This document shows, piece by piece, positions 1 through 63,975 of a stretch of 63,975 nucleotides of DNA (position 1 is the first letter of the stretch; every line of letters begins with the position of its first letter). The notes below the pieces were generated by a model. It was not told the DNA's origin. It made no database searches and worked only from the letters and a program-made list of their open reading frames with translations. The stretch is from NCBI GenBank assembly GCA_003021505.1, contig PXPT01000030.1, positions 1-63,975 of the forward strand, in the 5' to 3' direction. This stretch comes from Cyanobacteria bacterium QS_4_48_99. GTDB taxonomy: Bacteria > Cyanobacteriota > Cyanobacteriia > Cyanobacteriales > Rubidibacteraceae. The position numbers and the translations under genes were made by a program.

Positions 1-83
1 ACTCCCACTTTCCCTTCCTGCCCTGGCAGCAAATCTTTAATCCGCTCCCACTGGTGATCACGTAGGGCATAAGGTGGAGTCAT
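1..83 (-). mobile_element. IS5-family transposase, N-terminal fragment cut by window edge
   Basis: Reading leftward from an ATG at 81-83, 27 codons stay open to the window edge and give MTPPYALRDHQWERI followed by KDLLPGQEGKVG. This is the standard opening of small IS5-type DDE transposases (family knowledge). Only the N-terminus is visible, so intactness cannot be judged. The left IS boundary should lie between about 84 and 173; I could not identify its inverted repeat with confidence. Confidence 0.7.
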
Positions 84-173
84 CTTTTCCCGTCGCTTAC
101 TTCCACTCCAGTTTGCCTGCCCCAGCTTACCTAATTGATGACAGACCCTAAGAGTTTTCTAGTACATAACAGC

Positions 174-740
174 TTACTGCACGCTCACCTGCTGCAAGTC
201 TTGCTCACTCACCTCAACCATTTGATTGAGTCCCTGGGCTTGATAGAGATCTCTGGCTTTAGTTAAAGCGGCGATCGCTTCCTCTGTTTTGTCTTGCTCT
301 TTGAGGGCGAGTCCCAAAGCACGGTACGGTTCGGGAAATCGGTTCGGCTTGATTGCTGCTGCCTTTTGAAACTGAGCGATCGCTTCGTCTAGTTTCCCTT
401 TTTCCATCAACACCTTTCCTAAGCTCAAAAAAGCATCGACATTTTTCCGAGAGCGAGCAGTTAGTTCCTCGAACACTGCGATCGCTTCATCAAGTTTGTG
501 TTGTTTAGTTAGCGCATCTCCCAACAGCAAGCGAGCCATATCATTGCTGTGTTGCCGCTCGATGCAGTTACGAAGAATTGCCTCTGCTTGTTCATAGTCT
601 TTCTCTTGGTATAATTTCACTCCTCGATTAAAAAGATTTGAAGTAGCGATCGCTTTCCCCAGTAATACCGCAACTATACCCACAAGTACGCCGACAACAG
701 CAATAGCAAGCCAATTTAACAGTGGAGAGGTTTCTGGCAT
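174..740 (-). CDS. Membrane-anchored TPR protein
   Basis: 188 residues. Residues about 8-33 form one hydrophobic segment (NWLAIAVVGVLVGIVAVLLG), so the protein is probably anchored with its C-terminal part in the cytoplasm or lumen. From about residue 37 to 170 there are roughly four tetratricopeptide units, visible as repeated A-x-L-x-x-G and DEAIAxF patterns such as KLDEAIAVFEEL and KLDEAIAQFQKA. TPRs are protein-interaction scaffolds; no enzymatic motif is present and the partner is unknown. The gene stands alone between an IS5 fragment and a broken DUF29 gene. Confidence 0.8.
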   Translation of the reverse strand: MPETSPLLNWLAIAVVGVLVGIVAVLLGKAIATSNLFNRGVKLYQEKDYEQAEAILRNCIERQHSNDMARLLLGDALTKQHKLDEAIAVFEELTARSRKNVDAFLSLGKVLMEKGKLDEAIAQFQKAAAIKPNRFPEPYRALGLALKEQDKTEEAIAALTKARDLYQAQGLNQMVEVSEQDLQQVSVQ

Positions 741-813
741 TATTCCTAAGCTCAGTCTTAACTGGATGAGTTAAGTTATTATCAATATCTATGTTACTCC
801 CTAGACATTATAA

Positions 814-1263
814 TTATTCACTTTCACAATTTTCTGGTAGGTAATCATCATCCCAAGCTTGCTCTGTCGTAAACGGACACTCAACAGGAAATACTATTTT
901 AGATTAACTTGTCTCAGCAGAAGCAAGCTTGACCGCATTCCTATAGCACTTATTAAAGACTTCTAGATCATAGTTCTTTAAACTAGGACTGCTCTCAAAA
1001 GCTTTATGCAAGCGATTGCGATGTTCTACTATTGTATAGTGCAAACTATTAGAACGTTTGTCTGATTGGTACTTCCATTTGAGCAAGTGCATTAATACCT
1101 TTTCTAGATTATTCTCTAGAGCATTCTTTTCACTCCTACCCAAAGTCTCTACTTCCTCAATCAGATTGTCCCAGTCTAAACTTTCAACATCGCGCTGGTG
1201 TAGTGCCTGTGATGTTTTGTCTATCCAGAGGTTGAAGTCGGTGTCGTATAGTGTATTAGCCAT
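814..1263 (-). pseudogene. DUF29 family protein interrupted by an in-frame stop
   Basis: The first part (1263 to 904) encodes 119 residues typical of DUF29 (LYDTDFNLWIDKTSQAL, then NLIEEVETLGRSEK). A TAA at 906-904 stops it after SAETS. The same frame, read on to a second stop at 816-814, encodes the missing DUF29 tail: IVFPVECPFTTEQ then WDDDYLPE. The full reading of about 149 codons equals the usual family length. So this is a full-length gene broken by a single nonsense codon, not a short gene. DUF29 has no known function; genes are numerous and often mobile in cyanobacteria. Confidence 0.85.
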
Positions 1264-1644
1264 TATTGATACCTTAGTTTATTGATATATAATATCTGAT
1301 TATTTGAGATTGATACCCTTGCCTTGACTGGTGTAACTGTAATATACTCTGAGCCAAAGCATGGAGTGGCAAATATTTTAGGAAAATCTGGAATGTAGTA
1401 AACTTCTCAATCGGTAGAGATAGACCAATAAAGGATCAATACTTTTTAAATGCTTACTACTGCTCTAGTAATCAAAAGAATTTAGTATTGCATAGAAACT
1501 AAACTACAGAATAGCTCTTTCTTACTATAGATGTCATATGATTTCGTATCGATACGAAATCACCAAGTACCCAAAGTACTCCAATTTCTTGCCGACTGTT
1601 TGCCGTTCCCATTTCCTGCTTTCTATGTCTGGCTTTCAGGTTAC
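1264..1644. other. Intergenic region, AT-rich, with a perfect palindrome
   Basis: No convincing gene is seen on either strand. The stretch is AT-rich and holds one notable element, the 22-bp palindrome at 1540-1561. The rest would contain the promoter of the broken DUF29 gene and the 3' flank of tRNA-Arg. Confidence 0.5.
1540..1561. promoter_or_regulatory. Perfect 22-bp palindrome (operator-like)
   Basis: GATTTCGTATC is followed directly by its exact reverse complement GATACGAAATC. A perfect 11+11 dyad with no loop looks more like a dimeric DNA-binding-protein site than an RNA hairpin, and no T-run follows on either strand. It lies 84 bp beyond the 3' end of tRNA-Arg and 277 bp upstream of the DUF29 gene. 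The regulator is unknown. Confidence 0.35.
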
Positions 1645-1716
1645 GGGTGCGGCAGGATTTGAACCTGCGACAGGCGGATTAGAAGTCCGCTACTCTATCC
1701 ACTGAGTTACGCACCC
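1645..1716 (-). tRNA. tRNA-Arg (anticodon TCT)
   Basis: The minus strand folds as a complete cloverleaf. Acceptor arms GGGTGCG and CGCACCC pair, the D-arm contains AGTGGATAGAG, and the anticodon stem CGGAC..GTCCG-type arm encloses CTTCTAA, giving anticodon TCT. The T-arm is CGCAGGTTCAAATCCTGC. No CCA is encoded. Confidence 0.95.
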
Positions 1717-1949
1717 AACAATCTCTATCCTACTCCAGGATTGTACCTGTACCGAGGCGAATGAAGCAATCGCAGCTAGTGATAGTTGAGCTGTTTCTGA
1801 AACTTCCTCGTCCTGTGCTACATTGGCTAGAGCCTTGCCACGGTTTTCCTCGCCTGTCACAGTTTTTACTAATTGGTTCATAGTGATATCAACGTAGTTA
1901 CCTGTATGAATGCGACTCGGTATAAAGCACGATCACGAAGGAAATTTCG
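1717..1949. other. Spacer between tRNA-Arg and HAD pseudogene
   Basis: Only a 63-codon minus-strand reading frame (1881 to 1690) occurs here. Its end overlaps the mature tRNA-Arg and it resembles nothing I recognise, so I do not call it a gene. The tRNA-Arg promoter should lie just above 1716. Confidence 0.4.
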
Positions 1950-2614
1950 TTGAGATGGGAATGTGAAGCGGTGTTGTTTGACCTTGATGGCGTGCTAGTA
2001 GACTCTACCCTTCGTAGAGCGGCACTGGCGACCTGGGCGATGCAGCAAGGTTTAGATGTTGTGCAGAAGTTTGGAAAATCTCTCATGGTCGTCCTACTAT
2101 CGATACAATTCGGATAGTAGCTCCTCACCTTAGTGCTGAGGCGGAGGCAGAAAAGTTAGATGCGCGTCAGGCTACTAACCTATCTGGCGTGAGGGAAGTG
2201 GCTGGGCAGCTTCTTTAGTGGCTTCGATGGCCTCGGATGCTTAGGTAGTGGTGACTTCAGGAAATCAGGTGATCGCAATGAATCGCTTCACCATGTGGGC
2301 TTACCCGTTCCCAAGGTTTTGGTTACGACTGATGATGTGACTCAGTACAAGCCTCATCCAGAAGGTTATCTCAAAGCAGCTCAACGGCTGTCGCTAGCAC
2401 CAGAGCAATGCGTAGTGGTTGAGGAGCCCCGGTTGGGATTCAAGCAGCGCACGCAGCGGGAATGAAAGCGATCGCAGTGGCAATTACCCATGCAGCTACA
2501 GAGCTATTAGAGGCAGATCTCTGCGTACCCACTTTGGTGAATCTCTCGATTGAACCAATCCGCTTATCCAGCAGCGATCAAAGTTGCCTAGAAATTGTCG
2601 TGGCAGATGACTAG
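1950..2614 (+). pseudogene. HAD-superfamily phosphatase, frameshifted
   Basis: Three frames together spell one subfamily IA HAD phosphatase. Frame one from 1962 gives CEAVLFDLDGVLVDST, the DxDGxxxDS nucleophile motif. A shift near 2060 leads to ISHGRPTIDTIR, the typical cap-region motif, ending at a TAG near 2217. A third stretch reads VGLPVPKVLVTTDDVTQYKPHP then LAPEQCVVVEE, motifs III and IV. A further shift near 2440 gives GIQAAHAAGMKAIAV and ends at the TAG 2612-2614. At least three frameshifts and lost bases mean no functional product. An intact HAD gene of a different type is at 27807-28547. Confidence 0.85.
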
Positions 2615-2621
2615 AGATCTC

Positions 2622-3287
2622 CTATGCAGAAGCGAGACTATTTGTCGCCTCTTGGGCGACTTGCTCCGCTTCATCATCGGCAAGCTGTTCTAAAAGGCTG
2701 CGAGCCTCTGCGCCTCCTATGCGGCTGAGGGCTTGTACAACTCGGGAACGTACCTGCCAATCGGGATCACTGACATAGGGACTAAGAAGAGAAACAGCTC
2801 TGGGATCGCTTAGTTCCCCGAACGAGCCGATTGCAGCAGTTTTAACAAGCGGGTTTTCCGAGGCAAGAGCATCTCTGAGTAATTCCAACCCGCGCGAATC
2901 ACCCAATTCCCCCAAGGCGGCAATAATACTAAACTGCACCAGCCACTCTGAACTTTCCTGGTAAAGTCGTTGCATGTCCTCAAATGCATCAGAGAGTTTC
3001 AAAGCCCCAAGCGCATCCGCCGCTGCTGCCTGAACATCCGGTTCGGGGTCATTGAGTAAGCGATCGCGCAATAGCTGCAATGAGGTTTGTAGATCTTGAT
3101 GACCTAAGCTATCCATGAGGCTAACGGCAGAATAGCGCACGCGAGCATTTTCATCACCAATTGCAGGCTGCACCATGTTAAATGCTGTCGCTGTCTCAAG
3201 CTGACGTAGCTGATTAACTCCACTCAGGCGCTCGCCAAAATCCTCTGAATTTAGCATTTTTTGAACTGACTCAGGCGTAGTACTCAT
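2622..3287 (-). CDS. nblB: HEAT-repeat phycobilisome degradation protein NblB-like
   Basis: 221 residues, almost entirely HEAT-like helical repeats of about 31 residues with the recurrent DPxxxVRxxAxxALG pattern (DPEPDVQAAAADALGAL, DPDWQVRSRVVQALSRI). The opening and the central QFSIIAALGELGD stretch match cyanobacterial NblB, a relative of the CpcE/F phycobilin lyases needed to dismantle phycobilisomes under nutrient stress (family knowledge). HEAT proteins of this class are easily confused, so the symbol is tentative. The gene lies 61 bp downstream of the CBS gene on the same strand and may share its transcript. Confidence 0.65.
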   Translation of the reverse strand: MSTTPESVQKMLNSEDFGERLSGVNQLRQLETATAFNMVQPAIGDENARVRYSAVSLMDSLGHQDLQTSLQLLRDRLLNDPEPDVQAAAADALGALKLSDAFEDMQRLYQESSEWLVQFSIIAALGELGDSRGLELLRDALASENPLVKTAAIGSFGELSDPRAVSLLSPYVSDPDWQVRSRVVQALSRIGGAEARSLLEQLADDEAEQVAQEATNSLASA

Positions 3288-3348
3288 AATTACTAATTAC
3301 TGCTCCCCTATTCCCGTCGAGATGGTAAGCTTAATCATATCTGGCTAC

Positions 3349-3807
3349 TTATTCTGTCACCATCGCCTGGACAATATCTCCACGGGTTAAAATACCAATC
3401 ACTTGACCTTGTTCATCAACCACGGGCAGGCGGCGGATTTCTTTTTCATGCATCAAACGAGCAGCTTCTTTTAATGCTCGATCAGGCTCGACTGTGATGG
3501 GTTTTTCGCTCATTACTTCTTCAACCGTTTGCCCCAGGGCTTTATGGATTTCTTTCTCGTAACGGGCGGGGTTTTGCAGATAAATCACGCTGTCTAGAAG
3601 TATGATGTAGGGTGGGGGATCGACACCGGTTTCTTGCCACATCAAGTCACTTTCGGTGATGACACCGACGAGTTTTCCCTCTCCATCCACAACTGGCAAA
3701 CCACTGATGCGCCGCTCTGCCAGAAGCTGAATTGCTTCCTTTATTGGTGTTTGGGGCTGCACCACAATCGGGTTGCTAGTCATGACATCGGCAACAGTTT
3801 TGGACAT
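3349..3807 (-). CDS. Tandem CBS-domain protein
   Basis: 152 residues made of two CBS domains, about 5-60 and 92-150. Each carries the hallmark pattern: VMTSNPIVVQPQTPIKEAI with RISGLPVVDGEGKLVGVI, and VMSEKPITVEPDRALKEAA with EIRRLPVVDEQGQVIGIL. Stand-alone CBS pairs bind adenine nucleotides and modulate partner proteins; no catalytic domain is fused. Upstream of and co-oriented with the NblB-like gene. Confidence 0.85.
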   Translation of the reverse strand: MSKTVADVMTSNPIVVQPQTPIKEAIQLLAERRISGLPVVDGEGKLVGVITESDLMWQETGVDPPPYIILLDSVIYLQNPARYEKEIHKALGQTVEEVMSEKPITVEPDRALKEAARLMHEKEIRRLPVVDEQGQVIGILTRGDIVQAMVTE

Positions 3808-4209
3808 GTTTGTGAGGAATTTGGGTGCTTGTCACTGGCTTAATCTTAGCAGTCTTTTGTGGCGATAATTGATAGAAGTTGCAGCTTGAAAGTTGTTCGG
3901 CGTTCGCCGCAGGCGTTCTCGGTAGGAGTAGAGTAGCTGTTCCCGTAGGGTAGGTTAAAGGTTGCAGTTTATTCGAGTGAGGAGTAAAAACTTAATTCAT
4001 AAAAAGGATAGCGATCGCGCCTGTTGTCTCTCCCGGAGGGAAGTTTGTCTCCAGATCGCCCAAGCTTTTCACAATCTCAGATAAACTAATCGTAGCAAAC
4101 CCAACCGATAGTCCCGATGAAGCGGTTGCCCAATCCAGGCATGTTAATACCGCAATTCCTAGAAAACTGAGCCTACGGCTTGGCTCTCACTACTCTTACG
4201 GAGGTTATT
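3808..4209. other. Intergenic region with short cyanobacterial repeats
   Basis: No gene is seen. A GC-rich repetitive stretch at about 3896-3955 contains GTTCGGCGTTCGCCGCAGGC and a CCCGTAGGG palindrome, of the kind dispersed in filamentous cyanobacterial genomes. HIP1 (GCGATCGC) occurs near 4011. The promoter of the aminotransferase must lie here; a GGAGG at 4200-4204 marks its ribosome binding site. Confidence 0.45.
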
Positions 4210-5364
4210 ATGGATGATAAATATATGTTGATGATTCCTGGACCGACACCGGTTCCAGAGCGAGTCTTACTTGCCCAGGCAAATCACCCCATCGGTCATC
4301 GCACCGCTGCATTTAGCGAAGTGATCGCTGAGGTAACTGAAAATCTCAACTGGCTACACCAGACCGAAAATAATGTTCTCACTTTGACAGCGAGTGGCAC
4401 AGGCGCAATGGAAGCTGGGATTGTCAACTTCCTTAGCCCAGGCGATCACGTTTTGGTAGGCTGCAACGGAAAATTTAGCGATCGCTGGGCAGAGATGAGT
4501 GAAGCCTTCGGTCTTAATGTAGAAAGAATTACCGCTGAGTGGGGGCAACCCCTAGATCCAGAACAGTTCCGAGAAAAACTGGAAGCCGATACCAATAAAC
4601 AAATCAAAGCAGCGATTGTTACTCACTCGGAAACTTCCACTGGGGTTCTCAATGACCTGGAAACGATCAACCGCCACGTGAAAAACCACGGGCAATGCCT
4701 GATTATAGTTGATGCAGTAACTAGCTTAGGGGCGCTCAATCTGCCCATTGATCGCTGGGGTCTGGATGTGGTGGCATCCGGCTCGCAAAAAGGCTACATG
4801 GTTCCCCCTGGGTTAGGTTTTGTTGCTGTGAGTGAAAAAGCTTGGGAAGCCTACGAAACTGCCAAACTTCCCCGCTATTATCTAGACTTGGGAATGTATC
4901 GCAAAGCCACCGAGAAAAACAGCACTCCCTTCACACCACCAATTAACTTAATGTTCGGTCTTCAGACTTCGCTGCGAATGATGCGAGCAGAAGGACTAGA
5001 GAACATTTTTGCGCGTCACCAGCGGGTAACGAAAGCAACTCGTGAAGCGATTAGGGCATTGGGCTTAAGCCTGCTTGCCCCAGATGACGCTGCTAGCACT
5101 GCCGTCACGGCAATTTCTTCAGAAAACGTGGAAGCCAATCGCATTCGCTCGGTGATGCAAAAGCAGTTCGATATTGAGCTAGCGGGGGGGCAAAATCAAC
5201 TCAAAGGGAAGATTTTCCGTATTGGTCACTTAGGGTTTGTAAGCGATCGCGACTTACTGACTACAATTTCCTCCCTAGAACTAACCCTGCGAGAGTTAGG
5301 TCACGAAAGCATGACCCCAGGGGCAGGAGCCGCTGCGGCTTCGAGAGTGTTTGCCCAATCTTAA
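4210..5364 (+). CDS. Class V aminotransferase (serine/alanine-glyoxylate type; 'soluble hydrogenase 42 kDa subunit')
   Basis: 384 residues from the ATG at 4210, chosen because GGAGG sits 5 nt before it; an upstream in-frame ATG at 4180 lacks such a site. Fold type I PLP enzyme: MLMIPGPTPVPERVL at the N-terminus, the SGTGAMEAG cofactor loop near 62-70, and the probable Schiff-base lysine K194 in GSQKGYM. Cyanobacterial members are often labelled soluble hydrogenase tritium-exchange subunit for historical reasons, but the sequence is that of an alanine/serine-glyoxylate aminotransferase, which fits photorespiratory glyoxylate use. Confidence 0.9.
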   Translation: MDDKYMLMIPGPTPVPERVLLAQANHPIGHRTAAFSEVIAEVTENLNWLHQTENNVLTLTASGTGAMEAGIVNFLSPGDHVLVGCNGKFSDRWAEMSEAFGLNVERITAEWGQPLDPEQFREKLEADTNKQIKAAIVTHSETSTGVLNDLETINRHVKNHGQCLIIVDAVTSLGALNLPIDRWGLDVVASGSQKGYMVPPGLGFVAVSEKAWEAYETAKLPRYYLDLGMYRKATEKNSTPFTPPINLMFGLQTSLRMMRAEGLENIFARHQRVTKATREAIRALGLSLLAPDDAASTAVTAISSENVEANRIRSVMQKQFDIELAGGQNQLKGKIFRIGHLGFVSDRDLLTTISSLELTLRELGHESMTPGAGAAAASRVFAQS

Positions 5365-5389
5365 GCGATCGCGAATAAGGTGAGGGAGT

Positions 5390-5490
5390 GAGGAGGTGCA
5401 GAGGTGCCCAGGTGCTGAGGTGCTGAGGGGAAATAGTTTCCGAGTGTGGCGCGTCTCTCCTCTGCTCTCCGAGAGCTCCTCTGCTCTTTG
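5390..5490. repeat. Foldback purine/pyrimidine repeat, copy A (intergenic)
   Basis: A purine-rich left arm of GAGGTGC units (GCAGAGG at 5398-5404) leads through GGGGAAATAGTTTCC to a pyrimidine-rich right arm with CCTCTGC at 5459-5465 and 5478-5484, so the ends can pair. The same organisation and core occur inside thiO at 50988-51112. Looks like a MITE or REP-type dispersed element. Confidence 0.6.
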
Positions 5491-5523
5491 TGTCCCCTTG
5501 TCCCTTGTCCCCCGCCCTCACGA

Positions 5524-5937
5524 TTAGCGCCAATAAGGACGACCTTTCCAAAATACCCCCACGACTACCCCAACTACCATATTGAAGGATAACCTTACCA
5601 GTATAGCCGGGAGTGGCAGCAGGGACTTCAGCACGAGACCGACGATGAGACACAAAATTAGCGCCCATAGACTAGCCGTGTTAAGCATCGCTTGGGATTG
5701 CCAACGTTCGCAAATATAAACGCCTAATATCCCCACTCCGACAGCGGCAGCAACGGTAACAATTATCCCCAGAGGAGGGGATAATAGCGGTGATAGAGAG
5801 CTAGGCAAAGGATCTGATTGCGTCAAAATCCAGCTCAAAACGCCCTCGATCAGAATCACCAGCAAAGTCGTCAAACCGGCGACTTGCGATAGCGGTTTCC
5901 AGGGTTGTGATTTAAAGCGGCGTAGCGGGTCATTCAT
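5524..5937 (-). CDS. Small membrane protein, unknown
   Basis: 137 residues from the ATG at 5937 (MNDPLRRFKSQPWKPLSQV); the frame could extend to a TTG at 5970 but ATG is more plausible. Four hydrophobic segments, about residues 17-38, 54-76, 83-104 and 108-130, suggest an integral inner-membrane protein. No motif is recognised. It is transcribed away from the DUF948 gene at 6094, with about 156 bp of shared divergent upstream DNA. Confidence 0.6.
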   Translation of the reverse strand: MNDPLRRFKSQPWKPLSQVAGLTTLLVILIEGVLSWILTQSDPLPSSLSPLLSPPLGIIVTVAAAVGVGILGVYICERWQSQAMLNTASLWALILCLIVGLVLKSLLPLPAILVRLSFNMVVGVVVGVFWKGRPYWR

Positions 5938-6093
5938 AACAATCGCAATACTAGAGTTAGGCGGAAACAATAACAGAGTAGGGTAAAAAGGCGAAAGGTA
6001 GATAGGAAAATTTGAAATTCCGAACTCCGAATTCCGAACTCTTCTGGTGTTAACCTGATCGAGTAAGGTGGGGGTGCCCGGAGGTAAACCAAA

Positions 6094-6654
6094 ATGATCG
6101 ATCCTGTATTTTGGCTCGGATTGTCAATTATGCTAGTCGCTCTCAGTCTAACGGCTGTTTTGATTGTCGCGCTCCCTGCCTTACAGGAACTAGCGAGGGC
6201 AGCTCGCAGTGCCGAAAAGCTCTTCGACACGCTCGGACGGGAATTTCCACCCACCCTAGAAGCGATTCGCTTAACAGGATTAGAAATTAGCGAACTCACC
6301 GACGAGATTAATGAAGGCGCTAAGGGTGCCTCAGGGATAGTCAAACAAGCCAATCAAAGCGTTAGCAGCACCAAGGAACAGGCGGAGAATGTCCAAGATA
6401 AGAGTCGAGGTGTCGTTGCTGGCGTTAAAGCGGCTTGGAAAACTTGGAATCGTCCTTCGGACAAGTCTCGCTCAATCGAGCGCATTCAAGCTTCTCAAAA
6501 CAGAAATTTAGAACCTCGCGGCAGAACCAAACCACCCTTGAACCCGATCTCCACTGAGGGTCAGCCATATCAACAGAAGAACAAGAACAATCCCACTAAG
6601 CGCAGAACCAACCCGAACCGCAGCAACCCACCTCATAATCAGCAACAAGAGTGA
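6094..6654 (+). CDS. DUF948 domain protein, membrane-anchored
   Basis: 186 residues with GGAGG at 6080-6084 upstream of the ATG. One transmembrane helix near residues 3-27 (PVFWLGLSIMLVALSLTAVL) is followed by an amphipathic helical region to about 115 containing the DUF948 pattern SAEKLFDTLGREFPPTLEAI and LTGLEISELTDEIN. The C-terminal 60 residues are basic, Pro/Asn/Gln-rich and probably disordered (NPTKRRTNPNRSNPPHNQQQ). DUF948 proteins resemble chemotaxis-receptor stalks and are of unknown role. Confidence 0.8.
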   Translation: MIDPVFWLGLSIMLVALSLTAVLIVALPALQELARAARSAEKLFDTLGREFPPTLEAIRLTGLEISELTDEINEGAKGASGIVKQANQSVSSTKEQAENVQDKSRGVVAGVKAAWKTWNRPSDKSRSIERIQASQNRNLEPRGRTKPPLNPISTEGQPYQQKNKNNPTKRRTNPNRSNPPHNQQQE

Positions 6655-6950
6655 GGAGTAAGGGTTGCAGGTATAAAGGTTATCCAAGTGAGGGGTGAGG
6701 AGTGAGGAGTTGGCTTGTTTGAGAGAAAATCTTATTCCTATTCCCAACTTTCTTACGCTCTCACGCTCTCACGCGCTCACTGCTTCCCCTGCTCCCCTGC
6801 TTGCCGTGTACCCGAGTCTCTGCGTCTGTCCAAGTTGTGGAAATTCCACTGAAGCAGAACATTAGCAGCAGGTCTGTCATAATCTTAGAATAAGGTCAAC
6901 AAGTGTAAAGAAACACTTCGTTTTACACGAACTTGATCATTTACGTTACG
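6655..6950. repeat. Low-complexity intergenic repeat region
   Basis: GTGAGGAGT-type purine-rich repeats (6651-6712) are followed by CTCACGCTCTCACGCGCTCAC and CCCCTGCTCCCCTGC pyrimidine-rich repeats (6757-6802). The arms are roughly complementary, of the same general type as the foldback repeats at 5390 and 50988. No gene is seen; the promoter for the Psb32-like gene should be at the right end. Confidence 0.45.
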
Positions 6951-6971
6951 AGCGCAATGCAGTATTGTCTT

Positions 6972-7766
6972 ATGCGAAGACTCCTAGTTTCCCTAATAGC
7001 CTGTCTTCTCGCCTTGTCAGCCTGGGCAGTTTCCCCTCACTCAGCTTGGGGTTTTGACAAGCCAGAACTCCTGCCAGATACGCAGACACCTGTGATTGAT
7101 TTAGCTGACTTCATCCCCTCTGTTCAGGAAGAGTCACTGGTAGAAGACCTAGAAAGTTTTGAGGCAGAAACAGGTTGGAAACTACGGGTGCTAACTCAGT
7201 ACTATCAAACCCCAGGTCGGGCAGTGAAAGAGTTTTGGGGACTGGATGACAAAAGCATCCTGCTAGTAGCAGATTCGCGAGGAAATAATCTTCTAGCCTT
7301 TAATGTCGGTGATGATATTTATCAACTCCTGCCGCGTACTTTCTGGGTGGAGTTGCAAACTCGCTACGGCAACCTTTACTTTGTCGATGACAATGGCAAA
7401 AACAGCGCCATTATTCAATCAATAGAAACAATCAAAAACTGTCTGCGTGAGAGCGGGTGCTCCGTAGTTCCCGGACTACCGCGAGAGCAGTGGATTCTCA
7501 CTCTGATTACCTCTGTGGTGGGGGGACTGGTACTTGGCTTTGCTGGTACTCCTCGGAAAGAGGGTCAAGCCTTTGCTTGGCAATGGGCACTGATTTTCTC
7601 GCCTCTGTGGGGCATTCTATTTATCGCCTTTGGGATTGGACCTGTAGTGACTCGCACCTCAGAGTGGCTACCTCTATTTCGTAACGTCTTAGGCTTTATG
7701 TTTGGCATTTTAGTGGCTTATCTCTTACCTATACTAAATCGATCGCCCAACTCAGAAGAAACTTAG
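6972..7766 (+). CDS. TPM-domain protein, Psb32-like
   Basis: About 264 residues if started at MRRLLVSL (6972); ATG 6957 and TTG 6933 are alternatives. Residues 1-27 are a signal peptide (LLVSLIACLLALSAWAVSP) with cleavage likely near SAWG. A TPM-type domain spans about 35-165 (PVIDLADFIPSVQEE, EAETGWKLRVLTQ, KSILLVADSRGNN). Two or three C-terminal membrane helices follow (WILTLITSVVGGLVLG, WALIFSPLWGILFIAFG). This arrangement is that of cyanobacterial and plant Psb32/TLP18-like proteins linked to photosystem II repair (family knowledge). Confidence 0.75.
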   Translation: MRRLLVSLIACLLALSAWAVSPHSAWGFDKPELLPDTQTPVIDLADFIPSVQEESLVEDLESFEAETGWKLRVLTQYYQTPGRAVKEFWGLDDKSILLVADSRGNNLLAFNVGDDIYQLLPRTFWVELQTRYGNLYFVDDNGKNSAIIQSIETIKNCLRESGCSVVPGLPREQWILTLITSVVGGLVLGFAGTPRKEGQAFAWQWALIFSPLWGILFIAFGIGPVVTRTSEWLPLFRNVLGFMFGILVAYLLPILNRSPNSEET

Positions 7767-7946
7767 TCATAGATTCCACGAAAACTTGAGGGACTGCAAT
7801 TTTTGAGTTTTGAAATCCCAGTTGCCTCGTTGCCACTAGTTGATGCGTCCTTTAAATTTTTTTACTTTTCCACTTCTCCACCTTACTCCCTGCGGCTTTA
7901 AAGTGTGGAGGAGACACGACCGTAGCCTTTTGCAGAAGATGCCGAT

Positions 7947-9863
7947 ATGCACATAAGCGAAATTACTCATCCGAATCAGTTGCACGGTTTATCGATTCGT
8001 CAACTGGAGGCGATCGCCCGTCAAATTCGCGAAAAGCACTTACAAACCGTATCTACCAGCGGTGGTCACTTAGGTCCAGGCTTGGGCGTGGTAGAACTCA
8101 CCCTCGCCCTCTACCAAACGCTCAATTTAGACCGAGACAAAGTGATCTGGGATGTGGGACATCAAGGTTATCCCCACAAAATGCTGACGGGACGGTATCA
8201 CTACTTCCACACGCTTCGGCAAAAAGATGGCATTGCCGGATATCTCAATCGTAATGAAAGCAGCTTCGATCACTTCGGTGCAGGTCATGCTTCTACCAGT
8301 ATTTCTGCCGGGTTAGGCATGGCACTGGCACGAGACGCGCAAGGGGAAGACTTTAAGGTGGCATCCGTCATTGGTGATGGGGCACTCACAGGCGGCATGG
8401 CACTAGAAGCAATTAACCATGCCGGACACCTGCCCAATACCAATATGCTGGTCATTCTTAATGATAACGAAATGTCGATTTCCCCGAATGTGGGGGCGAT
8501 CTCTCGTTATCTCAACAAAGCGCGACTCTCTACGCCCGTCCAGTTCTTTTCGGATAACCTAGAAGAGCAGTTCAAGCAACTACCCTTTTTGGGTGAATCT
8601 TTCTCCCCAGACGTGGAAAGGGTTAAGGAGGGAATGAAGCGTCTCGCTGTCCCGAAGGTGGGTGCTGTGATTGAGGAACTCGGCTTTACTTACTTCGGAC
8701 CGCTAGATGGGCATAACATCACAGAATTGCTCACCACTTTCCAACAAGCCCATCAAACGCCTGGTCCAGTCCTGGTGCATGTGGCAACAGTAAAAGGGAA
8801 GGGATACGAAATTGCAGAACAAGACAAGGTAAGCTACCACGCCCAAACTCCCTTCAATTTAGCAACAGGTAAAGCGACTCCCTCCAGCAAACCCAAACCA
8901 CCTAAATACGCGAAAGTATTTGCCCATACCCTCACTAAACTTGCTGAGAATAACTCCAAAATCATCGGCATTACTGCTGCGATGGGAAGCGGGACAGGGT
9001 TAACTAAACTCCAAGAGAAACTTCCCAAGCAATACATTGATGTAGGCATTGCCGAACAGCACGCGATTACCCTCTCGGCAGGTTTGGCTTGCGAAAAGAT
9101 GCGCCCGGTTGCAACCATTTACTCCACCTTCTTGCAACGCGCCTATGACCAAATTGTTCACGACGTTTGCATCCAAAACTTACCTGTTTTCTTCTGTCTG
9201 GATCGTGCCGGGATTGTCGGTGCGGATGGTCCCACTCACCAGGGGATGTACGACATGGCTTATCTGCGCTGTCTGCCCAATATGGTGCTAATGGCACCTA
9301 AAGATGAAGCGGAATTGCAACGCATGGTGGTGACAGGAGTGAACCACACAGATGGACCGATCGCAATGCGCTATCCGCGCGGCAACGGCTACGGCGTACC
9401 GCTGATGGAAGAAGGTTGGGAATCTCTGCCGATTGGTAAGGGGGAAATCCTGCGTAACGGCGATGATCTCTTGCTGACGGGTTATGGCGCAATGGTTTAC
9501 CCAGCCATGCAAACTGCGGAAATTCTCAGCGAACACGGCATTGAAGCCACAGTTATTAATGCGCGTTTTGCCAAGCCTCTCGATACGGAATTGATTGCGC
9601 CTTTGGCAGAACAAATTGGTCGCGTCGTGACTTTAGAAGAAGGCTGTCTCATGGGTGGCTTTGGTTCAGCGGTAACAGAAGCGCTGATGGATCGCAATAT
9701 CTTGGTTCCCCTCAAGCGCTTTGGTGTGCCGGATCGATTAGTCGAGCATGCGAAACCAGAGGAAGCTAAGGCAGATTTGGGATTAACCAGTTCCCAAATG
9801 GCTGAACAAATCCTTGAGGCTTTCTTCAGTCAGCAGAAGCAGCCATCTGCTGTGACTCAGTAG
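7947..9863 (+). CDS. dxs: 1-deoxy-D-xylulose-5-phosphate synthase
   Basis: 638 residues, the usual length. A transketolase-like TPP enzyme that condenses pyruvate and glyceraldehyde-3-phosphate into DXP, the first step of the MEP isoprenoid pathway and a precursor for thiamine and pyridoxal phosphate. Visible: [11 protein letters not shown] near 38-47, the TPP/metal motif GDGALTGG at 143-150, [10 protein letters not shown] near 172, and the pyrimidine-domain stretch [15 protein letters not shown] with its conserved glutamate. The C-terminal domain is complete. Monocistronic; a hairpin follows at 9876-9899. Confidence 0.97.
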
Positions 9864-9875
9864 CTATTAATAAGT

Positions 9876-9909
9876 AGGGTGGGCAATAATGCTCGCCCTC
9901 AACGTTTTT
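9876..9909 (+). terminator. Probable dxs terminator
   Basis: AGGGTGGGC and GCTCGCCCT (9876-9884 and 9891-9899) pair with G-U wobble across a 6-nt AATAAT loop, and TTTTT follows shortly after at 9905-9909. It begins 12 bp beyond the dxs stop codon. Confidence 0.6.
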
Positions 9910-10160
9910 ACCGAACTTATCCTTTTTTTAGATTAATTAGCGGCGTGATACTCAAAAACCCCAATAGGAATTAATCCTCTCCTTTAACTTTTTCCTCGCT
10001 TTACCTATAGAACACCATTATCAATAGCAGCTATTAAACCAAAAATTGGAGCCCTCCAGGTTTTGGTATTGCTGTTGATGAATTATTGGCTTGATAAATT
10101 TATCCCCAGTACAGAAAGGGCGAGCCACCGGCTCGCCCCAACGCAGAGGAGTTACCTCAA
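9910..10160. other. Convergent intergenic region dxs / metH
   Basis: No coding potential is seen. The stretch is AT-rich and contains the metH-side hairpin at 10118-10138. Confidence 0.4.
10118..10138 (-). terminator. GC hairpin downstream of metH
   Basis: GGGCGAGCC ACC GGCTCGCCC forms a perfect 9-bp stem with a 3-nt loop, 22 bp beyond the metH stop codon. On the metH strand it is followed by TTTCTGTACTG, so the T-run is weak. It may be a terminator or a member of a dispersed GGGCGAGC repeat, since the dxs terminator shares GCTCGCCC. Confidence 0.5.
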
Positions 10161-13100
10161 TTAAGCACTGAAGTATCTGGCGACGGGGTGATAAGCAACA
10201 ATTGCTGTGGTGGATTGTTCGGGATGGAGCTGCTCGCTTTCGTCCATGTAGAGATTAATGCGATCGCCTTCTAACAATTCTAGCAATGTATACTGATCCT
10301 TCATGTCTGGACAAGCCGGATAGCCAAAACTATACCGAGAGCCACTATAGCGCTGCGCTAGCACATCCCGGATATTATCTGGTTCCTCACTGGAAAAGCC
10401 CAACTCCTTGCGAATTCGAGCGTGTACCCACTCAGCCAGCGCTTCTGCTGATTGCACTCCTAGCCCGTAGAAGTAGAGGTAATCCGTGTATTTGTCTGCT
10501 GCGAATAGCTCTTGCGCGTACTCGGTGGCATTCTTCCCCATCGTCACTGCCTGCATGGGAAAGACATCCACAATTCCCGAATCTTTGGGGGCATAGAAAT
10601 CAGCGATACACTGGCGTTTCCCGGAGCGTTGACGGGGAAACTCAAAACTGGTGGTGGGATTTAAGTTTTCGGGAATTTTCCCCTCCTCTTGCATCACTGC
10701 GGGGTCATAGAGATGCAGCGTGTTACCTTCCGCATTACAGGGGAAGTAACCATAACTCGCTTGGGGATGCAGCAACTGTTCATCTTTAATGCGCTGCTTC
10801 CATTTCTCTAGAATCGGGTAAACCGTCTCTTCTAGAAAGGCGTTGTATTCCTCACGGGATTGGTCCTTGCGCTTGCGGAATTGCCACTGCCCAGCAATCA
10901 GCGCTTGCAAGTCCAGATACCAGAACATCTCATCCAAGGGAATGTCCTCTGGTGTGAGTACCTTCGTTCCCCAGAATGGCGGTGTAGGACGCTCCAAGTC
11001 TAGAGTGATTGCTTCTGAACGGCGGGTATCGGCAACTGGGGCAGGTTCCGGTTTCGACTCTTTAGATGTGCCTTCCTCGGAGACAGTCGCCGTAGCTGTG
11101 GATGCCTTACCATTGCCTTCTTCTGCGGTGGCTGCCTTTTTGCGGGAAGACTTCTTACCGTTAGAAGATTCCTCTGCCTCGTCTTCGGCAAACTCACCCT
11201 GGAATCCCTGGAAATCATCCCACTTACTCGCCGCCTTCGCAGGCATGAGCTTTTCCATAAAATTGAGGTCAGAGAAGGCATCCTTGCCGTAGACAACCTT
11301 ACCCTTGTAGGTATCTTGGCAATTCCCGTAAACAAACTTGGGTGTCAAAGCCGCACCGCCTAAAATTACTGGCGTGCTAATTCCTTGCTCGTTGAATGTC
11401 TCCAAGTTTTCTTTCATGAACGCCGTAGACTTCACCAGCAGCCCACTCATGGCGATGCAGTCGGCATCGTGTTCTTGATAGGCAGCAATGATATTATCGA
11501 CGGTCTGCTTAATGCCCAGGTTAATCACTCGATAACCGTTATTAGAGAGGATAATATCGACGAGGTTCTTGCCAATGTCGTGAACGTCGCCTTTAACAGT
11601 GGCAAGTACAAGTGTTCCTTTGGCGCTATCCCCCGCCTCTTCTTTTTCCATGTACTGCTCTAAGTAACCCACTGCCGCTTTCATAGTTTCAGCAGATTGC
11701 AGGACGAAGGGGAGTTGCATTTGCCCGGAACCAAACAACTCACCTACCACTTTCATGCCATCCAGCAAGAAGGTATTGACAATATCGAGGGGAGGATACG
11801 TTTCCATCGCTTTCTCGAGCAGGTCATTCAAGCCAATGCGCTCACCGTCGATGATATGCCGCTTCAGGCGCTCCTCAAGCGGTAAGTTTTCCATGTCGGA
11901 GGCATTGCTCTGTGCCTTCTTACCAGCGAACAGCTCAGTCAGTCTCGTTAAGGGGTCATACGTACAAATTCCCTCTTCGTTAAACTGGCGGCGGTCATAA
12001 ATTAGGTCGCGGCAAACCTCCTGATGCTCCTGCTCAATCTTCATCAGGGGTAAGATTTTGCTGGCATGGACAATTGCTGCATCCATCCCTGCTTCGCAAG
12101 CATCGTGCAGGAACACGGAATTGAGTGCCACCCTCGCTGCGGAGTTCAAGCCAAAGGAAATATTAGAAACGCCGAGGATAATGTGGCAATCGGGCAGTTC
12201 TTCACGAATGCGCCGAATCGCTTCCATGGTTTCCTTACCGTTAACTCGGTCTTCCTCAATTCCGGTGGAAATGGGAAGCGCCAGGGTATCGAAAAAGAGT
12301 TCGTGGGCAGGAATCCCATACTCGGCAGCTTGGCGATGGGCACGCTGGGCAATTTCAAACTTCTTGTCTGCTGTCCGTGCCATCCCATCTTCGTCGATAG
12401 TGCCGACAAGGATACCCGCGCCGTATGTTTTCGCTAAATCTAATACCTCGAAGAAACGCTCTTCCCCATCCTCGTAGTTGGTGGAGTTGAGGATGCATTT
12501 CCCGCCGGCAACTTTCAGCCCCGCTTCCATCTTTTGCCAATCTGTGGAGTCGAGCATTAGGGGCAGCGTGACATTATTCACCAAGCGTGACACTAGCTCG
12601 TGCATATCCTTAGCGCCATCCCGCCCGACGTAATCGACGTTCACATCTAGCACATGGGACCCTTCTTTCACCTGGGATTTTGCCAGGGAGACAAGACCAT
12701 CCCAGTCTTCCTCGTTCAGGAGGGTACGCATCTTTTTGGAACCGCTGGCATTGAGGCGCTCACCCACAATCAGGAAAGAGTTTTCCTGTTTGTAAGGTTG
12801 GGGAGTGTAGATAGATGCTGCTGAGGGTTCATAATAGGGATGACGCTCTTTCGGTTTCAGGTTCTGCGTCATATCCGCAAGCTGGGTAATGTGGTCGGAG
12901 CGCGTGCCGCAGCATCCCCCTACGAGTTGCACGCCCAAGTCTTCCACAAAGTGCATTAACTCCATGCGCAGTTCCGTCGGGGTTAGTTTGTAGTGTGCCT
13001 GACCACCGACGTTTTCTGGCAACCCCGCATTGGGAATACAGGACAGGATGAAGGGGGAATGCTCGGAGAGGTATTTGATATGTTCCTTCATCTTGTCTGG

Positions 13101-13793
13101 TCCCGTGGCACAGTTGAGACCAAGGATGTCAATCGGGTAGCGCTCTAGAATCGCCAGTGCAGCACTAATTTCTGTGCCCACTAGCATGGTTCCCATCACT
13201 TCAATCGTGACCGATACCATTAAGGGGATGCGTTCCCCTTTGCGTTGGAAAACTTGTTCAATCCCGTTCAGTGCCGCCTTGATTTGCAGCACGTCTTGAC
13301 AGGTTTCTACGAGAAAGAAGTCCGCGCCGCCGTCGTACAGCCCTTCGGCTTGTTCGGCAAACGCATCTCGCATCGTGTCAAAGTCGATGTGTCCCAGGGT
13401 GGGTAGCTTAGTGGTTGGTCCCATCGAACCTGCGACAAACCGAGGTTTCTCTGGCGTGGAGTATTCTGCCGCGACTCGCTTTGCCAGTTGGGCAGCTTCC
13501 TTACTCAGGCTGTAAGCCTGGTCTGCCAAGTCGTACTCTGCTAGTACAGTGGAGGAGCTGCCAAAGGTATCCGTTTCCACTACATCCGAGCCGGCTTCAA
13601 AAAAGTCGCGATGCACTCTTTCAATCGCTTCCGGCTTCGAGCGCACTAAATACTCGTTGCATCCTTCGTACTTCGGGTCGCCAAAGTCTTCTGCGGAGAG
13701 GTCTAGCGCTTGGACAGATGTTCCCATTCCACCATCGAAGACTAGGACTGGGCGCTCTGGGCTTTGGAGGCGGGAAAGAAAAGGACTTTTCAT
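10161..13793 (-). CDS. metH: Cobalamin-dependent methionine synthase
   Basis: 1210 residues. Transfers the methyl group of 5-methyltetrahydrofolate to homocysteine through cob(I)alamin. Domains in order: homocysteine-binding, about 1-310, with zinc cysteines C228 (GLNCATG) and C294/C295 (VGGCCGT); pterin-binding, about 335-590 ([15 protein letters not shown]); B12 cap and Rossmann domain, about 640-865, with the DxHxxG cobalt-ligand motif DVHDIG at 736-741; then the SAM-dependent activation domain, about 940-1205, ending with [11 protein letters not shown]. Between the last two lies a roughly 60-residue acidic, Ser/Lys/Ala-rich linker (869-926) that looks disordered. No cobalamin riboswitch was recognised upstream. 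Confidence 0.97.
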
Positions 13794-14201
13794 AGGATAA
13801 TCGAGTTTCTTGGTTAATTTTGTTTGATAATCGCCGATTTTAGTTTGTTGGCGTTAAACAGCTACTAGCTTCTAGTTTATAGGCTATTTTTCGCTGTTTT
13901 TGGGAAGTGTCTGTAGGGTGGTTCTTACTCTGAAGCTAAAAGCCTACTTTATGTTACTACATGGTCGGCATCGATGCTCTATTTAGGCTAAAATACTATG
14001 CCGCTTTTAGTCTAGTTGAGTGCCCTCTAACCAGAATAAAGGCGGGGAGAGTTCGTGTCTCCCTGTTTCAGCGCTGCTGTATACCCCAAAGAGGAGCTTT
14101 GATTTTTTTATCGGGTTCACGATTTGGTTCAGCTATACTTAACCTAGGAATGGGCGGGAGTGTGATCGCCTTCCGCTCCGGTGAGTTAATTTTGCAGGTG
14201 A
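13794..14201. other. Divergent intergenic region metH / DUF938
   Basis: No supported gene: an 85-codon plus-strand frame at 13961-14218 overlaps the DUF938 start and has no recognisable content. Promoters for both divergent genes should lie here. I saw no B12-box or other riboswitch consensus. Confidence 0.4.
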
Positions 14202-14861
14202 ATGAATCTCTCCGATGACGTGCGACAATACGCATCCGCAACTGAGCGCAACCGCGAACCCATTCTGGAAGTCCTCAAGGGCGTTTTGCCTGCCAAGGGC
14301 ACAATTCTAGAAGTAGCCAGTGGGACAGGGGAACATGCAGTGTTTTTTGCCCCACGCCTTCGCCCGCGTTACTGGCTCCCCTCAGAAGCCAATCCGCAGT
14401 TGCGTGCCAGCATTACAGCATGGCAAGTCTACTTTCCCGCAGATAATCTCTATCCGCCCTTTAACCTAGATGTGCGTGCCCCGATTTGGTTCCCAGAAAC
14501 GGGAAAGCTTCCTGAAGAGCTAAGTAAGTCTAATTTTACTCCCGCTTCGCTTACTGCGATTGTCAGTATCAATTTGATCCACATTGCCCCCTGGTCAGCT
14601 TGTTTGGGAGTCATGGCAGGGGCGGGTCATCTTCTGCCACCGGGTGGAATTCTCTATCTCTATGGACCATTTAAACAGGGTGGAGTGCATACTGCACAAA
14701 GTAATGCGGCGTTTGATGAGGCTTTACGCACTCAAAACCCCGAATGGGGGGTGCGTGACCTCGACGAGGTGACAGAAGTAGCGAGTCAACAAAATCTCAC
14801 CTTGCTAGAAAGTATCGAGATGCCAGCAAATAATCTTTCGGTAGTTTTTCAGCATAACTAG
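14202..14861 (+). CDS. DUF938 SAM-methyltransferase-like protein
   Basis: 219 residues. The N-terminus SATERNREPILEVL and the glycine-rich loop ILEVASGTGEHAVFFA (about 35-50) are diagnostic of DUF938, a class I SAM-dependent methyltransferase fold of unknown substrate. FNLDVRAPIW, VSINLIHIAPWSA and LYGPFKQGG follow in the usual order, so the gene looks intact. The start has only a weak AGGTGA site upstream. It stands alone, divergent from metH. Confidence 0.85.
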   Translation: MNLSDDVRQYASATERNREPILEVLKGVLPAKGTILEVASGTGEHAVFFAPRLRPRYWLPSEANPQLRASITAWQVYFPADNLYPPFNLDVRAPIWFPETGKLPEELSKSNFTPASLTAIVSINLIHIAPWSACLGVMAGAGHLLPPGGILYLYGPFKQGGVHTAQSNAAFDEALRTQNPEWGVRDLDEVTEVASQQNLTLLESIEMPANNLSVVFQHN

Positions 14862-15149
14862 TGATTAACCAAGAAGGTAGAAGGGCATTGCGGCAACAGA
14901 ACGCGAAAGGTAGGAACGAAGAAAACAAGGTGGAAAAAATACTTTTGCCTTTAGCCTCTTGCCTTGGTAGTGTTATTTATGTAGTGAAAGTTGATCTATT
15001 CAATAGTAACCCCTATTATAATGGTGGATAAATAGAGTATTGCTCCTTCATATTTGAAACAATTTTTAGAAAATGAAAGACCTTTTCTCACCAAACGACA
15101 ACATCTTTGTCTGAGGGTATTATTAAATCTTTCTATTTGAGAGGACACG

Positions 15150-15171
15150 GGCGCGGAAAAAAATCCGCGCC
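15150..15171. repeat. Short GC hairpin inserted in the IS1 relic
   Basis: GGCGCGGA AAAAAA TCCGCGCC: a perfect 8-bp stem that interrupts the conserved C-terminal region of the IS1 transposase reading. It appears to be an inserted mini-palindrome. Confidence 0.5.
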
Positions 15172-15295
15172 GCGACTTTCCGTAGTTGTTTGACTACTTT
15201 TTTGGTACTTGGATGATGCCTATTCGATGGAATAAATTGTTGATATGACTCCCATAAATCGGTATATAGTTTAGCATTATTCTGATACACTAGGG

Positions 15296-15324
15296 GAAGC
15301 GATGCGCGGAGCGCGTCATGCTTC
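15296..15324. repeat. GC-rich mini-repeat within the IS1 relic
   Basis: GAAGC and GCTTC flank a GCGCGGAGCGCG palindromic core. It lies within the transposase reading (residues DALRASLP) and keeps the frame. It resembles small dispersed cyanobacterial repeats. Confidence 0.45.
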
Positions 15325-15734
15325 ACATATCGCCAAAATTCCTCGGCACTTTCCCGACTCTTATTTCCGAAATCAATTCCAGCAATGCGTGGAGTTTATT
15401 TCTCGAGAGCTAGCCACAAATAAACTGGGTTTTCTTTGGGATTAATAAATGACCAAATTTAGTCACATTCCAAATCTAAATCGATGCCTGTTTCTGGCCC
15501 AACTACCATTTGACAACAAATAGAGCAAAAAAATAACAAAACTTGGTAGCCAACTCATTGATACTCCCAAATAACGGGCGATGCCAATTTAAGAAATTCT
15601 TTCTAACAAAAGTTTTGAATGGTTTCTTTAACCTCAGAATAGATCAACTTATTTTGAGGGTTTTCAATAAACTGGCAACCGCAGATGTTTCTGGACTGCA
15701 TTCTGGACCAGGGGAATGAAGCTGACTTCTGCGC

Positions 15735-15866
15735 TCAGTGCTGTGCTGGAATAATCTGGCACAGGAAGCGACCTAACTGGGGATTGCGAATCTTGATCGC
15801 TTCCAGCCACTGGCGCAACGGATGCAGTAGATCGAGTCGGTTATTTCTTTTAAATGAACATATCAT
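15735..15866 (-). pseudogene. Truncated Mo-dependent nitrogenase C-terminal-like protein
   Basis: From an ATG at 15866 the minus strand encodes 43 residues, including LLHPLRQWLEAIKIRNPQLG then RFLCQIIPAQ, before a TGA at 15737-15735. This matches the N-terminal half of the small cyanobacterial proteins annotated as Mo-dependent nitrogenase C-terminus family (usually about 90-100 residues, continuing CPFERDI). The second half is absent here; the IS1 relic starts 78 bp downstream. The match rests on memory of the family pattern. Confidence 0.6.
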
Positions 15867-16174
15867 GGATGGTTCGATCACCTTTTTTTTTAACTCCTTT
15901 ACTGATTTAATAGGGTTGCCTCCATTGTTTTATGCCTTTTCCTAGAGCATTCCGGTAGTCGTGAAAAGATAATAATGAACGACTGCTGGTAGGGTTGGGC
16001 ACTCTCTGAAACAACGCGCGTGCGGAGCTATTGCCGCGCGTAGCGCGAGAATCGCCAATCGTTATGCTGACTCATTTGTGAGGGGTTCTGGTCTATCGCC
16101 AGACCAATCCAGTTTTGGTTGCTTTTGGCTGCAACCAACGGCGATCATGCTGTTAGGAATGTTACTGTGCCCAT
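15867..16174. other. Intergenic region upstream of the MATE gene
   Basis: No gene is seen. A GC-rich repeat (GCGCGTGCGGAGC, CGCGCGTAGCGCGAG) lies at about 16015-16052, and a small hairpin TGGTCT ATCGCC AGACCA at 16090-16107. Confidence 0.4.
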
Positions 16175-17512
16175 GTGGCTCTAAAAACTAAATTTCCCCT
16201 AAGTCGCCAACTCCTGGGGCTGGCGGCTCCTGTGATCGCTCAGTCCTTCCTACAAACGCTGGTGGTTCTGGTTGACCGCATTATGCTAGGACATTACAGC
16301 ACAGATGCCCTGGCTGCGATGCAAATTAATGGGGCGCTGCTGTGGTCAATTACCAGCATTATGTCGGCTTTTTCAGTTGGGGCTGTAGCTTTGGTGGGGC
16401 GAGGAGTGGGAGGTAGCGATCGCGCTTTTGCTGCTGCGACGACACGCGCTAGTCTAATCTTAGCCTTGGGGATTGGCATCCTCATCTCTGTTTTGGGTTT
16501 GCTGTTCCTAGATGCCATCCTCAGCTTATTTCCTATCGATGGAGCTGGCGTTCTAGCCGCTGCCCGTGCTTATCTCACCATTGTGCTACTCGCCATGCCG
16601 ATGCGGATACTCACCCTCGCCGCCGCATCAATGTTGCAGGCAGCAGGCAACACTAGCACACCGTTTTTAGTAGCGTTGGTTGCCAATGGGGTGAACATTG
16701 GGGTTAACTACTGCCTAATTTTTGGCAACTTGGGAGCGCCTGCTTTAGGCATCCGAGGGGCAGCTATAGGCAGCGTCACAGCAATGACAATTAACGCGAT
16801 TGTTCTGCTTACGCTTTTATCGCGCCCCCAAGGCATTCTCACCTTATGGGGACGAGGAGGCGAACGAGATGCCCTGAAGCGGTTGCTGCGCGTTTCTGCC
16901 CCTGCTTTGGGCGAGCGGCTAGTTCAGCACGTAGGATTTTTGGGATTTGTCTTTCTAATTAGCTCCCTGGGTAGCATTGCGATGGCAGCCAATCAAGCTC
17001 TAGACAGCATTGAATCGATTTGCTATCTCTCCGCCAATGGGTTGGGGGTTGCCGCCGCTGCAATTGTCTCCCAAAGCCTGGGGGCAAATCGTCCCCAACA
17101 AGCTTTTGCTGGGGCAAAAATTGCCACACTTTTCGGGGTAGGATTGTTGGGATTTTTTGCTTGCTGGTTTTTACTGATTCCTGCCCAGTTGTTGAGTGTT
17201 TTTACCCAAAATCCTGATATTATCCGCACAGGCGTACCTTGTCTCTACGTTGCGGCGGCTGCTCAACCGTTTATGGCAGCGAGCATTGTTCTTGGTAACG
17301 CGCTGCGCGGTGCGGGTGATACGCAAACGGCATTTTATGTTGCTTTGGCGGGTTGGCTAATTGTTCGCCTTAGTGCCACCTATGTCTTCGCGTTTGTCCT
17401 CGATTTAGGATTGGTGGGTGTCTGGATCGGTTCTACCTGCGATTGGGCGATTCGTTGTCTTGTGTTAGTGCTGGTGTTTTTGCGGGGAGAATGGCGCAAA
17501 GTTGTGGTGTGA
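16175..17512 (+). CDS. MATE-family multidrug/toxin efflux transporter
   Basis: 445 residues from a GTG start; no in-frame ATG is available upstream. Twelve hydrophobic segments in two homologous halves fit the MatE fold. Typical stretches include GLAAPVIAQSFLQTLVVLVDRIMLG at the N-terminus, AAGNTSTPFLVALVANGVNIGVNY near 155, and GLGVAAAAIVSQSLGANRP at the start of the second half, with GNALRGAGDTQTAF later. MATE proteins export drugs or metabolites in exchange for sodium or protons; the substrate is not predictable. hpt follows after 175 bp on the same strand. Confidence 0.9.
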   Translation: MALKTKFPLSRQLLGLAAPVIAQSFLQTLVVLVDRIMLGHYSTDALAAMQINGALLWSITSIMSAFSVGAVALVGRGVGGSDRAFAAATTRASLILALGIGILISVLGLLFLDAILSLFPIDGAGVLAAARAYLTIVLLAMPMRILTLAAASMLQAAGNTSTPFLVALVANGVNIGVNYCLIFGNLGAPALGIRGAAIGSVTAMTINAIVLLTLLSRPQGILTLWGRGGERDALKRLLRVSAPALGERLVQHVGFLGFVFLISSLGSIAMAANQALDSIESICYLSANGLGVAAAAIVSQSLGANRPQQAFAGAKIATLFGVGLLGFFACWFLLIPAQLLSVFTQNPDIIRTGVPCLYVAAAAQPFMAASIVLGNALRGAGDTQTAFYVALAGWLIVRLSATYVFAFVLDLGLVGVWIGSTCDWAIRCLVLVLVFLRGEWRKVVV

Positions 17513-17687
17513 TTTTTATGCACTTAGAGCGTGGGGTTAATGAACCGCAAAGGTGCAGAGGGCGCGAGTGTTTTGCCTGAATGCTAGTTGAGTTCAATTC
17601 TTTCTCTGTGCAGGCTACAAGTGAGTTGGTGCAAGATGGGAGTCTCACTTGTAAGCTAGTAAGCTGTAACCGTTGAAATTACAATGA

Positions 17688-18638
17688 ATGAGTCAAATTT
17701 CTCCTTCTCGTGCCAAACATCTCTTTCAGGAGCCTTTTTCCTGGCTCTATAGCCTCTGGAAGTTTTCCCGCCCTCATACGGTTATTGGTACGACGCTGAG
17801 TGTTTGGGCGTTGTATTTAATTGCTCTAGTTATAACTGATAGCAGCGTCACGGTAGGGAGTTTGGGGCATTGGCTGGGTGCCTGGATTGCCTGTCTGTGC
17901 GGCAATATCTATATTGTGGGGCTAAATCAGCTTGAAGATGTTTCGATTGACGAAGTAAATAAACCCGATTTGCCGGTGGCTGCGGGTGAATTTTCCCTGC
18001 GACAAGGGCAATGGATTGTCGGGATTACTGGAATACTGGCACTGCTGTTAGCAGCAGGGTTGGGAGGTTGGTTGCTAGCAACGGTGGGAGTAAGTTTGGC
18101 GATTGGTACAGCCTATTCTATACCGCCAGTGCGACTGAAGCGATTTCCTTTCTGGGCGGCGTTGTGTATTTTTACGGTTCGGGGGACAATTGTTAATCTG
18201 GGGCTATTTTTGCACTTTAGTCAGAAGTTAACGGGAACTGAGTTTCTGCCCCCTGCAATTTGGGCGCTGACGCTGTTTATTCTGGTGTTTACGGTGGCGA
18301 TCGCCATTTTCAAAGATGTCCCCGACACCGCAGGAGACAAGCAGTACAACATCAGCACTTTCACGCTGTTGTTAGGAAAGCCAGCAGTGTTTAATCTTGC
18401 CCGCTGGGTGGTTAGTATTTGTTATTTGGGGATGATTATTGCCGGGATAGTTTGGCTGCCTGCGGTAAATCCTCTGTTTGTCGGCATCACCCATTTCGGA
18501 TTACTAGGCTTACTTTGGTGGCGATCTCAGCAGGTGGATTTGCAAGAAAAGGTTGCGATCACGCAGTTTTATCAATTTATCTGGAAGCTCTTTTTCCTAG
18601 AGTACATCCTTTTCCCAATCGCCTGTGCGCCAGCCTAG
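17688..18638 (+). CDS. hpt: Homogentisate phytyltransferase
   Basis: 316 residues, nine hydrophobic segments. A UbiA-superfamily prenyltransferase that joins homogentisate and phytyl diphosphate, the committed step to tocopherols. The substrate/Mg motif NQLEDVSIDEVNKPDLP covers N80, D84 and D88, and the second aspartate motif KDVPDTAGD lies near 210. WKFSRPHTVIGTTLS at the N-terminus is typical of HPT rather than of ChlG or UbiA. Homologous to VTE2 of plants and to the cyanobacterial slr1736 type. Confidence 0.88.
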   Translation: MSQISPSRAKHLFQEPFSWLYSLWKFSRPHTVIGTTLSVWALYLIALVITDSSVTVGSLGHWLGAWIACLCGNIYIVGLNQLEDVSIDEVNKPDLPVAAGEFSLRQGQWIVGITGILALLLAAGLGGWLLATVGVSLAIGTAYSIPPVRLKRFPFWAALCIFTVRGTIVNLGLFLHFSQKLTGTEFLPPAIWALTLFILVFTVAIAIFKDVPDTAGDKQYNISTFTLLLGKPAVFNLARWVVSICYLGMIIAGIVWLPAVNPLFVGITHFGLLGLLWWRSQQVDLQEKVAITQFYQFIWKLFFLEYILFPIACAPA

Positions 18639-18675
18639 AGGAATTTATACAAACCCTATTTGACACTGCAACATA

Positions 18676-18747
18676 AGCCCGTGACGAGATTTGAACTCGT
18701 GACCTCACCCTTACCAAGGGTGTGCTCTACCGCTGAGCTACACGGGC
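18676..18747 (-). tRNA. tRNA-Thr (anticodon GGT)
   Basis: The minus-strand cloverleaf has acceptor GCCCGTG/CACGGGC, D-arm GCTCAGCGGTAGAGC, and anticodon arm CACCC TTGGTAA GGGTG, giving GGT. The T-arm is ACGAGTTCAAATCTCGT. It lies 37 bp past the hpt stop on the opposite strand. Confidence 0.95.
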
Positions 18748-18790
18748 GGTTTGAAGTCAAACCAAAAAAAATTTTTGACTCAAATTGTGG

Positions 18791-18873
18791 TGGGTCGAGC
18801 AGGATTCGAACCTGCGTAGGCGTAAGCCAGCGGATTTACAGTCCGCCTCCATTAACCACTCGGACATCGACCC
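18791..18873 (-). tRNA. tRNA-Tyr (anticodon GTA)
   Basis: A class II tRNA with a long variable arm. The acceptor is GGGTCGA/TCGACCC, the anticodon loop CTGTAAA gives GTA, and the T-arm is GCAGGTTCGAATCCTGC. It lies 43 bp upstream of tRNA-Thr on the same strand, so the pair is probably co-transcribed. Confidence 0.95.
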
Positions 18874-19029
18874 GTTAATTGCGCAGTTACTTATAGTAAC
18901 ACTATCTTTAGCAGAGTTCAACTTCCGTAAGGGCGAAGACTGGATTACTTTGGTACTCTCCCTTTCCCATTAACCTTTACCCCACGCGCATTGCATTTAA
19001 CCCAAAAAGCAAAGATGCGTGCCACCGAT

Positions 19030-20241
<1,212 letters not shown>

Positions 20242-20351
20242 TTAACAAATTAGTGGGAAAAACACAGTAAATAGACGGCAAATCTGACTTGATTAAAAAC
20301 CAATTCTCTAGACTAATACTTAAGATCAGGACTTAGGTGAGTAAGCGGTTG

Positions 20352-20492
20352 CTAGTCCATCGCATAGGCGAATTGAAAAGCCCACCAGATTAAAAAGGCA
20401 ATGCCACCGAAAACCAATGCTGCCGATATGGTGACAATAATCGGTTTGTCGGCATTATCAAATTTCATGATGCCACGATTTAAATTTGACAT
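20352..20492 (-). CDS. 46-residue single-span membrane peptide
   Basis: A minus-strand frame encodes MSNLNRGIMKFDNADKP, then one transmembrane helix (IIVTISAALVFGGIAFLIWW), then AFQFAYAMD and a TAG. An in-frame ATG at 20507 directly abuts an AAGGAGG site, so the true start may be 15 nt upstream, giving 51 residues. Such single-helix peptides in cyanobacteria are often small subunits of photosynthetic or respiratory complexes, but I do not recognise this one and assign no function. It sits upstream of and co-oriented with the CNNM gene. Confidence 0.65.
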   Translation of the reverse strand: MSNLNRGIMKFDNADKPIIVTISAALVFGGIAFLIWWAFQFAYAMD

Positions 20493-20602
20493 GGTGTTTG
20501 ATTTCATCCTCCTTAGGGGGGAACACTGCAATCAGGGTGGAATGGACAATTCCAGGTGAGCTAACACTAGTTTGCCACATCCAACTAAATTCACAATTGA
20601 GA

Positions 20603-21442
20603 TTAATAGTTCCCGCTAAACACTCGCTCGGCTGGTCCTGTCATGTAAACTCGTTGATTGGCTGGCGACCATTGAATTTTTAAGCAACCGCCGGGAAGTT
20701 CTACTGTGCAGGTGCGATCACATCTCCCGCTCAGAACACCAGCAACGGCAGAGGCGCAGGCTCCCGTCCCACAAGCAAGCGTTATTCCCGCCCCTCTTTC
20801 CCAGACTCGCATTTTTATATAATCGGTTTGCACGAGTTGAATAAATTCTGTGTTGGTACTTTTGGGAAAAGCAGGATGATGCTCAAACTGAGGACCAATG
20901 GTTTCTAGCGCGATCGCATCGGCATCTTCAACAAAGGTGATGCAGTGAGGATTCCCCATACTAACGGCAGTAACTTCCCAGGATTGTCCCGCCACTTCTA
21001 GAGGCTGATTGATGACTTTTTCGGTGGGAGAGCCAAGAGTGGTAGGAATTTCAGCAGCAGCGAGGTGCGGCATTCCCATATCGACAGTGACTGCTCTCTC
21101 ACCTGCAAGTTGCGGGGTCATTACGCCAGCCTGGGTATGAATATTGTAGGCGTGGCTTGGTGGTTGGGAAGTCTCTAAGTCACTGAGAAACTGTGCTAGA
21201 CAGCGGATGCCATTACCGCACATCTCCGGTTCGGAACCATCCGAGTTATAGATTCGCATGGCGTAGTCCGTGCCATCTTGTCCTGGGAGAGCAAAAATGA
21301 CCCCATCAGCACCAATACCAAAATGGCGATCACACATCTGCATGGCTTGCTCTGGTGTGAGCACGGGTTGGGGCTGCTGGCGATTATCAATCAAAATAAA
21401 GTCGTTGCCCAGTCCGTGATATTTCGTAAATTCCATTCCCAT
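20603..21442 (-). CDS. dapF: Diaminopimelate epimerase
   Basis: About 279 residues from [20 protein letters not shown] (21442); ATG 21436 and GTG 21460 are alternatives. Interconverts LL- and meso-diaminopimelate for lysine and peptidoglycan. Both catalytic cysteines are visible: MCGNGIRC and ACGTGACAS. The substrate signature GNDF and [10 protein letters not shown] are also present, so the gene looks intact. It is divergent from hfq with about 86 bp between them, an arrangement I recall as common in cyanobacteria. Confidence 0.95.
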
Positions 21443-21527
21443 GTATAAGCGCTGCTCCACTCGCTAATATGTCATGATAATTGTGGGCAAGATGCCCGCG
21501 CTACAGGTGTGCGCTCAAGATAGGATT

Positions 21528-21740
21528 ATGGCTGAATTAGACACGGGTTTGCCCAGCATTCGCCAACTTCAAAGTTTTATTAAACACCAGCAAGAAATTG
21601 AGCTGAAATTGCTCACGGATGACCTTTTAGTGGGCAAGATTCTCTGGCAGGATGAAAACTGCCTCTGTCTAGTAGACCACTACGACCACAACACCATTAT
21701 CTGGCGTCAGGCACTCGTTTATATTAAGACTAAACCATGA
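21528..21740 (+). CDS. hfq: Cyanobacterial Hfq-type RNA chaperone
   Basis: 70 residues from the ATG at 21528 (MAELDTGLPSIRQLQSFIK); the longer frame from 21474 is not supported by homology. The Sm1-like stretch ELKLLTDDLLVGKILWQDEN and the short Sm2 IIWRQALVYIKT fit the divergent Hfq of cyanobacteria, which lacks the classical KH motif and acts with type IV pili rather than as a general sRNA chaperone (family knowledge). A GGGCAAGATGCCC hairpin precedes the start at about 21484-21496. Confidence 0.75.
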   Translation: MAELDTGLPSIRQLQSFIKHQQEIELKLLTDDLLVGKILWQDENCLCLVDHYDHNTIIWRQALVYIKTKP

Positions 21741-21822
21741 AGTAGGTAAGCAGGGGGATCAGGGGAGCGGAGGGGCTCTAGGAGCAGGGGAGGCAGGGGA
21801 AGCAACCTGTAACCTGCAACCC

Positions 21823-24102
21823 TTATCCTTCACCTTGAGAGACAGCAATCTCCGACTCTGGTGCAATCCACTGCCGCAGTTGATGAAGTTGCTGCGAGCC
21901 GCCACATAAGAGGAGGCGATCGCCTGCCTTAATTTGAGCTTGACCATCGGGAAAGCTGATATACCTACCATCGCGGCGAATGGCTTGTATCTGGACACCG
22001 TAGTTCCGTCGCCAATGGAGCTGGGCAAGGGTTTGTTCGGCAGCGGGACTACTTTCTGGAACTAGCAACCACTGGCAGGGGGTGCTGGCTTCGGGAATGC
22101 TCATTTCTCCTTGGGCAAGTTGTTTGAATGCGGCTAGTTCCTCTGGTTCTCCCACAATCAAGAGGCGATCACCGCTGCAACATTTCACCTGACCATTGGG
22201 ATAATTGATCTCCTCGCCCCCTCTCCGGCGAATTGCCACCACGCTAGCGCCAGTCAGGCGACGAATGTTCGCTTCTTCTAAAGTCATTTCCGTCAGTGGT
22301 GTTTCCTCTGGCAAGGTGTACCATTGACTATTCATCTCATTCGCAGCAATTTGTAGCTCCCGCGAAACTTGAAGCTGCTGTTGCTCTGGGCGCAAATCCA
22401 AATAGTGGGAATTGCGGATTTTCTCCTTATCCTGTTGAATCATACCCACGGGTAGCCCTCTGCCTGCTAACAGATGGGCTGCCAACTCCAAACTTGCCTC
22501 AAATTCTGGCTGTACAACCTCTCTTGCTCCCAGTTGGTAGAGTAATTCAATCTCGCGATTTTTGTGCGCCAGAACCACCACATCTAGCACCGGGTTGAGT
22601 TCGAGCGATCGCTTCAGACACAAGCGAGTGCTCATGGAGTCAGGCAGAGCAACCACCATAGACTGCGCCTGCTCCACTCCTGCTTTTTCCAGGACGTGCA
22701 AACTTGCAGAATTACCATAAACATAAGCAATCCCCGCTTCTCGCAATTGTTGGATATTCGCTTCTGAGTGGTCGATCACCACAACTGGGGCGTTATTTTC
22801 CTGCATGAAGCGCACTAGCTCACCCCCTACCCCTCTATATCCAGAAATAACGATGTGATCCCGTAGGGAGGGCTCAGTGACTAGTTCTGGTGAAACCTCG
22901 GCTGGATCTAGAAGTCGCTTCAGGAGTGACCATTTCTCTGCCCAGATTAACAACCGGGGCACTAACTGCATGACAAAGGGTGTCACCACTAGAGTTAATG
23001 CTGTTGTTCCCAGAATCAACAGGTAAACCTGCCGAGACACCAATCCCAGTGCTTGTCCTTCACTTGCCAGCACAAACGAAAATTCCCCAATCTGAGCTAA
23101 TCCCAAACCAATAGTGATCGCCGTTCTCCAGGAGTAGCCAAACAAGCGCACCAATGGGGTGAAAATCAAAGACTTGCCAATAATGACTAGACAAACCAAC
23201 CCGAGAATTAATTCCAGGTTTTGCCAGAGAAAAACCGGGTCGATCAGCATCCCAATCGCGGCAAAAAACAGTGCCGCAAACACATCCCGCAGCGGCTCCA
23301 CATAGCTCAGAGTTTGGTCAGCATACTCCGCCTCAGAAATCATCAATCCGGCGACAAATGCCCCCATCTCGATGGAAAGCCCTAGTTGGTCTGTCAGCAC
23401 TGCGATCACCAAGCATAAAACCACCACGCCGAGCAGAAATAGCTCCTGACTCTCTGTTTTCGCGAGGACCCGCAACAAAGAGGGAATGAGCCAAATTCCT
23501 GCTGCCACCGCAGCCGCAGCAAATAAACCAATCTTGAGTAGGGCGAAACCGAGGGCAAAACCAATGCTTGAGCTTGATTGATTGAGCGCTGGTAACACTG
23601 CCAGCATTAAGCCCAGGGCGAGGTCTTGCACTACCAGAATGCCTAGCATTACTTGCCCGTAGGAGGCATCTATTTCATTGCGCTCCATTAGGGACTTGAG
23701 GACGACTGCCGTGGAAGATAAAGACAGAATTCCCCCCAAAAAAACTCCCTGGGCTGGTGAGTTTACCCAACCTACCCCAATTGACACCACTGCGGTAACT
23801 AGAATAGTGAGGGCAATTTGTAGCCCTCCTCCTCCGAGAGCGATCGCCTGGACTTTTTTTAGTTCTGCTAGGGAAAACTCCACCCCCAGCGCAAACAATA
23901 AAAATGCCACCCCGAACTGAGCGAGCGTTTCGATTTGCACCAGTTCCTTAACCAAACCCAAACCTGCTGGTCCAATGATCATGCCTCCCAACAGGTAGCC
24001 TAGCAGTGCTGGTTGGCGACAGAGAACTGCCAATAGCCCGCCTGTAGCAGCAGCTACTAGGACAGATACCAAATCGATAATTAGTCTAAAGTCTTCTTGC
24101 AC
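21823..24102 (-). CDS. CPA2-family monovalent cation:proton antiporter with TrkA domains
   Basis: 759 residues, GTG start at 24102. Residues about 5-395 are a 12-13 helix Na/H-exchanger domain (LAVLCRQPALLGYLLGGMIIGPAG, GQVMLGILVVQDLALGLML). A TrkA-N nucleotide-binding domain follows at about 415-540 (HIVISGYRGVGGELVRFM), then two TrkA-C domains, about 575-660 and 670-755, each with the GDRLLI/L signature. This is a KefB/KefC-like architecture. It is the only gene between hfq and the divergent M23 peptidase. Confidence 0.9.
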   Translation of the reverse strand: MQEDFRLIIDLVSVLVAAATGGLLAVLCRQPALLGYLLGGMIIGPAGLGLVKELVQIETLAQFGVAFLLFALGVEFSLAELKKVQAIALGGGGLQIALTILVTAVVSIGVGWVNSPAQGVFLGGILSLSSTAVVLKSLMERNEIDASYGQVMLGILVVQDLALGLMLAVLPALNQSSSSIGFALGFALLKIGLFAAAAVAAGIWLIPSLLRVLAKTESQELFLLGVVVLCLVIAVLTDQLGLSIEMGAFVAGLMISEAEYADQTLSYVEPLRDVFAALFFAAIGMLIDPVFLWQNLELILGLVCLVIIGKSLIFTPLVRLFGYSWRTAITIGLGLAQIGEFSFVLASEGQALGLVSRQVYLLILGTTALTLVVTPFVMQLVPRLLIWAEKWSLLKRLLDPAEVSPELVTEPSLRDHIVISGYRGVGGELVRFMQENNAPVVVIDHSEANIQQLREAGIAYVYGNSASLHVLEKAGVEQAQSMVVALPDSMSTRLCLKRSLELNPVLDVVVLAHKNREIELLYQLGAREVVQPEFEASLELAAHLLAGRGLPVGMIQQDKEKIRNSHYLDLRPEQQQLQVSRELQIAANEMNSQWYTLPEETPLTEMTLEEANIRRLTGASVVAIRRRGGEEINYPNGQVKCCSGDRLLIVGEPEELAAFKQLAQGEMSIPEASTPCQWLLVPESSPAAEQTLAQLHWRRNYGVQIQAIRRDGRYISFPDGQAQIKAGDRLLLCGGSQQLHQLRQWIAPESEIAVSQGEG

Positions 24103-24439
24103 TTGCTCAAAAATTGACTATAGCGGTTTGCAGTCGGAGAGAGTAGATCTAGTTCCGCGTTCAGCACTGAGAGTCGATTCGGTATAGTTCCACTCACTGG
24201 AAAACGGCTATAAACTCTCATCTATCAGAATAAAGATGTTTTCTACCGCCGCGATTGTGCCGTGGGATACCAATGGAGAGTAAATGGATTGGAAACATGC
24301 CAGCGAGAGTGATATTCTATACCCTAGCTTCGATGTCGAGCTAGCAACTTGCCATTTCTAAGCGGTGGACATGAGGGCTTTTTTGCTAGCTAGCTTGGTT
24401 GAAAACTAATCTACTTTTAAATTCGTAGATGGGAGATAG
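24103..24439. other. Divergent intergenic region antiporter / M23 peptidase
   Basis: No gene is seen. The stretch contains small dyads such as TAGCTTCGATGTCGAGCTA (24331-24349) and GCTAGCTAGC (24383-24392). It must hold promoters for both divergent genes. Confidence 0.4.
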
Positions 24440-25441
24440 ATGTCTAGGTTTTTGATCAACTCTCTGCTTCCATTTTTATCTCGCCCGGAAGCCAAAAAAA
24501 AGAGTGAGTCACTTATCTTTGAGACTCAACCGATTTTAGGAAGGCATTGGGGGCGAAAATCCCCTGCTGCCCGATGGTGGAAACGGTTGGGCATTAACGG
24601 GGTTTTGAGCTTGGGAATTGCTGCGGGGGTAATGGCGTGGGCGGCTCCGGTGCGAGCTTTGCAGGTACGTATCACCCCGGAAGATCCCCAATTAGGAGAT
24701 ACCCTATCCGTAGTCATCGAAACCGACTCGGAGGGGGTAGAGCCCACGGTTTCTCGTCCTGGCTCTGAGCAAAGCTATCCTGTGTTTGCCAAAGGTTCAA
24801 ATCGCTACCGCGCTTTCGTGCCTACTACGCCTCTAAACGAGCCAGGAAGGGTGAAACTGCGCATTCAAGGTGAGGATGAGGTGAGAAACCTAGCGGTGTG
24901 GCTGCGCGATCGCAGCTTCCCTACCCAACGCATCTCGCTCTCTGGCGACAGCCTCGAAGCGACGCAATTGGAACTAGATCGCATTGCCGAGTTCAAAGAG
25001 ATTGTCACTCCCAAAAAATTATGGGATGGAAAATTCGTGCGTCCCAATCCAGCTCAAGTCTCGACAGTCTTTGGTGTCCGCCGCTACTACAATGGTGAAT
25101 TTGCCAAGGATTATTATCATAGCGGTGTCGACTATGCTGCCAATGCAGGAGCGCCCGTGGTTGCTCCGGCGACAGGACGAGTAAAACTGGTGGGACGGGA
25201 AAAGTCAGGATTTCGGGTTCACGGCAATACAGTGGGAATTGACCACGGTCAAGGGGTACTGAGTATCTTGTTACACCTTGACAAAATCAAAGTGGAGGAC
25301 GGGGAATTAGTCGAAGCTGGAGAAAAAATCGGTACAGTGGGGTCTACGGGTGCCTCGACAGGCCCGCATTTGCACTGGGGATTGTACGTTAACGGAGTCG
25401 CTGTTGACCCGGTTCCCTGGCGATTTCAAGGGATTAATTGA
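24440..25441 (+). CDS. M23-family peptidoglycan metallopeptidase
   Basis: 333 residues. A basic N-terminus with a hydrophobic segment near 54-72 (GVLSLGIAAGVMAWAAPVRA) looks like a signal or anchor for export. A beta-rich domain follows (about 75-150). The LytM/M23 domain spans about 205-330: HSGVDYAANAGAPVVAPATG carries the first zinc ligands (HxxxD) and TGPHLHWGLYVNG the HxH motif, so the enzyme looks catalytically complete. Role: cell-wall remodelling or activation of amidases at the envelope. Confidence 0.9.
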   Translation: MSRFLINSLLPFLSRPEAKKKSESLIFETQPILGRHWGRKSPAARWWKRLGINGVLSLGIAAGVMAWAAPVRALQVRITPEDPQLGDTLSVVIETDSEGVEPTVSRPGSEQSYPVFAKGSNRYRAFVPTTPLNEPGRVKLRIQGEDEVRNLAVWLRDRSFPTQRISLSGDSLEATQLELDRIAEFKEIVTPKKLWDGKFVRPNPAQVSTVFGVRRYYNGEFAKDYYHSGVDYAANAGAPVVAPATGRVKLVGREKSGFRVHGNTVGIDHGQGVLSILLHLDKIKVEDGELVEAGEKIGTVGSTGASTGPHLHWGLYVNGVAVDPVPWRFQGIN

Positions 25442-25536
25442 TAGGTGATGAAGTCATGGTTCGCTACCGGTGTGCTTGACTTATAGTGATGGGTCCCCGT
25501 GTAGGGGACAATAACCTGTACCTTTGAAATGCCTAA

Positions 25537-25579
25537 ATTTTGCGTTCCAGCGATTCCTTCGGGCTGCGCGTAGGTTTTG
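25537..25579 (+). repeat. 43-bp dispersed repeat, copy A
   Basis: ATTTTGCGTTCCAGCGA, three variable bases, then CTTCGGGCTGCGCGT and GGTTTTG. A copy in opposite orientation at 38985-39027 matches at 39 of 43 positions by eye. Both copies are intergenic. Confidence 0.7.
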
Positions 25580-25619
25580 AACTTTGAATTGTTTGATCAC
25601 TACCCTCTAATTTTGAACT

Positions 25620-26168
25620 ATGGATATTAAACAAGTTCTCGAACAAGCTCTGCAAGAGGGTTATTTAACACCGAAGATGGAAGCAGAAGTGGGCAAAATC
25701 TGCGATGTAGCTTCGGAGCTATCAGCAGAAGAGTATCTAGCTCTTGATCACCTGATGGAGGCACTACTGAACGGAGAAGTGGTGGTAGTGTCCCGCAAAC
25801 AGTTTATTAACGTTATGGAAGAGTTGGTACTGAGCGAAGCGATCACTCGGGTTGCTGAGATTCAAGCGACTAGTGATCGCTCTCTCGATGTAGGCGAGCT
25901 AACTGCTTACGCCTTGAATCGATTGCCCCCTCTCTATGCCACCACTGAAGAGGGCGCTAACTACCAGCGTCAGCGAGCTACTCAAGAACTCCAGGAATTA
26001 ATCAGCCAACAGGTCAACCAAGCGATCGCCCACCACCTCGACCAACCTGACTTTTTCCCAGAACGACAGGCGCTGAGGTCAAATTCGGGCAATGAATTGA
26101 TCAAGCAAATCAGTGCCTTACTCCAATCCTACGCGCCTCACTACGAGTCAACCTCGACTCAACAATAG
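25620..26168 (+). CDS. ComFB-like (late competence) protein
   Basis: 182 residues, two segments. Residues about 1-60 are acidic and helical (VGKICDVASELSAEEYLALD). The ComFB region follows at about 60-125: NVMEELVLSEAITRVAEIQ, then DVGELTAYALNRLPPLYATT and NYQRQRA. This is the family hallmark. Cyanobacterial ComFB proteins are reported cyclic-dinucleotide receptors affecting motility and competence; that role here is inferred. No catalytic motif. It follows the M23 gene by about 180 bp containing the 43-bp repeat. Confidence 0.8.
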   Translation: MDIKQVLEQALQEGYLTPKMEAEVGKICDVASELSAEEYLALDHLMEALLNGEVVVVSRKQFINVMEELVLSEAITRVAEIQATSDRSLDVGELTAYALNRLPPLYATTEEGANYQRQRATQELQELISQQVNQAIAHHLDQPDFFPERQALRSNSGNELIKQISALLQSYAPHYESTSTQQ

Positions 26169-26270
26169 TTGAGATGCGAGTCATGAATAAGGCGGAAGGA
26201 GAGAAGGTAGAAGTAAGGGTGGTTTAAGAAACTTCTTCCATCTGCCCTCTTCCATCTGCCTTATTTAGAC

Positions 26271-26294
26271 CCTCCTGCCGATCTTCGGCGGAGG
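26271..26294 (-). terminator. Hairpin downstream of metK
   Basis: CCTCC-T-GCCGA TCT TCGGC-GGAGG: a 10-bp stem with one bulge, 16 bp past the metK stop. No U-tract follows on the metK strand, so termination is uncertain. Confidence 0.4.
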
Positions 26295-26309
26295 TTCCTT
26301 GGTTAAGTT

Positions 26310-27575
26310 TTAAGCGCCTGCGGTGGCTCCAGAGGGCTGCTTGAGTGACTCTTTTAGCAGTTCTGCCTTATCTGTGCGCTCCCAAGGGAGGTCGAGATCC
26401 GGTCGCCCGAAGTGACCATAGGCTGCTGTTTCTTGATAGAGGCGACCATTTTGTTCTGCCGGGAGACGCTGCAAATTGAACGCCTGGAGAATTCCCGCAG
26501 GACGCAGTTCAAAGTGCTGCTGCACCAACTCCAAAAGACGCTCTTCGTTCACTTTGCCAGTCCCGAAGGTGTCTACCAGGATGCTGACCGGTCGAGCCAC
26601 ACCGATGGCGTAACTCAATTGCACTTCACATTTATCCGCCAATCCGGCGGCTACGATGTTTTTAGCGACATAGCGAGACGCATAAGCGGCACTTCGGTCC
26701 ACCTTTGTGGGATCTTTGCCCGAAAAAGCCCCGCCGCCATGACGAGAGTAGCCACCGTAGGTATCAACAATGATTTTGCGACCTGTCAGACCGGAATCGC
26801 CTTGAGGACCACCGACAACAAATTTACCGGTGGGATTGACAAGATAGCGAGTGCGGTCATCAGGCTTGACATCAATGTCAGCGAAAACTGGTTTAACTAC
26901 AGCTTCCCAGAGGTCTTGTTTAATTTTGGCGTGAACCGTAGCTTCGTCCGTATTCCCGTCGATAGAGGGATCGTGCTGGGTTGAAAGCAGAATCGTATCG
27001 ATGCCGACAGGCTTGCCTTCTTCATAGATTACCGTAATCTGGCTCTTGCCATCAGGACGCAGGTAAGGCAACTCTCCTGTTTTCCGCACTGCTGCCAGAC
27101 GGCGAGTCGCCCGATGTGCCAAACTAATTGGCATGGGCATTAATTCCGGGGTTTCGTTGCAGGCAAAGCCAAACATCAAACCTTGGTCGCCTGCGCCAAT
27201 TGTGTCTAATTCATCCCCGCTTAATTGTTGGCGACTTTCGTGAGCGCTAGAGACACCTTGAGAAATATCGGGAGACTGCTTATCGACGGCAGTTAAAACC
27301 GAACAGCTATTGGCAGAGAAGCCGTTGTCTGCGTCTGTATAGCCAATTTCGGTTAGTTTGTTGCGTACTAAATCAACGAAGTTGATTTGAGCTTTAGAGG
27401 TGATTTCTCCGGTAAGAAGAACTAAGCCAGTATTGACAACAACTTCTGCGGCGACGCGGCTTTGATCGTCTTCGCTCAACAGAGCATCAAGAATTGTGTC
27501 GGAAATTTGATCACAGATTTTATCTGGATGACCTTCGGTAACAGATTCGGAACTGAATAGATACTTGCGAGACAA
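26310..27575 (-). CDS. metK: S-adenosylmethionine synthetase
   Basis: 421 residues from a TTG start preceded by AGGAGG 11 nt upstream. Makes SAM from methionine and ATP. Markers: [19 protein letters not shown] at the N-terminus with the catalytic His, the [15 protein letters not shown] signature near 126, and the [17 protein letters not shown]-loop near 275. The length is slightly above the bacterial norm of about 384-400, as usual in cyanobacteria. It supplies the product that MetH-derived methionine feeds. Confidence 0.97.
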
Positions 27576-27607
27576 GGTTGGTTAGTCCTCCTGGAATGAT
27601 TATGCTT

Positions 27608-27641
27608 GACGGCGGTAAATAGAAGCGCTATAACCGCCGTC
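27608..27641 (-). promoter_or_regulatory. GC stem-loop in the metK leader
   Basis: GACGGCGGT and ACCGCCGTC form a perfect 9-bp stem with a 16-nt loop, ending 33 nt upstream of the metK start. On the metK strand it is not followed by a T-run. It may be a leader structure or the 3' end of the HAD transcript. No known SAM-riboswitch consensus is recognised. Confidence 0.35.
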
Positions 27642-27806
27642 TATATTTTTTTGTCCTACTTCATCGCACAGAATGCAATTATACTAGGATTGGTTCCCTA
27701 ATTGGGGAATTGATTTGAGGAGTCAATTTTTTACAGTTGCCAGATACAGTCAAATAACAGAGCGCTTCTCTTTTCTTCCCTTCCCTAATGAACTTCCCAT
27801 GCTTAG

Positions 27807-28547
27807 TTACGCTGGGAGGATGTGAATTTCGTCTAGTTGGGAGATCACCACGTCTGCTTTTTCTAGGTTAGCAGCAGTAGCTCCCCAACTAATGCCCATT
27901 GTCCCAGCAGCGCCGGCCTGTTGCGCCATCTCAATATCCCCGGCTGAGTCTCCTACCATTAGGGTAAAGGCGGGGTCAACTCCCAAAGCTTGGCAAGTTT
28001 GGACAAATAGAGCAGGATCGGGTTTAGTTTGTTCTTGTTCCACCCCCATAGAGAGTTGAATGTAGTCGCCGAGTTGATGCCTCTCCACAAAGGCTTTTAC
28101 CCCTTCTGTCGAGTCAGCCGAAAGAATTGCCAGTTTTAGTCCCGCATCCTGGAGAAACTTTAATACTTCCAGACTTCCCGCAAACAAGGGTGAAGTTTCG
28201 GCAATTTTTTGAAAATGTTGGTCAACTTCGTCAAATGCTGCTTTGGCGATCACGGTGGCGTCAAACCAGCTTCGTCCTGTCTCAGCGACGTATGCGGCGG
28301 CAGCAATTTCATTCTCCCGGCGACTGCCTACCGCCATTAACCCAGTGGGATCGAGGGTATTCTCGGCAATACCAAACGCCATCAGCAATGGATCTCCCAC
28401 CCCTGGAACCTTAGCATCGATTAGGCGCGATCGCTGTTGCCCTACTGTCAGCAAAAAGGTTTGCGAATCCTCGAGTGTGCCGTCTTTGTCAAAAATAAGA
28501 GCTTCGATGTTGGCAAAAGTCTTATCCCGACAGCCAATCGTTGCCAA
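27807..28547 (-). CDS. HAD-family phosphatase
   Basis: 246 residues from a TTG at 28547, chosen because GAGGAGGA lies 4 nt upstream and the longer frame would begin inside the rps1 terminator. Motif I is IFDKDGTLEDS (DxDGT), motif II AILSADS, motif III lysine in TKPDPALF, and motif IV VGDSAGDIEMAQ, so all catalytic positions are present. It resembles phosphoglycolate-phosphatase-like HAD enzymes; the substrate is unknown. Its start is only about 27 nt beyond the rps1 terminator. Confidence 0.85.
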   Translation of the reverse strand: MATIGCRDKTFANIEALIFDKDGTLEDSQTFLLTVGQQRSRLIDAKVPGVGDPLLMAFGIAENTLDPTGLMAVGSRRENEIAAAAYVAETGRSWFDATVIAKAAFDEVDQHFQKIAETSPLFAGSLEVLKFLQDAGLKLAILSADSTEGVKAFVERHQLGDYIQLSMGVEQEQTKPDPALFVQTCQALGVDPAFTLMVGDSAGDIEMAQQAGAAGTMGISWGATAANLEKADVVISQLDEIHILPA

Positions 28548-28573
28548 GGGTTCCTCCTCTAATGTCGCAGCCC

Positions 28574-28599
28574 AAAAAAAAGAGGGAAATTCCCTCTTT
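28574..28599 (-). terminator. Intrinsic terminator of rps1
   Basis: On the minus strand AAAGAGGGA ATT TCCCTCTTT is followed by an unbroken T-run of eight. It begins 48 nt after the rps1 stop codon. This is the cleanest terminator in the window. Confidence 0.85.
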
Positions 28600-28646
28600 G
28601 ATATATAGTTGCATGTTTGCAAAAATGCAAGCCGCCCGTCGTTTGC

Positions 28647-29663
28647 CTATTCTTCCACAGCAGAGATGGGTTCCTCTTCCTGTGGCTGGGAGCTGACTTC
28701 CGTTTGCTCGAAATCGCGCTGCATTCCTTCCTGAAGCTCGGTACCACTTGCCTTTGCTTCCGCTTCTTCCCGAAGTTTCTGGCGATACTTCTCAGCCATT
28801 TCTTCAGCTCTCTCGAAGACAACTTCCCGGTTCCTGAGCATGTCGCCGGCTTCTGGTTCCAGTTGCTTGGTGGAGAGAGAAATTCTGCCCTTTTCCGCAT
28901 CTAGGTCAATAATCATGACCTTCAACTCATCGTTGATGTTGAAAACACTGTGAGGGGTATCAATGTGGTCATGGGAAATTTCGGAGATGTGCAACAATCC
29001 GCTAACACCGCCAATGTCGATAAAGGCACCGTAAGGCTTGATTCCCCGTACCGAACCAACGACCACTTCGCCCACTTTCAAGCCGCTCATCTTGCGCTCG
29101 ACTAAAGCACGACGATGACTCAAAACCAAGCGATTGCGCTCTTCATCTACCTCCAGGAATTTGAGCGGCAACTCTTGAGCAACTAAATCCTCTTTGGGTT
29201 GGCGGGTACTAATGTGAGAGCCTGGAATAAAGCCTCGTAATCCCTCAATGCGTACTAGCGCACCTCCTCGGTTCGTCGCAAAGACTTCTGAGCGGACTGT
29301 CGCATCTTCGGTTTGTAGCTGACGTACTCTCTCCCAAGCTCGCATATACTCAATGCGGCGAATGGAAAGGGTGAGCTGTCCGTCTTCATTCTCGTCAGTC
29401 AGAATGAAAAACTCCCGCGTTTCATTTGGCTGTAAGACCTCGTCCGGGTTATCTACCCGGTTAATCGACATTTCCTGAACCGGTATGTAGGCAGCAGTTT
29501 TAGCACCAATGTCGATGAGAGCGCCCCTGGGTTCCATGCTGAAAACCGTTCCGGGGACGGTATCACCAGGGCTGAAGTGATAGTCGTACTTGTCGAGAAG
29601 GGCGGCAAAATCTTCGTGAGTAAAGCCAATATCTTGATTAGCGGTGGGTTTCTGACTGACCAT
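28647..29663 (-). CDS. rpsA: 30S ribosomal protein S1
   Basis: 338 residues with three S1 RNA-binding domains, about 30-105 (PGDTVPGTVFSMEPRGALIDI), 120-185 and 200-270 (GEVVVGSVRGIKPYGAFIDI). It has the short form of S1 typical of cyanobacteria and chloroplasts; E. coli S1 has six domains. The C-terminal 65 residues are acidic and Glu/Gln-rich, likely disordered. It binds mRNA on the small subunit. It ends the psbB-psbT-nrdR-rps1 gene run and has a strong terminator. Confidence 0.93.
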   Translation of the reverse strand: MVSQKPTANQDIGFTHEDFAALLDKYDYHFSPGDTVPGTVFSMEPRGALIDIGAKTAAYIPVQEMSINRVDNPDEVLQPNETREFFILTDENEDGQLTLSIRRIEYMRAWERVRQLQTEDATVRSEVFATNRGGALVRIEGLRGFIPGSHISTRQPKEDLVAQELPLKFLEVDEERNRLVLSHRRALVERKMSGLKVGEVVVGSVRGIKPYGAFIDIGGVSGLLHISEISHDHIDTPHSVFNINDELKVMIIDLDAEKGRISLSTKQLEPEAGDMLRNREVVFERAEEMAEKYRQKLREEAEAKASGTELQEGMQRDFEQTEVSSQPQEEEPISAVEE

Positions 29664-30046
29664 GTGGTTGCGTTTCCTAGTCGTTGTCTCCGTAGTTGCT
29701 ATTTTTCGATTGACGATGTACTTTCATTGGCTGCACGCAGCCTACACCAACCAATAGTAGAGCTTGTTTCTCTACAAGTGATAGAGTTTTGAAGCTGTCC
29801 GATAAGTTAACCTAACAAGTATAAGCTTTTAGGTAGTCGAATTTAATAACCATGCTAGGGTTGAGTTGCCGGTACGCCTCGAGTCTTGTTAAGTTTAGCG
29901 TCTCTACGATTTTTCAGTTGTACTACTTGGGAGAGTTAATCTCTCTTTCAAGAAGACACAACTGGCAAGTTAGATCTTAGCTCAGAAGTTCTAGTTTTTT
30001 GGTTCGCTGGCTGAGAGAGGAATCAGCTTCGCCAACCAAGCTGCTT
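29664..30046. other. rps1 upstream region / long leader
   Basis: No gene is seen in about 380 bp. The length suggests a separate rps1 promoter and perhaps a long leader. Candidate AT-rich promoter patches occur around 29800-29860. Confidence 0.4.
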
Positions 30047-30589
30047 TCAAGAACGGGTCACAATTGAGGAAGAATTGTCCTGCTCTACTGCTTTTGGCGA
30101 GGAGGGATGCCAACTACTGGGAGGAGCAAGAGGGGGAACTTCATTCTGGAGATTGTCGAGGGTTTCAACAAAGTCCTTAATGCCCTGAAATTGACGGTAG
30201 ACTGAAGCAAAGCGAACGTAAGCAACTTCGTTTTCGCAGCGTAGGTATCTTAGGATTAATTCCCCTAGTTCCTGGGAAGTTACTTCTTGCTCACAACGTT
30301 GTTGTAGTTGAGCTTCAACCTCATCAACTAAAGCTTCTAGATGCCCATGCGGAATACCTGTTTTTTCACAGGCACGCACGACTCCCCGAAGTAGCTTGGA
30401 GCGGTCAAAAGATTCCCGGTTGCCATCCCGTTTGATTACCGTGATGGGGACAAATTCTATCCGTTCATAAGTAGTAAAGCGATGTTTGCACCGCAGACAC
30501 TCTCGGCGTCGTCGTACGCTCTGTCCTCCTTCGGTAGAACGGGATTCGAGAACGCGACTGTCGGTATGCTGACAAGATGAACATTGCAT
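30047..30589 (-). CDS. nrdR: Transcriptional repressor NrdR
   Basis: 180 residues from [17 protein letters not shown]; an AGGAG site lies 7 nt upstream of this ATG, so the longer frame to 30688 is not used. The zinc ribbon has C3, C6, C31 and C34 (CSSC and CLRC). An ATP-cone follows at about 47-137 ([21 protein letters not shown]). NrdR senses nucleotide pools and represses ribonucleotide-reductase genes. The last 30 residues are an unusual Pro/Ser-rich tail. Confidence 0.95.
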
Positions 30590-30833
30590 GGTGAAACTCC
30601 TGTGAAAGCTCGATGAATCTAGGAACTGTTTTCGGCGCTCTCGCACAGGAAAGCTCAATTGCCTGGAATATAAAAATCTGAGCCGCATTCGGTTGCCTCC
30701 TAACTTTTAGCCAAGCAGCAGACAACGATTTACGGCTCATAACCTTCAAAAGGTCTATCAAGTCTAGAGTCCCCCTATCCCTAAAAACCAGGATAGGCAC
30801 TCTCAGCAGGTTCTGTGGCGTTCGCAATAATCT

Positions 30834-30929
30834 TTATTTGTTGATTCGCGGTGGCTCCCGAAAAGCGACTGCAAAAAAGAGAACCCCAATTGCACAGGCG
30901 AGAATAAAGATGTAAGCAACGCTTTCCAT
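30834..30929 (-). CDS. psbT: Photosystem II reaction centre protein T
   Basis: 31 residues: [20 protein letters not shown] followed by [11 protein letters not shown]. One transmembrane helix with the family's conserved basic C-terminus. PsbT sits at the PSII dimer interface. It lies 206 bp downstream of psbB with a hairpin between, and nrdR follows. Confidence 0.95.
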
Positions 30930-31072
30930 GTCAAAAATCCTGATTGCTTCACGATCTAGTCTATCAACAACAGCAGTAGAAAGCGAGTGCGTAGTTCCGC
31001 ATGGGCTGTGGTTCGCAGCGGAGAAACTTCTGGGTGCGAATTTTCCTAGCACCACAACCCTTTCTAGTGAAA

Positions 31073-31105
31073 GCAAGGGGGGAGCGGAGTCACCCCTTGC
31101 TTTTT
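31073..31105 (-). terminator. Hairpin between psbB and psbT
   Basis: GCAAGGGG and CCCCTTGC form a perfect 8-bp stem with a 12-nt loop, 36 bp after the psbB stop. TTTC follows on the psbB strand and TTTTT on the other. It could act as a terminator or as a processing/stability element separating psbB from psbT. Confidence 0.6.
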
Positions 31106-31135
31106 GCATCTGCTAACTCAAGTTCGCTTGTTACT

Positions 31136-32674
31136 CTAAACAGACTCGCTTTCGGGTTGCCTGGTAGTTTTGTCGCCCACTTTCTGGAAAAATCCCCACT
31201 CAACTTGCTCTTCTTCGAGTTCGGGGTCAACGCCAGCAAAAACATCGCGGAATATAGTGCGAGAACCATGCCAGATGTGACCGAAGAAGAATAGTAGGGC
31301 AAATGTCGCATGTCCAAAGGTGAACCAACCTCTGGGACTGGTGCGGAAGACACCGTCAGCATCCACTGTTTCGCGGTCAAACTTGAATAGTTCGCCGAGT
31401 TGAGCCTTACGGGCGTATCTCTTCACCTGGAGGGGTTCTTCAAAGGTTTGCCCATCCAGGTCGCCACCAACGAAGCTAACAGTGACGCCCTTCTGCTCGA
31501 TACTATATTGCGATTCTGCCCGACGGAAGGGAATGTCAGCCCGAACCACGCCTTCGGAGTCCACTAAGAGAACAGGGAAGGTTTCAAAGAAGTTGGGCAG
31601 CCGACGCACGCTTAGTTCGCGACCTTCTTGATCCTGGAATAGGGGATGTCCTAACCAACTTTGAGCGATGCCGTCCCCTTCGTTCATAGGACCAACGCGG
31701 AACAGACCCCCTTTCGAGGGATTGTTTCCGACATAGTCGTAGAAGGCTAACTTTTCAGGAATCTTTGACCAGGCTTCTGCTCGGCTGTCACCGGCTGCCA
31801 TGTTCACGCCTACCCGTCGCTCAATTTCTTCCTGGAAGTAGCCCTGATCCCACTGGTAGCGGGTGGGACCGAACAAATCAATGGGCGTGGTGGCGTGACC
31901 GTACCACATTGTTCCGGCCACCACAAAGGCGGCAAAAAAAACGGCAGCGATGCTACTGGAGAGTACGGTTTCGATGTTCCCCATACGCAGAGCTTTGTAG
32001 AGTCGCTCTGGCGGTCGAACAGAGAGGTGGAAAATCCCTGCTATAATGCCCACCACCCCAGCAGCGATATGGTGAGCGACTACTCCCCCTGGATTAAAGG
32101 GGTTAAATCCAGCCGGTCCCCACTCGGGCGCAACGCCTTGGACATGACCAGTGAGCCCGTAGGGGTCAGTTACCCACATGCCAGGTCCAAACAGACCAGT
32201 TAGGTGGAAAGCCCCAAATCCAAAGCAAAGCAGACCGGATAAGAAAAGGTGAATGCCAAAGATTTTGGGTAGGTCGAGGGCGGCATCACCCGTGCGGGGG
32301 TCTCTAAAGAGTTCTAAGTCCCAGTAAACCCAGTGCCAGCAAGCAGCTAGGAATAAGAGACCAGAAAGGATAATGTGAGCGATCGCCACACCTTCAAATG
32401 ACCAAAATCCGGGGTTGACCACGGTTTCGCCAGTGACGCTCCATCCTCCCCAGGATTCGGTTACTCCCAAGCGAGACATAAAGGGCAGAACGAACATACC
32501 CTGACGCCACATCGGGTTTAAAACGGGATCGCTGGGATCGAAAATTGCCAGCTCATACAGAGCCATTGAACCTGCCCATCCGGCAACTAGGGCAGTATGC
32601 ATTAGGTGGACTGCAATCAGACGTCCTGGGTCGTTCAGGACGACTGTATGGACTCGGTACCAAGGTAGTCCCAT
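31136..32674 (-). CDS. psbB: Photosystem II CP47 chlorophyll protein
   Basis: 512 residues, close to the usual 507-510. Six transmembrane helices with chlorophyll-ligating histidines (for example [38 protein letters not shown]) and a large lumenal loop between helices V and VI (about 260-440). CP47 is the inner antenna of photosystem II and binds the core next to D2. An AGGAGGAG site lies about 8 nt upstream of the ATG. First gene of the psbB-psbT-nrdR-rps1 run. Confidence 0.99.
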
Positions 32675-33017
32675 TGACTACGCTCCTCCTGTTGAAAATT
32701 AATGTCTACGGTGTTTACTTCAACGCTTCTTCTTTTAATTTATATTAGATTTCGCCCTCTCCACTTGCCCTTTTGCCATTATTGTCAAGGACAAATTTCG
32801 GATGAAGGCTTGGACAAAGCATCCTTGGAAACTGAAGATTATTTAAAGAAGTGTAACTTTTCTTAGAGTCGATTGCAAGCTGCTGTACGCTTGTAATGTG
32901 GAACTCGAGTCGGAGATTACTCTCATACCATGCCTGCCTCTTGCTTGCAACAGACTTTCCCCTAAATCCTCTGTATCGTCGAAATCGCAAGTACGGAATT
33001 AGATGGGAAGGTTAGCC
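32675..33017. other. psbB upstream region
   Basis: No gene is seen. On the minus strand the psbB leader contains an AT-rich patch TAATATAAATTAAAA about 60-75 nt before the start, a plausible -10 area for a light-regulated promoter (inference). The left part belongs to the 5' side of psbB and the right part to the 3' end of the MFS gene. Confidence 0.4.
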
Positions 33018-34382
33018 TTAGGCACTTACCGCTTCGGTGTCAGCGGTTCCTTCCTCTGTGACCTTCTTAACTCCTGAAACTGACACAGCAGCCACTACCA
33101 GGAATACACCGCCTAGCACCACTGCCATCAAAGAATTGTTGCCGAGAAAGTTTTTCATTACCCACCCCAACCCAACAGAGGCGATGACTTGGGGGAGAAC
33201 AATGAAGGAGTTGAAAATGCCCATGTAAACGCCTGTTTCTTCTTCGGGCAGGAGATCGGACAAAATTGCGTAGGGCATAGATAATGCAGCTGCCCAGGTA
33301 AGTCCAAAGCAAGCCATCGGCAGCAGCATTAGATATTGATCGCGAATGAATAGTAAAGATATCAAAGCCGCCCCACCGCACAGAAGGCAGAAGGCATAGA
33401 TTGCCTTGCGACTGGTGAGGGCGACCAATTTAGATAGAGACAGGGAAAAGAGGAAGCAGACAACATTGTAAAGCGCAATACAAAGTCCTGCCCATTCCAC
33501 CCCATTGGTGTAAAGCTGGGAAGTCTCATCGGGGGCACCAAAAATTTGGTACCCCACTGCTGGGGGGAAATAGAGAACAACAGAAAAAATTCCCAGCCAA
33601 GTAAAAAACTGCACCCATGCCAACTGTCTCATCGTGGTGGGCATCTGTCGGATAGAAGCGAAAATCGCTGAGGCAAAACTGAAAAGTCCTCCCTGTTTTA
33701 CCAGGCGCTTCTGTAGCAGATTTAAATCTTCTGGCGAGTATTCCTTCGTTGTCACTACTGTCCAAACAATCGCTCCTAGAAAAACTGCCGCGCCCAAGTA
33801 GTAGGAGATTTTCACTGTCAACGGAATCGTAGTCTCGACGTTAGTAAGGCTTGAAACGTTCAATACATGGTTCAATATCCAGGGGCAGAGAGAAGCAACT
33901 ACGGCACCAAAACCAAAAAAGAAGCTTTGCATGGCAAATCCTCGAGTGCTTTGTTTCTCCGGTAGGGTATCAGAGACAAAGGCTCGGAAAGGTTCCTGGG
34001 AGACGTTGACGGCGGTGTCTAACATCCACAGTGCACCTACTGCCATCCAGAGACTAGAGGAGTTAGGCATGAGAATGAGGGCAACCGAAGCGAGAATTGC
34101 TCCCACTAGGAAGTAGGGTCGCCGTCTCCCAAGAGGTCCCCAGGTGCGATCGCTCATGTAGCCAACAATGGGTGGAACGAATAATCCCGTCAGGGGTGCT
34201 GCTAGCCAGAGAATGGGAATTTGCTCGGGGTTGGCACCGAGATATCCATAAATGGCACTGGTATTTGCGATCTGTAATGTCCAACCAAACTGGATTCCAA
34301 AAAAACCAAAGCTCGTATTCCAGAGCTGCCAGAACCCCAGAGGGGTCTTTTGTGGTTGCTGATTTTCGCGTTCTTCTTGCAT
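33018..34382 (-). CDS. MFS transporter, SLC45/GPH-like
   Basis: 454 residues, twelve hydrophobic segments. The N-terminal pattern WNTSFGFFGIQFGWTLQIANTSAIYGYLGA and PPIVGYMSDRTWGPLGRRRPYFLVG (the MFS loop 2-3 motif) is that of sucrose-transporter-like GPH/SLC45 proteins. FVSDTLPEKQSTRGFAMQSF in the middle and ILSDLLPEEETGVYMGIFN near the end are characteristic repeats. It likely imports or exports a sugar or glycoside with protons or sodium; the substrate is unknown. Confidence 0.85.
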   Translation of the reverse strand: MQEERENQQPQKTPLGFWQLWNTSFGFFGIQFGWTLQIANTSAIYGYLGANPEQIPILWLAAPLTGLFVPPIVGYMSDRTWGPLGRRRPYFLVGAILASVALILMPNSSSLWMAVGALWMLDTAVNVSQEPFRAFVSDTLPEKQSTRGFAMQSFFFGFGAVVASLCPWILNHVLNVSSLTNVETTIPLTVKISYYLGAAVFLGAIVWTVVTTKEYSPEDLNLLQKRLVKQGGLFSFASAIFASIRQMPTTMRQLAWVQFFTWLGIFSVVLYFPPAVGYQIFGAPDETSQLYTNGVEWAGLCIALYNVVCFLFSLSLSKLVALTSRKAIYAFCLLCGGAALISLLFIRDQYLMLLPMACFGLTWAAALSMPYAILSDLLPEEETGVYMGIFNSFIVLPQVIASVGLGWVMKNFLGNNSLMAVVLGGVFLVVAAVSVSGVKKVTEEGTADTEAVSA

Positions 34383-34428
34383 GGAAGTTTGCCAGTTACA
34401 CTACTGTTGAGCAACACCTTAAATAATT

Positions 34429-34746
34429 TTAAAGTTCGCCGACTTGATTAAGAATGGCTTCGGCTGTCGCTAAATGCTCAATTGCTTGTTGCGCGCTGAT
34501 TAGACGTTTGAGAACCACTTTACCAATAGTTGTGCCTGAGTTGCTCATCTCAGCGTTAGGTTTGACTTCTAGCATAAGGACGGCATCTTCTACCTGGTAA
34601 AGCCATAATTTTTCTCCTTGCTCAACAATACCAAGATTAAGGCGCTCAATTTCAGGTTGACGTCGCCTGGTATGGATATTCCAAAGTCCGCCAAATTCCC
34701 AAACTCGACCCACTGTCCAGCCATCGGATAAGAAAAAGTATTTCAT
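34429..34746 (-). CDS. Conserved hypothetical protein, 105 residues
   Basis: A soluble protein with an N-terminal beta-rich half (MKYFFLSDGWTVGRVWEFGG, GEKLWLYQVEDAVLMLEVKP) and an acidic C-terminal helix (LISAQQAIEHLATAEAIL). I recognise no family. Its composition matches its neighbours and the frame is clean. Divergent from the kinase-like gene with about 155 bp between them, and 46 bp upstream of the MFS gene on the same strand. Confidence 0.6.
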   Translation of the reverse strand: MKYFFLSDGWTVGRVWEFGGLWNIHTRRRQPEIERLNLGIVEQGEKLWLYQVEDAVLMLEVKPNAEMSNSGTTIGKVVLKRLISAQQAIEHLATAEAILNQVGEL

Positions 34747-34901
34747 TGAGGCTCACTCAGCAACTTATTGGTCGGCTAACTGTTAGGAGCTTGGTGGGAG
34801 TCGTACTGTAACTCGGCACTTGGGTAAAGGTGTGATCACTTTAGCAACTGAAGCGGGTATTTTAATCCATATCATCAATTTCTGTGAGAGGAGAGTAAGC
34901 T

Positions 34902-36686
34902 ATGAGTATCGCAGTTAACCCCATGAGCAGCTACCCTGACATCTCTGCCCACGGCTATCAAATCAACCAACAACTCGGTTACAACTACAAAGGCGGACGA
35001 TTTACCTATCAAGCTGTCAATCTAGAGACTCAGGAATCTGTTGTGATTAAGCAGTTTCGATTTGTTACTGATAGCGGCAACGGGTCAGCCTCCAAATCAA
35101 TTGAGCGGGAGTTACAAGCACTATTAAATTTAAATCATCCTGGCATTCCTCGCTATCTTGACTGCTTTGACCCTGGTAACGGAATTTGCTTGGTGCAGGA
35201 ATATAAAAATGCCCAACCCCTATCTGTACCACACAGTTTTAACCTCGATGAAATTAAGCATATTGCGGTTTCAGTTTTAGAGATTTTGAGCTATCTGCAA
35301 AGTCGGACTCCTTCGATAATTCACCAAAATATCAAACCGGAACACATTTTGGTAGATGAGCAGTTGCATGTTTATCTGGTGGATTTGGGTTTGCCCGAGA
35401 TAGGAAATAGAGAAGTTGTGGAAACGAGCAGCAAGGTAGCCGGTACGACTGGATTCCTCATGACCCCAGAACAGTGGTTAAATCGCCCCTTAACCAAAGC
35501 CTCTGACTTATATGTCCTGGGAGCTACGCTAATTTGCTTACTCACCGGAACCAAATCAACTGAGATTGGTGACATCATTGACGGTAACTTTCAGATTAAT
35601 TTCAAACCTTTCGCCTCTCAATTCAGCTTAGAATTTATTGAGTGGCTAGAGAAAATGGTACATCCCAAGCTCAACGAGCGCTTCGATGGAGCGGAATCTG
35701 CATTAGAAGCCCTCAAACCACTGTCGCTCATACGAACTCCCACAGTTGAATTAAGTCAACTTCGCCTTGAGTTTGAGGCATCCTACTTAGGTGAGAAATT
35801 GACGCAAACGGTTGAAGTTGGTAACTCTGTTCCCGAGACAGTTTTAGAGGGAAATTGGGAAGTAGCACCGCATCTGAGCGATCCCCCCCATACACCAGAT
35901 TGTCATGCTTGGATTTCGTTCAACCCCACCAAATTTGCAAGCAATCTCACTGAGTGCGCGATCACGGTGAATACGAGTAAGTTGATAGCAGATCGAGTTT
36001 ATGAGCGTCAGCTTCTTCTACATACAAATGCAGTTCCAGAGACTCATACTTTAACAGTTAAAGTGAAAATGCCCCCGCAGCCCATTCAAACCAGACAACC
36101 GCCTTATCGTACTCTTATTTGGCTACTGGTTGCTTCTTTACTAGGAGCTTTTGTGGGAGCAAAGGTGGTTGGCACTGGCGTGGGAGGTACAACAGTTGGG
36201 ACTGCGGCAGCAGTTGGAGTTACAATTGGCGCAGAAACTGTGGCTGTGATTAAGGGGGTAATTGGGGCTGAAACTATAGCTTTAGTTGGTGCTGCGGCTG
36301 TAGTTGCATGCGGACTAGTAATTACAGCTGCAATTCTCCTTGGTAGCGGTGCTGTATCTGGAGTTTTATGGATCGGAACTTGTCTTGTAGTTGCGGCTGT
36401 GCTTTTAGTGATGCTTCAGCCCGGGAGCAAAACTATAACTACAATTAAAAACTTCCTAAATCGAGGATTTACTCAAGGCTTTGCTATTTTACTCCTGCTA
36501 CTAACAGCAGGGGTAGGGATTTGTTTAGGAATTACTCTTGCCCTGGGAGTACAGAATTTTTACACGCTCTTGGTACTGCTAGGAACTGGGCTACCACTAG
36601 CAGCAATTTTTCTTTATACATATTTCAAACGACGCCGATCAATTGTTAGATATCGCCAGGGTGAGCGACAAGTAATTAAGCCATAA
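34902..36686 (+). CDS. Membrane-anchored Ser/Thr kinase-like protein, possible pseudokinase
   Basis: 594 residues, start supported by GAGGAGAG upstream. Kinase-like domain about 18-275: ATP lysine K50 (VVIKQF), helix-C E70, and DLG at 161-163 in place of DFG. The catalytic loop reads HQNIKPEHIL (141-150) instead of HRDLKPxNIL, so the catalytic Asp is Asn and the second Asn is His. The glycine loop is also poor. A beta-rich domain follows, about 285-400, then five or six hydrophobic helices to 580 rich in Gly/Ala/Val. The domain may bind ATP without phosphotransfer, acting as a membrane scaffold or sensor. Confidence 0.8.
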   Translation: MSIAVNPMSSYPDISAHGYQINQQLGYNYKGGRFTYQAVNLETQESVVIKQFRFVTDSGNGSASKSIERELQALLNLNHPGIPRYLDCFDPGNGICLVQEYKNAQPLSVPHSFNLDEIKHIAVSVLEILSYLQSRTPSIIHQNIKPEHILVDEQLHVYLVDLGLPEIGNREVVETSSKVAGTTGFLMTPEQWLNRPLTKASDLYVLGATLICLLTGTKSTEIGDIIDGNFQINFKPFASQFSLEFIEWLEKMVHPKLNERFDGAESALEALKPLSLIRTPTVELSQLRLEFEASYLGEKLTQTVEVGNSVPETVLEGNWEVAPHLSDPPHTPDCHAWISFNPTKFASNLTECAITVNTSKLIADRVYERQLLLHTNAVPETHTLTVKVKMPPQPIQTRQPPYRTLIWLLVASLLGAFVGAKVVGTGVGGTTVGTAAAVGVTIGAETVAVIKGVIGAETIALVGAAAVVACGLVITAAILLGSGAVSGVLWIGTCLVVAAVLLVMLQPGSKTITTIKNFLNRGFTQGFAILLLLLTAGVGICLGITLALGVQNFYTLLVLLGTGLPLAAIFLYTYFKRRRSIVRYRQGERQVIKP

Positions 36687-36845
36687 CTACAGTGAGATAG
36701 CGCTTGATTATCCTACAACTTTGTCCTCTCACCGAAATGAGAAGAGCTGAAGTTGATATTGGTGGGCAGCGATCGCGAGCTCTGCGTAGCTACACTAAAA
36801 TTAATGGTGACAAGCACGAGTCATTGCTACTCCAACGCTCAAACC

Positions 36846-38777
36846 ATGACCATTACATCCCCAGTCGAATTCCAAGAATCCTTTGACGTTATTGTCGTCG
36901 GCGCAGGACACTCCGGTTGCGAAGCTGCCCTTGCTTCCGCACGCTTGGGTTGTCGTACCCTGATGCTGAACCTGAACCTGGACAAAATCGCTTGGCAGCC
37001 CTGTAACCCCGCAGTCGGTGCCCCAGCGAAGTCCCAACTTGCCCATGAAGTTGATGCCCTGGGCGGAGAAATCGGCAAGATGGCTGACCGTACCTATTTG
37101 CAAAAGCGCGTCCTCAACGCTTCACGAGGACCTGCGGTGTGGGCATTACGGGCACAAACGGACAAGCGAGAATACTCGAGTGTCATGAGAGAGATTGTTG
37201 AGAATCAGGAAAACTTGACAATCCGCGAAGGCATGGTGACAGATTTAGTGCTGGGGGAAAATGATGAAGTAGTTGGTGTGGAAACTTACTTTGGGGCTTG
37301 CTTTGAAGCGAAAGCCGTGGTTATCACCACCGGAACCTTCCTGGGTGGATGTATCTGGGTAGGCAATAAGTCCATGCCTGCAGGACGCGCCGGGGAGTTT
37401 GCTGCTGTGGGATTAACAGAAACTCTCAACCGCATGGGCTTTGAGACGGGACGACTGAAAACAGGAACCCCTGCCCGAGTGGATAAGCGTTCTGTGGACT
37501 ACAGCAAGATGGAACCCCACCCCCCAGATGAGCAGGTGCGCTGGTTCAGCTTTGACCCCGAAGTATGGGTGGAGAAGGAACAGATGAGTTGCTATCTCAC
37601 CCATACCACTGCCGAGACACACCAATTGATTCGGGAAAATCTCCACTTGTCGCCCGTATATGGCGGTTGGGTGGATGCGAAAGGACCGCGTTACTGTCCC
37701 AGCATTGAAGATAAGATTGTCCGCTTTGCTGATAAGCAAAGTCACCAGATATTTATAGAACCGGAAGGGCGAGAAATTCCCGAACTCTACATTCAGGGAT
37801 TATCGACGGGGCTTCCTGAGAACTTACAACTCCAAATGTTGCGAACACTTCCGGGTTTAGAAAACTGCAAGATGCTGCGTCCTGCCTATGCAGTTGAGTA
37901 TGATTACTTACCCGCAACCCAGTGTTACCCCACCTTAATGACGAAAAAGCTAGAAGGGCTATTCTGTGCAGGGCAAATTAATGGCACGACTGGGTATGAA
38001 GAGGCAGCCGCCCAGGGAATTGTTGCAGGCATTAATGCGGTTCGTTTTGCCCGAAATGAGGAAATGATTGTTTTTCCCCGCGAGCAAAGCTACATAGGCA
38101 CGCTAATTGATGACCTATGTACTAAAGAGCTGCGGGAACCTTACCGGATGCTCACCAGTCGCTCGGAATATCGGTTAGTGCTGCGCTCGGATAATGCGGA
38201 TAAGCGCTTAACGCCTTTAGGTAGAGAAATTGGCTTAATTGATGACCGCCGTTGGGCATCGTTCCAAAACAAGCAGGCTAATATTACTGCGGAGAAGGAG
38301 CGAGTTCAACAAACGCGCATCAAAGAGCGGGATGAGGTGGGGCAAGCAATTGCCTCCGAGAAAGGGCAAAAAATCAAAGGCTCCATTACACTCGCTGAAC
38401 TTTTGCGTCGCCCCGGTTTCCATTACGCTGACCTCGAACCCTACGGCTTGGGTAATTCCGAGCTTCACCGTTGCGAAAAAGAGGGTGCAGAAATTGAGAT
38501 TAAGTATGCAGGTTACATCCAGCGCCAGCAAAACCAGATTGACCAAGTGATGCGCCAAGCACACCGTCCCTTGCCTTCTGGAATTGACTACATGGCAATA
38601 GACACGCTGTCGATGGAGGCACGGGAAAAACTCAATCAGGTAAAACCGCTCACTATTGGTCAGGCTTCTCGCATCGGTGGTGTTAATCCCGCCGATATTA
38701 ATGCTCTACTGGTTCATCTAGAAGTAGAGTCGCGTACTACCAAGCAGAACGTTAAGCGTGGCGTTTCTGTTAGCTAA
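36846..38777 (+). CDS. mnmG: tRNA uridine-5-carboxymethylaminomethyl(34) synthesis enzyme MnmG
   Basis: 643 residues from [24 protein letters not shown]; the open frame extends to 36753 but the extension is not conserved. FAD enzyme that works with MnmE to modify the wobble uridine of several tRNAs. Markers: the Rossmann motif [40 protein letters not shown] near 56-77, TGTFLGG near 160, the cysteine-bearing GAPARVDKR-type region ([12 protein letters not shown]), and [20 protein letters not shown] near 375. Length and order are normal. Confidence 0.96.
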
Positions 38778-38807
38778 AGGTGTTTCTCTTAGCTAAAGGT
38801 GTTTCTC
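38770..38807 (+). repeat. 19-bp tandem duplication at the mnmG stop
   Basis: TTAGCTAAAGGTGTTTCTC occurs twice head to tail (38770-38788 and 38789-38807). The first copy contains the mnmG stop codon TAA at 38775-38777. Confidence 0.8.
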
Positions 38808-39089
38808 TCGCCTGTTAAATTTCTAATTTCTAGAAGGATAGGATAGAAATAGAATACCGGCATAGGGTGAACCAATTTTGGATTTGCGATTGACGATTTT
38901 GGATTACCCAGGGGCTTGCTAATCGCTAATGGCTGATCGCTGATTGACAAGGGAATGGGCATGAGACCCATGAATACCTAAATCCAAAACCGACGCGCAG
39001 CCCGAAGAGCTCGCTGGAACGCAAAATCTAAAATCCTTTGTCACTCCTGCTAACTAGCGGTGAAGATTCGAGCTTAGGAGTTCCGTATA
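38808..39089. repeat. Intergenic repeats incl. 43-bp dispersed repeat copy B (38985-39027)
   Basis: The stretch is noncoding and built of short repeats (GATTTGCGATTGACGATTTTGG, GCTAATCGCTAATGGCTGATCGCTGATTG). Positions 38985-39027 are the reverse complement of the 43-bp repeat at 25537-25579 with four differences. Confidence 0.6.
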
Positions 39090-39671
39090 GTGAGCATATT
39101 TGATGATTTGAATCGCTTCCTCGAAACTCGATTAGAGGAATTCCTGCGTAGCCACCCCCATCTGGAGTTACAGGCGTTGGAAGAGCAACTACGAGAGCAA
39201 CAGGAAGATACCAGGCGCTTAATCGCTGACTTGCAGGGGCAGCAGAAGCGCTTGAAGGATGAAATTCTCTCCATTGCTAAAGATATCCAGCGCTGGCACG
39301 CCAGAATTGATAAAGCTAGAGCAGCTAATCGACCGGACTTGGCTGAAGCTGCCCAAGAGAAAGAGGCATCACTCCTGCGCCTGGGGAATCAGCGTTGGGG
39401 ACAAATGGAGGGCTTGAAAAAGCGCATTGCCCAATCCCAGGATTTATTAAATCAAATTCAGCAACGCCGACAGGAAGTCAAAGCCAAAGCAGCCAACACC
39501 AAATCGTCACAGTCCCAAACTCCCTCTAAGTCCGGCTGGGAAAAATCGGGCTGGAATCAACGGTCGAATTACAGCAACTCTAGTTCAGTTGCCGACCCCC
39601 TAGAAGAAAAGTTTCAGCGCTGGGAAACGGAAAATGAGCTAGAGCAGATGAAGCGAAACCAGAGTCGCTAG
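39090..39671 (+). CDS. Coiled-coil protein, cyanobacterial TIGR04376-like
   Basis: 193 residues, GTG start with TAGGAG about 8 nt upstream. Residues 1-115 are a long charged coiled coil (ELQALEEQLREQQEDTRRLI, IDKARAANRPDLAEAAQEKE). A Ser/Asn/Gln-rich disordered stretch follows (120-165), and the end is again helical (VADPLEEKFQRWETENELEQ). The pattern matches a cyanobacteria-restricted family I recall as TIGR04376, of unknown role. No membrane or enzymatic motif. Confidence 0.65.
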   Translation: MSIFDDLNRFLETRLEEFLRSHPHLELQALEEQLREQQEDTRRLIADLQGQQKRLKDEILSIAKDIQRWHARIDKARAANRPDLAEAAQEKEASLLRLGNQRWGQMEGLKKRIAQSQDLLNQIQQRRQEVKAKAANTKSSQSQTPSKSGWEKSGWNQRSNYSNSSSVADPLEEKFQRWETENELEQMKRNQSR

Positions 39672-39700
39672 TCGCTTCGCTCCCATGGCGTTTTTAATTT

Positions 39701-39937
39701 TTAGTTTTGTTGTAGTAGCTTCTCTGGACTGCTTCTGGGAGGCAATGGTGGTGATTCATCAGGAATGGCAGGATCTCTGCCTAAAAACCAGCAAATTCCC
39801 TTGTCGTAGTTAGAAGCGATCACTAACAATACTCCCCCAACCATATACACTGGCAGTGGCAGGGTGATTTGTTCGATCCACTGATAGACTTCTGCTAATA
39901 CGAATAGCAGTCCAAAGCTAACAAGCCACACTCTCAT
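39701..39937 (-). CDS. Small membrane protein, 78 residues
   Basis: Two hydrophobic segments, about residues 3-20 (VWLVSFGLLFVLAEVY) and 27-45 (LPVYMVGGVLLVIASNY), then a hydrophilic Pro-rich tail DPAIPDESPPLPPRSSP. A short conserved-looking cyanobacterial membrane protein that I cannot name. It converges with the coiled-coil gene, 29 bp between stops. Confidence 0.6.
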   Translation of the reverse strand: MRVWLVSFGLLFVLAEVYQWIEQITLPLPVYMVGGVLLVIASNYDKGICWFLGRDPAIPDESPPLPPRSSPEKLLQQN

Positions 39938-40214
39938 TGCAAGTGCCCGGAAGCGTCAAACGACATGGTAAACGCTTTTACTAAAAATGGGAAGACAGAG
40001 CAGAAGCGGGCAGAGAGAGCAAGGATGGGAATGAAGTCCCCCCCATCGGGGGAGTCATCAGTACTCTGGACAGTTCTTAGTCAACAGTCAGTAGTCCTTA
40101 GTAGCTAACGCTCACCAAATTTACTAATGACTAATGACCAGTAACTAATGACTAATTCCTCTTTTCTGCTCACCTCTACCTACTGCCTACCGTCTTCCGC
40201 GAAGCGAGGAGCCA
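39938..40214. repeat. Intergenic region with heptanucleotide repeats
   Basis: Five consecutive 7-nt units, ACTAATG x2, ACCAGTA, ACTAATG and ACTAATT, occupy 40123-40157. A looser heptad series AGTCAAC/AGTCAGT/AGTCCTT lies just to the left. A CCCCCCATCGGGGG hairpin is at about 40040-40055. Short tandem heptamers are a known feature of heterocystous and other filamentous cyanobacteria. Confidence 0.65.
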
Positions 40215-41222
40215 CTAAACCCTTGCAGCTACCTTAGGCTCAGTAGCGGTAGCAGTCAAGTGTTCATAGGTTTCTCGCATTTTTAGCCCTACAAGCACTT
40301 GAAATAATCCCGAACCATTCTCCGAGCCAGGAGCCTCACGATGCTTGAGCAAGAGGTCAGTCATCTCACCGTAAAACTTAGTGGCAGTCTTGCTGAGGTG
40401 AGTTTCGATGTAAATCATCTCCTCTAAGTTGTCGAAGCGACCATCCACTTCCAAAACCGAGACTTCGTGACCATAGTAGACATCGGGTCCGTAGAACATC
40501 TTGATTCCGGGGTAGGAACAAGTCAGCTTGCGACCACAGGGTCTCCAGTCAATTGTTGAGCCTTCGTCAAACAGGTAAACGGGATCGAGACTTTCTACCC
40601 CTTCTCGCTGGATTAGGCGCACCCGTAAGTAGTTGCATTCTGGGTCGTCTATCAATTGAGTTGGTAAGACCTGAAGGACGACATCAGCATGTTCCTTTTG
40701 TGGCTCAATGTAGGCTTCAAAATCTGGACGTCTGGAGTTGATTGAGGCAAGAATGTCTTCGTAGCGATGCCCCCGCTCTGACATGTCTCGCGCAATTTTC
40801 CATTGAATTTTGACTTGATCGCTGATATCGAGATAGACTCCGAAATCGACCAGCGATCGCACCCGCTCGTCATAGAAGGGATGAAGGCCCTCAATCACAA
40901 TTACTTTATTGGGCTCTATCCGCTCTGGAGGGTCAATATTGCCAGTTTCGTGGTTATAAATGGGCTTGTCGATTGCTTGACCGTTTTTGAGCGCTTTGAC
41001 TTGCTCATACATTAGGTCAAAGTCATTGGCTTTGGGATTGAGTGCCGTTAATCCAGCCTCCTTTCTCCCCTTGCGGTCATGGCTATGATAGTCATCTAGA
41101 CAGATAACCGTCATAAACTCTTCACCGAACAAATCGGTCAAGCGACGCAAAAACGTCGATTTACCGCATCCGGAATCTCCGGCAACACCAATGATAACTA
41201 CGCGATCCGATTGTGCGACCAT
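40215..41222 (-). CDS. prk: Phosphoribulokinase
   Basis: 335 residues. Phosphorylates ribulose-5-phosphate to RuBP in the Calvin cycle. Walker A GDSGCGKST (15-23) includes the first of the regulatory cysteines, C19; C41 in VICLDDYHSHD is the second, so the thioredoxin/CP12-sensitive pair of oxygenic phototrophs is present. IYNHETGNIDPPE and the ATP-site EGLHPFYDERV also occur. Divergent from petH with a 546-bp shared upstream region. Confidence 0.97.
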   Translation of the reverse strand: MVAQSDRVVIIGVAGDSGCGKSTFLRRLTDLFGEEFMTVICLDDYHSHDRKGRKEAGLTALNPKANDFDLMYEQVKALKNGQAIDKPIYNHETGNIDPPERIEPNKVIVIEGLHPFYDERVRSLVDFGVYLDISDQVKIQWKIARDMSERGHRYEDILASINSRRPDFEAYIEPQKEHADVVLQVLPTQLIDDPECNYLRVRLIQREGVESLDPVYLFDEGSTIDWRPCGRKLTCSYPGIKMFYGPDVYYGHEVSVLEVDGRFDNLEEMIYIETHLSKTATKFYGEMTDLLLKHREAPGSENGSGLFQVLVGLKMRETYEHLTATATEPKVAARV

Positions 41223-42995
<1,773 letters not shown>

Positions 42996-43304
42996 GGGCA
43001 ACCTCGAACGCCGTAATACTGAATTTCCACTCGCGCGTCTATCTCCCTTGGCACCAACCCGAAGGAGAAGGCGCGTTAACTACTATTTGGGAAGCAGTCA
43101 GTTGCCTCTGAGATGATCATTAAGTTAAAATTAATTAAGATTTGAGCTATATTCAAATGTTTCAGGCATGTCTGCCCCAAAAGACAAAAGTTAAGCATTG
43201 AGGTAAAACTCAAAAAAAGCTGCTTACCTAATTGTTTCAGCTTGATTGTTTTAATCGGCTGAATCCTAGATCACTCGTATGAGCTGTGCATAGAGCATTA
43301 ACTG
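42996..43304. other. Intergenic region petH / ftsH
   Basis: No gene is seen. It holds the 3' flank of petH and the ftsH promoter; AT-rich around 43110-43160. Confidence 0.4.
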
Positions 43305-45203
43305 ATGAAACTTCCTTGGAGAATCATACTACTTTGGACCTTACCTGCCTTAGTCATTGGATTTTTCCTCTGGCAAGGGACGTTTTCCCCCGCAAGCGGA
43401 GAAATGGGGGGAAACGCCGCTAGCACTCGCATGAGCTACGGTCGCTTTTTGGAATATCTGGATACAGGAAAAGTATCCAGTGTTGACCTTTACGATAACG
43501 GTCAAACAGCCATTGTGGAAGCCGCTGACCCGCAACTGGATGGCAGAATGCAAAAACTGCGAGTGGAGCTGCCAGATAGGTCTCCAGAGTTAATTAGCAA
43601 GCTTAGAGAAGCAGATGTCTCCTTTGATGCCCATCCTTCTGGCGACGATGGCGCGATTTGGGGATTGCTGGGCAATTTAATTTTCCCCATCCTGTTAATT
43701 GCAGGGCTGTTTTTCCTCTTTCGTCGCTCGTCGGGTAACTCCGGAGGTGGCGGTGGTCCCGGTCAAGCAATGAATTTTGGGAAATCGAAAGCTCGCTTTC
43801 AGATGGAAGCGAAAACCGGCGTTGTTTTTGATGACGTTGCTGGCATTGAGGAAGCCAAGCAAGACCTACAAGAAGTAGTTACCTTTCTGAAGCAGCCGGA
43901 ACGCTTTACTGCGGTGGGTGCTCGGATTCCCAAAGGGGCACTATTGGTAGGTCCTCCCGGAACAGGTAAGACTCTCCTAGCAAAAGCGATCGCTGGTGAG
44001 GCAGGTGTTCCCTTCTTCAGCATTTCCGGCTCGGAGTTTGTGGAGATGTTTGTAGGCGTGGGTGCCTCTCGCGTCCGCGATCTATTTAAGAAAGCAAAAG
44101 AGAATGCGCCCTGCTTAATCTTCATTGACGAACTCGACGCAGTGGGACGACAACGCGGTGCCGGAATTGGTGGCGGCAACGACGAGAGAGAGCAAACTCT
44201 CAACCAGTTGCTTACCGAGATGGATGGATTTGAAGGCAACACTGGCATTATTATCATCGCGGCGACCAACCGCCCTGATGTTTTAGACCAGGCGTTACTG
44301 CGCCCTGGACGTTTCGACCGACAAATCATGGTCGATTCGCCTGACCTCAAAGGGCGGACGAGTATCTTAAACGTTCATGCGCGCAACAAAAAGCTTGCTC
44401 CTGAAGTTTCAATTGAAAAGATTGCTCGTCGCACGCCAGGATTTACAGGGGCAGATTTGGCTAACCTGCTTAACGAAGCAGCCATCTTGACAGCACGACG
44501 GCGCAAAGACGCGATCAGCATGCCAGAAATTAATGATGCGGTTGACCGCGTTATTGCCGGGATGGAAGGAACGCCCTTAGTCGATAGTAAGAGCAAGCGA
44601 CTGATTGCTTACCACGAAGTCGGTCACGCCATGATCGGGACTTTGCTTAAGGATCACGACCCAGTTCAGAAAGTCACCCTCATTCCCAGAGGACAAGCTC
44701 AGGGTTTAACCTGGTTTACTCCCGGTGAAGAACAAAGCTTAGTCTCAAGATCGCAGTTGAAGGCTCGCATTACTGGTGCTCTAGGTGGCAGAGCCGCAGA
44801 AGAGGAAGTATTTGGCGATGCTGAAGTGACTAGTGGTGCTGGCGGCGACCTTCAGCAGTTAACCGCAATGGCACGGCAAATGGTAACGCGCTTTGGCATG
44901 TCCGATTTAGGACCAATGTCACTAGAAGAGCAAGGAGGCGGAGAAGTCTTCCTCGGTGGCGGTTTAACTCGCTCTGAGTACTCCGAAGAAATTTCGTCTC
45001 GGATTGATTCCCAAGTGCGCGAAATTGTGGAGCAGTGCCACGACAATGCCCGCCAGATCATTCGAGACCATCGCGCCGCAGTTGACCGCTTGGTGGATCT
45101 CTTAATTGAAAAAGAAACGATTGAAGGCGAAGAGTTCCGCCAAATCATCGCTGAATATACGGACGTTCCAGAAAAGGAGCAATACGTGCCTCAGTTTTCC
45201 TGA
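43305..45203 (+). CDS. ftsH: ATP-dependent zinc metalloprotease FtsH
   Basis: 632 residues. N-terminal helix about 6-23 and second helix about 120-139 flank a lumenal/periplasmic domain. AAA+ domain: Walker A GPPGTGKT (216-223), Walker [11 protein letters not shown], second region of homology [19 protein letters not shown]. The zinc site is HEVGH (437-441; most homologues have HEAGH). Thylakoid FtsH complexes degrade damaged D1 in PSII repair (family knowledge); the paralogue type cannot be fixed here. A terminator follows. Confidence 0.96.
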
Positions 45204-45230
45204 AAAGGCGCCTTGAGTGAAGGAACGAAC

Positions 45231-45263
45231 AACTCCTGGCAAGCGTGAAGCAGCCAGGAGTTT
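45231..45263 (+). terminator. Probable ftsH terminator
   Basis: AACTCCTGGC and GCCAGGAGTT (45231-45240, 45253-45262) form a perfect 10-bp stem with a 12-nt loop, followed by a short T stretch. It starts 28 bp past the ftsH stop. Confidence 0.6.
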
Positions 45264-45389
45264 CGTGGTGCTGTAGTCCTTGTTCGGGTAGATTATTCGC
45301 TACTAGATTGGTGCAGTTGTTCCTCTATCAGCATTCGTAAACGGGATGGATATGCGCCCTGTAAATTTTGAATTTTGAATGCGTAAATT

Positions 45390-45995
45390 TTGAATTGTTC
45401 TGTCACTCTGCAAACTAACTGGCACGCTCTCCATCCCATCTGGAAAGGTGGAGAAGAAACAGTTCAGAAAGGATTACCCCATAGCCAACTCGCGCCTGCT
45501 TGGCAAATCCTGCTTTTGGGAGACGGTTCTCCTACTCGCCACTTGCGATTGCTTACCCGCGAGCCAGTTGAGGTGGATGTAATTGATATGTCCTCGATTG
45601 GGACGAATGATGATGGCGCACCTAGCCAAATCCAAGCCGTACCTGAACCCAGGCTGCGACGACAAGTATGGCTGCGAACCGCTTCGGGACAGCGACTTGC
45701 CTACGCCGCTTCTTGGTGGGATGGCAACCATGTGGATGATTATTTGCGGAATCGTGCCTTGCCCATTTGGGATAATCTTTCCCGCTTGCATACCGAGTTA
45801 TATCGAGATATCCAAGGCGTATACTACGGTTACTCGGCAGCTTTAGAGTCTGCTTTTGGGGAGAAAGGACCTTTCTGGGGTCGCCACTATCTATTTTGGC
45901 ATCACGGAGAGCCACTCACCCTAATTTATGAAGTGTTTTCGCCTTATTTGTCGAAATATCTCGGAGAAATGAGCAAAACAACTCAGAGCGAGTAA
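45390..45995 (+). CDS. Chorismate lyase (cyanobacterial UbiC-like)
   Basis: 201 residues from a TTG start; the nearest ATG (45379) is in another frame. Converts chorismate to 4-hydroxybenzoate plus pyruvate, the head-group precursor of plastoquinone in cyanobacteria. The central LAPAWQILLLGDGSPTRHLR, EVDVIDMS and RQVWLRTASGQRLAYAASWW fit the compact cyanobacterial family. GRHYLFWHHGEPLTLIYEVF near the end is the substrate-binding helix region. A strong terminator follows. Confidence 0.75.
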   Translation: MNCSVTLQTNWHALHPIWKGGEETVQKGLPHSQLAPAWQILLLGDGSPTRHLRLLTREPVEVDVIDMSSIGTNDDGAPSQIQAVPEPRLRRQVWLRTASGQRLAYAASWWDGNHVDDYLRNRALPIWDNLSRLHTELYRDIQGVYYGYSAALESAFGEKGPFWGRHYLFWHHGEPLTLIYEVFSPYLSKYLGEMSKTTQSE

Positions 45996-46017
45996 GAATT
46001 AAGAAAGCTTTACCATT

Positions 46018-46066
46018 AAAAAAACTCTGGGGAATCTTGCCGTGTTTCGATCCCCAGAGCTTTTTT
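46018..46066 (+). terminator. Intrinsic terminator after chorismate lyase gene
   Basis: CTCTGGGGA (46025-46033) pairs perfectly with TCCCCAGAG (46051-46059), preceded by an A-run and followed by CTTTTTT. It may work in both directions. Confidence 0.8.
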
Positions 46067-46476
46067 ATCCGATCGCTCCTCACTCACCACTAGATATAAA
46101 GTGTAAGTTCTTTACTACGATGAAAGTTAAGCTAGGTGACACTTTAGCGATCGTCATAGCGAATTCGGCGCGGTAGTGAGTATTGCGTTCTGAGGCTTTT
46201 TCTAGGCTCACTATAGGGCGTATTTACCGAATTTAGCACTTTCCGGGATTTTAAAGAACCACAAAGGCGCAAATAACGCAAATAATTTCGTTACTTAACC
46301 TTTTTATTACTAATTTTTTACTTTTGCATAACCTTTTTGGATTACTCTATATACATGCATTTAGATTTGTATCCTTTTCCAGAATACTAGAAAGGAAGGC
46401 GAGATAAAGATGATTAATCTAAAATTGGAAATGGGTGTAGATTGCTCGTGGGGAGCTAATTAGGCTCAAGTCCATT
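46067..46476. other. Upstream region of the WD40 gene
   Basis: No established gene. A possible 17-codon leader (46410-46463, MINLKLEMGVDCSWGAN) has AAGGAAGGCGAG upstream; it ends 13 bp before the WD40 start. The rest is AT-rich. Confidence 0.35.
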
Positions 46477-48927
46477 ATGGAGCAGTGGTTTAATTTATTC
46501 CTTCAAGCGTTTGTTCCTGTCCTCAAAAGCTTACTGTATACGAGGCCAAAAAATCAGTTACGCTGCGTTCCTTTGGAGCCAGACAATAAACTACCGAACC
46601 AACTAAGTTTACCTGATGTCGAAGCAGCAAAATACCTTAACTCGGATGGACAAAATTTCCAGAAAGAATTGCTTCAACTCAGCAAGGAAATTCACGATCT
46701 AATCCAGAGTGTCGGCGGAGTTGTCCAGCAAACAAGTCTGGATTGGGAAAGATGGCAATTTCAAAAGGAAAAAGCGCTACAGCAGCAATTAGTCGCTTAC
46801 CAGCGCGAGACACTCTTAGAACTGGCAGCCTATCAGCGCGAAACAACGCTGAAGTTACCAGAAATTAACAAAATTATTGAAAACTGGCCCTTACGGTTAT
46901 TTCCTTCGCAGCTTTTAGAGTCTAGCGATCGCAACGAAAATGAGAAGATTCCACTACGGATTTTTTTAGCACTGCCCAATCTCGAGTGCGACTCTCTTGG
47001 CAATTTAGGCGTGCCAGACTTGGAACCGAAAATAGCGCAAGGATTGCGAGAATTTTTGAGTCAGAATTATTCGCTACATAGTCAAGTTAGACCGACAGAA
47101 TTTTTAGGTGGAGTCTGGCAGAGTAAAAACTTTCACAGCGAATCTAGCATTAAGGCGCTATTTGGAATGCTCAAGTCTGAGCCAACGCTGGTGCTGGAAT
47201 CAGAAATTGAGGGAGATAATTTATACTTCCGCATGGCTTACTGGGGGTTGGGACAGCAAACCTATTGCTATGAAACGCTTTTTAAACTGCCTTACCGGGA
47301 ATTAATTGATGCCTCTGCCAAGGCTCGTGCAAAGCAGTGGAAAAAAACACGAGATCAACTCCTCGCATTAGGGAAAAACCTCGCAGACATCAAGCGATGG
47401 GGTGGGAATAATTACCACAATTTGGCAATCCTGGAAGAGGAAGAGGAATTACAACAGGCTGGCGTAGATACAAGCGAGCTAACCTTCTCTTACGAAGCTA
47501 ATCGCACCGATTGGGATAACTTTAAGCAGTTTTTAAGTACCTGCCACTGTCTAGTTGCAGGCTGGATGGCAGACATTCACCATCTCGTTAGCGATGATGT
47601 CTCTCCCCAACTGCCGAAGTTGCTTCCTCAGCTAACCCAAAATTTGCCTGACCAGCAATTGGTACAGCTAATCATGGCAACCACAGCCTCGATTTACGAA
47701 AATGTGTTTGAAGCACTCACAATGGAACGACCTTGCTGGAAGCCAGAATTGGCTTTGAAGCTTGCCCAAAGCCTAACTCATTTACCCGATCGCGGCTGGG
47801 CAGAGGCGCAACTCGATTACTCGCTGCATGTCTGGCTGCAACAGCGCCAAGTCTCTCCAAGGAAAGGACGAATACAAGCACTGCAAGCCATGCATGCTGT
47901 ATTAACTAGGCAAGATGAGGAGTATTGCCAGACGCTGCGAGACTGTTTGGTTACTCTTGGAGAGGAGCAAGGAGTGAGTGAGGTAGAGAGTCTTCTGGAA
48001 GCGATCGCCTCCCTCAAAGTGCAACAGACATTGGCAAATGTCTCTCTTGTCCGTACCTTCGGTGGCTTTTCTGAGCAAGTGTCCGCACTTGCCATTAGCC
48101 CGGATGGACAAACCCTCATGAGTGGTGGTGACAACAACACCATTAAGCTTTGGCAGCTTGGGACCAACTTGCAACCAGTACCGCAAAGCACCCTTAACGG
48201 GAATTCTGGTAAGGTTTTAACCCTCACTTGCAGTGGACAAACCCTCGCCAGTAGCACCCAAGGCAAGGATAGAAGTCCCATCCAAATTTGGGATCTTAAC
48301 GCGGGCAAACTGCGGCGATCGCTGTTTGGGCATAAAAAACCCATTCTTGCCCTGGCAATTTCTCCTGAGGGGCAGATACTCGCCAGTGGCTCCCATAAAA
48401 TTAAACTTTGGAACCTCCCCACGGGAGAACCGCTGCAAACACTGTTTGGACACAAAAAAGGGGTTTACTCACTCGCCTTTGGCACAGATGGTCAAACCCT
48501 GGTTAGTGGTAGTGAAGATCACACGGTAAAGATTTGGAATCCGCATGCAGAACAAACACCGCGTGTCCTCGCTGGGCATCAAGGCAGTGTGAGGTCTGTC
48601 GCCATTAGTCTCGATGGGCAAATGATTATCAGTGGCAGTGACGATCAGACAATCAAGCTGTGGGATGCACAGACCGGAAAACTGCACCGCACACTTACCG
48701 GACACGCTGGTGCAGTTTATACCGTTGCGATTACTCCTGATGGGAAACATCTCATCACTGGGAGTGAAGACAAAACCATAAAAATTTGGGAAATTGCCAC
48801 AGGAGAGCTGCTTCAGACGCTTGCAGCTCACAGAGGCGCAGTTGGGGCTATCGCCACTAGTCCCGATGGGCAGACTATCGCTAGTGCCAGTGAGGACAAG
48901 ACGATGGGGATTTGGCAGGTGCTTTGA
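46477..48927 (+). CDS. WD40 beta-propeller protein with uncharacterised N-terminal half
   Basis: 816 residues. The C-terminal part, about 525-816, contains exactly seven WD40 blades (for example SPDGQTLMSGGDNNTIKLW, LFGHKKGVYSLAFGTDGQTL, LTGHAGAVYTVAITPDGKHL), a complete propeller. The N-terminal 520 residues have a short coiled coil near 65-125 with a YQRETLLEL/YQRETTLKL repeat, a mixed alpha/beta region about 150-310 (RIFLALPNLECD, FLGGVWQSKNFHSESSIKAL), and a helical region to 520. I see no P-loop, kinase or caspase motif. A protein-interaction role is likely; the N-terminal domain is unrecognised. Confidence 0.8.
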   Translation: MEQWFNLFLQAFVPVLKSLLYTRPKNQLRCVPLEPDNKLPNQLSLPDVEAAKYLNSDGQNFQKELLQLSKEIHDLIQSVGGVVQQTSLDWERWQFQKEKALQQQLVAYQRETLLELAAYQRETTLKLPEINKIIENWPLRLFPSQLLESSDRNENEKIPLRIFLALPNLECDSLGNLGVPDLEPKIAQGLREFLSQNYSLHSQVRPTEFLGGVWQSKNFHSESSIKALFGMLKSEPTLVLESEIEGDNLYFRMAYWGLGQQTYCYETLFKLPYRELIDASAKARAKQWKKTRDQLLALGKNLADIKRWGGNNYHNLAILEEEEELQQAGVDTSELTFSYEANRTDWDNFKQFLSTCHCLVAGWMADIHHLVSDDVSPQLPKLLPQLTQNLPDQQLVQLIMATTASIYENVFEALTMERPCWKPELALKLAQSLTHLPDRGWAEAQLDYSLHVWLQQRQVSPRKGRIQALQAMHAVLTRQDEEYCQTLRDCLVTLGEEQGVSEVESLLEAIASLKVQQTLANVSLVRTFGGFSEQVSALAISPDGQTLMSGGDNNTIKLWQLGTNLQPVPQSTLNGNSGKVLTLTCSGQTLASSTQGKDRSPIQIWDLNAGKLRRSLFGHKKPILALAISPEGQILASGSHKIKLWNLPTGEPLQTLFGHKKGVYSLAFGTDGQTLVSGSEDHTVKIWNPHAEQTPRVLAGHQGSVRSVAISLDGQMIISGSDDQTIKLWDAQTGKLHRTLTGHAGAVYTVAITPDGKHLITGSEDKTIKIWEIATGELLQTLAAHRGAVGAIATSPDGQTIASASEDKTMGIWQVL

Positions 48928-48983
48928 TATCAACTCCGGTTAAACACCCATAGTTATGGCAGACGCGGGAACACGGAGAGATT

Positions 48984-49181
48984 TTGATTATGGGTAATCA
49001 AGCGGATTTCGTGTCAGCACCCCCGACTCGGAAGGCTAAAGCCGAACGGCTAATACCATTTTTCAAAAATGATGATAGACATAGCAGAGAAGTAAACGGT
49101 GCAGTAGAACTAGCTAGCGGTCGTCAATTTATTTGGGGGTTTTCCCACCTCGATCAGGTATGCTTCGAACAATATCTTTAG
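48984..49181 (+). pseudogene. IS630-family transposase scrap
   Basis: Only the last 30 or so residues are recognisable: NGAVELASGRQFIWGFSHLD then QVCFEQYL. This aligns with EPLSGEDFMLEFSHLDSFCF in the broken IS630 element at 57.4 kb and corresponds to the middle of the DDE domain. Residues before about 49090 do not fit. Orphan fragment with no visible inverted repeats. Confidence 0.65.
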
Positions 49182-49281
49182 CAACCGGAGTTTTTGGCAT
49201 GTAGATCAGCACCCTTTCTTCTCTGTGCCCTTTTTCTCTGCGGTTCTTTAAACCTATCTTATGGCACCAATTCTATATTTG

Positions 49282-51423
49282 TTAACTAACCGTACCTGTA
49301 AGCGGAGAACTCGCACTCGCGTAGCTTTTGATCGGGATGCGTCCAGCAAGATAGGCAAATCGTCCGGCTTCGGTTGCTAAACCCATTGCCCGTCCCATAG
49401 CGATGGGATCTTCCGCATGGGCGATTGCGCTATTCACTAACACGGCATCTGCCCCCAACTCCATTGAATAATCCGCCTCAGAAGGAGTACCAATCCCGGC
49501 ATCTACCACCACAGGGACATTTGCTTGTTCAATAATGATTTGGATATTCGCTGCACACTTAACCCCCTGCCCAGAACCAATGGGCGACCCCAAAGGCATT
49601 ACTGTAGAGCATCCCACCTCTTCAAGCTGCTTTGCCAATACGGGGTCAGCATTAATATAAGGCAGAACTGCAAAACCTTTGTTTACTAACTGTTCCGCTG
49701 CCTGCAATGTGCCCACGGGGTCAGGCAGCAAATACTTAGTGTCGGGAACCACCTCTAGCTTCACAAAATTGTTGTCTTCTTGCCCAACTATCTTCGCCAT
49801 CTCTCGTCCAAAGTTGGCGACTCGCACTGCCTCCTCAGCGGTTTTGCATCCCGCAGTATTGGGCAGCATCCACAACTTTGTCCAATCTAGCGCCTCTGCC
49901 AATCCTTCGTGCCCAGGGGCTTGGGTTTGCACGCGACGCACCGCCACCGTCACAATCTCGCTCCCACTGGCAGCAAGACTTTGGCGCATCACCTCCATGT
50001 CTGCATACTTACCAGTGCCCGTCATCAGGCGAGATTGAAAGGTACGCCCCGCGATGGTTAACTCATTATCGCTCTTGCGATTAGCGGTGGAATTCCATTC
50101 CGTTGTTGGTTGTGGCGAGTGACTTGTAACCATTAACTTCTGACCATTATTCCCTTCGCAAGTGTACCGCTTCGTAGAGTGAGAGTTGCCAGTGACTCCT
50201 GAGTAGAATCGATCATAGCGAAAATGCCCCAGTAAGGGATGAGACTTTTGCTGCAAAATCAAGTCTGCCAGGATTGAGGCGGTAATCGGTGCTAGCAAAA
50301 TGCCGTTGCGATGATGACCTGTGGCTAAGACAAGATTCTCACAGGAACTGCTACCGAGAATGGGTAATAAATCAGGGGTTGTCGGTCGAAATCCCCACCA
50401 CAACTCTTCTATTGACCAGTGCTGGATCTCTGGATAGATGCGAGTGGCTCGCTCAATTAGTGTGCGAGTTCCGGCTGGGGTATTGTGGGGTGTCCAGCCT
50501 ACCTCCTCCACTGTCGCGCCAATAATTAAACGTCCGTCTCGCCGAGGAACCAGGTAATTGTCTGTTCCAAATAGCACCTGCTGGATAGGTAAGGGTTGAT
50601 GGTGGGCATGGGTCATTCGCACCGACATCATTTGCCCTTTCAGCGGACGCACCGGAAGCGGCAATAATTCCCTTGCATAGGCACCACTTGCTAAAACATA
50701 CTGATTCGCTCGAAATTCTCCCGCAGACGTTCTTAAGCTGACTACTGAACAATTCTGTCGCTGGATGGCTTCTACGCTGACACCTTCGCGTAAATCGACC
50801 CCCAGGGATTGGGCAGCTTGCCGCAGGGCTTTCATTAACGCCCGGTTGTCTACTTGAGCATCTTCGGGATACCACCAGCCCCCTACTACCTCAGCACCGA
50901 GTCCCGGCTGATAAAGTTGAATGGCTTCTTTGTCTAACCAGGTTGCATCCGAGTTCTGTGTCGAGTAGGAATTGGCTGGTGGAGATTGCAGAGGTGCGGA
51001 GGTGCGAAGGTGCAGAGGGGAAATAGTTTCGTGTGCGTTAGCCTCTCCTCTGCCACTCTGCTCCCCTGCTCCTCTGCTTTTTTCTTCCCTACTCACCTGC
51101 TCCCTATTTTCCCAAGAGGGCAATTCATAAACGGGTGCTAGAATTCCGCTGGTCCAGTAACCTGTATCAACGCCAGTGAGTTCTTCAAGCTTACGAATCC
51201 ATGCTGGGTACAAAGCACGGGATTCTAGGCACAAATCCAACATGGGGCTGGGTGGAATGCCTTCGGCTTGCGGGGCAATCATCCCGGCGGCGGCGTGGGC
51301 GGCGGCTTGCTGGTAGTCACGGCTGAGTACAGTCACAGTTGCGCCACGGAGTTTTAGTTCTACAGCGATCGCTAAACCCATGACACCGCCGCCAATCACT
51401 ATTGTGTCACTTGCTGCATTCAT
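49282..51423 (-). CDS. Fused glycine oxidase ThiO / thiazole synthase ThiG
   Basis: 713 residues from [21 protein letters not shown]; the frame runs to 51471 but the extra 16 residues are not conserved. ThiO part about 1-390: FAD motif [13 protein letters not shown] and [13 protein letters not shown]. It oxidises glycine to dehydroglycine. ThiG part about 455-713: [20 protein letters not shown], catalytic lysine in FVKLEVVPD and [19 protein letters not shown]; it forms the thiamine thiazole. The fusion is normal in cyanobacteria. Unusual: about 42 extra residues near 105-147 encoded by an inserted repeat (50988-51112). Follows DUF4079 by 62 bp. Confidence 0.93.
50988..51112 (-). repeat. Foldback repeat, copy B, inserted in frame in thiO
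   Basis: GCAGAGGTGCGGAGGTGC at the left end, core GGGGAAATAGTTTC, then CTCTCCTCTGC and CCTCTGC at 51071-51077. The same design and core occur at 5390-5490. On the thiO strand it encodes [17 protein letters not shown] and flanking charged residues with no stop codon, lengthening ThiO. The matching hypothetical translation of copy A reads SETISPQHLSTWAPLH. Confidence 0.7.
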
Positions 51424-51485
51424 TTTGGGTTGCTCGTTGTTTGTGATCTGTTGCGATGCTCGAGTTACCAATTACCAACAACGAA

Positions 51486-51923
51486 TTAAGGCAGATACTG
51501 TTGCACCACTTCCCAGCCAGTCAGCGAAACGAAAATAAAGCCCAACAATAAAACCGCATTTGTCCCTAAATGGAGCGATCGCGCCCAGGGACGCTTAGGG
51601 CTGATTTGGGTAGCACTCCCAGCCGAAATTAGCACCAACACCACCACGGACAGCCCAGCGATCAGATGGGGTGAGTGTCCAATGCTACCACGATAACCTA
51701 ACGTACCAACTAGACCAATCGCCAGCAGAAGTAAGACTAGAAACACCAGAATGGCACCTGTGATGTAGTGAAAGGGGCGCAGCCAGCCGGGGCGGGTATG
51801 CTTATTCGCGCGTCGGTAAAACATGCTAATCCCTGTTATCCCCAGTAGCAAATAGGCAACACTCGCTAAACCCATTGACCAAGCAGCAATTTTCCAGAGC
51901 CAGAGAAAAGAAGGTAGATCCAA
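51486..51923 (-). CDS. DUF4079 membrane protein
   Basis: 145 residues with four transmembrane helices, about 8-33, 50-75, 83-105 and 118-140. The pattern LRPFHYITGAILVFLVLLL, GHSPHLIAGLSVVVLV and RSLHLGTNAVLL, with histidines in three helices, fits DUF4079, a heme-b-like membrane family of unknown role in cyanobacteria and plastids. It ends 62 bp upstream of thiO-thiG on the same strand, so co-transcription is possible though no functional link is known. Confidence 0.8.
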   Translation of the reverse strand: MDLPSFLWLWKIAAWSMGLASVAYLLLGITGISMFYRRANKHTRPGWLRPFHYITGAILVFLVLLLLAIGLVGTLGYRGSIGHSPHLIAGLSVVVLVLISAGSATQISPKRPWARSLHLGTNAVLLLGFIFVSLTGWEVVQQYLP

Positions 51924-52027
51924 AATGCGATCGCCACGCCTCGATTAACCGACACTTCCATGATAGAAACTAAGGGGCTGCCAGATCTGACAACCCCGAA
52001 CCTTAATAATGTTTTGGATATTACTAA

Positions 52028-52348
52028 TCAGAGCTTGGCAGTTGCTGTTGTGCCTGTGTTGTTTTGAATATCTGTTTTTGAGCCGTTGCTTTCGTTAATG
52101 CTAAGGCGATCACAGGGAATAGTATCTGAAACAATCGCACTTGCCATCATTCCCGTATGAATTTCTAACAAAGCTTCTGGCACTGCTTCAAACATTAAGC
52201 GTTGTCCTGGAAATACTACCCGCTCAAAGTACCAGTTGGCAATATTTGTAATCCGAGCAACCTGGATCTTGCTCGTGGCATTGACGTAACAGCAAAGGAC
52301 ACTATTTTCTTGCTGCGTATCGGGGACGGGATCAATAAGTTGAGACAT
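52028..52348 (-). CDS. DUF1830 protein
   Basis: 106 residues. The core VLCCYVNATSKIQVARITNI, ANWYFERVVFPGQRLMFEA and IHTGMMASAIVSDTIPCDRL is the DUF1830 signature, found only in cyanobacteria and plastids and of unknown function. The N- and C-termini are polar. Divergent from the radical-SAM gene with about 473 bp between them. Confidence 0.85.
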   Translation of the reverse strand: MSQLIDPVPDTQQENSVLCCYVNATSKIQVARITNIANWYFERVVFPGQRLMFEAVPEALLEIHTGMMASAIVSDTIPCDRLSINESNGSKTDIQNNTGTTATAKL

Positions 52349-52821
52349 GATACCTGAGAGCCTTACCTTATTTTCTTTACTTAACTTTACATTTGCTATC
52401 TGATTCTAAGTTAACATAAGCGATCCCCGTTGGTTGTCTATCTGAATACAAATCTTGTTTTCCGCATTATTATTGGTGGCAATTAGCGACTGTCGGCAAA
52501 GATGTGCTGAGTTAATTTTTCCCCCGCTAGGGGCGAGGATGTTTCTTAAAGCCGGGAAAAAGCTAACCTATATTAATATGACGGCGACTTCTACCGCTAA
52601 GTTAAGATTTATAAAAGTTCCTCTAAGCATTCCCGAACTTGCTGTAGGCTAACTCAAATCTTCTGGTTATTGACACTAAAGGCGATCCCAGACTTTGCAC
52701 TATAGTAGAGTGGACGATATCTTTCCTCAGATAGGGATTTTTTATCATAATAGAAAGTGAGAAAACTTAACCGGACAAGCTCATTAACCCAACCCCTCTA
52801 ATCTAAGATTAAGAACTGCCG
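52349..52821. other. Divergent intergenic region DUF1830 / radical-SAM gene
   Basis: About 470 bp without a supported gene; a 65-codon plus-strand frame (52455-52652) has no recognisable content. A TTGACA at 52674-52679 and TATAGT at 52705-52710 are present but spaced too far apart to be a normal promoter pair. A small CCCCCGCTAGGGGCG dyad lies at about 52522-52536. Confidence 0.4.
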
Positions 52822-54390
52822 ATGACACAGCGAATCCTATACGTTCGTCTCCCCTGCAATCCTATTTTTCCCATTGGTGTCGTCTATCTCGCTGACCACA
52901 TTCATAAATGCTTCCCAGATATAGAACAGCGGATATTCGACATGGGAACGGTTCCTCCCCTAGATTTCGGAAAATCCCTTGATGCCTGTATCGATGAGTA
53001 CCAGCCCACGCTGCTGGTATTTTCTTGGCGCGATATCCAGATTTATGCTCCCGTCGGTGGTCGAGGTGGCAATCCCCTCCAGTATGCATTTGAATTCTAC
53101 TACGCCAAGAATCCTCTCAAAAAGCTGCGAGGCGGATTAGGTGGCTTGCGGGTAACAGCGGCTTACTACGGCGAACTCTGGCGCAACCAGGGTCTAATCA
53201 AGCGAGGGCAAAAACGAGCCCAGAGGTACCAGCCAGATGCTCGTATTGTCGTAGGCGGCGGTGCTGTTAGCGTTTTCTATGAGCAGCTAGAGCAGAAGTT
53301 GCCCAAAGGGACAATTGTTTCAGTCGGTGAGGGAGAAACCCTACTGGAAAACTTGATTCGCGGTGAGGATTTCTCCGGTGAGCGCTGCTATGTAGTGGGC
53401 GAAACCCAACCACGCGAGCAGATGATTCACGAACGCCCCACTCCAGTGGAAAAAACCGCCTGTGATTACGACTACATCGAAAGGATGTGGCCCGAGTTTA
53501 AATATTACCTGCAAGAAAGCGACTTTTACCTGGGCGTTCAAACCAAGCGTGGCTGTCCTCACAATTGCTACTACTGCATTTACACCGTTGTGGAAGGGAA
53601 GAAGGTGCGTGTCAATCCCGCCGATGAAGTCGTGGCAGAAATGCGCCAGCTCTACGACAGAGGCATCCGCAACTTCTGGTTCACAGATGCACAATTTATT
53701 CCAGCGAAAAAGTACATTGGTGATGCTATTGAGTTATTAAAGAAAATTGATAACTCCGGCATGACGGATATCCACTGGGCAGCATACATTCGGGCAGACA
53801 ACCTAACGCCAGAATTATGCGAACTAATGGTGAAAACTGGGATGAACTACTTTGAGATTGGAATTAGCAGTGGCTCGCAAGAACTAGTCCGAAAAATGCG
53901 GATGGGCTACAACCTGCGTACTGTGCTGCAAAACTGCCGGGACTTGAAAGCCGCTGGCTACGACGACCTAGTTTCGGTCAACTACTCCTTTAACGTTATT
54001 GATGAACGATGGGAAACAATTCGCCAAACCATCGCCTACCACCGCGAGTTAGAGCGGATTTTGGGCGAAGATAAAGTAGAACCTGCCATCTTCTTTATCG
54101 GCTTGCAGCCCCATACCCATTTAGAGGAGTATGCTCTCGAAAACGAAATCCTCAAGCCCGATTACAATCCCATGAGCATGATGCCTTGGACGGCGAAAAA
54201 ACTCCTGTGGAATCCAGAACCTCTGGGTTCTTTTTTCGCAGAAGTTTGCCTTCAAGCTTGGCAGCAAAATCCCCATGATTTTGGTCGCGAAGTCATGAAG
54301 ATTCTGGAAGAAAGAGTAGGTTGCGCCGAACTCGAAGAAGCGCTCACCGCCCCGTTAGAACAAAACAAAAAGCTCCCTGCTCTCTCATAA
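52822..54390 (+). CDS. B12-binding-type radical SAM protein, PSII high-light acclimation family
   Basis: 522 residues. Residues 1-190 are a B12-binding-like Rossmann domain (MTQRILYVRLPCNPIFPIGV, VVGGGAVSVFYEQ, IVSVGEGETLLENLI). The radical-SAM core, about 235-450, has the 4Fe-4S cysteines C245, C249 and C252 in RGCPHNCYYC. The whole N-terminus matches the cyanobacterial family named photosystem II high light acclimation radical SAM protein. The substrate is unknown. First gene of a plus-strand run: the DICT/HD gene starts 37 bp on and the pentapeptide gene 19 bp after that. Confidence 0.85.
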   Translation: MTQRILYVRLPCNPIFPIGVVYLADHIHKCFPDIEQRIFDMGTVPPLDFGKSLDACIDEYQPTLLVFSWRDIQIYAPVGGRGGNPLQYAFEFYYAKNPLKKLRGGLGGLRVTAAYYGELWRNQGLIKRGQKRAQRYQPDARIVVGGGAVSVFYEQLEQKLPKGTIVSVGEGETLLENLIRGEDFSGERCYVVGETQPREQMIHERPTPVEKTACDYDYIERMWPEFKYYLQESDFYLGVQTKRGCPHNCYYCIYTVVEGKKVRVNPADEVVAEMRQLYDRGIRNFWFTDAQFIPAKKYIGDAIELLKKIDNSGMTDIHWAAYIRADNLTPELCELMVKTGMNYFEIGISSGSQELVRKMRMGYNLRTVLQNCRDLKAAGYDDLVSVNYSFNVIDERWETIRQTIAYHRELERILGEDKVEPAIFFIGLQPHTHLEEYALENEILKPDYNPMSMMPWTAKKLLWNPEPLGSFFAEVCLQAWQQNPHDFGREVMKILEERVGCAELEEALTAPLEQNKKLPALS

Positions 54391-54427
54391 CCTCCTGCGT
54401 CCGGTGTGATTTATTCAGTTAATCATT

Positions 54428-55837
54428 ATGTTAGAAGGCTCCATTCTAAAAAAGTTATACGCCAACCACCAAAACGGTAAAAAGCCCCTGAACCTGGGAG
54501 TGTATTACAAAAACACCCTAGTTGCTCTGTGTCATGCCTTAGAAGACTTCATTCTAGAGTCTGATAGCGAACCACTGATAATTTCGGTCTTCCAGAAAGG
54601 CAAGTGGTACATGCAAGAGGCAGAGCGTTATGGAGAAATCGCCCAGAAGGCATCTCAGGTAGCAATTCTGGGAACCTCGGATTCAGGCTTTGCGGAACAC
54701 CCCACGGGTGAAATGTTAAACGTGTCGCTGGTGAGTATGGAAGCAAATGACCCGTTGACGCGGGAGTGGCACTTAATCATTCTCTCACCAACTTACACAG
54801 CAATGGTTCTGTGTCAGGAGCTATCCGAGTCTGATTATGGCAACTTGGGACAGCCCAGCAACGACCTAGAGCGAAAATTCTACGGTTTCTGGACATTTGA
54901 GCCGGAATTGGTTTGGGAAACGGCAGAGTTAGTTATTGCTCATATTGGCAGTTACGACCGAGAGTTGCAAGAAGCTTTAACCGCTAAGAAAGGAGAAATG
55001 ACTGTCTCCTTCGGTTTCCAGGAACAGGAAGACCTCGGGGAGGTAGTCTGGCGTGTGGTGGATTATCTCCAGGACACTCAGCAGAATATCTCCCAGCCTT
55101 CGGAAGCTTCCTATCTTCCCTCTTCCGAGGCGCTAGATAACAACCTGGTTTCCAACGAGATACAAGCCTTCTTGCGAATGGCGCAGCTCACCGACCAGGT
55201 AGATGTTACTAATCCCAATGCTGCGGCTGAGGTAACGGCACTGGCAGAAACGATGGCGCACTTATTAGATTTACCCGCTTGGCAGCAGAAGCGCCTGCGC
55301 CTTGCAAGTTGGTTGCACAGGCTGGTGCAGTCGATGGGAACAACAGCCGTTTCTTCCCCGGAAACAGCAGCTAGCTGCGCGCTCAGTTGCACTCTAGATC
55401 CGGGAGTGCAGGCATTACGAACCAGACCAGAGTTACGCGCGATCGCCGAGATCATAACGCATCAGACCGAGCGTTGGGACGGCACTGGCTATCCAGGCGG
55501 ACTAGCTTACGATGACATTCCGCTAGAGTCAAGAATTCTGGCGCTGGTTGCAGACTTTCAGTGGCAAGTCAATAACATCCGGTTATACCAGCCAGCGGAG
55601 AATGATCCATACCCTAGCCGCGAAGAAACGTTTTCCCAAGCATTGGCAGAGTGTCAGGCAGAAGCTAATCAGGCATTTGACCCGAAGCTGATTGAAACCC
55701 TAGGACTGGTAGTGATGGGAATGCAGCAGGGAATGGACTTACAGACCAGTCAACCGAATATTACATCGGGGATGTGGTTGCTAGACTCCCCCACAGACCA
55801 AGAGGCGCAGTTAAGCGCTTCTAGCCAACAAACCTAA
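54428..55837 (+). CDS. DICT sensory domain plus degenerate HD-GYP-like domain
   Basis: 469 residues. The N-terminal part, about 1-180, fits the DICT sensory domain (LLVALCHALEDFILE-type start, LIISVFQKGKWYMQEAERYG, ILSPTYTAMVLCQELS). The C-terminal part, about 245-440, is HD-GYP-like: HQTERWDGTGYPGGL (345-359) retains the GYP motif, but the expected HD metal pair is LHRL (296-299) and the HHE motif is HQT. It therefore probably lacks c-di-GMP hydrolase activity and may act as a sensor. The gene lies between the radical-SAM and pentapeptide genes. Confidence 0.75.
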   Translation: MLEGSILKKLYANHQNGKKPLNLGVYYKNTLVALCHALEDFILESDSEPLIISVFQKGKWYMQEAERYGEIAQKASQVAILGTSDSGFAEHPTGEMLNVSLVSMEANDPLTREWHLIILSPTYTAMVLCQELSESDYGNLGQPSNDLERKFYGFWTFEPELVWETAELVIAHIGSYDRELQEALTAKKGEMTVSFGFQEQEDLGEVVWRVVDYLQDTQQNISQPSEASYLPSSEALDNNLVSNEIQAFLRMAQLTDQVDVTNPNAAAEVTALAETMAHLLDLPAWQQKRLRLASWLHRLVQSMGTTAVSSPETAASCALSCTLDPGVQALRTRPELRAIAEIITHQTERWDGTGYPGGLAYDDIPLESRILALVADFQWQVNNIRLYQPAENDPYPSREETFSQALAECQAEANQAFDPKLIETLGLVVMGMQQGMDLQTSQPNITSGMWLLDSPTDQEAQLSASSQQT

Positions 55838-55856
55838 GCTAAAGCGAACAACAAAA

Positions 55857-56537
55857 ATGGAAGTAGATGCAATTCGTGCCGGAAAACGCAAACAACTGTC
55901 CGGAGTAGATTTAGAAGACGAAAACCTTTCTGATAGCCAGTTAGAGCAGGTTAATTTTGCTGGCGCTAACCTAGTGGGAACCGATTTTTCTGGCTCCCAC
56001 CTGAGAGCTGCCCGTTTCGATGGTGCTAACTTACTAGGTGCCCAATTGACCTCTACCGATTTGCGGGCACAACTGCTGGGAGCAAATCTCGTGCAGGCTA
56101 ACTTGAGTAGTGCTGACTTGAGAGGCAGTAATCTCCGAGGCGCTAACTTAATGGGGGCGAAACTAGATAGGGCATCCCTGGCAGGGGCGTTTCTTAGTGG
56201 TGCTAATTTAAACAGCGTCAACTTGCAAGGCGTTGACTTTCGAGGCGCTGACTTGCGAGGCGCAAATTGGAACGGTGCTAATCTCAAAGGCGCAAATCTC
56301 TCCCAGGCAGAGTTACAGGGGGCAAGCCTCAGCGAAGCCAATCTAGAAGAGGCAGACTTGCGAGGGACAAATCTTGCTGGGGCGAATCTCGCGGGAGCCA
56401 ACCTCCTCTGCGCTGAGTTAGAGGGCACTAACCTTGAGAGCGCCAACCTCGAACAAACTTGCCTAGTAGGAACATCCGCAACTGAGCAACTCAGCTCGGA
56501 AGAGACACCTGTGGCCACACCCACCCTCTCCTACTAG
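55857..56537 (+). CDS. Pentapeptide-repeat protein
   Basis: 226 residues, of which about 30-210 are A(D/N)LxX pentapeptides (FAGANLVGTDFSGSHLRAA, ANLSSADLRGSNLRGANLMG), enough for roughly nine coils of a right-handed quadrilateral beta-helix. The start MEVDAIRAGKRKQLSGVDLE and the acidic end are typical of cyanobacterial RFR proteins. Function is unknown; such proteins can mimic DNA or act in regulation. Third gene of the radical-SAM/DICT run, starting 19 bp after it. Confidence 0.88.
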   Translation: MEVDAIRAGKRKQLSGVDLEDENLSDSQLEQVNFAGANLVGTDFSGSHLRAARFDGANLLGAQLTSTDLRAQLLGANLVQANLSSADLRGSNLRGANLMGAKLDRASLAGAFLSGANLNSVNLQGVDFRGADLRGANWNGANLKGANLSQAELQGASLSEANLEEADLRGTNLAGANLAGANLLCAELEGTNLESANLEQTCLVGTSATEQLSSEETPVATPTLSY

Positions 56538-56788
56538 CTATGCCCGAGGACAAAAATAGGAGTAATAGATTTTATAGGCTACGCAAAACTTCTCATCAGG
56601 AACTAATAGCAGTTTAGGGTGTATTGCAAAGCACCCTTAAGATCCAGCTATTGCGTAACTCCTGTTTGATTTTATTTATAGTGTTCGGTCGTCGGTAGAA
56701 ACTACCAAGACTTACAGGTTATACTAATTCTCTAAAATAGAGATACAGATAGACAGAACTACCGAGACTGGAGAAGGGTATAGCTGGT

Positions 56789-57873
56789 GTGCTCAAAATT
56801 GAGGTCGCCGAATCGGTAGACCAGCTCAAAGAAATGCTCGAAAAGCAGCGGTATGACACCCAGCGCAGCAAAGTGCAGGTGCTGTGGTGGCTGAAAACTG
56901 GGCAAGCCCAACAAGTCAATCAACTCACTCATTTGAGTGGCTACCATCGAACCACGATTTCCAGTTGGCTCTCGAAATCTCGTTAGGGAGGACTCGATGC
57001 CTTGCTGGCGGTACGTTCTAAGCCGGGACGACCTACGGCTATCACCGGTAAGATTCGGCAACAGTTAGAGCGAGAACTCGAAGACTCGGAGGGCTTTAGC
57101 AGCTATAAAGAAGTTCAACGGTGGTTGCATGCTTTGGCGGTGTGCAGGTGCCTTACTTTGGCAGTGCATAAAACGGTGCGCTATCACCTCAAAGCGAAAC
57201 TGAAGCAGCCCCGCCCTCGTTCGGAAAAGCAACTTCCTGGAGCAGTTGAGTCCTTTAAAAAAACGCCGGAAACATCATGCAGTCTTACCGGAGTGACAAT
57301 CAACAGCGTCAGCATGCTGGGCAGATTCGTTACGCTCTGTGCCGACGAGAGTCGGGTGGGTCTGTTGAGTGTGCAACTCGTAAACTCACTGGCTTGGGAG
57401 TCAAACCCGTCGGTGAGCTACAGTCGCAGTTTCTCTACCGTTGGCTCTACGGGATAGTCGAGCCTCTCAGTGGTGAGGATTTTATGCTGGAATTCTCTCA
57501 CCTGGACAGTTTTTGCTTTGAGGAGTTTTTATAAGCGATACCCCCGAGGGCGTCATGCCTTCGGCAGATCGCGCAGATGTATCCCCACGAGTTACACCTG
57601 ATTCAGGTTGACAACGCCCAAGCTCATAGCGCCCAGACCTTGACAGTTCCTAACAACATCATCCTGCTATTTCAGCCTCCCTACTGCCGGGAGGTTAATC
57701 CAATTGAGCGGGTGCTCGAACTCAAACGATGGCTACAGTGGCAGCATTTTGATTCCATTGCAGACCTGCAGCAGGCGATTAGTCGATGGGTGAATAGACT
57801 AACGCCTCGACGACTGCAATCGCTCACTCAATGGGGTTGGCTAGTCGATGGTCTATGTGTAGCGGGTATTTAG
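56789..57873 (+). pseudogene. IS630-family transposase, disrupted
   Basis: Helix-turn-helix part: MLKIEVAESVDQLKEML then THLSGYHRTTISSWLSK, ending at TAG 56984-56986; the same frame resumes as GLDALLAVRSKPGRPTAI. A frameshift near 57370-57400 leads to LGVKPVGELQSQFLYRWLYG and EPLSGEDFMLEFSHLD, closing at 57534. After an insertion (57535-57572) the C-terminus reads LIQVDNAQAHSAQTL and QPPYCREVNPIERV, the DNxxH and NPIE catalytic blocks. Not functional. Confidence 0.8.
57535..57572. repeat. 38-bp mini-repeat inserted in the IS630 transposase
   Basis: GCGATACCCCCGAGGGCGTC and onwards to GATCGC interrupts the transposase between FEEFL and MYPHELHLIQ. The ends are GCGAT/ATCGC and the core has a CCCCCGAGGG dyad. 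It resembles other short palindromic repeats of this genome. Confidence 0.5.
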
Positions 57874-57886
57874 AGAATTGGTATTA

Positions 57887-58357
57887 GGCAGTTACTACGA
57901 TACTAGTATTTCTCCGTAACGCACTGCCTCACCATAAGATGTCCGTCCTGAACCGAAACCATTTTGAGTTGACCACACTTCCTATTCGACGCGAACCCCT
58001 AGATTGATTTATGGGGATAGGAGGCGTGGTCACTTCTAATGCTTTTGACCAATGACCGGCAGCAGAGCAGCTCTCTTTTAAAAAGTGTGCCTTCTTGCTG
58101 TCTCTGCTGTGAAATAGGCGGCGAGCCATAATACTTACGTATTAAGGCAGCTTAATTTACGAAAATTACGTGTTATTTCGGTTGCCATCCATTTTTTCCC
58201 TACAGTAGCTTTGGCTGGCACACATCAGTTAGATGTATCTATCCGAACTTATCTGACAGGTTCTGGCTAAGTGTTTCTATCTGTTTTTCTGTGAGGCTTT
58301 GAAAGTAGTCTCTGAAATACCTCAAGCACGTTCCTATCAAAGCTAGAGCGCAAAGTA
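57887..58357. other. Intergenic region with long hairpin (57971-58031)
   Basis: No supported gene. GACCACACTTCCTAT (57971-57985) pairs with ATAGGAGGCGTGGTC (58017-58031) with one mismatch and one G-U, and an inner CCCC/GGGG stem is possible. This could be a mobile mini-element or a structured transcript end. A 66-codon minus-strand frame through it looks like a shadow of the repeat. Confidence 0.5.
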
Positions 58358-59545
58358 ATGCTGTTTGTTAATATTGCTCTGTTGGTCATTGCAGTTGGAC
58401 TTCTCGTTTTCATTACCGTTCTTTTTATTGAGTGTATGGCAGCGCTGTTATCGAGTCGAGTTGAAATAAACGAGAATCGGACTCATCGACCAAGCGTTGC
58501 CATTCTAGTCCCAGCTCACAACGAAGCCTCTGGGATTGCAACCCTTCTCAAAACCTTATCGCAACAGTTAACCTTTCAAGACCGCATCGTCGTAGTGGCT
58601 GATAATTGCACTGATGACACAGCAGCAGTTGCCCGGAAGCTAGGCGTGACAGTTCTAGAAAGAGAGAACTCAGCACAAAAAGGTAAGGGTTATGCCTTGG
58701 ACTATGGGTTGCGATTCCTCGAAACTAAGCCACCGAAAGTCGTTGTTGTCGTCGATGCCGACTGTATTGTTATCCAAAACACCATCGACAGAATTGTTCG
58801 GCTAGCCCATACCGCCAAAAGACCTGTCCAAGCAACGTACTTGATGGAACGACCTACTAATCCTAGTCCAAGGGATGTAGTTTCAACGTTGGCAATTATT
58901 GTCAAGAATTTAGTCCGTCCCTATGGATTAGCGCGACTGGGGTTACCTTGTTTACTTGCGGGTTCAGGAATGGCATTTCCTTGGGTAGTGATTCGTCAAG
59001 TTTCGCTTGCCAATAGCAAAACCGTAGACGACCTACAGTTGTCTATCGATTTGGCGCTAACTGGATATCCTCCTCTATATTGCAACCAGGGGAAGGTCAT
59101 CGGTCGCCTGATGGAACCAGAATTTGCCAGCAGCCAAAGAGAACGCTGGGAACACGGTCATCTCAAAATTCTGTTAACCCAATCTTTTCGTTTGCTTAAG
59201 GCTTCTGTCGCCCAAAAGCGCTTTGATTTATCTGCGCTTGCCCTGGAGTTGTGCATTCCTCCTCTTTCCCTGTTGGTCACTATTTGGATAGCTGTGACTG
59301 GGGGCGCATTCTTGGCAACTTTACTAGGAAGTGCATGGGTTCCCTTATTGGTGCTAGCAATAGAAGGGCTTCTCATTTTGATCTCGATAGTGGGTGCTTG
59401 GGCTAAGTTTGGGCGTAGTGAGCTATCAGGAGTGGCGCTTTTAGCTGTACCGTTTTATATTCTGCGTAAGCTTCCTATCTATCTGGCTTTTCTGGTACGA
59501 CCTCAGACAGAGTGGATAAAAACTGAGCGGGATATAGTAAATTAA
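58358..59545 (+). CDS. Family 2 glycosyltransferase, membrane-bound
   Basis: 395 residues. N-terminal helix about 3-25, GT-A domain about 45-270 with VPAHNEASGIATLLKTL, the metal-binding DADC motif, GSGMAFPWVV, the acidic VDDLQLSIDLALTG and the acceptor-site QRERWEHGH. C-terminal helices lie at about 300-325, 327-350 and 360-380. This resembles processive cellulose-synthase-like or polysaccharide synthases. The product is unknown. Convergent with the CPBP gene, sharing 4 nt at the stops. Confidence 0.88.
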   Translation: MLFVNIALLVIAVGLLVFITVLFIECMAALLSSRVEINENRTHRPSVAILVPAHNEASGIATLLKTLSQQLTFQDRIVVVADNCTDDTAAVARKLGVTVLERENSAQKGKGYALDYGLRFLETKPPKVVVVVDADCIVIQNTIDRIVRLAHTAKRPVQATYLMERPTNPSPRDVVSTLAIIVKNLVRPYGLARLGLPCLLAGSGMAFPWVVIRQVSLANSKTVDDLQLSIDLALTGYPPLYCNQGKVIGRLMEPEFASSQRERWEHGHLKILLTQSFRLLKASVAQKRFDLSALALELCIPPLSLLVTIWIAVTGGAFLATLLGSAWVPLLVLAIEGLLILISIVGAWAKFGRSELSGVALLAVPFYILRKLPIYLAFLVRPQTEWIKTERDIVN

Positions 59546-60387
59546 ACAAGCGATCGCTTTCTCATCCCCAAAGCCAGAACTCCCAGAAATACTAACCCCA
59601 TCACCCCAGCAAGGGGATTACCATCAACACCAGTGAGCCAGGGAGAGATATGCTCACCATACTGCACCAACTGACCGACATTAACAATATAGTAGCCCCA
59701 AACTAAGCCAGCGTGGAGACCAACTGCCATAGCGAGGCGTCCTTGGCGAGAGTGCCTTGCCCACACCAAGGTCAACCCTAACAGGATGAGCCCAGGCAAT
59801 TCCGGGAACGTACGAACCACCTCTGCCAGTGGTTTGAGAAAATGCAGCAAGGCAAAAATTATCGCATTTGCCCACAGAGCAGTCTCAGGTGCGTAATCGT
59901 GCTGCAACTCATCAAGCAACCAGCCCCGGAATAGCAGTTCTTCCGCCAAGCCCACCCCCAAGGCACTCACCAACCCCTCTACTACCACTCTCAGCAAAGA
60001 AGACGTAGGGGGCTGGAATTCTAGCCAACCCAGTATTCCTTCTAATGCAAATAGAGCTAGCACGAACGACAATCCCACGCTCAACCCATTGAATAAATCT
60101 CTCCCATTGCGCCAATTTGCCTCTAAGCCATAGCGTTTCAGCAAGTGCGCCTGCTGATAGACTCGCCTGCTCCAAAACCGCAGCAAAAGCAAAAATGCTG
60201 CCAATAATAACCCCATTGTCAAAATTGTGACTAAGTTGGGATTGCTACTCAGTATCAAATAAATGGGCGCAGCCACAGGCAGCCAAATCAGCCCTAAAGT
60301 TAGAATAAAAATACCCAGCCGTACTGGCGCTGGGTAGAGAGCAACGTGACGATAGTTGAATTTGTAGTCGTTATTCTTCTGGTTCAA
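59542..60387 (-). CDS. CPBP-family intramembrane metalloprotease
   Basis: 281 residues, about eight hydrophobic helices. The catalytic motifs are EELLFRGWLLDEL (EExxxR, about 167-172) and FALLHFLKP (FxxxH), then a late GLHAGLVWGY, the CAAX-protease/bacteriocin-processing set. Such proteins cleave or process membrane substrates; the target is unknown. Its start overlaps the 3' end of clpS by 17 nt, so the two are probably translated from one mRNA. Confidence 0.88.
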   Translation of the reverse strand: MNQKNNDYKFNYRHVALYPAPVRLGIFILTLGLIWLPVAAPIYLILSSNPNLVTILTMGLLLAAFLLLLRFWSRRVYQQAHLLKRYGLEANWRNGRDLFNGLSVGLSFVLALFALEGILGWLEFQPPTSSLLRVVVEGLVSALGVGLAEELLFRGWLLDELQHDYAPETALWANAIIFALLHFLKPLAEVVRTFPELPGLILLGLTLVWARHSRQGRLAMAVGLHAGLVWGYYIVNVGQLVQYGEHISPWLTGVDGNPLAGVMGLVFLGVLALGMRKRSLV

Positions 60388-60676
60388 TGGTGCTAGTCAG
60401 TCCGTGGCTCTTGAGCGTTTCGCAATAGAACTCCGCTGGTTCTTGGTCACAGGTAATCACTAGAGCAATGTCGGAACTGTGAGCTTCCATCATAATATCG
60501 ACTGCCTGGGGCTGACTGAGACTAGTAACTGTCTTCATCAACGTCTGCACCACGTGTTCCATCGAGTTAAAGTCATCATTGTGAAGCAAAACCCGATAGC
60601 GGGGTGCGTGTTGGCGGGCAGTTGAGCTTTTTTCAATTGTTTGAGTAGAAGGCTTGTCCAGAATGTCTGTCGGCAC
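60371..60676 (-). CDS. clpS: ATP-dependent Clp protease adaptor ClpS
   Basis: 101 residues. After a polar 25-residue N-terminus comes the ClpS core: YRVLLHNDDFNSMEHVVQTL, with the N-end-rule pocket residues HNDD, and MMEAHSSDIALVITCDQEPA. It delivers N-degron substrates to ClpC/ClpP. Length and motifs are normal; the paralogue type (ClpS1 versus ClpS2) cannot be fixed from sequence alone. Overlaps the downstream CPBP gene. Confidence 0.92.
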   Translation of the reverse strand: MPTDILDKPSTQTIEKSSTARQHAPRYRVLLHNDDFNSMEHVVQTLMKTVTSLSQPQAVDIMMEAHSSDIALVITCDQEPAEFYCETLKSHGLTSTIEPEE

Positions 60677-61176
60677 AGCTTACCTCCTTTAATTTCGCTC
60701 TACTCTAATTCCTGATGAGCTATAGAAACCGCAATAGTATACTACACTAGCTTAACCTACCTCATACTTATCCCGCCAGAAACAAAGACTGATTTGTTTA
60801 TGGGGTTGCCAAGCTTGACAGGCGGGATGTCAGAAATAATGGTGCGCTTGCGAGTGGCTGTGATGGCTTGAAATTCGAAACGTAGTATTTCACTCAATTG
60901 ACTCCAGCCTGAAGAGGAAACCTGATCTTGAACTGACTCTGCGCGTAGCAAGTGCAGGCTCTTGATTTCTGAAGTAAGCCAACCCTGTGGAATGGAGGTT
61001 GAGCGAAACAATTTAACCAGAAGGTTCTACTTTGCGACAAAAAGTGGGAACAATAGAACCAAGCATGAACAGTCAAGAATTTAATGCTTGGTGATATTAG
61101 TGAAAAACTTGATCTATCCACTTGCTGCAACATTAGCTTTTACCGCTCCAGCCACTATCTACGCCAATTAGTAGCA
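60677..61176. other. clpS upstream region with nested hairpin (60770-60828)
   Basis: No supported gene in about 500 bp. ATCCCGCC (60770-60777) pairs with GGCGGGAT (60821-60828), enclosing a second stem AAACAAA/TTTGTTT. An 84-codon minus-strand frame (61011 to 60757) crosses this structure and has no recognisable content. The stretch includes the clpS promoter. Confidence 0.45.
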
Positions 61177-61290
61177 ATGAATTCAAGCGAAAAGCAATGT
61201 TCTAACTGTGCTGAGACAATCAAAGCACAAGCCAAGGTTTGTCGATTCTGTGGAAGAAACCTCAAGCGAGGGTTAACCACAAAGCTTTGA
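61177..61290 (+). pseudogene. Zinc-ribbon protein, probably truncated by frameshift
   Basis: From ATG 61177 the frame gives MNSSEKQCSNCAETIKAQAK and VCRFCGRNLKRGLTTKL, then TGA. Two CxxC knuckles form a zinc ribbon. Just downstream, in another frame (about 61302-61362), the DNA encodes a hydrophobic run TVVSILLGIIIFGIIP, the kind of transmembrane helix that commonly follows such a ribbon in small membrane proteins. I therefore read this as a frameshifted membrane zinc-ribbon gene. Confidence 0.5.
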
Positions 61291-61785
61291 CGGCAGATTA
61301 AAGCAAGTCACCGTCGTTAGTATTCTCCTAGGCATTATCATCTTTGGCATCATTCCAACCTGATTGATCTTTCCTCAGATCCGTATCCAGAAATGCAACG
61401 GGATGTTCGAGAACCTCAGCAAAGTTTAGAAGAAATGAAACGGCTGTTTGATGTTTGTTTGAGTTGATCTTGCCTTCCATGTCAGCCAATAGCAGTGCTT
61501 TCTTTGGTGTGGGAATTGCGGCAGTTGAGCGCTGTTATTGCTTTTGTTGTTGCTGTTGTATCTCAAGGGAGATTTTGAAGACTAAGTCTCAATCAAGGAA
61601 GTGAAGGGTGGCGCGAGCGATAACTATGGCAGCGGCAGCGCCCTCGGATGCGAATCAGCGCTAATATTTTGGTAACGTAATAGTCAAGTCCTTGTCATGG
61701 CGGATAGCACAGTTTTTTTTACGCTTAGAAACTCAGTCTATCGGATTATCATGGATAATCAGGGTTATTGAACGCTAACCAGACT
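61291..61785. other. Intergenic remnant region
   Basis: It includes the hydrophobic reading noted at 61302-61362 and a short stretch DPYPEMQRDVREPQQSLEEM (about 61377-61440) that may be a coding remnant. Nothing intact is seen. The promoter of the hydrolase lies at the right end. Confidence 0.35.
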
Positions 61786-62685
61786 ATGCAAGCAACCCCC
61801 GCTATTCCTGGCACTTACTGGCAGTGGCGAGGACAGTCAATTTACTACCTCCAAGCAGGTAAGCAGCAAGCAGGACAGCCACCCCTACTACTCATTCACG
61901 GGTTTGGTGCCTCCACTGACCATTGGCGAAAAAATATTGCGGTACTCAAGCAAGATTTTGAAGTTTGGGCGATTGACCTAATCGGATTTGGACGCTCTGC
62001 GAAACCCGACTGGGTTTACAGTGGTGACTTGTGGCGAGAGCAACTCCATGATTTTCTGGTTGAGGTTATTGGTCAGCCCGTGGTATTAGCTGGAAATTCC
62101 CTGGGGGGCTATGCGGCATTGTGTGTCGCGGCTCAACATCCAGAACTCGCTAAAGGATTAGTTTTACTTAACAGTGCCGGTCCTTTTAGCGACAATACGG
62201 AAACAAAGCTACCAACAAAGAATAATTCCCTACAAAAGTTCACTCGGGATCTGGTTCGTTCCTTTCTGTTGCAACCCTGGGTAAGCTTTCTTTTGTTCCA
62301 GTACGTGCGACAGCGCTCCATGATTCGCAAAACCCTCAAGCAAGTCTATCTTGACCACAGTGCGGTCACTAACCAGCTAGTAGAAGACATTTATCGCCCT
62401 TCGAGGGATCGCGGCGCTGCAAAAGTGTTTGCCTCGGTTTTCAAAACCCCGTCGGGAGAAAAGGTAGATGTTTTACTCAAGCAACTAAAGTGCCCGCTTC
62501 TGCTGCTTTGGGGCGAAGGCGATCCCTGGATGAATACCAGACAACGAGCAGTAAAGTTTCGACAGCACTATCCCCATTCGAGCGAAGCTTATCTCCAGGC
62601 GGGGCACTGTCCTCACGACGAAGTGCCAGAACAGGTGAATGAGCGGCTGCAATCGTGGGTGTTTTCGATATCTGAAGAGTCGTGA
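61786..62685 (+). CDS. Alpha/beta-fold hydrolase
   Basis: 299 residues from ATG 61786; a TTG at 61768 is possible. Oxyanion region LLLIHGFGASTDHW, nucleophile GNSLGG with S105, acid in LLWGEGDPWMN and catalytic histidine in AGHCPHDE, so the triad is complete. The GTYWQWRGQSIYYLQAG start and DLIGFGRSAKPDW are typical of cyanobacterial and plastid hydrolases related to pheophytinase/BchO-type enzymes, but the substrate cannot be assigned. Confidence 0.88.
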   Translation: MQATPAIPGTYWQWRGQSIYYLQAGKQQAGQPPLLLIHGFGASTDHWRKNIAVLKQDFEVWAIDLIGFGRSAKPDWVYSGDLWREQLHDFLVEVIGQPVVLAGNSLGGYAALCVAAQHPELAKGLVLLNSAGPFSDNTETKLPTKNNSLQKFTRDLVRSFLLQPWVSFLLFQYVRQRSMIRKTLKQVYLDHSAVTNQLVEDIYRPSRDRGAAKVFASVFKTPSGEKVDVLLKQLKCPLLLLWGEGDPWMNTRQRAVKFRQHYPHSSEAYLQAGHCPHDEVPEQVNERLQSWVFSISEES

Positions 62686-62821
62686 GGGAACCATCTCCAA
62701 TCCGCTGCGGGAATTATCAGACTGATTAGCTTTTTCTATCTTTATTGAGGGGAAGTTTGATTGCAGATAGCTTAATATTTTGTTACAAGTTAACTAGCAC
62801 ATTAGATTAATGTAGGCACTT

Positions 62822-63613
62822 ATGATTGGCGGATTTGTCGGTTTCCAGGGTAATCAAAGCAATGATTGGGGAGAGAATCTTCTCAGTAGCGCTGCTACTA
62901 ACACCATCCGCCAGATGTTTACTAGCAGTGATTCAGTCGAAGTGGAAATTCGCTGCAATCCCTCTAGTAAGCTCCTACAGGGTAGTATCGACAGCTTCAA
63001 GATGAGCGGTAAGGGGCTAGTAATTCGGAAGGTTTTTAGGGCAGAGGAGATGTCTTTTGAAACCGATGCCGTCTCAATTGACTTTGGCTCAGCTCTCAAG
63101 GGTGCAATTCACCTCAAGCAAGCCACCCAAGCGATCGCTGATGTCAAGCTAACCGAAGAAGACATCAACCAAGCCTTCAAAGCAGAGTTAGTCAGGAAGA
63201 GGTTAGAAAATCTCACCTACCAGAAGTTAACAGAACTATCCGGCGGCAACCCTGTTTCCTTTACCGACGTACACGTTGATCTACTCTCCAACAATCGGCT
63301 GAAGCTATTTGCCAAAGCCGATTTGTCTGGGGGAAAGATAGTTCCGGTAAGCCTGAGTTGCACCTTAGCAGTAGAACGACGGCGGCGCATTGTCTACAAA
63401 GATGCCCAGTTTGAACCGGATGCAGTGCCCGAGGAACTACACGAAACTTCGAAGCAATTAATGGATGTCTTAGTAGAAATTTTTAACAATATGGTGGATT
63501 TGGATCGCTTCAATCTCGATGGTATCACCATGCGTATCAATCGCCTAGAAACTGAGGGAAAAATACTCGATTTCTCTGGCTACGCCCAAATTGAGCGCAT
63601 TCCGAGAGTATAA
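62822..63613 (+). CDS. DUF2993 (LmeA-like) protein
   Basis: 263 residues, no clear signal peptide. The pattern DSVEVEIRCNPSSKLLQGSI, FKMSGKGLVI, DFGSALKGAIHLKQATQAIA and LTEEDINQAF followed by LKLFAKADL fits DUF2993, a lipid-binding-like fold related to LmeA of actinobacteria and widespread in cyanobacteria. The frame is intact. Its role is probably in envelope or thylakoid lipid handling, by inference from the family only. Confidence 0.8.
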   Translation: MIGGFVGFQGNQSNDWGENLLSSAATNTIRQMFTSSDSVEVEIRCNPSSKLLQGSIDSFKMSGKGLVIRKVFRAEEMSFETDAVSIDFGSALKGAIHLKQATQAIADVKLTEEDINQAFKAELVRKRLENLTYQKLTELSGGNPVSFTDVHVDLLSNNRLKLFAKADLSGGKIVPVSLSCTLAVERRRRIVYKDAQFEPDAVPEELHETSKQLMDVLVEIFNNMVDLDRFNLDGITMRINRLETEGKILDFSGYAQIERIPRV

Positions 63614-63901
63614 GCTACTCCCCTTTTAAGGCAGTGACGATTAGTTTACTTTATAGCATGGCTGACTGACGTAGTAGAAGTTGCCAGACGCGGTCACCAT
63701 TGCTCAGTTTAACCTGGCTGGGAGTAATTTGCACTGTCTTCGACTTTTTAACAAAAGTGTTTTTGTATCACAGAATCGAGCCGATTTAATCTTGCATGAT
63801 CGCAACGTAGTGCATAGCAACATTTTTCGGAATGAGGCTATAGCAGCAAGCTAAGGAGAGTTTACAATTAAGGGAAAGTCTAGTTTGATGAGTTTTTGGT
63901 T
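63614..63901. other. Intergenic region before right-edge transposase
   Basis: No gene is seen. The left inverted repeat of the IS630-like element should lie in the last 100 bp or so but I could not delimit it without the right end. Confidence 0.35.
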
Positions 63902-63975
63902 GTGGCAGTTGCATACAGTAAAGATCTTGGTGAAGGTGCCTTGCGGTTGATGGCGAGTGGAAGGTCGATTAGCCG
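63902..63975 (+). mobile_element. IS630-like transposase N-terminus, cut by window edge
   Basis: From a GTG at 63902 the frame reads MAVAYSKDLGEGALRLMASG then RSISR to the window end. YSxDLRxxAL with a following GxS is the opening of the winged-helix domain in IS630-family transposases. Only 24 codons are visible. It differs from the subgroup of the broken copy at 56.7-57.9 kb. Confidence 0.7.

Follow-up and report, generated by a model that had tools for sequence, protein, structure and literature searches.

Slr0320 of Synechocystis PCC 6803 carries B12-binding-like and radical-SAM domains. Its mutant shows a phenotype at the QA to QB step of photosystem II, and loss of the protein leads to slower electron transfer at this photosystem (PMC8065906). 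A photosystem II role under high light has been demonstrated for Slr0320 only, and those who discovered the protein considered quinone methylation as one possible activity (PMC8065906). In the wild type the Slr0320 protein is unresponsive to high light (PMC8065906), an observation that speaks against the explanation preferred here. The passages on Slr0320 in that paper make no mention of a linked DICT or repeat gene, and excerpts of the open-licence literature yielded no paper tying Slr0320 to DICT, pentapeptide or DUF1830 genes. Sll0944 (PirC/CfrA), a DUF1830 protein, binds PII and phosphoglycerate mutase (PMC12077085). For DICT-HD proteins of Microcystis, YR-GVP has been reported and activity was left open (PMC7063779). 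Excerpts of further literature were also considered (PMC8612252, PMC13205821, PMC6603209, PMC7344720, PMC8846402, PMC7291507, PMC11014987, PMC13421787, PMC2758279, PMC11142378, PMC5862535).

Here we analysed a stretch of 63,975 nucleotides from Cyanobacteria bacterium QS_4_48_99 (contig PXPT01000030.1; the window), in which a gene of the Slr0320 family precedes genes for a DICT-HD and a pentapeptide-repeat protein. With moderate confidence, we interpret this conserved cyanobacterial locus as two separable units in series, the Slr0320 enzyme and a DICT-HD/repeat regulatory pair.

Results

Organization of the locus

The original prediction described three plus-strand genes, separated by 37 and 19 bp, that encode a B12-type radical-SAM enzyme of the photosystem II high-light family, a DICT sensor with a degenerate HD-GYP-like domain and a pentapeptide-repeat protein. 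The coordinates of the open reading frames agree with this layout (Table 1), and each of the three assignments was borne out by the domain and family matches presented below. Their common strand and short gaps (37 and 19 nt) are as expected of an operon. Scans of both gaps, which performed near chance level, revealed no promoter- or terminator-like match, and no RNA family was found between positions 51900 and 57900 at E values up to 1. The CHASE6_C domain of the second gene product and the divergently oriented DUF1830 gene did not figure in the original prediction.

Table 1. Positions of genes and sites at the radical-SAM/DICT-HD locus in the window
Feature	Position	Strand	Characteristics
DUF4079 membrane-type protein gene	51486..51923	-	PF13301 122 bits; adjoins DUF1830 gene; recurrent neighbour
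DUF1830 gene (PirC/CfrA/PirN family)	52028..52348	-	PF08865 121 bits; divergent from radical-SAM gene
Divergent intergenic region	52349..52821		no exact NtcA box; weak match to radical-SAM upstream-motif profile
HLR1-like site, 1 mismatch	52376..52393	+	near DUF1830 start; at least 429 nt from radical-SAM start
Slr0320-family B12-type radical-SAM gene (gene 1)	52822..54390	+	522 aa; NF045585 match, invariant cysteines, TsrM-like model
DICT-HD gene (gene 2)	54428..55837	+	469 aa; Pfam matches, lost metal residues, fold matches
Pentapeptide-repeat gene (gene 3)	55857..56537	+	226 aa; Pfam PF00805 204 bits, adjacency to DICT-HD gene

The first gene encodes an Slr0320-family enzyme

The product of gene 1 matched the family NF045585 (rSAM_slr0320) with 1063.3 bits at a curated cut-off of 775. 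The Pfam Radical_SAM domain scored above its cut-off. The Pfam B12-binding domain remained below it (24.4 bits, cut-off 32.1), which counts against the preferred explanation. The cysteines of the cluster motif CxxxCxxC (residues 245, 249 and 252) were invariant in 120 aligned sequences. In a comparison of the structure model with solved folds, TsrM was nearest (Z 24.0), followed by AprD4. Together with OxsB and MgmA, these proteins, cobalamin radical-SAM methylases and relatives as well as AprD4, gave Z scores of 20 to 24, but identity in those alignments was 13 to 19% and they act on other substrates. AprD4 is not known to be a cobalamin enzyme, which counts against a cobalamin reading of gene 1. 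The enzyme is most likely a cobalamin-dependent C-methylase or performs a closely related chemistry. Enzymes of the Slr0320 family above the cut-off were present in 262 of 291 genomes of the photosynthetic class and in none of 38 genomes from other classes of the phylum.

The gene order is conserved and its two parts are separable

Of 120 further loci sampled, 51 had a DICT-HD gene directly behind the radical-SAM gene. These linked loci were distributed over 16 families, and in 47 of them the gap did not exceed 305 nt. A repeat gene came after the DICT-HD gene in 48 of the 51. Moreover, 76 of the DICT protein's 80 named best relatives are encoded next to a radical-SAM gene. The original prediction had staked the arrangement on an order conserved beyond the nearest relatives, and such conservation was found. 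The three-gene locus is real and conserved, its order recurring more often than chance would explain, and the three genes likely form an operon, as predicted from the layout.

It is possible, if somewhat unlikely, that the adjacency is inherited synteny of a slow-moving gene neighbourhood devoid of functional meaning. A single joining event may underlie all linked cases, and each unit also occurs alone. Downstream sequence of 2 kb was available for 114 of the sampled enzyme loci, and 63 of these had no DICT-HD/repeat pair beside the enzyme. Against mere synteny, order and strand are kept over 16 families while the outer genes vary.

The DICT-HD and repeat genes stayed adjacent at a distance from the enzyme in 18 of 20 fetched detached cases. 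Furthermore, 6 of 16 enzyme-less genomes contained a DICT-HD relative, in 5 of them with the repeat gene next to it. The DICT-HD/repeat pair and the radical-SAM enzyme are separable units. These data bear on the sensed modification system suggested in the original prediction, perhaps linked to photosystem acclimation, which is taken here as one functional complex: the DICT-HD protein would perceive light or redox and exert direct control over the radical-SAM enzyme, the repeat protein being adaptor or substrate. The adjacency in 51 of 120 loci from 16 families is in line with this model, and an HLR1-like motif upstream of the enzyme gene was commoner in linked (47/50) than in unlinked loci (36/66), a difference confounded by lineage. 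The notion of a single system is nevertheless weakened, because the pair persists without the enzyme, detached or in enzyme-less genomes, and the enzyme is often found without an adjacent pair (63/114). We regard direct control as unlikely.

The DICT-HD protein has lost its metal-binding residues

Three Pfam domains above cut-off make up the product of gene 2: DICT (residues 5–131; 139.7 bits), CHASE6_C (146–222; 83.4 bits) and a degenerate HD_5/HD-GYP domain (239–421). The C-terminal half adopts the fold of the HD-GYP c-di-GMP phosphodiesterase PA4781 (4r8z; Z 15.8, rmsd 4.0, 184 aligned residues). Unlike in these phosphodiesterases, the metal-binding residues are gone throughout the DICT-HD family. 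The aspartate of the HD motif is replaced by arginine in 71 of 72 aligned rows; in the HHE motif, the register of which was checked against 4r8z, the first histidine is glutamine in 60 and the second is threonine in 46 of the 72 rows. Due to this family-wide loss, the DICT-HD protein is probably a pseudo-enzyme, judged by its residues. An active c-di-GMP phosphodiesterase, to which the HD_5 match above cut-off, the DGTGYP retained in the window copy and the HD-GYP fold (Z 15 to 16) would point, is very improbable and was rejected on the altered HD and HHE ligands, with which the YR-GVP of the Microcystis proteins, their activity left open, is in line (PMC7063779).

Residues 18–177 resemble the phospholipase D (PLD)-like fold of the TrmB/TrmBL2 ligand-binding domain (Z 11.1, rmsd 3.9, 136 aligned residues). 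This Z score is modest and identity is 10%, and in contrast to TrmB/TrmBL2 the gene 2 product has no visible DNA-binding domain. The catalytic phospholipase D motif HxKx4D was present in none of 72 rows within the first 230 amino acids of the family. A PDB sequence search with the DICT-HD protein returned HD-domain entries and two designed proteins, and among these no natural relative of the sensor half. The pentapeptide-repeat match of gene 3 exceeded the Pfam cut-off; scores for the HetL (135, curated cut-off 260) and Qnr families (76, curated cut-off 240) stayed below the thresholds.

Divergent neighbours and upstream motifs

The divergent gene shares its DUF1830 domain (PF08865; cut-off 25 bits) with PirC/CfrA (Sll0944) and PirN. 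A divergent DUF1830 gene was located within 2 kb of the radical-SAM gene in 80 of 120 loci; in 30 of the 120, a DUF4079 gene lay no more than 3 kb upstream. An NtcA-type box occurred in 76 of 81 divergent DUF1830/radical-SAM intergenic regions, which suggests that the DUF1830 neighbour may correspond to PirC rather than PirN. The region in the window is one of the five out of 81 in which an exact box was absent, and contains one-mismatch sites only. A further reading considered was that the DUF1830 protein is the enzyme's obligate substrate. This reading is weakened because each occurs without the other in sampled genomes: DUF1830 is kept in enzyme-less G012, G060, G082, G203, G165, G232 and G157 and missing in enzyme-bearing G067, G274 and G156.

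Most sampled radical-SAM genes are preceded by a conserved HLR1-like repeat. Compared with the consensus of the RpaB element HLR1, KTTACAWW-N2-KTTACAWW, with spacing taken from a review, the family motif agreed at 12.9 of 16 (0 of 5000 permutations), single sites carrying 2 to 5 mismatches. The motif profile was trained on the same regions in which it was counted, which counts against the preferred explanation. In psaA promoters, serving as positive control, HLR1 with at most two mismatches was detected in 7 of 20 compared with 2 of 100 shuffles. The radical-SAM profile was not raised at these promoters (median about 0 versus -1.6, maximum 11.9 versus 12.9), which likewise argues against the preferred explanation. 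When the motif was sought at detached DICT genes, 7 of 20 scored above 0.4 compared with 2 of 60 shuffles, a result that is suggestive only. In the window, the region upstream of the radical-SAM gene contains no clear copy of the conserved motif; for the HLR1-like site near the DUF1830 start, none of 100 shuffles of the divergent region was as good. Since the window has neither the NtcA box nor a clear radical-SAM upstream motif, the preferred explanation is weakened for this locus. The idea that the upstream motif encodes a short peptide was dropped, because by eye stop codons fall in frame at some loci.

Discussion

In the preferred explanation, two units in series, the first unit would be the Slr0320 enzyme. 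Among the sampled genomes, this B12-type radical-SAM protein was restricted to the photosynthetic class. Family, fold and distribution were observed here; the product of its putative chemistry would tune the quinone side of photosystem II. The second unit would center on a soluble, putatively ligand-binding sensor with two halves: DICT/CHASE6_C, which is PLD-like but lacks the PLD motif, and HD-GYP, which lacks its metal ligands. This sensor probably binds and releases the pentapeptide-repeat partner. Where the second unit lies behind the enzyme gene, it probably uses the promoter of the enzyme. In most sampled lineages this promoter carries a conserved HLR1-like repeat, and the divergent PirC-type gene on its other side has an NtcA box. 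Expression of the pair would then accompany that of the enzyme, and the pair need not act on the enzyme itself.

A light and nitrogen context for the locus is plausible. A more far-reaching and distinctly doubtful proposal is that the divergent region acts as a conserved two-way switch, in which NtcA would drive the PirC-type carbon/nitrogen regulator in one direction and an HLR1-type regulator, e.g. RpaB, would drive the acceptor-side enzyme of photosystem II, together with the pair where linked, in the other. The sensor with its two dead folds and the repeat partner would then be a new ligand-gated regulator adjusting photosystem II quinone chemistry to the carbon/nitrogen status.

Slr0320 is nearly universal in the sampled photosynthetic cyanobacteria, yet was found in none of the sampled other classes of the phylum. 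Its conserved surroundings, which include a carbon/nitrogen regulator of the PirC type as well as the dead sensor and its repeat partner, provide named partners, promoter elements and strains for probing the role of this enzyme. The locus may thus offer a handle on how light and nitrogen signals meet.

Organization and conservation of the locus

The open reading frames bear out the original prediction of three plus-strand genes, which are separated by 37 and 19 nt. As predicted, the first belongs to the photosystem II (PSII) high-light family (NF045585, 'photosystem II high light acclimation radical SAM protein') and the third encodes a pentapeptide-repeat protein. The second contains the predicted DICT and HD domains together with CHASE6_C, which had not been named, nor had the divergent DUF1830 gene. 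Neither gap displayed a promoter-like or terminator-like match in scans that perform near chance level here. Beyond the repeat gene lie broken-looking transposase remnants, whose last ORF gives a weak match.

Features of the locus (window positions)
Feature	Position	Strand	Match
Oxidoreductase-ThiG fusion	49282-51471	minus	FAD-dependent oxidoreductase (DAO 21-403) fused to ThiG (471-722)
DUF4079 gene	51486-51923		DUF4079; adjoins DUF1830 gene
DUF1830 gene	52028-52348	divergent from radical-SAM gene	DUF1830 domain
HLR1-like site	52376-52393		HLR1 with one mismatch
Radical-SAM gene	52822-54390	+	NF045585, 1063.3 bits (cut-off 775)
DICT-HD gene	54428-55837	+	DICT, CHASE6_C, HD_5 domains
Pentapeptide-repeat gene	55857-56537	+	pentapeptide-repeat protein
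Transposase remnants	56789-57873		last ORF: DDE_3, 24.5 bits (below 28.6 cut-off)

Gene order was compared in 120 genomes, approximately one per genus, using up to 8 kb on either side of the radical-SAM gene. Enzyme matches in Cyanobacteriia genomes contributed 82 loci and 43 further genomes another 38 (G026, G067, G083, G161 and G244 were left out). In this sample, which was chosen rather than random and in which some contigs end early, 51 of 120 loci from 16 families (51/114 with 2 kb of downstream sequence) had a DICT-HD gene in the same orientation no more than 2 kb behind the enzyme gene. Of these 51 linked loci, 47 had a gap of 305 nt or less, and in 48 the repeat gene came next; two further loci had the DICT-HD gene 3.9 and 6.1 kb downstream. 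No repeat gene (at least 50% identity, within 4 kb) was detected downstream of the enzyme at loci lacking the DICT-HD gene. The best 80 of 488 named DICT-HD relatives bear mostly Nostocales titles. The enzyme gene was found upstream in 76 of them and the repeat gene downstream in 78, and 68 combined enzyme, repeat gene and divergent DUF1830 gene; of the four lacking the enzyme, one has just 29 nt of upstream sequence. The order of the proposed operon thus extends beyond the nearest relatives.

The enzyme exceeded the NF045585 cut-off in 262 of 291 class genomes. A draw of 59 genomes across the phylum revealed it in 20/21 members of the class and 0/38 of other classes (best score 87.2 bits, cut-off 775). 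This ties the enzyme to the photosynthetic class, the other classes not being known to photosynthesize. It is dispensable, 29 of the 291 class genomes not reaching the cut-off.

The sensor and repeat genes as a unit

Twenty DICT genes located away from the enzyme were fetched. The repeat gene adjoined 18 of them, 17 detected by tblastn and L210 by ORF clustering; L193 and L207 have none beside them. Sixteen of the 29 below-cut-off genomes (at least 95% complete, no large partial match) served as enzyme-less set. Six contained a DICT-HD relative (44-55% identity), with one in-frame stop each in L343 (G161) and L345 (G012), and the repeat gene adjoined in five. Sensor and repeat genes therefore form a tight unit, which often, though not always, sits behind the enzyme gene. 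DUF4079 genes recur near both units, following the repeat gene in four enzyme-less genomes of one genus (L345-L348) and lying within 3 kb upstream of the enzyme, next to the DUF1830 gene, in 30/120 loci. A sequence similar to the radical-SAM upstream motif is common to the regions ahead of four detached DICT genes (L191, L192, L193 and L195).

A review counts DICT and CHASE6_C among the sensory domains for which no purpose is known (PMC8846402). The AlphaFold model of the DICT-HD protein was good (mean pLDDT 88.1). Its N-terminal half (DICT and CHASE6_C) matched the phospholipase-D-like fold with a modest but consistent signal: TrmBL2 (Z 11.1, rmsd 3.9, 136 aligned), NucT (Z 11.0, rmsd 3.4, 134 aligned) and TrmB (Z 10.8, rmsd 3.4, 133 aligned). 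None of 72 aligned family rows carried HxKx4D in the first 230 residues. The C-terminal half resembled HD-GYP 4r8z (Z 15.8, rmsd 4.0, 184 aligned) and is degenerate as predicted, R replacing D of the HD motif in 71/72 rows and the HHE histidines being Q in 60/72 and T in 46/72. The HHE register was confirmed by alignment to 4r8z; the HD register is based on the family motif and a Microcystis survey in which a change of this type, YR-GVP, was reported (PMC7063779). Given these losses, both halves look like enzymes that have lost their activity and retained their folds, as would suit ligand sensing and protein contact.

Upstream elements

A divergent DUF1830 gene lies within 2 kb of the enzyme in 80/120 loci (74/108 with 2 kb of upstream sequence), and DUF1830 occurs in 283/291 class genomes. 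The domain is found in PirC/CfrA, a PII partner controlling carbon flow, and in PirN, a binder of PsbO (PMC13205821, PMC6603209). GTAN8TAC was present in 76 of 81 divergent regions, the window's and those of the 80 loci (shuffled mean 5.4, sd 2.1, 100 shuffles), the window and four loci having none. The boxes lay 64-90 nt from the DUF1830 start in 70/79 cases and were followed after 19-25 nt by TAN3T in 76/79. This is the layout of NtcA promoters (PMC2758279), and NtcA-dependent acclimation brings an increase in cfrA expression (PMC11142378), suggesting PirC, not PirN, as the neighbour. The window's genome holds a second, short DUF1830 match (contig C102, 402-521; 56.6 bits, profile 13-52).

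There is a second conserved element, 38-348 nt ahead of the start of the radical-SAM gene. Of 117 upstream regions, 36 contained 8-mers of TATCGTAAAG (0.6-0.8 expected), and a profile trained on these same regions exceeded the 1% shuffled threshold in 89/120, including a weak match in the window. On the opposite strand the element takes the form of a direct repeat of 10 bp similar to HLR1, the RpaB box KTTACAWW-N2-KTTACAWW (PMC13421787), with an agreement of 12.9 of 16 that 0/5000 column permutations equalled. At a stricter score it was present in 47/50 linked versus 36/66 unlinked loci, a comparison confounded by lineage. Two findings speak against RpaB: single sites deviate from HLR1 by 2-5 mismatches, and the profile score was not raised at 20 psaA promoters. 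RpaB control is taken as a lead. The window's HLR1-like site adjoins the DUF1830 gene rather than the radical-SAM gene.

Predicted chemistry and role of the enzyme

Cluster cysteines 245, 249 and 252 were invariant in 120/120 enzyme sequences, as were C12, C189 and C476. The enzyme model had a mean pLDDT of 80.0, with weak stretches at 72-83 and 240-260, and was closest to TsrM (Z 24.0, rmsd 3.1, 425 aligned), followed by AprD4 (Z 21.8), OxsB (Z 21.6) and MgmA (Z 20.4). TsrM and OxsB are cobalamin enzymes according to their titles. MgmA is another such enzyme; AprD4, also close, is not known to be one. Methylation is thus the likely predicted reaction.

The Synechocystis Slr0320 mutant is sensitive to high light and slow in QA-to-QB transfer, PSII activity being normal once a quinone acceptor is added; its authors raised quinone methylation as a possibility (PMC8065906). 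They report no response of the Slr0320 protein to high light, a finding that argues against simple high-light induction (PMC8065906).

The locus is real, widely conserved and made of known families; we found no prior description of the combination. For the sensor acting directly on the enzyme, only gene order speaks. Most likely, a PSII acceptor-side enzyme is accompanied, beside a PirC-type regulator, by an optional, probably co-expressed sensor/repeat pair that would be ligand-gated and whose sensor combines two dead enzyme folds.
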